From Candidatus Krumholzibacteriia bacterium (GTDB lineage: Bacteria > Krumholzibacteriota > Krumholzibacteriia > Krumholzibacteriales > Krumholzibacteriaceae), in assembly GCA_025453655.1 (NCBI GenBank), contig JALOPX010000005.1:1-37483 (forward strand): DNA of 37,483 nucleotides. The letters run 5' to 3'. Below the pieces are notes generated by a model. That model was not told where the DNA came from. It did no database searches and saw nothing but the letters and a program-made list of their open reading frames with translations. How positions within the stretch are numbered: position 1 is the stretch's first letter; the number at the start of each line of letters is the position of its first letter. This document shows positions 1 through 37,483 of this stretch, piece after piece. The position numbers were made by a program, and so were the translations under genes.

Positions 1-1
1 T

Positions 2-1180
2 TTTATTTTCAGTATTACGCGACCCGGACCTTCGACAATGCCGGACCGCGACGATGGGCCGCTCTGGATGAGCTGCGAAGCGGGCGTCTTCACGATCGAC
101 GCCGATTCGCTTATCGCTTACTCCGACGGCAAGTCGAAGATTCTCACTCCCACAGTCTATGACGAAAATGAGGGAATGCCCTCGAGCCGCTGCAACGGAT
201 ACTGCTCCCCGTCCTTCTGCCTGTCAGGCTCGGGCGAATTATACTATCCGACCGACGGCGGCCTGGCTGTTTTCGGCGCGGGAGTGCGCGGCGGCGAGGC
301 GGACAGCGGCGGGACCGGTAGCATGGGAGCCTCCATCGCTCAAGCCCCCGCCCCCCCGAAGGTTGTCATCGAGCCTGTGCTGGTGGAGAACGCGCGCGTG
401 GTTTCTGGGAGAAATGGCGCGAAGGGCGGCCACGAAGAACCCCTGGTTTTTTCCGGAAGTGTCGAGAGGATCGATATCCGTTTCACGGCGATCGACTGGT
501 CCGCCCCCGAAAAGTGCAGGTTCCTCTTCAGGCTCGAAGGTCACGACGAAGGGTTCACGGCGGTCCACCCCGGGCAGCCGCGAAGCGCCGTATACACCGA
601 TCTTCCCCCGGGTGATTACCGGTTCATTGTAAGGGCGATCGGGAACACGGGGCTCTGGAGCGCCGAAGCGGCCGCGATGACCTTCACCGTCGAGAGGCCG
701 TTCTACTCGACGGCGTGGTTTATCCTCACGGTCCTCTCCGCCGCGGGGCTTGCAGCAGGGGCGATTGTCGCGGTTGTCCGCCGAAGAAGAATTCGCCTCC
801 AGGGTATGAAGTACAGCACCTCGTCGATAACAGGCGAGCGCATGGACGAGGCCGCCGAGGCCCTCCGGGCACTGATGGAGGAGGAGAAGGTCTTCCTCGA
901 TCCCGACCTCACGCTCAAGAAGCTCTCCCAGAGGCTGGGGATCCACTACAACCATCTTTCCAGGATCATCAACGAGAAGCACGGGGAGAGTTTCAACAAC
1001 TTCATCAACCGGCACCGGATCGAGGAGGCCAAAAAGAGGCTCTCAGACCCGGCGTTCAGCGACAAGAACATCCTCGAGATCATGCTGGCAACCGGGTTCT
1101 ATTCAAAATCGACCTTCAACACAGCTTTCAGGAAATTCACCGGGAGCAGCCCCTCGGATTTCCGCAAGAAGAACTCCTGA
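2..1180 (+). CDS. Membrane-anchored propeller/Y_Y_Y/AraC hybrid regulator (5' partial)
   Basis: C-terminal part of a one-piece sensor-regulator; the frame is open from base 2, so the true start lies outside the window. Numbered from the Met at 38: residues 5-80 look like the last blades of a two-component-regulator-type beta-propeller (DRDDGPLWMSC, then GELYYPTDGGLAVF). Residues 141-220 are a Y_Y_Y domain (RFLFRLEGHDEGF, then PPGDYRFIVRAIGNTGLWS). A transmembrane helix spans about 226-247 and is followed by RRRRIR. Residues 275-377 form an AraC-type double helix-turn-helix (LTLKKLSQRLGIHYNHLSR; ILEIMLATGFYSKSTFNTAF). Family knowledge: such proteins sense extracellular, often carbohydrate, ligands and activate nearby genes directly. 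Here the histidine kinase and receiver modules usual in hybrid two-component systems are absent between the membrane and the HTH, so this is a one-component version. Target genes cannot be told from the sequence. Confidence 0.85.
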   Translation, partial: FIFSITRPGPSTMPDRDDGPLWMSCEAGVFTIDADSLIAYSDGKSKILTPTVYDENEGMPSSRCNGYCSPSFCLSGSGELYYPTDGGLAVFGAGVRGGEADSGGTGSMGASIAQAPAPPKVVIEPVLVENARVVSGRNGAKGGHEEPLVFSGSVERIDIRFTAIDWSAPEKCRFLFRLEGHDEGFTAVHPGQPRSAVYTDLPPGDYRFIVRAIGNTGLWSAEAAAMTFTVERPFYSTAWFILTVLSAAGLAAGAIVAVVRRRRIRLQGMKYSTSSITGERMDEAAEALRALMEEEKVFLDPDLTLKKLSQRLGIHYNHLSRIINEKHGESFNNFINRHRIEEAKKRLSDPAFSDKNILEIMLATGFYSKSTFNTAFRKFTGSSPSDFRKKNS

Positions 1181-1305
1181 ACCCGCGGAAAATCATGCAA
1201 TTCGATATGTGACTACGAGTTATCCCGCAGCACGCAAGGGACTGGCCTTGCATTCTCCCGGCCCTGCAACTCCACCACGAGCCGTTCTCCCGGGTCCTGA
1301 TTGTC

Positions 1306-1333
1306 AATCAGAACCGTTTTGAGGTTCTGGATT
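1306..1333. promoter_or_regulatory. Inverted repeat upstream of the DUF4097 gene
   Basis: CAGAACC (1309-1315) and GGTTCTG (1323-1329) form a perfect 7-bp inverted repeat around a 7-nt centre. The outer AAT (1306-1308) can pair with ATT (1331-1333) across a one-base bulge. There is no T tract, so it is more likely an operator or mRNA hairpin than a terminator. A TATTAT at 1368-1373 could serve as a -10 element for the next gene, but no convincing -35 accompanies it. Confidence 0.3.
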
Positions 1334-1428
1334 TCAACTCCGGGCGACCGGGAAGGGGGCCGGTGCGTATTATTCGTGTGCGCATGAATCGTAAACCGGG
1401 TTGAAACAATTTAACAGGGAGGACGCGA

Positions 1429-2532
1429 ATGAAAAAGGGAATGACAATCGCAGTCGCGATCATCGTTCTCGCGCTCGTATCCACCGCCGCCTTCGCGACC
1501 GGTGAAAGGTCCGTGAGGAAAGCCGGCGGGGAAGAGGTCCACAAGACCTTCGCCGGGATAAAGTCAGTCGACATTGGAACGGTAAGCGGGGACTGCGTCG
1601 TGAAGACGCACAAGTCGGGCGAGGTCATCGTTGACCTCTATTACGACGTGGAACCGGAAGGATCTCTGGAATACAAGATGAACGACAGGGGCGGCAAACT
1701 CGTTCTCGAAGAGGACTGGAGAAACAGCCGTTCGCATTCGATGAGCGGAGAAGTGGTCTGGACCCTCACGCTGCCCGAAGGGATGGATATCGAGTTTTCG
1801 ACCGCCTCGGGCGATTTGACCCTCACCGGACCTCTCGGCGACATCGAAGCCAGCACGGCTTCCGGGGATATCTCGGTCACCGGCCCGGTCGGAACGGTCG
1901 ACGCGAGCACCGCCTCGGGGGATATCGAGATCGAGAACGCGACGGGCGACATCGACGTCTCGACGGCGAGCGGCGACGTGACACTCATCAATGTCGTCGG
2001 GAAAAAGGATGTTTCGACAGCGAGCGGCGATATCCGCATCGAGGATTCGAAGGACGATATCGATCTCTCGACGGCGAGCGGCGAAATCACTGCGAAAAAT
2101 GTCGAGGGCGACATGGAGATGAGCACCGCTTCGGGCGAGATCGGGATCTCCGGCGCGAAGGGCGCCTTCAAGCTTAGCTGCGCGAGCGGAGAGATCACGG
2201 CCGATGAAATAACAATCGCAGGGGAGAGCATTTTCTCCACCGCTTCGGGAAGCGTAAGGGTCTTGCTTGCGGCGACCAGCGAACACGATCTCACCCTTTC
2301 GACCGCCTCAGGGGACGTCATCCTCGAGTACGGCGGCAACCCGGTCAAAGGGTATTTCGAATTCGAGGCGCGCAAGAGGCACGGGCGCATCGTCAGCCCC
2401 TTCGATTTCGATAATGAGGAGGAGTTCGAACAAAACGGTGACACTTATGTGAGGAAATCTTTCGCTGTCGGGGGAAAAACGCCGTCGGTATTTCTCAGCA
2501 CGGCGTCAGGCAGGGTGGAACTGAAGAAGTAA
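1429..2532 (+). CDS. Exported DUF4097-family beta-solenoid protein
   Basis: A 367-residue exported protein. The start is supported by AGGGAGG about 8 bases upstream and by a signal peptide (residues 1-24, hydrophobic core AVAIIVLALVSTAAFA). After a beta-rich lead-in, residues 122-247 hold seven consecutive rungs of exactly 18 residues, each opening with [ST]-x-ASG-[DE] (for example STASGDI), followed by less regular copies to about residue 300 and a last STASGRVEL at the C-terminus. This is the DUF4097 (putative adhesin, beta-strand repeat) pattern; an 18-residue period fits one turn of a right-handed beta-solenoid. Family function is poorly known; it is often found with anti-sigma or envelope-stress genes, none of which are adjacent here. 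I infer a periplasmic or surface structural role. Confidence 0.85.
   Translation: MKKGMTIAVAIIVLALVSTAAFATGERSVRKAGGEEVHKTFAGIKSVDIGTVSGDCVVKTHKSGEVIVDLYYDVEPEGSLEYKMNDRGGKLVLEEDWRNSRSHSMSGEVVWTLTLPEGMDIEFSTASGDLTLTGPLGDIEASTASGDISVTGPVGTVDASTASGDIEIENATGDIDVSTASGDVTLINVVGKKDVSTASGDIRIEDSKDDIDLSTASGEITAKNVEGDMEMSTASGEIGISGAKGAFKLSCASGEITADEITIAGESIFSTASGSVRVLLAATSEHDLTLSTASGDVILEYGGNPVKGYFEFEARKRHGRIVSPFDFDNEEEFEQNGDTYVRKSFAVGGKTPSVFLSTASGRVELKK
1792..2169 (+). repeat. Seven in-frame 54-bp repeats encoding 18-residue solenoid rungs
   Basis: Seven tandem units of 54 bp encode 18-residue blocks with the invariant core (S/T)xASG(D/E). The serine and alanine codons vary between copies (tcgaccgcctcg, agcacggcttcc, tcgacggcgagc), so the protein pattern is conserved more than the DNA. 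This suggests old duplication under structural constraint rather than recent slippage. Confidence 0.85.
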
Positions 2533-2582
2533 ACGGTATCATTAAAGAGCGTGGCCGCTCCGTTTGGATGCGAAGGTCGAAA

Positions 2583-2655
2583 GGCCGGTCTACGGAAACC
2601 GGCCAACATGGAAGAACCTTCGGACAGGGCCCGGGACCATGTCCCGGGCCCCGCT
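2583..2655 (+). terminator. Tandem hairpins, probable terminator of the DUF4097 gene
   Basis: GGCCGGT (2583-2589) pairs with ACCGGCC (2598-2604). Just downstream GGGCCCGGGAC (2627-2637) and GTCCCGGGCCC (2641-2651) form a perfect 11-bp stem with a CAT loop, followed by CGCTTTT. The T run is short, so termination may be partial. Confidence 0.55.
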
Positions 2656-2734
2656 TTTCGCATCGGGATTACGATTCCGGGCGTGGTTCCCACCCTGGTC
2701 GTCAACGTCTCCCGGACTTGAAGCCCCTCGATAA

Positions 2735-2770
2735 TTGACCGCGACAACACACCCCCGAATGTGGTATAAT
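2735..2770 (+). promoter_or_regulatory. Extended -10 promoter for the 806-residue repeat protein
   Basis: TATAAT at 2765-2770 is preceded by TGG (2762-2764), giving an extended -10 TGnTATAAT. A GCGACA at 2741-2746 (4 of 6 matches to TTGACA, spacer 18) can serve as -35; TTGACC at 2735-2740 is a better match but its 24-base spacer is too long. Transcription would start near 2777, about 70 bases before the start codon. The 313-bp gap 2533-2845 otherwise holds only the terminator hairpins. Confidence 0.6.
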
Positions 2771-2845
2771 CCCACCTGATCCAGGTCTCTTTCCAGGCTG
2801 CATATACATTTATAATCCGGCACGTCCTTCACGGGAGGCATCAGC

Positions 2846-5266
2846 ATGAATCGACGACCCGCTCTTGTCGTATTGACCGCCGTTATCGCTCTGATTATCG
2901 CCGCGGCGCCGGCATCGGCCTACTGGACGACCAACGGTATCGCCGCATGCGCGGCCTTTCTGGGCCAGGAAGTGCCGCAACTCGTCTCCGACGGGGCGGG
3001 AGGGACCATTGTAACCTGGCGGGACGAGCGCGGAGGCAGTTACGACATCTATGCCCAGCACATCAACGCGGCCGGGGTGCCTGTCTGGGCGTCCGACGGG
3101 GTGGCGATCTGCACCGACATCAACTGGCAGAACAACCCGGCAATCGTTTCAGACGGAGCGGGCGGGGCGATCATTGCCTGGCAGGATAACCGCGGGGGAT
3201 ATTACGACATCTATGCCCAGAGGGTCAGCGCTTCCGGCGCGATCCTGTGGATGGAGGACGGGCAGGTTATCTGTTCCGCCGATGGAGACCAGTCGCTCCC
3301 GCAGATCGAAACCGACGCGGCTGGCGGCGCGATCATTGCGTGGCTGGACAACCGAAGCATGAGCGAAACCGATATCTACGCCCAGCGAATCAATGCCGCA
3401 GGAGCCGTTCAATGGACGTGGGACGGAGTCGCGGTCTGCACAGCCTCAAACGGCCAGTACGATCAGAAGCTGATCCCGGACGGGGCGGGCGGGGCGATCA
3501 TCTCTTGGGACGATTTTCGTGGCGGAAGCAACTTCGACATCTACGCGCAGCGGATGAACGGTTCGGGCACTCCCCTTTGGACCGCGAACGGCGTCGCCAT
3601 CTGCGCTAGAGCGGGCACGCAGATGTTCCCCGCGCTTGCAACGGATGGAGCCGGCGGGGCGATAGTAGCATGGTTCGATTCCCGTCTCGGTTATTACGAT
3701 ATCTACGCGCAAAGCGTGAACGCGTCCGGAGCGGTTCAATGGACAGTGAACGGGATCGCGGTTTGCAACGCGGCCATGGATCAGACATACATCTCGGCGG
3801 TATCGGACGACGCCGGCGGCGCGATACTGACGTGGATGGACGCACGAAGCGGCGCCGGGTTCGACGTCTACGCGCAAAGACTCAACCCGGCCGGCGTCGC
3901 TCAATGGACGGCGAACGGCGTGGCGCTCAGCACGGCTTCGTTGGACCAGTTCAATGTGCGCCCCGTGAAGGATGGATCCGGCGGGGTGATCGTTGCGTGG
4001 AGCGATCTCAGGAACGGTGGATATGATGTATACGCGCAGTGTGTCAGCGCCTCGGGCGCCGTTCAGTGGACGGCCGACGGAGCCCCCGTCTGTACGTCCG
4101 TCGGCGAACAGGATCAAGTCAGATTTGTTTCGGACGGAGCCGGAGGAGCTATCGCCGCGTGGAGGGATTCGAGGACGGGATCGGCGGACATTTACTGTCA
4201 GAGCGTCGACAGGGAGGGACGGACGGGATTCCTCGCTCCGGATATCTACGCGGTCCGGGATATTCCCGGGGACCAGGGAGGCGCGATATATCTGTCGTGG
4301 TACGCGGCAAGGCCGGACGCCTTCAGGACGGCTGATGTGAACTACTACACGATCTGGCGCGCGATCGATCCGCTCGCCGCCTCGCTCGCAATCGAAAAGG
4401 GCGCGAGGTTCCTGGAGGCGCTCGCCGATCTCGATCCGGTATGCGGGCTCCCGGTCGTCCGGCTGGAGAGAATCGGGACCTTGGAATATTTCTGGGAACT
4501 AATCGAATCGCAGGGCGCCTACTACAGGGCGGCCTACGGCAAGCCGGTCGCGACGTTGTTCGACTCCACGGGGGTCAGCGACGAATATCATTACTTCCAG
4601 GTGGTCGCCCACACCTCGGATCCATTCGTTTTCTGGGAATCGGAGGTCGGCAGCGGCCGCTCTGTGGATAATCTCGTTCCCGCGGCTCCGCTGGGGCTCG
4701 AGGGGGAACAGCAGTACCTTCCGGTCGGGCTCGAACTGCAATGGCTCGCGAACGACGAAAGCGATCTCGCCGGGTACGCGATCTATCGCGGAACGAGCGA
4801 GGATTTCGTTCCTGACCCGGCCAGCCTCGTCGCGACGACCTGCGACACCTTCTACGTTGACGGAACATGGAGCTGGGAAGGCGGATATTACTACAAGGTG
4901 GCGGCCGTCGACATACACGAGAACGAAAGCGGGTACGCGCTGCTTTCGCCCGGCCTCATCACCGGGAGCGACGACCCGGTGATGCCCGCGGCGGTCTATC
5001 TGGAACAGAATGTTCCGAACCCATTCAATCCGTCGACGCGTATCGGGTTCGGGCTCGCTGCGCCTGCGAAGGTACGGCTGCGGGTCTACGATGCGGCGGG
5101 GCGCCTGGTGCGCGAGCTGGCGAACGGGATTATGCCCGCCGGGCGACATGTCGAGGAGTGGGACGGAAGAAACGAGGACGGGGTCGCCGCGGCGAGCGGC
5201 GTCTATTTTTATCGCCTGGAGTCGGGCTCCTTCACGGAGACGCGAAAGATGGTCCTGCTTAAGTGA
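2846..5266 (+). CDS. Secreted eight-repeat protein with FlgD/T9SS-like C-terminal domain (paralogue A)
   Basis: An 806-residue exported protein of unknown function. The start follows GGGAGG by about 7 bases and gives a clear signal peptide (VVLTAVIALIIAAAPASA). Residues 27 to about 455 are eight repeats of 52-55 residues with the consensus W-x2-(D/N)G-x2-(I/V)C-x8-Q...DGAGGAIIAW-x-D-x-R-x-G-x2-DIYAQR. The last repeat has DIYCQ instead of DIYAQ. Then come one or two fibronectin-III-like domains (SDLAGYAIYRG, YYYKVAAVD) and a C-terminal module with NVPNPFNPSTRIGFGL, VYDAAGRLVREL and SGVYFYRL, of the FlgD-Ig or type IX sorting class. Repeat length and number suggest an eight-bladed propeller (inference). 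A paralogue of the same layout lies at 17030-19750 on the other strand. Confidence 0.8.
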   Translation: MNRRPALVVLTAVIALIIAAAPASAYWTTNGIAACAAFLGQEVPQLVSDGAGGTIVTWRDERGGSYDIYAQHINAAGVPVWASDGVAICTDINWQNNPAIVSDGAGGAIIAWQDNRGGYYDIYAQRVSASGAILWMEDGQVICSADGDQSLPQIETDAAGGAIIAWLDNRSMSETDIYAQRINAAGAVQWTWDGVAVCTASNGQYDQKLIPDGAGGAIISWDDFRGGSNFDIYAQRMNGSGTPLWTANGVAICARAGTQMFPALATDGAGGAIVAWFDSRLGYYDIYAQSVNASGAVQWTVNGIAVCNAAMDQTYISAVSDDAGGAILTWMDARSGAGFDVYAQRLNPAGVAQWTANGVALSTASLDQFNVRPVKDGSGGVIVAWSDLRNGGYDVYAQCVSASGAVQWTADGAPVCTSVGEQDQVRFVSDGAGGAIAAWRDSRTGSADIYCQSVDREGRTGFLAPDIYAVRDIPGDQGGAIYLSWYAARPDAFRTADVNYYTIWRAIDPLAASLAIEKGARFLEALADLDPVCGLPVVRLERIGTLEYFWELIESQGAYYRAAYGKPVATLFDSTGVSDEYHYFQVVAHTSDPFVFWESEVGSGRSVDNLVPAAPLGLEGEQQYLPVGLELQWLANDESDLAGYAIYRGTSEDFVPDPASLVATTCDTFYVDGTWSWEGGYYYKVAAVDIHENESGYALLSPGLITGSDDPVMPAAVYLEQNVPNPFNPSTRIGFGLAAPAKVRLRVYDAAGRLVRELANGIMPAGRHVEEWDGRNEDGVAAASGVYFYRLESGSFTETRKMVLLK

Positions 5267-5286
5267 GAAACATCGTTCGCGGTATA

Positions 5287-6321
5287 TTAAACGCAGACGA
5301 TGTCATGTTTTTCCTTTGGGAGAGCCTCGCCGATTATCGCCGCGGCGGGTGAACCTTCGTCCAGCAGCCTTTCCAGGATGGTTGCCGCGGACGAAGGGGG
5401 GACCGCCATAAGTATCCCGCCCGAGGTCTGCGCGTCGAGCATCAGCATCTTGAGGTTGTAGTCGACCGATTCGAACCTGCAACTCTCTTCCGTATACGAC
5501 TGGTTCCTGAAGGCGGCGCCCGGTATGCATCCTGAGTCGATCAGGGCGTAGGCGCCTTCGAGGAGGGGCACCCTGCCGCAATCGATTCGAAGGGTGACCC
5601 CGCTCGCGTTCGCCATCTGCATCGCGTGGCCGGCAAGGCCGAAGCCCGTGATGTCGGTGGCGCACCTGACGCCGAATTCCTGCATCAGCTCGGCGGCCCG
5701 GCGGTTGAGCGTTTTCATTCCTTCGAGGGCGGCCCTGTACGATGAAGGTTCGGCCATCTTCAGCCTCTGCCCCGCGACGATGGCTCCGGAGCCGATCGGT
5801 TTGGTGAGAATGAGGATATCGCCGGGCCTTGCGAGCGCGTTCGTAACGATCCTGCCCGGATGAACGATCCCCGTCACGGCGAGGCCGTACTTCGGAGGCC
5901 AGTCGCTGATCGTGTGGCCGCCGACGATGACGACGCCCGCTTCGGCCGCCTTGTCGTGCCCCCCGAGAAGGATCTCCCTGTAGACCTCGATCGGAATCCT
6001 GTCCTCGGGGAACATCATCAGGTTGAGGGCGGTCAGCGGCCTTCCGCCCATCGCGTAGACGTCGCTGAGGGCGTTCGCCGCGGCGATCTGGCCGAACTCG
6101 TAGGCGTCCGAACAGATCGGCGGGAAGAAGTCGACGGTCTGAATCAGGGCGACTTCGTCGGAGATCCTGAAGACGCCGGCGTCGTCGTGCGTTTCCAGCC
6201 CGACGAGGAGGTCGGGGTGCGACGGCTTCGGAAAATCGCGAAGAAGCTCGTAGAGCTTCGCCGCGGGCAATTTCGCCGAGCAGCCTCCATATTCAACGGT
6301 GGTCAACAGATCGAAACTCAT
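5287..6321 (-). CDS. selD: Selenide, water dikinase (selenophosphate synthetase)
   Basis: Makes selenophosphate from selenide and ATP, the selenium donor for selenocysteine and 2-selenouridine in tRNA. The 344-residue length is typical. The N-terminal active site reads YGGCSAKLP: Cys14 and Lys17 align with E. coli Cys17 and Lys20, so this is a cysteine form, not a selenocysteine form (the codon is TGC). Further family motifs are LVGLETHDDAGVF, TVDFFPPICSDAYEFGQIAA, ALSDVYAMGG, VVGGHTI, GLAVTGIVHP, TDITGFGLAGHA and DAQTSGGI. I chose the ATG at 6321, which has GGGGG about 8 bases upstream; a TTG at 6348 in the same frame would add nine residues. It lies 67 bp downstream of yedF on the same strand and ends 20 bp from the convergent repeat-protein gene. 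No selA, selB or selC is in the window. Confidence 0.97.
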   Translation of the reverse strand: MSFDLLTTVEYGGCSAKLPAAKLYELLRDFPKPSHPDLLVGLETHDDAGVFRISDEVALIQTVDFFPPICSDAYEFGQIAAANALSDVYAMGGRPLTALNLMMFPEDRIPIEVYREILLGGHDKAAEAGVVIVGGHTISDWPPKYGLAVTGIVHPGRIVTNALARPGDILILTKPIGSGAIVAGQRLKMAEPSSYRAALEGMKTLNRRAAELMQEFGVRCATDITGFGLAGHAMQMANASGVTLRIDCGRVPLLEGAYALIDSGCIPGAAFRNQSYTEESCRFESVDYNLKMLMLDAQTSGGILMAVPPSSAATILERLLDEGSPAAAIIGEALPKEKHDIVCV

Positions 6322-6388
6322 TGATTCAACCCCCATGCCGGATTTCAATGGCCTGTTCGCGTCACTTTACCCGAAGATTGCCCCTCGT

Positions 6389-7078
6389 TCACGGGCTTAC
6401 CAGGTGATGCGCCTCCGACATCGCCGTCAGGATGTCGTACGCGTTCGAAACGATCCCCACACCGACGCGATCCTTCACCTTGTAATGATCGACGCAGGTC
6501 CCGCATATCATGATCGAAACGCCGAGCGATTCGAGTTTTTTCAGGTGCTCCAGCACAGGTGAATCGTCGAGGGTGAGCCTGACCCCCTCGTGATAGAAGA
6601 TGATCCTCCCCGGGAGAAGGTCGAGTTCGCCGATCGTGGAAAAGAACCCGATCGTGAGGATCTCGCCGAGCTCATCTTCGGCGACGCGCGCCTTCTTGAA
6701 AACGAAGGCGTATTTCCCGATATGGCCGCGCGACGGGGCGGGAGATGGATCACCGGCTGGATTGCGTCGCGCATCGCGTGTCGGATCCCCGGCCGTAGCG
6801 GGTGACGTTTCGCAGTAATCTTCGGCCGCGGGATTTGAAAGCAATTCGCCGGTTTTGATCACGGCCAGCCTGAAAACGCCCTTTTCCTCCGTGATCCTGA
6901 CCTCCATCCCGTTGTCCTTCAGGAACCGTTCGACATTGTTTTTCGAGGTTTCGTTATCGACAAGGACCGTCATCACCTCGCCCGGCCCGATCTCGAGCAA
7001 TGCCTTTTTCGTCAGTATCAATGGTTTCGGGCAGAGCTGCCCCCTAGCGTCGATGGTTTTCAATTGATCATCCCCCAT
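6389..7078 (-). CDS. yedF: Selenium metabolism protein YedF (TusA-DsrE fusion)
   Basis: A 229-residue sulfurtransferase-like protein of the selenium-metabolism YedF type. Residues 5-80 are a TusA/SirA domain with the CPxP signature (GQLCPKPLILTKKAL, Cys16). A linker rich in Pro, Ala and Arg (about 88-117) follows, then a DsrE-like domain (about 118-229) with ILTIGFFSTIGELDLLPGRIIFYHEGVRL and the pair Cys192/Cys195 (ICGTCVDHY). The family is commonly found next to selD and is thought to deliver reduced selenium, though its exact reaction is not established. The start ATG is preceded by GGAGGG (7089-7094, minus strand), and only 19 bp separate it from the hipA stop, so its translation start is tucked against the toxin gene. 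This points to co-transcription as hipB-hipA-yedF-selD. Confidence 0.93.
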   Translation of the reverse strand: MGDDQLKTIDARGQLCPKPLILTKKALLEIGPGEVMTVLVDNETSKNNVERFLKDNGMEVRITEEKGVFRLAVIKTGELLSNPAAEDYCETSPATAGDPTRDARRNPAGDPSPAPSRGHIGKYAFVFKKARVAEDELGEILTIGFFSTIGELDLLPGRIIFYHEGVRLTLDDSPVLEHLKKLESLGVSIMICGTCVDHYKVKDRVGVGIVSNAYDILTAMSEAHHLVSP

Positions 7079-7097
7079 TCCGTGGTAACCCTCCGTG

Positions 7098-8411
7098 TCA
7101 CATATTCAGCCGGTGCGTTTTCGCGATCGCGTCGATCTGGTTCCCGGGGACCCCCGCTTCCCCGGCGAAGACGGGCCAGCGCGACACGGCATCCAGGACC
7201 TCTTCGACGAGTTTCTCTCCGCGCTGGATATTCATCTCCCTGCCGACCTTGAGGAGATCCTCCTTCGTGAAATCGTCCCGTTTGCCGTTGATCGACATCT
7301 GGTGCGTGCTGGTCCAAAGCCCGCCGGGATTGTACGCGTACGTCACGTCGAAGGCGGGGGAGAGGCGCCAGCGGCCCTCCCTGTCCATGAGGAAGGCGAT
7401 ATTCTTCGTGTGGTCGTCCTGGTTTCGCGCGGCGACGTTGAACACCATCCGCCTGAAAAGCCGGCCTGCCTCCTCGCTGGAAAGCCTCATCTCGCGCATT
7501 ACGCGGAAGGCGTCCTCGTACGACGCGCCGCCGGCGTCCCGGTAGTCGAGGTGGGCGAGGGCGCACAGCGATTGAAGGTGCAGTTTCCCTCCGCCCGCGG
7601 AGCGGTCGAACCTTCTCGTCATGAAATGGGCGCGGCCTTCTTCCTCGAGGAGGCGGCATTCCGTCATGTCGATCCCGGCCTCCTTTGCCATGAGGTGATA
7701 GGCGTATTCTATGCGGCCGTATCCCGCGGGGTCGCCGAGCGAACGGTCCCTCACCCCGTCGAATTTAAGGATCCAGTAATCGAACCCGTCCGGGGCGTCC
7801 ACCTGGCCCGAGCGGACCTCGCCGGTCTTTTCGTTCAGGGCGATCACCGCCTTGGGGCGATTGCCTCCGGCGGATGTTCCGGTGCGGATGATGTTGAGAA
7901 GCGCGTCGGAAGGGTCCGAGCCGAGATCCGCTCTGAGATTGCTTCGTTCCTCGACGACGGAACGGGCGAGGGCGAGGAGCCTTTCGACTTCGACGGGGAC
8001 CGATTCCTCGAGGGCGGTGTTTATCACAGGCTTGTACTCCAGGGCGCCCATGCCGCGTCGTCCCGTGTAACAGAGCCTCTCCACCGGGCTGAAATCGGTC
8101 GGGTCGCGCCCCTGGGCGGAGAGCCACCTGTCGATCAACGCGTTCCCGAAATTGTCGGGCAGCGAATCGGCGAGCATCCCGGGGAGCCCCTTGAACGTCT
8201 CTTCGCGAAGGGCGCGAAAGGCGAATTGCGTGTTTCCGCGGCGCGCATCGGCGGCCGGCATCTTTATCGGCGAGAGGTCGAGGCCGAGGTCGAGAAATTT
8301 CCTGTCGAATTCGAATGTGGCGAAGCGATCGCGCCCGTTCCACGAGACGGCGCCGACGAGACGATCCCATATCAGGACGTAAGCGATATCGACCCTGTCA
8401 GCCAACTTCAT
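7098..8411 (-). CDS. hipA: HipA-type serine/threonine kinase toxin
   Basis: A 437-residue HipA-family kinase. In E. coli HipA phosphorylates glutamyl-tRNA synthetase and induces persistence; the target here is unknown. Landmarks are the N-terminal subdomain with FSPVERLCYTGRRGMGALEY (107-126), the glycine-rich ATP-binding loop TSAGGNRPKA (179-188, with Ser180 in the region of the regulatory autophosphorylation serine), FDYWILKFD (210-218), the catalytic segment RNQDDHTKN (329-337) and the metal-binding SPAFDV (Asp355). All key residues appear present, so the kinase should be active. The ATG overlaps the hipB stop codon (ATGA, 8408-8411), the usual coupled antitoxin-toxin arrangement. Confidence 0.95.
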   Translation of the reverse strand: MKLADRVDIAYVLIWDRLVGAVSWNGRDRFATFEFDRKFLDLGLDLSPIKMPAADARRGNTQFAFRALREETFKGLPGMLADSLPDNFGNALIDRWLSAQGRDPTDFSPVERLCYTGRRGMGALEYKPVINTALEESVPVEVERLLALARSVVEERSNLRADLGSDPSDALLNIIRTGTSAGGNRPKAVIALNEKTGEVRSGQVDAPDGFDYWILKFDGVRDRSLGDPAGYGRIEYAYHLMAKEAGIDMTECRLLEEEGRAHFMTRRFDRSAGGGKLHLQSLCALAHLDYRDAGGASYEDAFRVMREMRLSSEEAGRLFRRMVFNVAARNQDDHTKNIAFLMDREGRWRLSPAFDVTYAYNPGGLWTSTHQMSINGKRDDFTKEDLLKVGREMNIQRGEKLVEEVLDAVSRWPVFAGEAGVPGNQIDAIAKTHRLNM

Positions 8412-8803
8412 TCCCCCCGGCCGCTCTCCTGCCCGCCTGAACCAGGGGATGTTCGTCCCCTGGAAGCCGGGCCCCGTGATTCCGAATCTCTCGAGGATGA
8501 GCCTCTTGTTCCCGTCGCGCGGCGGCGCTCCCTGCCTTTGAGTTTCGCGAGCTGGAGCGGGCTCGGCCCGGAGTCGGGCAGGAAGGCGTCAAGGTCTTCG
8601 AGTGCCTCCAGGGCGCGAAGCACCTGTATGAGAGCGAGGACCCCGAAGGGCTTGCCTCCCTCGATCTCGCTGATCGTGGAGCGGCTCAGGCCCGAGAGCC
8701 TCGCGAGCTCCTGCTGCGTGATGTTTTTATTGAGCCTCCGGGTTTTCAGGCGTTCGCCGATCTCGCGAAGGATCGCCGGGTCACTCTTGCCGTATATGCT
8801 CAT
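8408..8803 (-). CDS. hipB: HipB-type XRE-family antitoxin and autorepressor
   Basis: A 131-residue DNA-binding antitoxin. Residues 8-65 are a Cro/C1-type helix-turn-helix (ITQQELARLSGLSRSTISEIEGG) followed by VLALIQVLRALEALEDLDAFLP. I chose the ATG at 8803 because AGGAG sits 6 bases upstream; the reading frame stays open for 18 more codons into the AT-rich promoter region and those are not expected to be translated. The C-terminal ~45 residues are a Ser/Arg/Gly-rich low-complexity tail, which could be the flexible region that proteases attack in unstable antitoxins (inference). The gene overlaps hipA by 4 bp. Family knowledge: HipB binds operators in its own promoter and represses hipBA together with HipA. 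Confidence 0.92.
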   Translation of the reverse strand: MSIYGKSDPAILREIGERLKTRRLNKNITQQELARLSGLSRSTISEIEGGKPFGVLALIQVLRALEALEDLDAFLPDSGPSPLQLAKLKGRERRRATGTRGSSSRDSESRGPASRGRTSPGSGGQESGRGE

Positions 8804-8836
8804 AACAACTCCTATATTAGTCAATAACCCCAAATA

Positions 8837-8844
8837 ATAGCTAT
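8837..8844. promoter_or_regulatory. Candidate HipB operator, proximal palindrome
   Basis: ATAGCTAT, a perfect 8-bp palindrome inside the 10-bp AATAGCTATA, which recurs at 8949-8958. It lies about 13-20 bases downstream of the predicted transcription start, a position where a bound repressor would block the promoter. The assignment to HipB is inference. Confidence 0.4.
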
Positions 8845-8863
8845 AATGACTTATCAATACTAC

Positions 8864-8892
8864 ATTATAATAAAATAAAGATCGATTGTCAA
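8864..8892 (-). promoter_or_regulatory. Perfect consensus sigma-70 promoter of hipBA
   Basis: On the minus strand, TTGACA (8892-8887) and TATAAT (8869-8864) are separated by exactly 17 bp, so both hexamers and the spacer match the consensus. Transcription would start near 8857, about 54 bases before the hipB ATG. Such a strong promoter is expected to be held in check, as toxin-antitoxin promoters are by their antitoxin. Confidence 0.85.
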
Positions 8893-8949
8893 TGGCCTGG
8901 CAGGATTATAACATAATATGAATGATATGGCAATCAATATATCTAGTAA

Positions 8950-8957
8950 ATAGCTAT
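8950..8957. promoter_or_regulatory. Candidate HipB operator, distal palindrome
   Basis: Second copy of ATAGCTAT, within AATAGCTATA at 8949-8958, centred 113 bp from the first copy and about 58 bp upstream of the -35 element. Two identical sites flanking the promoter are compatible with cooperative binding or looping. Confidence 0.35.
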
Positions 8958-9212
8958 ATTGTCGGTTATATCAATCATAATTATTGGGATCATTGAGCTT
9001 CAGCGTAGCCAGGCCGGGCCGGGTCTCCTGATGACATGCCTTTCGAACGGTACCTGAATGCTATGGACAATTATCCTTTTTGGATATAAGAATACAGGTA
9101 TAAGGACTCTTTTTCCATCGGCACCTTTCATCCGCCCTTGAACGGGGGACTGTCGGTGTCCGGGGCGGCGTTGGCCGGCGAGCGTCGACGGCGTATCGGG
9201 AAAGGCCGCGAT

Positions 9213-10520
9213 ATGGCAGGCAAATCGGGCGACGGCGATCTCAATGAACTTCACGACGAGAACCTGCGCCTCAAGGCGGCGGTCGAGGAGCTTTCGATCC
9301 TCAACGAAATCTCGACGGCGATCAATTCGGCCCTCTCCCTTGAAAAGATCATCGAGCTGATCGTGCGGAAGTGCGTGAAATATCTCGGCGCCGAACAGGG
9401 AACCGTTACGATCCTCGAAAGGAAGGAGAGGGAGAATCCGTTCGTCACGATGGTCAGGGGGGCCGACAGGAGCACCGGCATCCTGCCCCTTCATCTTGAC
9501 ACTCAGATCACCGGGTGGATGCTCGCGAACAGGGAGCCGCTCGTGATCGACGATCTCGCCCGCGACACGAGATTCAAATCCGTGATGCAGGAGGATAATC
9601 CCGTAAAATCGCTGCTGAGCGTCCCGCTCCTTCTGAAGGGGACGATCATGGGTTCGCTCAACGTCTTCAACAAGCGCGGCAAGACCGGATTCACCGAGTC
9701 GGACAAGAGGCTTCTAAGCATCATAGCGACCCAGTCCGCGCAGGTCATCGAAAACGCCAGGCTCCTCGAAGAGGAGAAGGCCCTCATTTACATGAGGGAG
9801 GAGATGGAGATGGCCTGCAGGATACAGATGGGGCTTCTGCCCGCGAAACCCCCTGAGCTTAAGGGGTATGACATAGCCGGGAAGAGCATCCCGGCAAGGG
9901 CGGTCGGGGGGGATTACTTCGATTTCATAAGCCTCGAGGACGAAAGGGTCGTCTGCTGCCTCGGCGACGTCTCCGGCAAGGGGATGCCGGCCGCACTTCT
10001 GATGTCGAACCTGCAGGCGACATTCAGGGGACAGGACCTCGCGAATCACCGGCCCGAGAAGATCATGCAGAGGTCGAATCTCCTTCTCTTCAGAAGCACC
10101 GATCCTGAGAAGTTCGCCACATTCTTCTTCGGCGTCCTCGACGGCAGGAGGCATACCTTCGAATACTGCAACGCCGGGCACAACCACCCGATCATTTCGT
10201 GCGGCCGGGAATCGCGTCGTCTCGAAAAGAGCGGTCTTATCCTCGGCGCGATCGAGGAGGCCAAATACGAATCGGGGATCGTTGAAATGGCCGGGGGGGA
10301 TGTTCTCACGATCTTTTCCGACGGCATCTCCGAGGCCGTCGATGCCGGCGACGCGGAGTTCGGAGAGGAGAGGATCTGCAGCGTCGTCTCCGGCTGCCGC
10401 GATCTGCCCGCGGCGGGGATAATAGACCACATCGTCTCGGAGGTCCGAAGATTCGCGGGAGACCTGCCCCAGCGTGACGACATGACACTCGTCGTTGTCA
10501 AACGCGCGGCGGCCGGCTGA
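9213..10520 (+). CDS. GAF-domain SpoIIE/RsbU-type serine phosphatase
   Basis: A 435-residue cytoplasmic PP2C-class phosphatase. After a short coiled coil (LNELHDENLRLKAAVEELSIL), a GAF domain spans about residues 35-190 (KYLGAEQGTVTILER; LLSVPLLLKGTIMGSLNVFNK). The SpoIIE/PPM domain spans about 205-432, with the metal-binding VGGDYFDF, CLGDVSGKGMPAALLMS, YCNAGHNHP, TIFSDGISEAVD and QRDDMTLVVVK. All acidic metal ligands are visible. Family knowledge: RsbU-type enzymes dephosphorylate an anti-anti-sigma factor in partner-switching stress pathways; no partner anti-sigma or STAS gene is adjacent. I prefer the ATG at 9213; the frame extends upstream to a TTG at 9138 with no better ribosome site. 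Confidence 0.9.
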   Translation: MAGKSGDGDLNELHDENLRLKAAVEELSILNEISTAINSALSLEKIIELIVRKCVKYLGAEQGTVTILERKERENPFVTMVRGADRSTGILPLHLDTQITGWMLANREPLVIDDLARDTRFKSVMQEDNPVKSLLSVPLLLKGTIMGSLNVFNKRGKTGFTESDKRLLSIIATQSAQVIENARLLEEEKALIYMREEMEMACRIQMGLLPAKPPELKGYDIAGKSIPARAVGGDYFDFISLEDERVVCCLGDVSGKGMPAALLMSNLQATFRGQDLANHRPEKIMQRSNLLLFRSTDPEKFATFFFGVLDGRRHTFEYCNAGHNHPIISCGRESRRLEKSGLILGAIEEAKYESGIVEMAGGDVLTIFSDGISEAVDAGDAEFGEERICSVVSGCRDLPAAGIIDHIVSEVRRFAGDLPQRDDMTLVVVKRAAAG

Positions 10521-10785
10521 TCGACCCGGCATTCGAAAGGCCGGCGCGATCGGCCCGCGGGATGAAACTCGCGAGGATCGCGCGAGATGTAAATCATTCT
10601 ATAAATTTCTTCATAACTGAATTAATCCGAAATGAATTGCGGCCCGCCCCGAAAAGGTTTATCGTTAGCCGACGATCTCGAGTTATCCTGAGCCCTCCGC
10701 CCGGTGGGGAAGAGGGGAGGCCCGGTTCGGCCGCGGGGCCCGGCGCATATCGTATCGATCATAGTGACGGCAAACGGAGGTCCGG

Positions 10786-12636
10786 ATGGAGGTCAAGCAC
10801 CTGAACCCTGTGCCGACCGGGCACAGAAGGCTTCTGAAATGGGTGGAGTACTGGGCGGGTCTTTGCGAGCCGGTAGGAGTCTATTGGTGCGATGGTTCGA
10901 GCTCCGAGTACGACGGGCTGATGAAGGGGATGATCGAGTCCGGGCTCGCCGTCGAGCTCAGCAGGGAAAAACATTCCGACTGCGTCCTATTCCGTTCCGA
11001 CCCCTCCGATGTTGCGAGGGTTGAAAACCGCACATTCATAGCTTCCCGCGACAAGGACGGCGCGGGCCCCACCAACAACTGGATCGATCCCGACGAGCTG
11101 AAGGAGACGATGCGCGGCCTCTACGCCGGTTGCATGAAGGGCCGGGTCATGTACGTGATCCCCTTCAGCATGGGCCCGGTGGGATCGCACATCTCGAAGA
11201 TCGGCGTTGAGATAACCGACTCGGCCTATGTCGTGGTCAACATGCACATCATGACGCGCGTCGGCGGCGCCGTTCTCGATACGCTGGGGGAAAACGGGGA
11301 GTTCATCCCCTGCATGCACTCGGTGGGCAAGCCTCTGGCGGACGGGGAGTCGGACGGGGGAAAGTGGCCGTGCGCCCCGCTCGAGGACAAGTACATCTCG
11401 CATTTCCCGGAGACTCGCCAGATCTGGTCGTACGGATCGGGGTACGGCGGCAACGCCCTTCTCGGGAAGAAATGCCTCGCCCTCCGCATCGCGTCGGCCC
11501 AGGCCCGCGACGAAGGATGGCTCGCCGAGCACATGCTGATCCTCAAGATCACCAATCCGGAGGGGGAGTCGAGATACATGACGGGAGCCTTCCCCTCGGC
11601 CTGCGGGAAGACCAACCTCGCCATGCTCATCCCGACGATACCGGGCTGGAAGGTCGAGACGATCGGGGACGACATCGCCTGGATGAAGATCGGCGATGAC
11701 GGCCGCCTTTACGCCATCAACCCGGAGGCCGGGTTCTTCGGCGTGGCACCGGGAACGTCGGAATGCTCCAATCCCAACGCGATGCGCACGATCGACAGTG
11801 AAACGATCTTCACCAACGTCGCCCTGACCGGGGACCGGGACGTCTGGTGGGAGAATATAGGCTACCCGCCTCCCGGAGGATTGACCGACTGGACCGGCGC
11901 CCCCTGGAAAGAAGGCGCGGAGAGACCGGCGGCGCATCCGAATGCGCGTTTCACCGCGAGGGCCCGCAACTGCCCGTCGATCGCCCCTGAATGGGAGGAC
12001 CCCGCGGGGGTTCCTGTCAGCGCCATTATTGTCGGAGGCAGAAGGCCGTCGACGGTGCCGCTGGTGCAGGAGGCTTTCGACTGGAACCACGGCGTTTTCC
12101 TCGGCTCGATCCTCGGGTCCGAGGTCACGGCCGCCGCCCTTGACATCAAGGCCGGGACTGTGCGCCGCGATCCATTCGCGATGCTGCCCTTCTGCGGATA
12201 CAACATGGGAGATTACTTCCGGCACTGGATCGATCTCGGCGCAGCCCCTTCCGCGACGGCGCTTCCGAAGATTTTCTCCGTGAACTGGTTCCGCAGGGAT
12301 CGCGACGGCAAATGGCTGTGGCCCGGGTACGGGGAGAACAGCCGCGTGCTCCGCTGGATCTTCGAACGCTGCGAGGGAACGGGCGCGGCGGTGCGGACAC
12401 CCATCGGGTACATGCCCGCTCCGGGCGCGATAGACCGGACCGGGCTGGAAGGGGTCACCGACGCCGACATGGAGGAACTGCTTTCCTTCGACGCCGATGA
12501 GTGGCGCGCGGAGGCGGAGTCGATCAGGGAGCACTTTGCCCGTTTCGGCGACCGTCTTCCGGCGGAGCTTCGTTCCGAGCTCGACGCCCTGGAATCATAC
12601 CTCGATTCAGAGCAGGATGGATCCCGGCGCCGCTAG
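10786..12636 (+). CDS. pckG: Phosphoenolpyruvate carboxykinase (GTP)
   Basis: A 616-residue GTP-class PEP carboxykinase: oxaloacetate + GTP to PEP + CO2 + GDP, the committed step of gluconeogenesis. Family landmarks: substrate-binding [19 protein letters not shown] (81-99), [32 protein letters not shown] (269-280, the P-loop with the reactive Cys273), [10 protein letters not shown] (291-300, metal-binding Asp), and [20 protein letters not shown]. The length matches the GTP class, not the ~530-residue ATP class. GGAGG at 10776-10780 sits 5 bases before the ATG. The 265-bp upstream gap has an A/T-rich stretch at 10590-10640 (TATAAA at 10600) but no clear -35. It ends convergently with the AhpD-like gene, sharing a CTAG between the two stop codons. 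Confidence 0.97.
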
Positions 12637-13001
12637 ATATTGTCCCCCAGATAATGCTTCAGAACCTTCATCGCGAACCGGTTCGTGACGGTCGTGGGGC
12701 CTATCCCCATCTCGAGGCCGACCTCGAGCGCCTCGATGACCTCCTCGAGGGTCGCGCCGGCGTCAAGGGCCTGCTTGATATGCCATTCGAGGCAGGATTC
12801 ACAGCTGTTAACCAGCGAGATGCCGACGGCTATCAGTTCCTTGTGCTTTTTCGACAGGCTGCCGTCCTGGAATGTCTTTTCCTCGAGCTCTGTGAAAATC
12901 CGGTAAACCTTCGATTTGTCGGTGAAGAACTTGTGGGCTTCCTTCCTGTCCCTCTGGATCTGCTCGATCTTCGCGGTATCCAGGGCTTTCCTTTCGTTCA
13001 T
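12633..13001 (-). CDS. AhpD/carboxymuconolactone decarboxylase-like protein
   Basis: A 122-residue alpha-helical protein of the CMD/AhpD-like fold. It carries the redox-relay signature with Glu55, Cys67, Cys70 and His74 ([21 protein letters not shown]), so it is likely a peroxidase-type or disulfide-active enzyme rather than a true decarboxylase. The start at 13001 is supported by AAGGAG about 9 bases upstream; the frame remains open for 27 more codons without a ribosome site. Its stop codon overlaps the convergent pckG stop. The substrate and the partner reductase are not evident from the neighbourhood. Confidence 0.88.
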
Positions 13002-13241
13002 GCGGTGTACTCCTTCCAAGGGTTTGAGACTCGGGGAAAAAATAGAAAACCGGGACGGGAAGGGCAAGAGAATCCGGAGCATTTTTGTCGTCTCATGATG
13101 TGTGAGCGTCCGTGAGGTTCACTTGACGAATTGTCTGATCTTCTGTAACCTCGCCCCCGGCGGATTAATCCGGAGATTTCGAAAAAAACGAGATGAGATT
13201 TCGTGCGGGACGTGGGGGGGAAAAACAATGAAAGGAACAGC

Positions 13242-14078
13242 ATGGGAAAGAAGAGATTCCTGAAACGAGTCGCGATCATCACGGCCGTGATCATTCTATC
13301 GATAGTGGCGGCATGGACGGCGATCAGGCCTTCCAACGAGAGGGACTGGATGCCCGAACAAGCTTTCCTGCCCAGGGCTGAATTCGACGGCGACTTCGCG
13401 ACGATAACGAACGTCCGCGCCTTCGACCATTGCCCCTCCGGCGGCGTGCCGGTGAAACTCTGGGAGACGCGCACCGTCGACCTGTCCCGGATCGAAAGCG
13501 TATGGCTCGGCCTCTCCCTCTTCGGCCAGAACCGGCGCGGCCCGGCGCATTCATTCATTAGTTTCGGGTTCGCCGACTCGACATTCCTCGCGGTCTCGGT
13601 GGAGGCGAGGAAGGAAAAGGGCGAGATTTATTCGCCATTGCGCGGCATGGCCAAAAGATTCGAACTGTGTTACGTGATAGCGGATGAGGCGGATGTGCTC
13701 AAGCTCCGCGCTGTCTGCAGGGACGACCGTGTCTACCTCTATCCCCTGAGGGTCGGCCCTGAAAAGGGGCGCGAGCTCCTGGTGGAGATGCTGAAGGGCG
13801 CCAACGAACTCGCGCGGGTCCCGAAGTTCTATCATACCCTCTGGAACAACTGCACCACGGTCATCATCGACCGGGCGAACGCCGTCGCGTCAAAACGGAT
13901 CCCCGGCGGGCTGCACTCGTTCCTTCCGGGGTATTCGGACAAGGTTCTCCTTTCGCTCGGCCTGATAGAGGACGAAGGGAGCATCGACGGAATAAGGGAG
14001 CGATACCATGTCAACGACGCGGCGCGGCGCTGCGCCGACGATCCCCGTTTTTCCGTCATGGTGCGGAAGGGTCTGTAA
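13242..14078 (+). CDS. DUF4105-family membrane-anchored protein
   Basis: A 278-residue protein with an N-terminal membrane anchor or uncleaved signal (VAIITAVIILSIVAAWTAI). Features fit the DUF4105 (Lnb N-terminal periplasmic) family: RPSNERDWMPEQA, ITNVRAFDHC, RGPAHSFISFGF with His103, and YHTLWNNCTTVII with Cys204. The His and Cys may form a papain- or NlpC/P60-like active site (inference). The large family is chiefly known from envelope proteins of Proteobacteria and Bacteroidota and its substrate is unsettled. I chose the ATG at 13242, preceded by AAAGGA; an in-frame GTG at 13203 is possible but would put charged residues ahead of the anchor. Confidence 0.75.
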   Translation: MGKKRFLKRVAIITAVIILSIVAAWTAIRPSNERDWMPEQAFLPRAEFDGDFATITNVRAFDHCPSGGVPVKLWETRTVDLSRIESVWLGLSLFGQNRRGPAHSFISFGFADSTFLAVSVEARKEKGEIYSPLRGMAKRFELCYVIADEADVLKLRAVCRDDRVYLYPLRVGPEKGRELLVEMLKGANELARVPKFYHTLWNNCTTVIIDRANAVASKRIPGGLHSFLPGYSDKVLLSLGLIEDEGSIDGIRERYHVNDAARRCADDPRFSVMVRKGL

Positions 14079-14165
14079 TCTTAAACGGGCATGTTCCCGG
14101 TTGAGCTGCCCATCGAGTGAGGCTCCAAACCCAGTCGACCAAGCCGCGCGGATCGCACCTCCCGT

Positions 14166-15845
14166 TCAAATGCCCCGGACCTGCCTTGCCCTCCCCTTCG
14201 CGGCCAGGACGAGGAGCCCGGCGGCCATGGCTAGATAGAGCAGCGGAATACCGGCCGCCATGCTCTCGACATTGATACCTTTGTAATCGAACCATATGAA
14301 TCTGCCCGACAGCCCGATGTAGCAGAGGATGGGGTAGACTATCTGGAACGCCCTGCTGCCGTTCGTCACGACGCCGAGAGCGAGCGCGAGCGCCGACACA
14401 AAGGCCGCGCCTGCTGCGAGGCCGAAGACCTGTGCCGGATTGCCGGTGATCACTAGCCTGAGGATCTGTCCCGCTCCCATGATCAGCGCGAGCAACGCCC
14501 CGGCTAGCCACACCGCTGGCAGCTGCGTTTTTACAGGCCGAGCGGCGGAGAAGACGATCGCCGAGCTTCGGAAATGCGTTTCACGGCTCCCCATCAGGGA
14601 CCACGCCGTCGCGGGCCAGAACCACGCGATCGCGAGGAAGAGGGCGCGCATCCCTTCGCTCGTCAGGGCTCCGGAAAGAACGATCGAGAGCAGGGCTCCG
14701 AGGTACCACCAGCGGTTCCTGCCCGCGAGAAGAAGGCGAAGCTCGAAGATGGCGATCGTCCGGAGGTTCCCCCGGGTGGAGACGGCCGGCGGCGTGATCT
14801 TCCCGTAGAGTATCGATCTCTCCATGGGGCCATCTTCGCCGGATTGGGCATTATTTGTCCCGGCGCCGGAAATCGGGATTCTCCTTCTCCACGCGAATAT
14901 TCCCCCGCGCTTCCCGCGCGGATGTTTCGCCTCTGAGCGCTTCCCGCGCCGTCCCTGCCTCGCCGGATCGAAGCGATCGAAGGGGATGGCGGAAAGGATG
15001 ACGACGGCGCACGATCCGGCAAGCCAGAGAAGTCGCCCGAACGCCGGCCCGGGCCACCACCTGACGCCCTTCCACATGAAATGTTCAACGGTATGGCCTT
15101 CCGTCGGCTGGCCGATGTCGGTCGTTCCCTTGCTCATATCGAATCCCTGTTCGGTCATGCTGCGGGCCATGTCGGAGATGCTCGTCGAAATCCCCATGAA
15201 ATCGTTATGCGGCGTGATTTCACCGGGCTTTACGAACATCGGCAGGACGGAGACGACAAGAAGCATCCACATCCAAAGGGCCATGAATATCACGTATCCG
15301 AACGATCCGCGAAGCAGCGGGATCGTTTCGAAGAGCACGGCGAATGCCGCGACCCACGCCAACACGGGAAGGCTGATCAGCCAAATCGGCGCGATCAGTC
15401 CGGGCAGGTCGAGCGAAGGGACTTCGCCGCGCACAAGGCGCATGATCACCGCGACCAGCGTAAGGACGAGGAGGATCGAGGAGAGGACGGCAAGGTTGCT
15501 CAGCCACTTGCCGGCAACGTATTCGAGCCTGGATACCGGCGTCGCCGCGACGATCTGTCCAACGCGCGTGTCGTAATCGCGCGCTACGGAATCCTTGACG
15601 AGGTAAAATCCGATGAGGCTGAGAAGGGACACGACGGTTATCCCGACGATCGTTCCTATCCAGGGGGAATTGTAGACGCCGCGGCATCCGGCCATGACGA
15701 AACCGTTGTAGGAGGCGCCGGCTGAAGGCACCATGGAATAGCCGGCCAACGCCGTCATGCCGAGCACGACGAGGAAGCTGAAACGGCGGATACGTTCGAG
15801 AAAATCGGCGAGGGCGAGATTGTAAACGGCGTTCAGTCCGGTCAT
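14166..15845 (-). CDS. ABC-2 type transporter permease, double-length
   Basis: A 559-residue integral membrane subunit of an ABC-2 exporter. The N-terminal half (to about residue 295) has around six hydrophobic helices and the typical segment VKDSVARDYDTRVGQIVAATPVSR near the first long cytoplasmic stretch. A strongly basic linker (about 297-325, RQGRRGKRSEAKHPRGKRGG) leads to a second half with about six more helices (355-550). It therefore resembles two ABC-2 halves joined in one chain, so one polypeptide could form the whole membrane part of the transporter. The start lies 3 bp after the stop of the ATPase gene, so the two are co-translated. Substrate is unknown. Confidence 0.88.
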   Translation of the reverse strand: MTGLNAVYNLALADFLERIRRFSFLVVLGMTALAGYSMVPSAGASYNGFVMAGCRGVYNSPWIGTIVGITVVSLLSLIGFYLVKDSVARDYDTRVGQIVAATPVSRLEYVAGKWLSNLAVLSSILLVLTLVAVIMRLVRGEVPSLDLPGLIAPIWLISLPVLAWVAAFAVLFETIPLLRGSFGYVIFMALWMWMLLVVSVLPMFVKPGEITPHNDFMGISTSISDMARSMTEQGFDMSKGTTDIGQPTEGHTVEHFMWKGVRWWPGPAFGRLLWLAGSCAVVILSAIPFDRFDPARQGRRGKRSEAKHPRGKRGGIFAWRRRIPISGAGTNNAQSGEDGPMERSILYGKITPPAVSTRGNLRTIAIFELRLLLAGRNRWWYLGALLSIVLSGALTSEGMRALFLAIAWFWPATAWSLMGSRETHFRSSAIVFSAARPVKTQLPAVWLAGALLALIMGAGQILRLVITGNPAQVFGLAAGAAFVSALALALGVVTNGSRAFQIVYPILCYIGLSGRFIWFDYKGINVESMAAGIPLLYLAMAAGLLVLAAKGRARQVRGI

Positions 15846-15848
15846 CGC

Positions 15849-16760
15849 TCACGCTCCCGCTGTGGCCGCACCAGCGGCCGGCCCTGGTTCCGTTCCCACA
15901 GCGGAGATGTTGTAGAGATAGGCGTCCTCCATCGTCGGCGCCGCCGGCTCGGCCCCGGCCATCGGGGAGGACCCGGAGACTACGCGAAGGTGCACTCCGT
16001 CGCTTCGCCTTATGGCGCCGCTGATAATATGCCGACCGCGAAATTCGTTAAGCTCTCCGCTAGGGACGACGCACGACCAGACCTTCCCGTCGACGGTCGC
16101 GAGAATATTTTCCGGCGACGAATGAAGGAGGAGCCTTCCGCCCGCGACAAGGGCGATTTCGGTCGCCGCCGCCTCGACGTCGGAGACGATGTGCGTCGAG
16201 AGGATGACGATCCGTTCGCCGGAAAGGTCGGAAAGAAGGTGCCGGAACCTCACGCGTTCCTCCGGATCGAGGCCCACGGTCGGTTCGTCGACGATGAGAA
16301 GTTTCGGATCGTTGAGAAGTGCCTGTGCGATCCCGACCCTCTGTTTCATTCCGCCGGAATATCCGGCGAGAGGCCTTTTCCCGACGTCGGCAAGATTGAC
16401 AAGCTGGAGCAGCTCGTCGATGCGCCGGTTGGCGGACGGCCCCTTGATTCCCTTGATGGCGGCGAGGTAGCGGAGGAACTCGACCGCTGTGAGGTTCGGA
16501 TATATGCCGAAATACTGCGGGAGGTAGCCGAGCACCGAGCGGACGGTGTCAGGCGAGTGGACGATATCCACCCCGTCCCAGGTCACCGTGCCCTCCGTGG
16601 GTCTTGTGACGGTCGCGAGGATGTTCATCAGGGTGGTCTTGCCCGCCCCGTTGGGACCGAGAAGCCCGAGCACACCGGGGCCGATCCTCAGGCCGAAATC
16701 CCGCAACCCCCGGACGCTCCCTTTGTATAGTTTCCCGACGCCGTCTATGCGGATTTCCAT
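15849..16760 (-). CDS. ABC transporter ATP-binding protein
   Basis: A 303-residue ATPase for the adjacent ABC-2 permease. Walker A is GPNGAGKT (35-42), the Q-loop is YLPQYFGIYP, the signature is YSGGMKQRVGIAQALLND (134-151), Walker B is LLIVDEPTVGLDP (154-166) and the H-loop is STHIVSDVE. The first ~215 residues are the usual CcmA/NatA-like domain; the last ~85 residues form an accessory C-terminal domain ending in an Ala/Gly/Pro-rich tail. The pair looks like a NatAB or drug/lipid-type exporter, with the substrate not deducible. Confidence 0.94.
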   Translation of the reverse strand: MEIRIDGVGKLYKGSVRGLRDFGLRIGPGVLGLLGPNGAGKTTLMNILATVTRPTEGTVTWDGVDIVHSPDTVRSVLGYLPQYFGIYPNLTAVEFLRYLAAIKGIKGPSANRRIDELLQLVNLADVGKRPLAGYSGGMKQRVGIAQALLNDPKLLIVDEPTVGLDPEERVRFRHLLSDLSGERIVILSTHIVSDVEAAATEIALVAGGRLLLHSSPENILATVDGKVWSCVVPSGELNEFRGRHIISGAIRRSDGVHLRVVSGSSPMAGAEPAAPTMEDAYLYNISAVGTEPGPAAGAATAGA

Positions 16761-16862
16761 GATTCTCTATTTGATCCTTTCTTTATCTGTTTTCGCCCGA
16801 TTCTATCAATGACGGGGATGTCCCATGGATTAACGTTTGGGGAGGGGAAAAGTTGCAGGGGG

Positions 16863-16878
16863 GCATCTATTTAGATGC
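16863..16878. promoter_or_regulatory. Inverted repeat upstream of the ABC operon
   Basis: GCATCTA-TT-TAGATGC is a perfect 7-bp inverted repeat about 105 bp upstream of the ATPase start and downstream of the preceding terminator. Its placement suits an operator for the ABC exporter genes; no regulator gene is adjacent. Confidence 0.35.
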
Positions 16879-16950
16879 GATATCGAACAGCATCCGATTG
16901 CGAAGGCATCAGAAGATCCTTCAACGAAGGCCGTCTCGACGGAAAGCGTG

Positions 16951-16995
16951 AAAAAGCCCGGCCGCCGGATCGTAAACCGACTCGACAGCCGGGCT
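16951..16995 (-). terminator. Intrinsic terminator of repeat-protein paralogue B
   Basis: Read on the minus strand, AGCCCGGC (16995-16988) pairs with GCCGGGCT (16962-16955) across a 25-nt loop and is followed directly by TTTTT. It lies 35 bp beyond the stop codon at 17030, so the repeat protein and the ABC operon are likely separate transcripts. Confidence 0.75.
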
Positions 16996-17029
16996 CGTGA
17001 TAACCCGAATCGCTTCGAAGAGACCGGGA

Positions 17030-19750
17030 CTATCTCAAAAGAACCATCTTCTTAGAGATCGTGTCCTTTCCCACCGTGAGCCGGTAGAAGTAGACCCCCG
17101 AGCTCACGGGATCCCCGTTCGAGCCGAGGCCCCTCCAGTCGACCTTATGCGGCCCCTTCTTCTGCATCGTCCCGTCGAGCAGGCGTGTGACGAGCCTTCC
17201 CGAGGCGTCGTACACTTCGAGCCTGACGGCGGCATCGGCGGGGAGGTAGAAGCCGATGGTGGTCGCCGGGTTGAACGGGTTCGGATAATTCTGGTGAAGC
17301 GTCAGCGGCATCGCCGGCGTCGCTATCGACTCGGTCTCGAAGAGCGTCCTGCTTTCCGCGCCGTCCGAGAGAATCACCCGGTACTGGTAGGTGTTTCCCG
17401 GCTCGACGCTCCTGTCGATCATCGAGAACGAAAGGCCGTCGCGCGCGATCCCGGGAGCGGGGAGCTCGTCGAATACGCCGCCGGAGGAGCGGAGCACGTC
17501 GAAGCTCGCGTCCTCGTCTGCCTCGGCGAGGGTCCACGAGATCTCCACGAAAGATCCCGAGAACACGGCGGCGAAACTCTTGAGCAATGTGCCGAGATAA
17601 ACATCCTCGGGCCGCAGTAGCGCCTCGGGCCCCATGTTTCCGTGCCGGTCGACTGCAACCAGCTTGTAGTAGGGGGCAAGCCCCTTCGACCAGGTCCCGT
17701 CAAAGAGCGCCGTCCCCTCGGTCGACCCGAAAAGGCTCGAGCCGTCGGCGACGAAGAACTCGTTGTCTCCTTTATAGACGTTATACTTCCAGATATCGCC
17801 CGCAGCGTTTGCCGTCCATGTAATGTTGAGCCCGTCGGGGGAGGCGGTCTCATGTCCCTCCAACCCTCCGGTCAGCCCCGGCGCGAGATTGTCCACCGAG
17901 TACCCCGTATCCGGCATCGATGTGGCGAATACCCCCGCGGTCGAAGAGTGCGCGGTGACGATGAAAACCTCGAACGGAATTCCCGTTTCCGTTGAATCGT
18001 CCTTTGTCGGAACGGCTATGTTGTAAAGGGTGTCGCGCGTTGCGAACCAGAAACCGACCGACTCCCAGAGACCGTCGGGCAGGCCGAGGAGAAGCGCCCT
18101 TTCGCCGTCGACCTTAAGGCCGGTCGCGGTCGAAGGATCGGAAAGAAGGGCCAGGAGCTGTGAACGATCGGTGGAATCTTCGGCGGGCGGCGCCATCGGA
18201 CCGCCGCCGCCATCGGGGATCTCACGCCAGACGTTGTATCCGAATATCGGATTCGCCTCTCCCGCGACGTCGAGCGACGAGGCCCTCGTCGTGATCCGGA
18301 CCCATCCGCCCTGATCCGCCGGCATGTCGAGGCAGGAAAGTATCTCCGGCTCGGGGCTTCCGGTGAGACCCGATGCGCCGACTCGCTGGCAATAAATATC
18401 TGAATATCCCGGCCTGTAATCCTCCCAGGCGATGATGGCTCCGCCGAGTCCGTCCGGAGCGATCGCCGGCGCGAATTGATAGTTTTCGGCGGTGCATACG
18501 TTAATGCCGCTGGAACCCCAGAGCCGGCTGCCGGCATGTTCCATTCTCTGGGCGTAAATGTCGAGCTCCCCGTATTCGTCCATGTAGAGGTCCAGTGTTA
18601 TTATCGCCCCTCCGCAGCCGTCGGATTTAATGGTCAGGGTTTCCTCTTCAAAGGAATAACAGGGAAGGGCAAGCACGCCATACTGGCCCCACGCCCTGGT
18701 GCCGTCCGGGTCGAACCGCTGCGCGTAGATATCGTAGGTGTCTCCGGTTCGATTGTCGTACCAGGCCGCGATCACGCCTCCCGAGCCGTCAGGAGCCAGC
18801 CTCGGCGCGTATTTATTGTAGAAGTATCCTTCGTCGTCGCAGACTGATATTCCATCGGTCTGCCATACAGGGGAACCGTTCAGGTCGACATATTGAATAA
18901 AAGCGTCGTTGTATCCATAGCGGCTGTCGGGCCACGCGATGAACGCTCCTCCGCCCGAAGCGGGGGCCATTATAACGGAAGTCGGGTATCCGCCGGCGGT
19001 GCAGACCGGATTCCCGTCAGTGCTCCAGAGGGGGTCGCCGTCACCATTGATCCGCTGGGCGTAGACCTCTGAGCCGACGCGATAGTCGAGCCAGGCGATG
19101 ATGACGCCGCCGAAGCCGTCCGGCACGATTTTGGGGAAATACTGATCTCCAGCGTAAGTGCATACACCGACCCCGTCTCCCCAGAGGATGGTTCCCGATC
19201 CATCGACCCTCTGGGCGTAGATGTCGCGGTAGCCGTTTCGGTACTCATCCCATACGGCGATCAGGCCTCCTGCGCCGTCAGAAATGGCGGAAACACTGAA
19301 CACGTTAAGAGCAGCCGGGCATATGTTTATTCCGTTCTCCTGCCAGAGCATGTTCCCTTCGTAGTCGATTCTCTGCGCATACACCATCGCGGTCCCGCCA
19401 CGTTCGTCGTTCCACAGGATGATCAGGCCTCCGGCGCCGTCGCTGACCATTCCAGCCATGTATTGGTTGGCAACGGCCGTGCACACGGGAACGCCGCCCG
19501 GGCCCCCGAAGGCAACCCCGTCGAAGCCGACCATGTTTCCGTAGATGTCGGTATCAATGCCGGAGCGCGAGTCCGTCCATCCGACATAGGCCCCGTACGC
19601 TCCATTAGGGAGGAGCCTGACGGTTGTCTGGTCGTAATCGGCCGAGCCGACGGGCACGCCGTCCTTCACCCACTGCGCGTGCGCCGCGGAAGCGGCGAAT
19701 ATTACGCAGACGAGGGCAAGGATCGATGAAAATCTTGAGCGCATCTTCAT
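17030..19750 (-). CDS. Secreted eight-repeat protein with FlgD/T9SS-like C-terminal domain (paralogue B)
   Basis: A 906-residue exported protein with the same plan as the gene at 2846-5266. The start has an excellent ribosome site, GGAGGTGAT about 4 bases upstream, and a signal peptide (FSSILALVCVIFAASAAHA). Residues 26 to about 455 hold eight repeats of ~50-57 residues with the core DGxGGxIIAWxDxRxGxxDIYAQR; as in paralogue A, the eighth repeat reads DIYCQR. After it both proteins have a (G/A)DQGG segment. Two or three fibronectin-III-like domains follow (about 540-815), then a C-terminal module: NYPNPFNPATTIGFYLP, VYDASGRLVTRLL, SSGVYFYRLTVG. Family knowledge: such C-terminal modules direct secretion or anchoring in FCB-group bacteria. 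Function of the repeat domain is unknown; an eight-bladed propeller is my inference. Confidence 0.8.
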   Translation of the reverse strand: MKMRSRFSSILALVCVIFAASAAHAQWVKDGVPVGSADYDQTTVRLLPNGAYGAYVGWTDSRSGIDTDIYGNMVGFDGVAFGGPGGVPVCTAVANQYMAGMVSDGAGGLIILWNDERGGTAMVYAQRIDYEGNMLWQENGINICPAALNVFSVSAISDGAGGLIAVWDEYRNGYRDIYAQRVDGSGTILWGDGVGVCTYAGDQYFPKIVPDGFGGVIIAWLDYRVGSEVYAQRINGDGDPLWSTDGNPVCTAGGYPTSVIMAPASGGGAFIAWPDSRYGYNDAFIQYVDLNGSPVWQTDGISVCDDEGYFYNKYAPRLAPDGSGGVIAAWYDNRTGDTYDIYAQRFDPDGTRAWGQYGVLALPCYSFEEETLTIKSDGCGGAIITLDLYMDEYGELDIYAQRMEHAGSRLWGSSGINVCTAENYQFAPAIAPDGLGGAIIAWEDYRPGYSDIYCQRVGASGLTGSPEPEILSCLDMPADQGGWVRITTRASSLDVAGEANPIFGYNVWREIPDGGGGPMAPPAEDSTDRSQLLALLSDPSTATGLKVDGERALLLGLPDGLWESVGFWFATRDTLYNIAVPTKDDSTETGIPFEVFIVTAHSSTAGVFATSMPDTGYSVDNLAPGLTGGLEGHETASPDGLNITWTANAAGDIWKYNVYKGDNEFFVADGSSLFGSTEGTALFDGTWSKGLAPYYKLVAVDRHGNMGPEALLRPEDVYLGTLLKSFAAVFSGSFVEISWTLAEADEDASFDVLRSSGGVFDELPAPGIARDGLSFSMIDRSVEPGNTYQYRVILSDGAESRTLFETESIATPAMPLTLHQNYPNPFNPATTIGFYLPADAAVRLEVYDASGRLVTRLLDGTMQKKGPHKVDWRGLGSNGDPVSSGVYFYRLTVGKDTISKKMVLLR

Positions 19751-20053
19751 GCGATCACCTCCAGGTTGGGTTCGTTAAAAAAATTCCATCAGAAACCGGA
19801 CGATGTGATGCACGCTGTCCCGGAGCTGGAGGCAGTATATCAGGTGCTCAAAATATTCAAATAGAATATTCTTTGAAATGCGCCGCAGGGGGCAATATCG
19901 TTTTGGTAATGCGATCAAACTGGTTCTTCAATCTAAAATTAGACTCGACAATGAAATAATACCGCTTATACTTCTTGAGTAATGGTTGCCGACTGACAAA
20001 CCCGATCACATATAGGCATTTGTCACATATTCAGAAAGTGAGATGACGTTGTA
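19751..20053. other. Divergent intergenic region, repeat protein B / DEAD-box helicase
   Basis: 303 bp with an A/T-rich core. AATATTC (19852-19858) and GAATATT (19864-19870) form a 7-bp inverted repeat. On the minus strand TTGAAT (19860-19855) and TATACT (19839-19834), spacer 15, are a weak promoter candidate for the repeat protein that overlaps this inverted repeat. The rightward promoter is listed separately. Confidence 0.45.
19945..19972 (+). promoter_or_regulatory. Candidate promoter of the DEAD-box helicase gene
   Basis: TCGACA (19945-19950, 5 of 6 matches) and TATACT (19967-19972, 5 of 6) are 16 bp apart. Transcription would start near 19979 and leave a leader of about 75 bases, a length often seen for cold-responsive helicase genes, though no cold-shock box is recognisable. 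Confidence 0.5.
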
Positions 20054-21280
20054 ATGATGCAATCGAAAACAAGTTTCTTCGGCCTCGGCATCGCGCCGGG
20101 CCTTCTCTCGGTGCTGGATTCGCTGAAATTCACCGTTCCGACCCCCATCCAGGAGGCGGCGATCCCGATCGCCATCGAGGGCAAGGACGTCATCGGAGTG
20201 GCGCAGACCGGGACGGGCAAGACAATAGCGTTCGGCGTCCCGATGGTCCAGCGCCTCGCGAACGGCAAGGGCAGGGGGCTGGTGCTCGTGCCGACGCGCG
20301 AGCTCGCCATCCAGGTCCACGAGGATCTTACGAAACTCACGCGCGCGTTCAAGCTTCGGACCGCCGTGGTGATCGGCGGCGAACCGATGTTCCGCCAGAT
20401 CAGACAACTGCGGGATAATCCGAGCATCATCATCGCGACCCCGGGACGCCTCAACGACCACATCGAGCAGAAGCAGGTCCGTCTGAACGATGTCGGCATC
20501 CTGGTGCTCGACGAGGCCGACCGGATGCTCGATATGGGTTTTCTGCCTCAGATCGAGCGAATTATAAAGATGATTCCGAAGACCCGCCAGACGATGCTCT
20601 TCTCGGCCACGATGCAGCCCAGCGTTCTGCAGATCGCCTCGCGTTACATGCATCTTCCGGTTCGCACGGAGATAGCGCCTTCGGGCTCGACGCCGGATCT
20701 CGTGGCGCAGGAGATCCTCTTTGTCATGAAGGAGCAGAAGAACAACCTTCTCGGCGAGCTCCTCAAACAATACTCGGGATCCGTGCTGCTCTTCGTTCGG
20801 ACCAAGCGGGGGGCGGCGAGGGTGGCAAGACTGCTTCGCGGGATGGGATACACCGCGGCCGAGATACACGCGGACCGGACCCAGCCCCAGCGCAAGAAGG
20901 CCCTGGATGGATTCAAGAGCGGCGCGTATCGCGTTCTCGTCGCGACCGACGTCGCGGCGCGCGGCATCGACGTCAAGGATATAGAGCTTGTCATCAACTA
21001 CGATCTGCCCGACGACGTCGGGAACTACGTGCACCGCATCGGCCGCACGGGACGGGCCGGAAAGCAGGGGCACGCGATCACCTTCGCGACGCCCGACCAG
21101 AGCAGCGACGTCAGGGAAATCGAGAAATTCATGAGCGCCGCGATCCCCGTGTCGGCGCACTCGAAGATCCCGGAAGGGATGCTGGCTCCTCCGCCCAAGG
21201 CGCCCGTCAAGAAACCGCCGTTCGGAAGGTACCCGAGCCGCACCCCGAGCAGGTTCAGCCCGCGCTCCAGGAGAAGATGA
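20054..21280 (+). CDS. DEAD-box ATP-dependent RNA helicase (RhlE-like)
   Basis: A 408-residue RNA helicase that remodels RNA duplexes, typically in ribosome assembly or mRNA decay. All motifs are present in order: Q motif (TPIQEAAIPIA), I AQTGTGKT, Ia PTRELA, Ib TPGR, II DEAD, III SAT, IV LLFVRTKRGAARVA, V ATDVAARGID and VI HRIGRTGRAG. The C-terminal ~40 residues are Pro/Lys/Arg-rich (PPPKAPVKKPPFGRYPSRTP), a likely RNA-binding tail as in RhlE and CsdA relatives. The start has two adjacent ATG codons (20054, 20057) and only a weak ribosome site, so either may be used. Three small genes follow on the same strand. Confidence 0.95.
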   Translation: MMQSKTSFFGLGIAPGLLSVLDSLKFTVPTPIQEAAIPIAIEGKDVIGVAQTGTGKTIAFGVPMVQRLANGKGRGLVLVPTRELAIQVHEDLTKLTRAFKLRTAVVIGGEPMFRQIRQLRDNPSIIIATPGRLNDHIEQKQVRLNDVGILVLDEADRMLDMGFLPQIERIIKMIPKTRQTMLFSATMQPSVLQIASRYMHLPVRTEIAPSGSTPDLVAQEILFVMKEQKNNLLGELLKQYSGSVLLFVRTKRGAARVARLLRGMGYTAAEIHADRTQPQRKKALDGFKSGAYRVLVATDVAARGIDVKDIELVINYDLPDDVGNYVHRIGRTGRAGKQGHAITFATPDQSSDVREIEKFMSAAIPVSAHSKIPEGMLAPPPKAPVKKPPFGRYPSRTPSRFSPRSRRR

Positions 21281-21332
21281 CCGTATGCGCCGCGAAATGC
21301 GGTTGCAATGATCCGCTTTAAAGGAGGTTGTC

Positions 21333-21893
21333 ATGGTAGGACTTGGCATGCTGTGGCTTCCGATTTTGCTTTCGGCCGTCGCGGCCTTTCTCGCGAGCTG
21401 CGTCATTCACATGGCGCTCCCGTGGCACAATAACGACTATCGCAAAGCGCCAAATGAGGACGAGTTGATGGACGCTATGCGCCCGTTTGCCATCCCGCCA
21501 GGCGACTATTCGGTCCCGCGCGCCTCGAGCATGAAGGAGATGGGTTCGCCGGGGTTCGCCGCGAAGATGAAGAAGGGCCCCGTCTTCATGCTGACGATGC
21601 TGCCAAACGGACCTGTATCGATGGTGAAGAGCCTCGTGCTGTGGTTCGTCTACATGGTCGTCGTCGGCATATTCGCCGCCTATGTGTCGGGCCGCGCTCT
21701 TCCGGCCGGCGCGGAATTCCGCCAGGTTTTCCGTTTCACGGGGACCACGGCCTTCATCGGCTACTCGCTGGCGCTCTGGCAGATGACGATCTGGTACAAT
21801 CGCTCGTGGGCGGCGACATTAAGGTCGACGATCGACGGCCTGGTCTACGCGCTCGCCGGGGCCGCCGTTTTCGGGTGGCTGTGGCCGGGGTGA
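21333..21893 (+). CDS. Hypothetical integral membrane protein
   Basis: A 186-residue protein that I recognise only as a small membrane protein of unknown function. A very good ribosome site, AAGGAGG (21321-21327), sits 5 bases before the ATG. Hydrophobic helices lie at about 5-28, 97-120, 132-150 and 163-185. Between the first and second is a soluble stretch with [22 protein letters not shown] and [18 protein letters not shown]. It starts 52 bp after the helicase stop and may be co-transcribed with it. Confidence 0.75.
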
Positions 21894-22001
21894 TACGGCC
21901 GGCCATCGGAAATAGCTGGTGGCGGGGTGAATTTCTTAAGCGGCGTCAAAGGCTCTTTTATCTGCGCCGCCGTTCGAATCTTTTCCTGGAAGGGGAATAA
22001 A

Positions 22002-22178
22002 ATGAGTGGAAATTACGCCAGCGTCGGTTTCGTGACCTTTCTGTTCGGGATCTTCTGCGCGTACTGGGCGCAGATGACGAAGCGCAGCGCGTGGGCCTGG
22101 TTTTTCTTCGGGCTTTTTCTCGCGCCGATCGCCGGTGTCGTGCTTCTGAACAAGAATTCGAAGGATAAAGCGGCGTAA
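22002..22178 (+). CDS. Small two-helix membrane protein
   Basis: A 58-residue membrane protein. AAGGGG about 7 bases upstream supports the ATG at 22002; the frame is open 25 codons further upstream without a ribosome site. Helix 1 covers about 5-21 (VGFVTFLFGIFCAYWAQ) and helix 2 about 28-48 (AWAWFFFGLFLAPIAGVVLL), with a KR loop between. The hairpin plan with W and F at the start of helix 2 is like many short 'phospholipase_D-nuclease N-terminal'-type membrane ORFs. Function unknown. Confidence 0.7.
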   Translation: MSGNYASVGFVTFLFGIFCAYWAQMTKRSAWAWFFFGLFLAPIAGVVLLNKNSKDKAA

Positions 22179-22213
22179 GGATGACTGTGTTTGCCGCACG
22201 GAAAGGATCGGCG

Positions 22214-22750
22214 ATGGATCGAAAATCGATGGAGAGGCTTTTCGAGGAGCACGGCTGCGGCGATTTCAAATTTTTCGATCCCCGCGATATCGTGACGGGG
22301 CAGTGGGTGAGGATGAAGTGCCGTTTCGGCTGCCATCACTACGGCAAGGGGGCCCTCTGCCCGCCGAATGCGCCTTCGGTCGCGGAGTGCAGGGAGTTTT
22401 TCGGGGAATACGGCGAAGCCGTGATCTTCCATTTCAGCAGGCGCCTGGACGATCCCGAGCAAAGGCACGAATGGTCGAGGTCGATCAACAGGATCCTCCA
22501 GAAGGTGGAGCGCGCCGTATTCCTTTCCGGGAAATACCGCGCCTTCATGATGTTCATCGATCCGTGCAATTTCTGCGAGGAATGCGTGGGCCCCGGCGGT
22601 GATTGCAGGGAGCCGAGAGCCGCGAGGCCCTCGCCCGAGGGGCTCGCCGTCGACGTCTTCTCCACTGCGAGAAAATGCGGATACGACATCCAGGTCCTGA
22701 AGGAATACACCGACGAGATGAACCGCTTCGCCATCCTGCTCGTCGAATGA
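22214..22750 (+). CDS. DUF2284-family cysteine-rich metal-binding protein
   Basis: A 178-residue predicted metal-binding protein. Two cysteine groups fit DUF2284: KCRFGCHHYGKGALCPP (Cys36, Cys40, Cys49) and DPCNFCEECVGPGGDC (Cys118, Cys121, Cys124, Cys131). These could hold one or two iron-sulfur clusters. Members are often found in anaerobes near corrinoid or methyltransferase genes; none is adjacent here. AAAGGA 7 bases before the ATG at 22214 favours this start over the in-frame ATG at 22181, which has its purine run too close. It ends convergently, 9 bp from the permease gene. Confidence 0.85.
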   Translation: MDRKSMERLFEEHGCGDFKFFDPRDIVTGQWVRMKCRFGCHHYGKGALCPPNAPSVAECREFFGEYGEAVIFHFSRRLDDPEQRHEWSRSINRILQKVERAVFLSGKYRAFMMFIDPCNFCEECVGPGGDCREPRAARPSPEGLAVDVFSTARKCGYDIQVLKEYTDEMNRFAILLVE

Positions 22751-22759
22751 TTCACCCGC

Positions 22760-25156
22760 TCACTCGTACCTGATCACCTCGACCGGGTTCGAGCGCGCCG
22801 CCTTCACCGCCTGGAAGCTCACCGTCGCAAGGGCGATGACCAGCGCCAGCCCCCCGGATACGATGAAAATCGGCCACCTGATCTCCGTGTGATATGCGAA
22901 GTTCTCGAGCCACTTGCCGAGGGCGAACCAGGCGACGGGCCACGCGACGAGATTGGCCGCGAGGACCCATACCGTGAACTGCCTCGATAGCAGGGCGACG
23001 ATCGACGATATCGACGCGCCGAGAACCTTGCGTATACCTATTTCCCTCGTCCTCTGCTCGGCGGCGAAGGACGCGAGGCCGAAAAGGCCGAGGCACGCTA
23101 TGAATATCCCCAGGAGGGTGAAGGCGAAGAATATCCTTTCTAGCTTCTCCTCGGCCCTGTATTGCAGGTCGAACGATTCGTCGAGGAAGGTGTATTCGAA
23201 GGGGCGCGCCGGATCGAAGGCCGCCCATTTTTCGCCGAGGAACGCGAGCGTCGCCGGGATGTCGTCCGGCTTGATCCGCACGAAGACGTTTCGCATGTAA
23301 TTCGGGTCCCTGAAGATGATGAGCGGCTCGACCCTCATGTGAAGCGACTTGTAGTGGAAATCCTTCACGACGCCGACCACGGTGAAGGGCGTGCGCGTTT
23401 CATCGCCGCTGAAGCGGATCTTTTTGCCGATCGGGTCGTCCCAGCCTATCTCCCTAGCCGCCGCTTCGTTGATGAGGATGGTCCCGGCCGTGTCCGCGGG
23501 GAAATCCTTCGAGAAATTGCGCCCGGCGGCGAGCTCCATCCCCATCGCGCCGATATATTCGTCGTCTATGTACTGCGAGTTCATCATCTGGGCCCGCCCT
23601 TCGGCAAACCCTTCGGGCACGAAGCTTCCGCCGCTCGAAATGCCCCCCGGCACGTGGGACGAGGCGGCGACGCCGAGCACGCCCGCGCCTCCGGCGATTA
23701 CTTCCTTGAAGGCTCCGACCGATCTTATGAGGCTTCTGTCCATGACCGGGATGACGACGACCTGCTCCATGTCGAACCCCAGGTCGCTCTTCTTCATGTA
23801 TCTGAGCTGGTCGATTATGAGGCCGGTTCCGATGATAAGGCAGATCGATATGGCGAATTGCAGCACCACGAGGGCTCGGCGGAAGGCCGCCCCCGAACCT
23901 CCGGCGCCGAGGCGGCTCTTAAGGACGAGCGCCGGCCTGAAGGAGGATAGAAGAAGGGCCGGGTAGCTGCCGGCCGCGAGGCCGACGAGAAGGGCGAACA
24001 GGACGAGACCGGGCGCCGTCCACAGGCCGCCGAAAATCGAAAGGCTCAGCTCCCCGCCGGCGAGGGAATTGAAATACGGGAGCATCAATCTCGCGAGAAC
24101 GATGGCGATGGCGAGCGACAGGAAGCTGAAAAAGACCGATTCACCGAAGAACTGGGCGGCGACCTGCCTTCTGCCGGCGCCGAGGACCTTTCTCACGCCG
24201 ATTTCCCTCGCCCTCGTCGACGAGCGAGCCGTCGAGAGGTTCATGAAGTTGATGCACGCCATCGCCAGTATGAAAAGGGCGACGACGCCGAATATGTAGA
24301 CGTACATGATGTCGCCGTTCGGTTCGATCTCGTGCCTCTTGTGCGAATGCAGGTGTATGTCGGCAAGGGGAGTCAGCGAATACTCGACGTCGGCTCCCGC
24401 CTCCCTGAACGAATCGCCTATATATTTTTCCTTCATCGCGGGCAGTTTCTTCTCCAGTTCCCTGTAGTCGGCCCCCCCGGCGAGAAGGACGTACCCGTAG
24501 CTGCCGAAATAGCTGGACCAGGATTCGACAGTCTCCCTGTTCCTTTCGAGGAAGGTCCGGAACGAAAGAAGGGCGTCGAATCGGAAATGGGAATTCGCCG
24601 GGACGTCGGCGATGACGCCCGTGACCTCGAATTCGTCCGTGCCGTTGAGCTTAAGCGTCCTGCCGACCGGGTTGTCGCCGCCGTAATATTTCTCCGACAT
24701 GCCCTGCGTGATGACGACGGTATTGGCGCGGGCGAGGGCCCCGGCGGGGTTGCCGCGCAGCATCGGGAAGGTGAATATGTCGAAGACCGTCTCCTCAGCG
24801 TAGTAGATCTTCTCCTCGTAGAATTTTTTCCCCTCGCTCTCCACCAGCACCTTGCGCCTCGGCACGAAGCGAACGGAGTTCTCCACTTCGGGGAAATCGT
24901 TTCTCATCGCGAGGGTGGGGGGGAAGTTGGTCGAGGCGATCGGATTCGCCTGGTCGCCGAGGGTCAGGACCGCCTCGAGGCGGAAGATCCTGGCGGCCTT
25001 TTCGTGATGGCGGTCGTAGCCGAGCTCGGAGCGGATATAGGCTCCGATCATCAGCACGCATGCCATCCCGACCGCCAGGCCGAGTATATTAATTATGGAA
25101 AATGTCCTGTGTTTTTTCAGGTTTCTAACGACGATCAGAAGGCAGGTTTTAAACAT
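22760..25156 (-). CDS. MacB/FtsX-type ABC permease
   Basis: A 798-residue permease with two MacB periplasmic-core domains and two FtsX domains. The first helix (FSIINILGLAVGMACVLMIGAYI) leads to an extracytoplasmic domain to about residue 280. The FtsX core around 285-420 includes FMNLSTARSSTRAREIGVRKVLGA, and a second core and FtsX domain close the protein (EQRTREIGIRKVLGAS, then SNPVEVIRYE at the C-terminus). This is the common Bacteroidota/FCB type with roughly eight helices. Such permeases move lipoproteins, peptides or drugs or relay mechanical force, and need a MacB/LolD-like ATPase; none is adjacent. I chose the ATG at 25156, with GAGGA about 9 bases upstream; the frame extends 35 codons further into non-coding sequence. 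Confidence 0.9.
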   Translation of the reverse strand: MFKTCLLIVVRNLKKHRTFSIINILGLAVGMACVLMIGAYIRSELGYDRHHEKAARIFRLEAVLTLGDQANPIASTNFPPTLAMRNDFPEVENSVRFVPRRKVLVESEGKKFYEEKIYYAEETVFDIFTFPMLRGNPAGALARANTVVITQGMSEKYYGGDNPVGRTLKLNGTDEFEVTGVIADVPANSHFRFDALLSFRTFLERNRETVESWSSYFGSYGYVLLAGGADYRELEKKLPAMKEKYIGDSFREAGADVEYSLTPLADIHLHSHKRHEIEPNGDIMYVYIFGVVALFILAMACINFMNLSTARSSTRAREIGVRKVLGAGRRQVAAQFFGESVFFSFLSLAIAIVLARLMLPYFNSLAGGELSLSIFGGLWTAPGLVLFALLVGLAAGSYPALLLSSFRPALVLKSRLGAGGSGAAFRRALVVLQFAISICLIIGTGLIIDQLRYMKKSDLGFDMEQVVVIPVMDRSLIRSVGAFKEVIAGGAGVLGVAASSHVPGGISSGGSFVPEGFAEGRAQMMNSQYIDDEYIGAMGMELAAGRNFSKDFPADTAGTILINEAAAREIGWDDPIGKKIRFSGDETRTPFTVVGVVKDFHYKSLHMRVEPLIIFRDPNYMRNVFVRIKPDDIPATLAFLGEKWAAFDPARPFEYTFLDESFDLQYRAEEKLERIFFAFTLLGIFIACLGLFGLASFAAEQRTREIGIRKVLGASISSIVALLSRQFTVWVLAANLVAWPVAWFALGKWLENFAYHTEIRWPIFIVSGGLALVIALATVSFQAVKAARSNPVEVIRYE

Positions 25157-25312
25157 TCTCTGTCCTCTCGGGCCGGGGGTTTCAAGGTTGCCGTTATTTC
25201 TTTTACGCCGGGGGGATTCGAAAAGTTTCCATTGTCTTCGAAGCCTGGGACGGCGCCGCATTTTGCGGTTATTTCCATTGCTTCGGGCGTGCGGAATTCA
25301 TATGCTGGCGGC

Positions 25313-27475
25313 ATGCATCGATCGAACTTCCGGATAAATACGGCGCTTGACGTCGTCGACGCGGCCCTTCGCCGCGACAAAAGATGGATAGTCGCGCTAT
25401 TCGCGTTCGCCTTCGTCCTGAAGCTAGTATTTATCCTGCAAAGCCTGGGCTCGCTCCAGATGAGGGTTCCGATACTCGACGCGAGGTTCTACGACGAAAC
25501 GGCGCGCGATATAGCCGCCGGGCATATCATCCGCGGGGAAGCTTTCTTCATGGGTCCGTTATACCCATATTTCATGGCCATAGTGTACGGCGTATTCGGC
25601 AGTAGCCTCCTCGCCAAAGGGCTTGTTCAGATCGCCGGCGGATCGCTTACCGTCGTGCTGACCTTCCTGATCGGTTCGAGGGTTTTCAGGCCCTCCGTCG
25701 GCATGCTTGGCGCCCTGATGCTGGCCCTTTACGGGACCGCGACCTTTTACGAAGGGCAGATGCTGATGATGTGGCTCGGGACCCTTCTCAACATGCTGAT
25801 GCTGTTCGTGCTGCTGCGGGAGCCAGCCGGGAAGAGGGGCGAGCCGGCTCCCCCGCGGGAATCCGGCAAAAGGGGGGGCGGGCCCGCCCGGCTCCGCGGA
25901 TCCTGCAAAGATGGGATTACGCCCGCGCCGCGGCGCGATGCCCTGCGGTTTGCCCTCGCCGGAGCGCTGCTCGGGCTTTCGGCTCTCGCGAGGGTCAATA
26001 TCCTGATTTTTCTCCCCGTAATCCTCGTCTGGATTCTCTTCGTCGATATCGACGGCAAAGGCCGGCGCTTCATCCGCGCCGCCGCCCTTGTGGCCGGAGC
26101 TTTCGCCGCTATCCTGCCGGCGACTGTTCACAACTACGCGGTGAGCCGGGATTTCGTCCTGATAACGTCCAACGGCGGCGTGAATTTCTATGTCGGCAAC
26201 AACGCGGAAGCGACCGGGACCTACGATCCGCCGATGGGGATAAACATGCAGGCCGATCCGACGACGCGTAGGTACGTGGAACGGGCCCTGGGGCGCGAAC
26301 TGAAACCCTCCGCGATCTCCCGCTACTGGATGGACAGGTCGCTCGCCTTCATCAGGGAGCATCCGGGCAGGGAGGCGGCCCTGCTGGTCAGAAAGGCGTC
26401 CATCTTCATCAACGGGTTCGAATGGCCGCAGATAGAGAGCTACGACCTGTCAAAAGGCAGGTACGGGATCTTCAGGATTCTTTTCGTGAACTTCCATATG
26501 ATCGTTTCGCTCGGTCTCGTCGGCATGATCTTCGGTTTTCGTTTATGGAGACGGCACTTTCTCCTTCATTGGTTCGTGACGGCCTATTCGTTGTCGATAA
26601 TATTCTTTTTCGTCACGGACAGGTACCGGATACAGATCGTGCCCGTGCTGAGCCTCTTCGCCGCCTATGCGCTGCTCGAAATATTTCCCCGCGTATCGGC
26701 CCGTTCGCCGCGTGCCTGGTTTGCGCCCGCCCTTTTCGTCCTGCTGCTTTTCATGACGCGCCCGGGGCTGTTCGCGATCGACGGACGGCATCTGGTATCG
26801 CGCGAGCACATTCACGAAGCCTGGAGATGGAGCGCGATCGGGGAGAGCGGCAGGGCGCTGGAGGAGATGAGCCGGGCGGTTCAAATCCGGCCCGGAGATC
26901 CGGAGCCTTACATCCACAGGGCCGCCATCAACAGGGATTCGGGGAGGCTGCCGCAGGCGGTCGACGATTATAACAGCGCCATCGCGATCGACCCCGGCAA
27001 TCCATCCGTTCGTTACAATCTCGCGCAGGTACTGCAGGACGCGGGCGATTACACGGCCGCCGTCCGGGAATACCGCAAGGCGATCGACCTCGATCCCCAC
27101 ATGATCGAGGCTTACAACAACCTCGGTGTCGCCTACCGGATGATGAAGGATTACGAAAACGCGGTGCGTTCCTTCACGAAGGTCATAGAGATCGATCCGC
27201 GCCATATCAAGGCCTATAACAACCTCGGGGCCGCCCTCGCCGAAGGGGGCGACACTGACGCCGCCATACAATATTTCAGGGAGGCGATAAGGCGCGATCC
27301 CGCCTACCCTCATTCCTACAAGAATCTCGCCATGGCTTATATTGAACAGAATCGTCTCGCAGATGCGGCGGCGAGCCTCGAAAAGTGCCTGGAGCTTGCT
27401 CCGGGTGACGCGGCCGCATCGGCGATCCTTGGCGAGGTGAGGAACGCGATCGAAGCCCGCCGCCGTTCCGATTGA
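25313..27475 (+). CDS. GT-C (GT39-like) glycosyltransferase fused to TPR repeats
   Basis: A 720-residue membrane protein. The N-terminal ~480 residues are a polyprenyl-phosphate-sugar-dependent glycosyltransferase of the ArnT/PMT class, with about ten helices and the first-loop acidic motif LDARFYDETARDIAAG (Asp56, Asp61, Glu62). The C-terminal part (about 500-715) has around six tetratricopeptide repeats (for example YNNLGVAYRMMKDYENAVRSFTKVIEIDP). I infer a periplasmic or lumen-side sugar transfer to protein or lipid, with TPRs recruiting partners. The ATG at 25313 has no good ribosome site; a GTG at 25289 is an alternative. The frame runs on upstream to 24332, but that part is antisense to the permease and not coding. 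Residues 168-207 are an unusual Pro/Gly/Arg-rich insertion. Confidence 0.85.
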   Translation: MHRSNFRINTALDVVDAALRRDKRWIVALFAFAFVLKLVFILQSLGSLQMRVPILDARFYDETARDIAAGHIIRGEAFFMGPLYPYFMAIVYGVFGSSLLAKGLVQIAGGSLTVVLTFLIGSRVFRPSVGMLGALMLALYGTATFYEGQMLMMWLGTLLNMLMLFVLLREPAGKRGEPAPPRESGKRGGGPARLRGSCKDGITPAPRRDALRFALAGALLGLSALARVNILIFLPVILVWILFVDIDGKGRRFIRAAALVAGAFAAILPATVHNYAVSRDFVLITSNGGVNFYVGNNAEATGTYDPPMGINMQADPTTRRYVERALGRELKPSAISRYWMDRSLAFIREHPGREAALLVRKASIFINGFEWPQIESYDLSKGRYGIFRILFVNFHMIVSLGLVGMIFGFRLWRRHFLLHWFVTAYSLSIIFFFVTDRYRIQIVPVLSLFAAYALLEIFPRVSARSPRAWFAPALFVLLLFMTRPGLFAIDGRHLVSREHIHEAWRWSAIGESGRALEEMSRAVQIRPGDPEPYIHRAAINRDSGRLPQAVDDYNSAIAIDPGNPSVRYNLAQVLQDAGDYTAAVREYRKAIDLDPHMIEAYNNLGVAYRMMKDYENAVRSFTKVIEIDPRHIKAYNNLGAALAEGGDTDAAIQYFREAIRRDPAYPHSYKNLAMAYIEQNRLADAAASLEKCLELAPGDAAASAILGEVRNAIEARRRSD
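25814..25933 (+). repeat. In-frame degenerate tandem repeat in the glycosyltransferase gene
   Basis: Three units of 42, 36 and 42 bp encode LREPAGKRGEPAPP, RESGKRGGGPAR and LRGSCKDGITPAPR. They share the pattern (L)R-x-(P/S)-x-(G/C)-K-x-G-x2-PAP and fall in a cytoplasmic loop between two helices. The DNA here is even more G/C-rich than its surroundings. It looks like a slippage-born insertion that keeps the frame. Confidence 0.6.
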
Positions 27476-27837
27476 TGCATTATGAAATGAACGGCGCTTT
27501 GTCGCAATGCCGCGCGCTTTCGGGGCCGCTTTGCGGAGGCGGAGGAGCGTTGACCGGGTGTACCGATACGTCCAGGAGGAGCCGCCGGATTGGTCCTGCA
27601 GGTACGGAATGTAAGGAAGATTAAAGCAACAGGAGGAGCGCGAAGGAACGTATTTTCTTTGTAACTGAATATAAGAAATGGCATTGCGCGATTACCTCGG
27701 GACATTTTTTATGGCATCCTTGCGTGGCATGACACTTGCCGATATCTTCAACGGATGGGAATGCGCGGCACAGGATGCCGACAGTAAATCAGAGCCCGGC
27801 AGGCAGCATATCATCTTAGGCGAAAGGAGCCTGAACT
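27476..27837. other. Intergenic region upstream of the DUF4382 lipoprotein gene
   Basis: 362 bp without a credible gene. It contains a sigma-54-type promoter motif at 27725-27739, and two purine-rich AGGAGGAG stretches (near 27574 and 27631) that are not followed by a start codon with a long frame. No terminator for the glycosyltransferase gene is evident. Confidence 0.5.
27725..27739 (+). promoter_or_regulatory. Sigma-54 (RpoN) type -24/-12 promoter
   Basis: TGGCATGACACTTGC matches the consensus TGGCAC-N5-TTGC at all strongly conserved positions, with GG and GC separated by the required 10 bases. Transcription would begin near 27751, giving an ~87-base leader before the ATG at 27838. The rpoN gene and the enhancer-binding activator are not in the window, so this rests on the motif alone. 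Confidence 0.6.
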
Positions 27838-28692
27838 ATGAACTCACGTACCATGCGATTGATATTCACGGCGGGGGCCGTGTTGCTGTTGGTGATGGGA
27901 GGCTTTATATCATGCTCTGAAACCACGAGCACCGACGCGGAGACCGGCACACTGCGAATGGTGCTTGTCGACGCTCCGGCGGATCTGGAAGGCGTCGAAA
28001 GCCTGGAGATCGTTTTCGACAGGGTGATGGTTCACCGGGGAATATGTCAGGATGAGGATTCGACCGATGGATGGATCACAGTTCTCAGCGACACGCTTCC
28101 GGTGGAACAGAGGACCTTCGATTTGATCGAACTGGTCAACGGCGATTTCGGGATCATCTGCGAGGATGATCTCGAAGCCGGCGCCTATACTCAGATCCGG
28201 ATCATTATCGAGAGCGCCACCCTGGTCGTGGACGGAGAGCCTCAGGATCTCTTCATCCCGAGCGGCGAGCAGTCGGGCATCAAGCTCGTCGGCGGCTTCA
28301 AGGTCGATCCTGGCGTCATAACCGCGCTCACCCTGGACTTCGACGTGGCGAAGTCTCTTCATGAGGCACCTCCGGGAAGCGGCAGGTACATTCTGAGGCC
28401 GACGATACGCCTCACGCAGACGACCCTTTCGGGCACCATCTCCGGGACGGTGCTCCCCGCCGGCATCGGCTCCGTGATCTACGCGCTCGATCCCTCCACC
28501 GTCGACACGGTGGCTTCGACACTGGCCGATCCGGTCACGGGAGAGTATGTGCTGCAGGCTCTGCTTGCGGGCATTTACGATGTACGGGCGAGCGCGGTCG
28601 GTTACACGGACTCCACCAGGACCGGGATAGCGGTCACCGCCGGGGTCAACACCCCGGATGTGGACTTCGAGCTTATCCCGTCCGGTATCTGA
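27838..28692 (+). CDS. DUF4382-family lipoprotein
   Basis: A 284-residue exported lipoprotein: a signal sequence with lipobox FISC places the lipidated Cys at residue 26. Residues 37-195 are a DUF4382 domain (GTLRMVLVDAPADLEGVESLEIVFDRVMVH; FDLIELVNGDFGIICEDDLEAGAYTQIRI; FDVAKSLHE). Residues 200-280 resemble a carboxypeptidase-regulatory/SdrD B-like beta sandwich (LSGTISGTVLPAG; YVLQALLAGIYDVRASAVGYTDS). Function is unknown; the beta domains suggest a surface or periplasmic binding role. AAGGAG lies about 9 bases upstream of the start. It has its own promoter motif and a strong terminator, so it is probably a single-gene transcript. Confidence 0.85.
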   Translation: MNSRTMRLIFTAGAVLLLVMGGFISCSETTSTDAETGTLRMVLVDAPADLEGVESLEIVFDRVMVHRGICQDEDSTDGWITVLSDTLPVEQRTFDLIELVNGDFGIICEDDLEAGAYTQIRIIIESATLVVDGEPQDLFIPSGEQSGIKLVGGFKVDPGVITALTLDFDVAKSLHEAPPGSGRYILRPTIRLTQTTLSGTISGTVLPAGIGSVIYALDPSTVDTVASTLADPVTGEYVLQALLAGIYDVRASAVGYTDSTRTGIAVTAGVNTPDVDFELIPSGI

Positions 28693-28717
28693 GTCGCTTG
28701 AAAAATCAATGGATTGG

Positions 28718-28749
28718 AGGGCGGCGGGGTTTCCCCGCCGCCCTTTTTT
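28718..28749 (+). terminator. Strong intrinsic terminator after the DUF4382 gene
   Basis: AGGGCGGCGGGG (28718-28729) and CCCCGCCGCCCT (28733-28744) form a perfect 12-bp stem with a TTT loop, followed by a run of T to 28749. It lies 26 bp after the stop codon. Confidence 0.95.
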
Positions 28750-28828
28750 ATGGCGGCTTCGCGGGGAACTCTCAGTTGCCCAAACTGGCAATAGCAGAAT
28801 AATTCTGTTTTACCTTACGATTCCACTG

Positions 28829-28855
28829 GAAGCCCGGGCTTCGGGATATTATAAT
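28829..28855 (+). promoter_or_regulatory. Promoter and palindromic operator of the glutaryl-CoA dehydrogenase operon
   Basis: A perfect -10 hexamer TATAAT lies at 28850-28855. The 14-bp perfect palindrome GAAGCCCGGGCTTC (28829-28842) sits over the place of the -35 element; the best -35 there (TGGAAG, 28827-28832) is poor. A weak -35 overlapped by a palindrome is what one expects of a promoter controlled by a bound regulator. Transcription would start near 28862, leaving an ~120-base leader. Confidence 0.5.
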
Positions 28856-28867
28856 TCCTCCTGTTTA

Positions 28868-28930
28868 ACGGCCCCGGCAGGGGTAGGATTCGAATCGCGA
28901 CGGCCCCGGCAGGGGCCCGATTTGAATCGC
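28868..28930 (+). repeat. Two tandem 32-bp-period repeats in the operon leader
   Basis: Copies at 28868-28898 and 28900-28930 share ACGGCCCCGGCAGGGG, then a variable three bases, then GATTYGAATCGC. Each copy contains a potential CCCC-GGCA-GGGG hairpin and the palindrome GATTCGAATC or near-palindrome GATTTGAATC. They lie inside the predicted 5' leader. Confidence 0.75.
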
Positions 28931-28954
28931 AACCGGCCGCGCCGCCGGCCGGTT
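28931..28954 (+). promoter_or_regulatory. Leader hairpin before the ribosome site
   Basis: AACCGGCC (28931-28938) and GGCCGGTT (28947-28954) form an 8-bp stem with an 8-nt loop, ending 17 bases before the AGGAGG ribosome site of the dehydrogenase gene. It directly abuts the tandem repeats and could be a translational or attenuation control element. Confidence 0.4.
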
Positions 28955-28983
28955 TGAAAACGCCACAAAAACAGGAGGAACGC

Positions 28984-30159
28984 ATGGCTTACCAACCGCT
29001 CGATTTCTACAATATAGAAGAACTCCTCAACGAGGAGGAGATCCTGATCAGGGATACGACGCGCAAGTTCGTCGACAAGGAGGTCATGCCGATAATCGCC
29101 GAGGAATGGGAAGCGGCGACCTTCCCGAAATCCCTCATTCAGAAGATGGCCGAGCTGGGCATCCTCGGACCTTTCGTGCCTGCAAAATACGGCGGATCCG
29201 AGGCCTCCTACACGACGTACGGCCTGATCTGCCAGGAGCTCGAGAGGGGCGATTCGGGCGTCAGGAGCTTCGCCTCGGTTCAGGGAAGCCTCGTCATGTA
29301 TCCGATCTGGAAGTTCGGGTCCGAAGAGCAGAAGATGGAATACCTGCCGAAGCTCGCCTCCGGGAAACTGATAGGATGCTTCGGGCTCACCGAGCCCGAC
29401 GCCGGATCGGATCCGCGCTCGATGATCACGAGGGCCCACAAGGACGGCAATCACTGGATCCTCAACGGCGCCAAGATGTGGATTACGAACGGCTCAATGG
29501 CCGACATAGCGGTCGTCTGGGCCAAGGACGACGAGGGCAGGATTCGCGGATTCGTCGTTCACAAGGAAGACAAGGGATTCTCCGCTCCGGAGCAGAAGCA
29601 CAAGGTATCGCTTCGCGCCTCGGTTACATCGGAGCTTGTTTTCGAGGACGTACGCATCCCGGCCGACAGGGAGCTTCCGAACACGAGCGACCTGAAGAGC
29701 CCGCTGATGTGCCTGACCTCGGCCCGCTACGGGATCGCGTGGGGCGCCGTCGGCGTCCTGCAGGCGGTTCTCGACGAGGCGATACGCTACAGCCAGGAGA
29801 GGATCATGTTCGGCAAGCCGATCGCGTCCTTCCAGCTCACGCAGCAGAAACTCGCCGAGCTGGCGACGGACCTTTCGAACTCGCAGCTCGCCGCCCTGAG
29901 GGTGGGAAGGCTGGCCGACGAGGGCAAGATGAAGCATTACCACGTTTCCATGATAAAGAGGCACAACGTCAACGCGGCCCTTCTCGGGGCGCGCAAGGTG
30001 AGGGGCATGCTCGGGGCGAACGGGATCACCCTCGAGTACCAGGCGATCCGCCACATGTGCAACATGGAATCGGTGCAGACCTATGAGGGAACCTTCGAGA
30101 TTCACACGTTGATACTTGGAGAGCATCTTACGGGAATATCGGCGTTCAGCAACACGTGA
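28984..30159 (+). CDS. gcdH: Glutaryl-CoA dehydrogenase
   Basis: A 391-residue acyl-CoA dehydrogenase that oxidises and, in most members, decarboxylates glutaryl-CoA to crotonyl-CoA, passing electrons to ETF. Family-specific residues are clear: SGVRSFASVQGSLVM puts Arg94-Ser95 at the same numbers as mature human GCDH. IGCFGLTEPDAGSDP and MWITNGSMADIAVVWA bind FAD. SARYGIAWGAVG and TYEGTFEIHTLILGEHLTG follow, the latter carrying the catalytic base Glu368 (human Glu370). Glu87 is also kept. Whether this is a decarboxylating enzyme cannot be settled by eye. The ATG at 28984 has AGGAGG 6 bases upstream. It leads an operon with a 2-oxoacid:ferredoxin oxidoreductase, whose likely product would be its substrate. 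Confidence 0.93.
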   Translation: MAYQPLDFYNIEELLNEEEILIRDTTRKFVDKEVMPIIAEEWEAATFPKSLIQKMAELGILGPFVPAKYGGSEASYTTYGLICQELERGDSGVRSFASVQGSLVMYPIWKFGSEEQKMEYLPKLASGKLIGCFGLTEPDAGSDPRSMITRAHKDGNHWILNGAKMWITNGSMADIAVVWAKDDEGRIRGFVVHKEDKGFSAPEQKHKVSLRASVTSELVFEDVRIPADRELPNTSDLKSPLMCLTSARYGIAWGAVGVLQAVLDEAIRYSQERIMFGKPIASFQLTQQKLAELATDLSNSQLAALRVGRLADEGKMKHYHVSMIKRHNVNAALLGARKVRGMLGANGITLEYQAIRHMCNMESVQTYEGTFEIHTLILGEHLTGISAFSNT

Positions 30160-30185
30160 GCGCCGGCACGAAACCGAGAGGGAGT

Positions 30186-31307
30186 ATGAACAGCAAACCG
30201 AAAAAGGTCCTGCTCGACGGCTCGATGCTGATCATCGAATCGCTCGTCAGAGCCGGAGCCGACGTCTTCATAGGGTACCCGATCACGCCGGCGAACAATC
30301 TCTATTCTTACGGGGCGAAACGATTCCCCGCGGCCCTTGCCGCCCCCGACGAGATCACGACGCTGCAGTGGATGTCGGGCTACGCGGCGGCGGGCAAGAT
30401 CCCCGTCTCCGCGACCTCCTTCCCCGGGTACGCGCTGATGATCGAGTCGATAAACATGGCTTACATGATGGAGCTTCCGATGGTGATCGTGCTCGCGCAG
30501 CGCCTCGGGCCTGCGACCGGAACGGCGACGATGGGGGCTCAGGGGGACGTGCTCCTGATGAACGGCACGATCTCGGGAGGCAGCTCGCTGCCGACGCTCT
30601 GCATCTCGAACGTCGACGACTGCTGGTCACTTCCCCCCGAGGCGATAAGATGGGCGGTTCGCATGAGGACGCCGGTCGTCCTGCTCACCTCGAAGGACGA
30701 CGTGATGACCCTTCGAAGCCACGATCTTTCGTCCCTCCCGCCGATCGAAAAGATCGAGCGCGATTATTTTACGGGCGAAGGGCCTTACGCGAGTTATTCT
30801 CCCGGGGAGAATCTCGTCCCGCCTTTTCTGCCGGTCAGCGACACGAAGCACCAAGTGCGTCTTACCGCGTCGACTCACGATACGCGCGGTATACTCCAGA
30901 ACAGCACGCCGGAGGCGCTCGGGAACACGAAACGCCTGCAGGAAAAACTCGACAGGAATCTCGGCGATTACACATTTTATGACCTGGACGAGGAGAAAGG
31001 GGCCGGGGTTCTCGTCGTCTCGTACGGTATAACCGCCCAGGCGGCGAGGGAGGCCGTGTCGAAGCTGCGAGCCCAGGGGTCGAAGGCGTCCCTCTTCGTG
31101 CCGAAGACCCTCTTCCCGGTTCCGCCGGAATATTTCAATATCATGGAGAAATACGATCGCGTCGTGATCGCCGAGGAGAACCAGACCGGCCAGTACAGGC
31201 AGGTCCTGTTCGGATCGGGGCCGCGCCCCGGTGTAAGCGGCGTGAACGCGATAGGCAGGATCATCACACCCGGAGAAATAATTCAAGAGGTGCTTGAAAA
31301 TGGTTAA
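30186..31307 (+). CDS. 2-oxoacid:ferredoxin oxidoreductase, alpha subunit
   Basis: A 373-residue alpha (pyrimidine-binding and domain II) subunit of a CoA-acylating 2-oxoacid:ferredoxin oxidoreductase. Motifs: ADVFIGYPITPANNLY at the N-terminus, GYAAAGKIPVSATSFPGYALMIES, MELPMVIVLAQRLGPATGTATMGAQGD, and the C-terminal domain GVLVVSYGITAQAAREAV. No gamma domain is fused to it. The ATG at 30186 has GAGAGGGAG close upstream; alternatively a GTG at 30156 overlaps the dehydrogenase stop codon (GTGA) and would add ten residues. Either way the gene is translationally close to gcdH. The substrate (pyruvate, 2-oxoglutarate, 2-oxoadipate or other) is not readable directly; context favours 2-oxoadipate (inference). 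Confidence 0.92.
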   Translation: MNSKPKKVLLDGSMLIIESLVRAGADVFIGYPITPANNLYSYGAKRFPAALAAPDEITTLQWMSGYAAAGKIPVSATSFPGYALMIESINMAYMMELPMVIVLAQRLGPATGTATMGAQGDVLLMNGTISGGSSLPTLCISNVDDCWSLPPEAIRWAVRMRTPVVLLTSKDDVMTLRSHDLSSLPPIEKIERDYFTGEGPYASYSPGENLVPPFLPVSDTKHQVRLTASTHDTRGILQNSTPEALGNTKRLQEKLDRNLGDYTFYDLDEEKGAGVLVVSYGITAQAAREAVSKLRAQGSKASLFVPKTLFPVPPEYFNIMEKYDRVVIAEENQTGQYRQVLFGSGPRPGVSGVNAIGRIITPGEIIQEVLENG

Positions 31308-32595
31308 AACATTTCTTGATACGGATAACCTTCCGTTCTGCAAGGGATGCAGCCACCAGATGATCGCGCGGAGCACCGAGAAGGCTCTGCAGATCCTCGA
31401 TATCGATCCGCTCGACGTCGTCCTGGTGACCGACATCGGATGCCACGGGATCATCGACCGGAAATTCCACACGCATACCGTTCACGGCCTGCACGGCCGG
31501 TCGGTTGCCCTCGCCGCGGGTATTTCGGCGGGCCTTGCTGATCCGCGCAAGAAGGTCGTCGTCTACATAGGAGACGGCGGGACCTCGATCGGCATCAACC
31601 ACCTGCTGGGGGCCGCCCATCGCAACTTCGACATGACGGTCATCGTTCACAACAACATGCTCTACGGGATGACCGGAGGGCAGCAGAGCGACCTCACGCC
31701 CGGGAGCTTCAACATAAGGGCGTCGATGAGCGGGTTCACCGAGGAATATCTCGACGTCCTGAAGCTTGTCGAGGACGCCGGCGCGGCCTACGTGAGCAGG
31801 ATACAGGCGAAGGGGGATTTCTCCGAGGAGCTGGCGAAGGCGATGCGCGTGCCGGGCTTTTCCCTCGTGGAGGTTCTCGAGGTCTGCCCGAGCTACGGCC
31901 TGAAGCAGAACAAGGATGTCACCGTCGCCAACATAAGCGAGAAATTCGATCTGCCCCTCACGAGCCGGATGAACGAAAAGGCGAAAAGGGCCGAAATCGC
32001 CGACCGGACGAACAATCCGTCCCTTCTCGATTCGATGAAGCCTGTCTCCGTCGAGTTCGGCCACAACCTCAAGGGGCCGTTCACCCTGCTCATGGGGGGA
32101 TCGGCGGGCGAGGGCGTCCAGGTCGCCGCCGATATCTTCGCGACCGCCGCGATGTCGTGCGGATTGAACGTGACGAAGAAGGGGAGCTACCCCGTCACGG
32201 TCGGGACCGGCTACTCTGCCGTCGAGATCATCGTCTCTCCGGAAGAGATCGTCTTTACCGGGATCGGAAAGGCCGACTGGGCCGTCGTCTCGTCCGAGGA
32301 CGGGATGTCGTTCCTGAAAAAACGCATCGAGGGTATGAGCGGCGGGCGCGTGATCACCGACGCCGCGTACACGGTCCCCGGTTCAGGGGCGGTCGTTCAC
32401 GCGGGAGATTTCCGCGGGCAGGTCCCGGGCAGGGAGATCAACCTCTCGATGGCGATCGTTATGCTCGGGATATCGGGGATATTCCCCGCCGGGGCGATGG
32501 TGAAGGCGATCTCGGATAACAAGATCGGCGGGAAGATGGACGTCGCAAAGCTGGTGGCGGCGTCAGACGCGCTGCGCGCGCAGATCGGCGGGTAG
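31300..32595 (+). CDS. 2-oxoacid:ferredoxin oxidoreductase, beta-gamma fusion
   Basis: A 431-residue fusion. Residues 1 to about 250 are the beta subunit: PFCKGCSH (Cys14, Cys17), DIGCHG (Cys48) and EVCPSYG (Cys196) supply the four ligands of a [4Fe-4S] cluster. GDGGTSIGINHLL (91-103) to HNNMLYGMTGGQQSDLTP (117-134) is the thiamine-diphosphate/Mg site. Residues 258-431 are a gamma subunit (FTLLMGGSAGEGVQVAADIFATAA; KKGSYPVTVGTGYSAVEI; NLSMAIVMLGISG). A gamma domain is more commonly separate or fused to alpha; fusion behind beta is unusual. No ferredoxin-like delta subunit is present, so electrons go to a free ferredoxin. The ATG lies inside the last codons of the alpha gene (8-bp overlap), so the two are translationally coupled. 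Confidence 0.9.
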   Translation: MVKTFLDTDNLPFCKGCSHQMIARSTEKALQILDIDPLDVVLVTDIGCHGIIDRKFHTHTVHGLHGRSVALAAGISAGLADPRKKVVVYIGDGGTSIGINHLLGAAHRNFDMTVIVHNNMLYGMTGGQQSDLTPGSFNIRASMSGFTEEYLDVLKLVEDAGAAYVSRIQAKGDFSEELAKAMRVPGFSLVEVLEVCPSYGLKQNKDVTVANISEKFDLPLTSRMNEKAKRAEIADRTNNPSLLDSMKPVSVEFGHNLKGPFTLLMGGSAGEGVQVAADIFATAAMSCGLNVTKKGSYPVTVGTGYSAVEIIVSPEEIVFTGIGKADWAVVSSEDGMSFLKKRIEGMSGGRVITDAAYTVPGSGAVVHAGDFRGQVPGREINLSMAIVMLGISGIFPAGAMVKAISDNKIGGKMDVAKLVAASDALRAQIGG

Positions 32596-32653
32596 GCCCT
32601 CCGCGCGGAAGATCCATCGGGTCAGATCGGCCTTGCAGGGCGCCCGGCCCGGG

Positions 32654-34921
32654 TCATTCCCTTATCCCCGCGAGATCGAGGAGGAAGGCGTACTGAAGGG
32701 CCGTTTCCCTGAATCTTCGGAAACGCCCCGAAACGCCTCCGTGCCCCGCTCCCATGTTGGTGTGAAGAAGGACGACGTCGCCGTCGGTCTTCATCGCCCT
32801 GAGCCTCGCCACCCACTTCGCCGGTTCCCAGTACTGCACCTGCGAGTCGTGAAATCCCGCCGTTACCAGCATCGCCGGATAATCGGCGGCCCTCACGTTG
32901 TCGTACGGCGAATACGAGAGCATGTAGTCGTAGTAAGCCTTGTCGTTGGGATCGCCCCACTCGTCGTATTCGGCCGTGGTCAGAGGGATGCTCGAATCGA
33001 GCATCGTCGTCACGACGTCGACCCAGGGAACGGCGGCGACGACCCCCCTGAATAGATCCGGGCGCATGTTTACCACCGCGCCGACGAGAAGTCCGCCGGC
33101 GCTCCCGCCCATGCCGAACAGTTTTTCCGGCGACGTGAATTTCTCGGAGCAGAGGAACTCGGCGCAATCTATGAAATCGGTGAAGGTGTTCTTCTTGTTG
33201 AGCAGTTTCCCGTCCTCGTACCACGACCTTCCCATCTCCTGCCCTCCGCGGATGTGGGCTATCGCGTAGACGAACCCGCGGTCGAGAAGGCTCAGGAGGT
33301 TCGACCTGAAGTAGGCGTCCATGCTCGCCCCATACGAGCCGTAGCCGTAGAGCAGAAGGGGATTTTCCCCGTTCATTTCGACGCCCTTCCGGTACACGAG
33401 GGAGATCGGGACCCTGGCGCCGTCGCGGGCCTCCGCGTAGAGGCGCCGCGATTCGTAGCCGGCCGGATCGAAACCGCCGAGGACCTTCTCGCGCTTGACG
33501 AGCCTCTTCTCCTTCGTCTCCATGTCGTATTCGTACGTGGAATTGGGAGTCGTGAGGGAGGAATATTCGAAACGCAGAAGCCCGGAGTCCATTTCCATGT
33601 TTTCCCCGATGCGGGCGCTGTACGTTTCCTCGCCGAAGTCGAGGTAATGCTCCGACCGGTCGGCGAGCCTTATTATCCTGAGGCGGGTCAGGCCGTCATG
33701 CCGCTCGCTTACGGCCATCCACCTCTCGAAGAGCTCGATCCCCTGGAGAAGCACGTCCTCGCGGTGCGCGATAACCTCGGTCCAGTTCTCTTTCAGGGGC
33801 TTCGAGACGGGCGTCTTCATCAGTCTGAAGTTACGCGCGCCGAGATTCGTCACGATGTAAAATGAATCTCCAAGATGATCGACATCGTATTCATGATTCG
33901 CTTCCCGCGGCTGCAACACCTGGAACTCGCCGCCCGGCTCGTCGGCGCCCAGGAAACGGTACTCGGTCGAAAGGGTGCTGTGCGACGTTACGAAGATATA
34001 TCTCCCCGATTTCGATCTCTGAACCCCCGCGTTGAAGGTCGGATCGGTTTCCTCGAAGACCGTGGTGTCGAGTGAAACGTCAGTGCCGGTCACGTGTCTT
34101 GCGATCCTGAAGGGGCGAAGGGTCTCGTCCTTCACCGCGTAGAAGACTGTCCTGCTGTCGCCGGCCCAGGCGGCGCGCCCGGTCGTGTCGGGTATGCGGT
34201 CTTCGAGGATCGCGCCGGTCCCGAGGTCCTTGAAGTGGATCGTGTACCTTCGCCTGCTCACCGTGTCGACGCCGAAGGCCAGCATGCCGTTGTCGGGACT
34301 GACGGAGAGCCCGGCGACGCTGTAATACTCGTGCCCTTCGGCCATCTCGTTAACGTTCAGGAGAACCTCTTCCGGCGCCTCCATGCCGCCCTTCCTTCGG
34401 CAGTGTACCGGGTACTCCTTTCCCTCCTCGAAACGGGTATAGTAATAATAGCCGTTGTCCGCGTAAGGGGCGGACATGTCGTCCTGGGATATCCTTCCGA
34501 CGATCTCCTCGAAAAGTTTTTCCTGGAGGGATTCCGTATGTTTCATCGCCGCGGCGGTGTACTCGTTCTCGGCGGCGAGGTACTCCGTGACGGCGGGATT
34601 TTCCCGTTCCCTCAGCCAGAAGTACTCGTCGATCCTCGTGTGACCGTGGGTCGTGAGTTCGACGGGGATCTTCTGCGCCACAGGAGGTACTATCCGCTCC
34701 GCGGCGGGTTTCGCGATCTGAGTCTCGGGCGGGGCGGGGCAAATCCCCCTGTGGCATCCGTAGAGCGCGAGGATCAGAAATACCAGAGCCGGCCCTGCTG
34801 CGAAAATGCCGTACAGACGAGCGCCGCGCTCACGGCGGGGAATCAAACTTCCGCGGCCGACCGGGCCTCTCGTGCCTGAATATATTTTTTTTGCTTCGGT
34901 GCTGCTTGTGTCTTCGCGCAT
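32654..34921 (-). CDS. Prolyl oligopeptidase family (protease II-like) lipoprotein
   Basis: A 755-residue S9A serine peptidase of the oligopeptidase B/prolyl oligopeptidase group. It starts with a long charged region and a helix ending in a lipobox-like LYGC (Cys56), so it is likely an exported lipoprotein. The beta-propeller (about 75-500) starts with YFWLRERENPAVTEYLAAEN. The C-terminal hydrolase domain has PLLLYGYGSYG, HIRGGQEMGRSWYEDGK, and the triad Ser607 (GMGGSAGG), Asp692 (FHDSQVQYWEPAKW) and His727 (GAGHGGVSGR). It should cleave short peptides. Cytosolic relatives are more usual; the export signal is the notable point. AAGGAG about 9 bases upstream supports the ATG at 34921, which gives the unusually long N-terminal region of ~38 residues before the helix. 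Confidence 0.92.
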   Translation of the reverse strand: MREDTSSTEAKKIYSGTRGPVGRGSLIPRRERGARLYGIFAAGPALVFLILALYGCHRGICPAPPETQIAKPAAERIVPPVAQKIPVELTTHGHTRIDEYFWLRERENPAVTEYLAAENEYTAAAMKHTESLQEKLFEEIVGRISQDDMSAPYADNGYYYYTRFEEGKEYPVHCRRKGGMEAPEEVLLNVNEMAEGHEYYSVAGLSVSPDNGMLAFGVDTVSRRRYTIHFKDLGTGAILEDRIPDTTGRAAWAGDSRTVFYAVKDETLRPFRIARHVTGTDVSLDTTVFEETDPTFNAGVQRSKSGRYIFVTSHSTLSTEYRFLGADEPGGEFQVLQPREANHEYDVDHLGDSFYIVTNLGARNFRLMKTPVSKPLKENWTEVIAHREDVLLQGIELFERWMAVSERHDGLTRLRIIRLADRSEHYLDFGEETYSARIGENMEMDSGLLRFEYSSLTTPNSTYEYDMETKEKRLVKREKVLGGFDPAGYESRRLYAEARDGARVPISLVYRKGVEMNGENPLLLYGYGSYGASMDAYFRSNLLSLLDRGFVYAIAHIRGGQEMGRSWYEDGKLLNKKNTFTDFIDCAEFLCSEKFTSPEKLFGMGGSAGGLLVGAVVNMRPDLFRGVVAAVPWVDVVTTMLDSSIPLTTAEYDEWGDPNDKAYYDYMLSYSPYDNVRAADYPAMLVTAGFHDSQVQYWEPAKWVARLRAMKTDGDVVLLHTNMGAGHGGVSGRFRRFRETALQYAFLLDLAGIRE

Positions 34922-34994
34922 GGACTTTTACTCCTTCATTGGATCAGGATTCAGTTCCGGATCGCATCTTTCCCCGGCATCGCCCGGAGACATT

Positions 34995-35022
34995 ATCATA
35001 TGCATATTCGCCGCTGTTGCAA
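34995..35022 (-). promoter_or_regulatory. Candidate promoter of the oligopeptidase gene
   Basis: On the minus strand TTGCAA (35022-35017, 4 of 6 matches) and TATGAT (35000-34995, 5 of 6) are 16 bp apart. The start would fall near 34988, about 66 bases before the ATG. Confidence 0.4.
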
Positions 35023-35087
35023 GATTTTACTTTTCTCGCCCGCCTGGGCCGGTGGCCGGCAAAAACAGCGGCGCGAGTAAATAGGTA

Positions 35088-35117
35088 TTGACATATCATC
35101 CTGTTTTGGAGTAAAGT
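35088..35117 (+). promoter_or_regulatory. Candidate promoter of the beta-helix gene
   Basis: TTGACA (35088-35093, perfect) and TAAAGT (35112-35117, 4 of 6) are 18 bp apart. If used, the transcript would have a leader of about 400 bases before the ATG at 35532. Confidence 0.4.
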
Positions 35118-35306
35118 TTCAGCGTTGTTTGGGGAATTCAGGGATTTAGGGAAAAGAACTCATTTTTAAAAATTTTTTCGATGGACGCGAGAGGCTCTAA
35201 TGCCTTTTGGCACAGGTCTCTTCGTCTGGAATCGTGTCGGGGTGATTCTTTTGTTTTTCCGGTGGTATTTGACGATTTCACCACAGGCAAAGGAGGGAAC
35301 CCGTCC

Positions 35307-35327
35307 ATGAGCATCAGAGATCCGTAA
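35307..35327 (+). other. Possible six-codon leader peptide
   Basis: AAGGAGG (35290-35296) is followed 10 bases later by ATG and the codons for MSIRDP, then TAA. It is the best ribosome site in the leader region, better than that of the downstream beta-helix gene. It may be chance. Confidence 0.2.
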
Positions 35328-35531
35328 CCGACGAAAGACATCTCGCGAATGCCGCTTCCAGGGGGATACGGAGGGGATATCATCAGCCTTTGCTTCGCGA
35401 TCCGTTGATCACCGCAACATCGCGCCCTCAGTCTGCCGCAGGGCGGCCTTCGCCGCGGGAAATCCCGGTCAGCCAGACCGGATTTCCGATCGCAGGTATT
35501 CCGCAACAATGTCAACTTTTCGGGGGGGGCC

Positions 35532-37483
35532 ATGAACAGCAAATTGATACTCAGAAGGTTGTCACTTCTCGTGCTTGCCGTCTTTGTGGCGACGGCATCG
35601 GCAGCGGTTTTTGCGGGCGACGTTTCCGCGCTGACCGAAAAACCAAGGATCAGCGAGCCTTTCACTCCCGGCGACGCCGGGTCCGCTCTCAATTCGGATT
35701 CCAGGGAAATAATGCAGCGACTTCCGGCCGCGCCGGGGGCGACGATCAACGTGCCCGGCGATTACGCGACGATCCAGGCGGCGATCGACGCCGCCGTGAC
35801 GGGAGACATAATCGTCGTGGCTGCCGGCATCTACCCTGAGGCGATCACGATCGACGGCAAGGACCTTACGATCACGGGGGCCGGCACAGGGCTGTCGATC
35901 ATAAAAGGCAGCGTCCTTAACACGACGAGCATCGTCTATATCACCGGCGGCGCGATCGTCGATTTCTCGGGATTCACCGTCGACGGTACGGGCAAGAATA
36001 TCAAGTACGGCATCTACGCCTTTACCGGAACGGACGGCGACATCCACGATAACGATGTCATAAATATCTCCTATCCCGGCGCGGTGGGGCTCGCGATCCG
36101 CCGGTCGGACAGCTATATAGACGTCACGAACAACACGATATCGGGGTTCGGGAGGATCGGGATCTACACGAGGGACGAGGTGATTCTCAACACCGATACC
36201 GGCGTCATCTCGGGCAACACGGTGACGGGCCTCGGGGGGGCCGATCCCGACCGGTTGAGCTACGGGATATCCTGCTACTACGGGAACCCGACCATATCCG
36301 GCAACCATGTCTACGACTGTGTCTCGGGGGCCAACGTGTCGGCGTGGGCTTCGGCCGGCATGGATATCTGGAACGGCGCGACCCCGGCCGTGACCGGCAA
36401 CGATATCCATGACTCGGAATACGGGATAATTGTCCTGAACTGTTCCCCGGTGCTTTCCGGAAACACGTTCTACGGGATCGAAGCGGACGACGTTCGCATC
36501 GACCTGATCGTGAAGGGCAATCCGACGGCATCTCCGTACGAATGGTACAACACGATACAGGAGGCGGTCGACGCCGCTCCGGTCTCTTCGTACAATACGC
36601 TCATCTGGGTGGCCTGTTACAGCGGGGCGGGGATTTACGAGGAGCAGGTCGTCATAGACCAGAACCTGAGCATGTACGGAAATTACGAAAACACGGTCAT
36701 AGTCTCTCCTGACGATCTCGTCGCCAAATTCACGACGAGCGTCGACAACTACCCGATCGTCTACGTGCATGACGCAGACAACGTCGTCATCGACGGCCTT
36801 GTCGTCGACGGAGAGGGCAAGGGTAACGCCAACTACCGGTTCATCGGAGTCGGCTACCGCAACGCCGGCGGTACTGTCGCCGACGTCGACATACTGAACA
36901 TCCAGGACACCCCGTTCAGCGGGGCGCAGCACGGGGTCGCGATGTACCTTTACAACGACGATTCCACTGCGCGTGATTTCCAGCTCTGGAATTGCGATTT
37001 CACGGGATTTCAGAAGAACGCGGTGGCTCTTAACGCTTCGTCGACCACCGCGCTCACGGTCGACGTTCAGGGGAACGAGATCACCGGCGCCGGCGCGACG
37101 ACCGTGACGGCGCAGAACGGAATCCAGGTGTCCGGCGATATGATCACCGGCGTGATCGCAGGGAACACGATCAACGGGATCGCGTACGACAACACCTCCG
37201 CCACGACGAAATGGGTGGCGACGAGCATCCTCAACTACTACGCGAACGTGGAAATCACCGACAATACGGTCACCGGCGCCCATCTCGGCGTCTATCACTA
37301 CTTCGGGCACGGCCCCGTCACCGGGAACGATCTTACGATCGAGAAGATCGGCGTGTTCGCCTACGGAGTCATAACGGCTGATCCGCCCGAAGTGATCCCG
37401 TCGCCCTTCGATCAGCCCGAGGGGCCGGTCGGGAGCTCGAGGGCGTTCCTCGGCGCGCCGCTCGCGGATGTCGATGTGAACGT
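35532..37483 (+). CDS. Secreted right-handed parallel beta-helix protein (3' partial)
   Basis: The frame from the ATG at 35532 has no stop before the window ends, giving at least 650 residues. A signal peptide is clear (RRLSLLVLAVFVATASAAVFA). Residues ~70-310 form a first beta-helix of the NosD/pectate-lyase-like type, starting NVPGDYATIQAAIDAAVTGD and IYPEAITIDGKDLTITGAG. It has many short rungs ending in xGNxV or NDI (ISGNTVTGLGG, VTGNDIHDSEYGI). At about residue 337 a second unit begins in the same way (YNTIQEAVDAAP, GIYEEQVVIDQNLSMYGN) and runs to the end. Such proteins bind or cleave polysaccharides; no catalytic residues can be assigned. Only a G-run precedes the ATG as ribosome site. 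In FCB bacteria these often end in a type IX sorting domain, which would lie beyond the window. Confidence 0.85.
   Translation, partial: MNSKLILRRLSLLVLAVFVATASAAVFAGDVSALTEKPRISEPFTPGDAGSALNSDSREIMQRLPAAPGATINVPGDYATIQAAIDAAVTGDIIVVAAGIYPEAITIDGKDLTITGAGTGLSIIKGSVLNTTSIVYITGGAIVDFSGFTVDGTGKNIKYGIYAFTGTDGDIHDNDVINISYPGAVGLAIRRSDSYIDVTNNTISGFGRIGIYTRDEVILNTDTGVISGNTVTGLGGADPDRLSYGISCYYGNPTISGNHVYDCVSGANVSAWASAGMDIWNGATPAVTGNDIHDSEYGIIVLNCSPVLSGNTFYGIEADDVRIDLIVKGNPTASPYEWYNTIQEAVDAAPVSSYNTLIWVACYSGAGIYEEQVVIDQNLSMYGNYENTVIVSPDDLVAKFTTSVDNYPIVYVHDADNVVIDGLVVDGEGKGNANYRFIGVGYRNAGGTVADVDILNIQDTPFSGAQHGVAMYLYNDDSTARDFQLWNCDFTGFQKNAVALNASSTTALTVDVQGNEITGAGATTVTAQNGIQVSGDMITGVIAGNTINGIAYDNTSATTKWVATSILNYYANVEITDNTVTGAHLGVYHYFGHGPVTGNDLTIEKIGVFAYGVITADPPEVIPSPFDQPEGPVGSSRAFLGAPLADVDVN

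Follow-up and report, generated by a model that had tools for sequence, protein, structure and literature searches.

The AT-rich island upstream of hipB, in the 37,483-base stretch of DNA analyzed here (the window), is best explained as a promoter of a known and ordinary kind, autoregulated by HipB, whose operators are arranged differently from those of E. coli. Specifically, its sequence argues, with a probability of about 0.88, for an autoregulated hipBA promoter in which a full-consensus promoter, P1, would be repressed by HipB at three operators, O1, O2, and O3, with HipA probably bridging O2 and O3. The sequences, their conservation, and their spacing are direct observations, from which we infer HipB binding, the start point, HipA bridging, and repression. 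The window promoter is itself ordinary and well explained; what goes beyond the ordinary is a pair of sites 40–41 bp apart that is found family-wide with changing operator sequence.

The hipB gene (8408–8803, minus strand; ATG at 8803–8801) encodes a predicted antitoxin and repressor of 131 residues with a Pfam HTH_3 domain (E = 4.6e-9), and direct reading of the sequence places a Shine-Dalgarno–like AGGAG ahead of it, at 8809–8813 on the same strand. This HTH antitoxin gene lies directly ahead of hipA (7098–8411, minus strand), with a 4-bp overlap between hipB (8803–8408) and hipA (8411–7098). The 437-residue hipA product is by sequence a HipA-family kinase toxin (Pfam HipA_C, 6.1e-52; Couple_hipA, 5.2e-17) and is 24% identical to E. 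coli HipA. In the alignment, the E. coli DGHxKN, (F)YD, and Ser-loop elements, which we take to hold the catalytic residues, correspond to DDHTKN, FD, and TSAGG in the window HipA. The gene order, the HipA domains with their kinase residues, and the palindromic candidate operators at the module's own promoter are those of a predicted HipBA module. The open frame of hipA extends 59 codons beyond its ATG on the 5′ side (496 residues in all, compared with 437). The window HipB has a long Arg/Gly/Ser-rich tail (8408–8540, minus strand) that ends in ...SGRGE, without the terminal tryptophan kept by many relatives; that residue is also missing from the HipB of several relatives, for example L016, L019, L045, L047, and L048. 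In the window, these features may reflect a shifted frame or an unusual tail. Excerpts of PMC3376134 term the C-terminal tryptophan of HipB universally conserved.

As the original prediction had stated, the island is set apart by composition (GC 0.277 at 8805–8995, compared with 0.602 for the window), and a scan of the whole window found 190-bp stretches with a GC content of at most 0.36 solely there. It contains P1 (8864–8892, minus strand), with TTGACA at 8892–8887, a 17-nt spacer, and TATAAT at 8869–8864, so that the claim of a flawless consensus is confirmed at 12 of 12 positions. P1 would drive hipB-hipA (8803–7098, minus strand). Such promoters are uncommon, as had been proposed, but this one is not unique: the 2.55-Mb genome assembly (199 contigs) holds 11 perfect σ70-type promoters with 16–18 nt spacers, compared with one match to the reversed pattern. 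Among the 17 close upstream regions defined below, 11 have a promoter matching at least 9 of 12 positions with its −10 starting 64–66 nt before hipB. The original prediction mentioned neither the conserved dyads described below nor a second promoter-like site on the minus strand, P2 (8905–8933; TTGCCA-17-TATAAT, 11 of 12), conservation of which was not seen in these 17 regions. P2 has an extended −10, with TG ahead of the hexamer, lies 41 bp upstream of P1, and has its −35 within O2. Recent acquisition, which had been suggested from the change in composition, is unsupported because the low GC content is limited to the promoter and operators and because relatives are alike in this respect: hipA and hipB have GC contents of 63% and 65%, the same as their neighbors, and the 150 bp upstream of hipB have a mean GC content of 0.32 across 101 regions.

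These 101 regions derive from 110 loci with HipA, of which all except L031 and L092 had a HipB match (108 loci) and 106 had at least 150 bp upstream; identical upstream regions were removed. The close set comprises 17 regions with HipB at least 55% identical to the window HipB, the window included, and its members are not mutually independent. In the 16 close relatives, HipBs 55–73% identical to that of the window are encoded upstream of HipA. The dyad WTG-Ng-CAW was counted in the 250 bp ahead of hipB in each close region. With g = 14 it occurs 40 times, in 16 of the 17 regions, compared with 8.3 (sd 2.7) in dinucleotide shuffles; a second peak, at g = 11, is the inner half-site repeat within the same motif, and there is no further peak. 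The N14 peak is also present at greater distance, with 46 sites compared with 18.3 expected where HipB is 45–55% identical (52 regions) and 28 compared with 13.1 expected where it is below 45% identical (32 regions). The upstream regions of the relatives bear out the earlier proposal that this is a control region of hipBA, conserved with it. A palindromic 26-bp motif, learned on the 16 relatives without the window (last 160 bp, one site per sequence), reads aTtATGatG.aTATAt.CatCATaAt and reached a log-likelihood of 146, compared with 41–50 in 10 shuffles. An unrestricted motif search converged on GC-rich composition and was discarded.

When this motif is scored over all 37,483 bases, the candidate operators O1, O2, and O3, all given on the minus strand, take ranks 2, 4, and 1, respectively. 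O1 (8843–8868; ATAATG-N14-CATTAT) scores 12.6 bits (p = 4e-5 per position under an AT-rich null), starts 65 bases before hipB, and overlaps nearly the whole of the P1 −10 together with the expected start point. A site at −64/−65 is present in 13 of the 17 close upstream regions, a scored O1 being missing from the other 4. O2 (8915–8940; 8.3 bits, p = 2.9e-4 per position) covers the P2 −35 and is the weakest of the three, yet its distance from O3 is the conserved 41 bp. O3 (8956–8981; 19.9 bits, p = 5e-7 per position) is the best match in the 37 kb, while rank 3 falls to an unrelated coding site at 3039–3064 (9.3 bits), which scores above O2. With up to three mismatches to the family consensus, O3 is the sole match in the 2.55-Mb genome; thus, no other strong target is seen, although weak sites like O1 would escape such a search. 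None of about 10,000 islands simulated under an AT-rich Markov null gave three positions of at least 8 bits. The bare, unweighted dyad pattern matches at 8846–8865, 8918–8937, and 8959–8978, but it has 30 matches in the window compared with 20 expected, and the case therefore rests on the weighted motif and on clustering.

The original prediction had HipB binding elsewhere, at two ATAGCTAT palindromes, one just past the start point and the other upstream of the −35, a version that we now consider very unlikely. The repeat that it described, AATAGCTATA, does occur at 8836–8845 and 8949–8958, but the true palindrome is only the ATAGCTAT inside it, at 8837–8844 (box 1) and 8950–8957 (box 2). The two copies frame the promoter, the GC-rich window as a whole would be expected to contain 0.12 copies rather than two, and four gammaproteobacterial regions (class H of the helix classes described below) have an operator consensus, TTAATAGcTgaatattcAgCTATTAA, that contains AATAGCT. 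However, class H HipBs have another recognition helix, of the STIKGLE type, and the boxes did not hold up as key elements when their conservation was checked where hipBA is conserved: they are absent from 16 of 16 close relatives, the outcome that the original prediction had itself named as speaking against it, and ATAGCTAT was rejected as a conserved site. Across all hipB upstream regions the boxes occur in 3 of 101 (the window, L091, and L098), compared with 0.73 in shuffles. Roughly one simulated island in five also has repeats of this size, with a 10-mer repeat in 23% and a perfect 8-bp palindrome occurring twice in 21% of 5,000 first-order Markov islands of 191 bases. Both boxes fall within a direct repeat of 28 nt whose copies are 71% identical. 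Box 1 adjoins the downstream, hipB-side edge of O1 and box 2 that of O3, so the boxes lie 113 bp apart, just as these operators do, and it is because of these adjoining edges that they seemed significant. A misleading pair of palindromes is replaced by a testable set of operators.

Under HipB autoregulation, RNA polymerase would use the full-consensus P1, and HipB dimers would bind the three 26-bp imperfect palindromes, with a consensus of roughly WTnATG-N14-CATnAW. Because O1 overlaps both the −10 of P1 and its expected start point, a dimer bound there would block polymerase. A dimer at O2 would cover the P2 −35. O3 is 41 bp upstream of O2, a distance of about four helical turns that places the two sites on roughly one face of the helix. 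On the model of E. coli, O2 and O3 are probably bridged by HipA attached to neighboring HipB dimers, which would make repression cooperative and dependent on the toxin–antitoxin ratio. A strong promoter would in this way be kept tightly shut and would open when HipB drops. HipA–HipA contact across operators was reportedly described by Schumacher in 2015. Excerpts of PMC7029023 also mention such contact.

The centers of O2 and O3 are 41 bp apart, and a pair at 40–41 bp is found in 15 of the 17 close regions, being missing from L018 and L044; the O1–O2 distance is variable, at 72 bp here and 37–61 bp in the other regions with all three sites. The same spacing emerges with no motif model. Exact 6-mer repeats at lag 41 are present in 43 of the 101 hipB upstream regions, the other 58 having none, compared with 6.3 (sd 2.1) in shuffles; lag 40 gave 21 compared with 6.2, and the next best lag reached a z of 4.6. 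Among regions with HipB below 55% identity, 36 of 84 have the lag-41 repeat. In a hold-out set from plasmids and viral contigs it was found in 11 of 20 regions compared with 0.85 expected; the set includes two nearly identical loci, L125 and L126, as well as L163, whose upstream end matches that of one of the initial regions. The hold-out consists of 14 plasmid loci and 6 of 6 viral loci; for the plasmids, 15 of 40 listed records were taken, with obvious duplicates avoided, and L170 was dropped as near-identical to L169. At G015:C35:884-2248 (L016, L161), a 41-bp pair lies at −154/−113, no −10 proximal site was scored, and HipB is without the final tryptophan.

The operator sequence differs with the recognition helix of HipB. 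Eight helix classes were drawn by hand after the helix table had been viewed, with 74 memberships among the 101 regions, L067 counted twice; regions outside the classes were used solely in the motif-free lag test. The classes differ in operator core (for example, AGCC...GGCT, CGCCA...TGGCG, and ATGTT...AACAT) and have AT-rich edges in common, and 47 of the 87 distances between neighboring sites in these classes are 40–41 bp. In a leave-one-out test of seven class motifs, class H having fallen to one member under a stricter pattern, gains over shuffles were 10.9–25.7 bits within a motif's own class and mostly low between classes, with A/B, C/H, and D/F as related blocks. Because the operator core shifts with the recognition-helix class, the comparison suggests that it is HipB that reads the conserved sites. 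On balance, we also lean toward a broader reading, in which array geometry (the 40–41-bp pair, usually with a −10 site) is steadier than the helix-dependent sequence throughout a large, mobile HipBA lineage that spans several phyla. The likely constraint would be the fixed size of two HipB dimers bridged by HipA, and the 41-bp pair may thus act as a physical sensor of the toxin–antitoxin ratio. The literature searched, which lies outside the key structure papers, contained no 40–41-bp operator pair and no operator classes across HipB families. The dyad class together with the 40–41-bp pair provides a simple rule for locating HipB sites ahead of hipBA in genomes that lack experiments, and conserved geometry set against variable sequence makes HipA bridging of neighboring HipB dimers testable by changes in spacing.

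It appears improbable that the dyads are instead the site of another regulator or an architectural protein, whether an IHF-like factor or one that controls the divergent phosphatase gene, with HipB binding elsewhere. The island does lie 5′ of a divergent GAF-SpoIIE phosphatase gene (9213–10520) as well, and an IHF site upstream of E. coli hipBA, described in excerpts of PMC3376134, counts in favor of such a protein. However, the motif accompanies hipB across phyla and its core tracks the HipB recognition helix, the phosphatase gene has its own promoter-like site (9064–9093), and the six best phosphatase homologs in same-family genomes (L151–L156) have no hipBA in the ~4 kb fetched upstream. 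Scarcely credible is a plain AT-rich promoter island in which low complexity and repeated −10-like words would produce the dyads and their spacing, for although the GC content is 28% and TATAAT-like words are prone to palindromes, the spacing peaks (14 and lag 41) stand alone against composition-preserving shuffles, and no simulated island reproduced the three scored positions.

HipB autoregulation at three operators can be compared with known systems. As in E. coli K-12 hipBA, several palindromic sites lie over and upstream of the promoter, and an HTH antitoxin precedes the HipA kinase. Excerpts of PMC3376134 and PMC3920265 describe cooperative repression by E. coli HipB at four TATCCN8GGATA sites, with the DNA bent by 70 degrees. 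The E. coli K-12 centers are 28, 39, and 28 bp apart at −125.5 to −30.5, whereas those here span −165.5 to −52.5 with 41 and 72 bp between them; the 41-bp pair comes nearest to the middle E. coli gap (39 bp), yet the layout is different, and with these E. coli spacings the analogy for the HipA bridge is not exact. The E. coli–type pattern TATCC-N8-GGATA, with up to two mismatches, has 10 matches in the window compared with 14.1 expected by chance, none of them in the island. Legionella pneumophila HipBST, according to excerpts of PMC10653801, likewise has three upstream sites with O1 on the promoter and a spacing kept between species. However, its sites are of 18 nt with even 53-bp gaps and its toxin is split into HipS and HipT, whereas here the sites are of 26 bp, the spacing is uneven (41/72), and a single HipA of 437 residues contains both domains. 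Caulobacter crescentus hipBA1 and hipBA2, likened here by description only, have an upstream series of inverted repeats in excerpts of PMC7029023, where the authors deem the repeat intervals consistent with the E. coli HipA/HipB/promoter complexes.

HipA relatives were found in 40 of the 98 genomes searched and in 5 of 20 genomes of the family, the window's own genome included in each count. The best are 64–69% identical, similar identity is reached in Deltaproteobacteria and Chloroflexi assemblies, and more distant relatives (below 60% identity) are present in 702 plasmid records. The HipA family is mobile and the hipBA pair does look mobile; mobility gives no date of arrival. In the four same-family hipBA genomes (L158–L161), no selD, yedF, or phosphatase gene adjoins hipBA, and no hipBA was found near the phosphatase homologs mentioned above or near selD-yedF of G015 (L157). 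Thus, hipBA has a location of its own here. An 806-residue repeat protein (2846–5266, plus strand) is encoded ~1.8 kb from hipA, and three of the four same-family hipBA genomes have similar pieces no more than ~3 kb from hipBA (L158, 8608–9000; L159, 6206–8987; L161, 2–658). A Bacteroidota plasmid, L176, has two tandem HTH-HipA pairs, at 889–2478 and 2888–3072, and Bacteroides plasmids related to it have three matching places per record.
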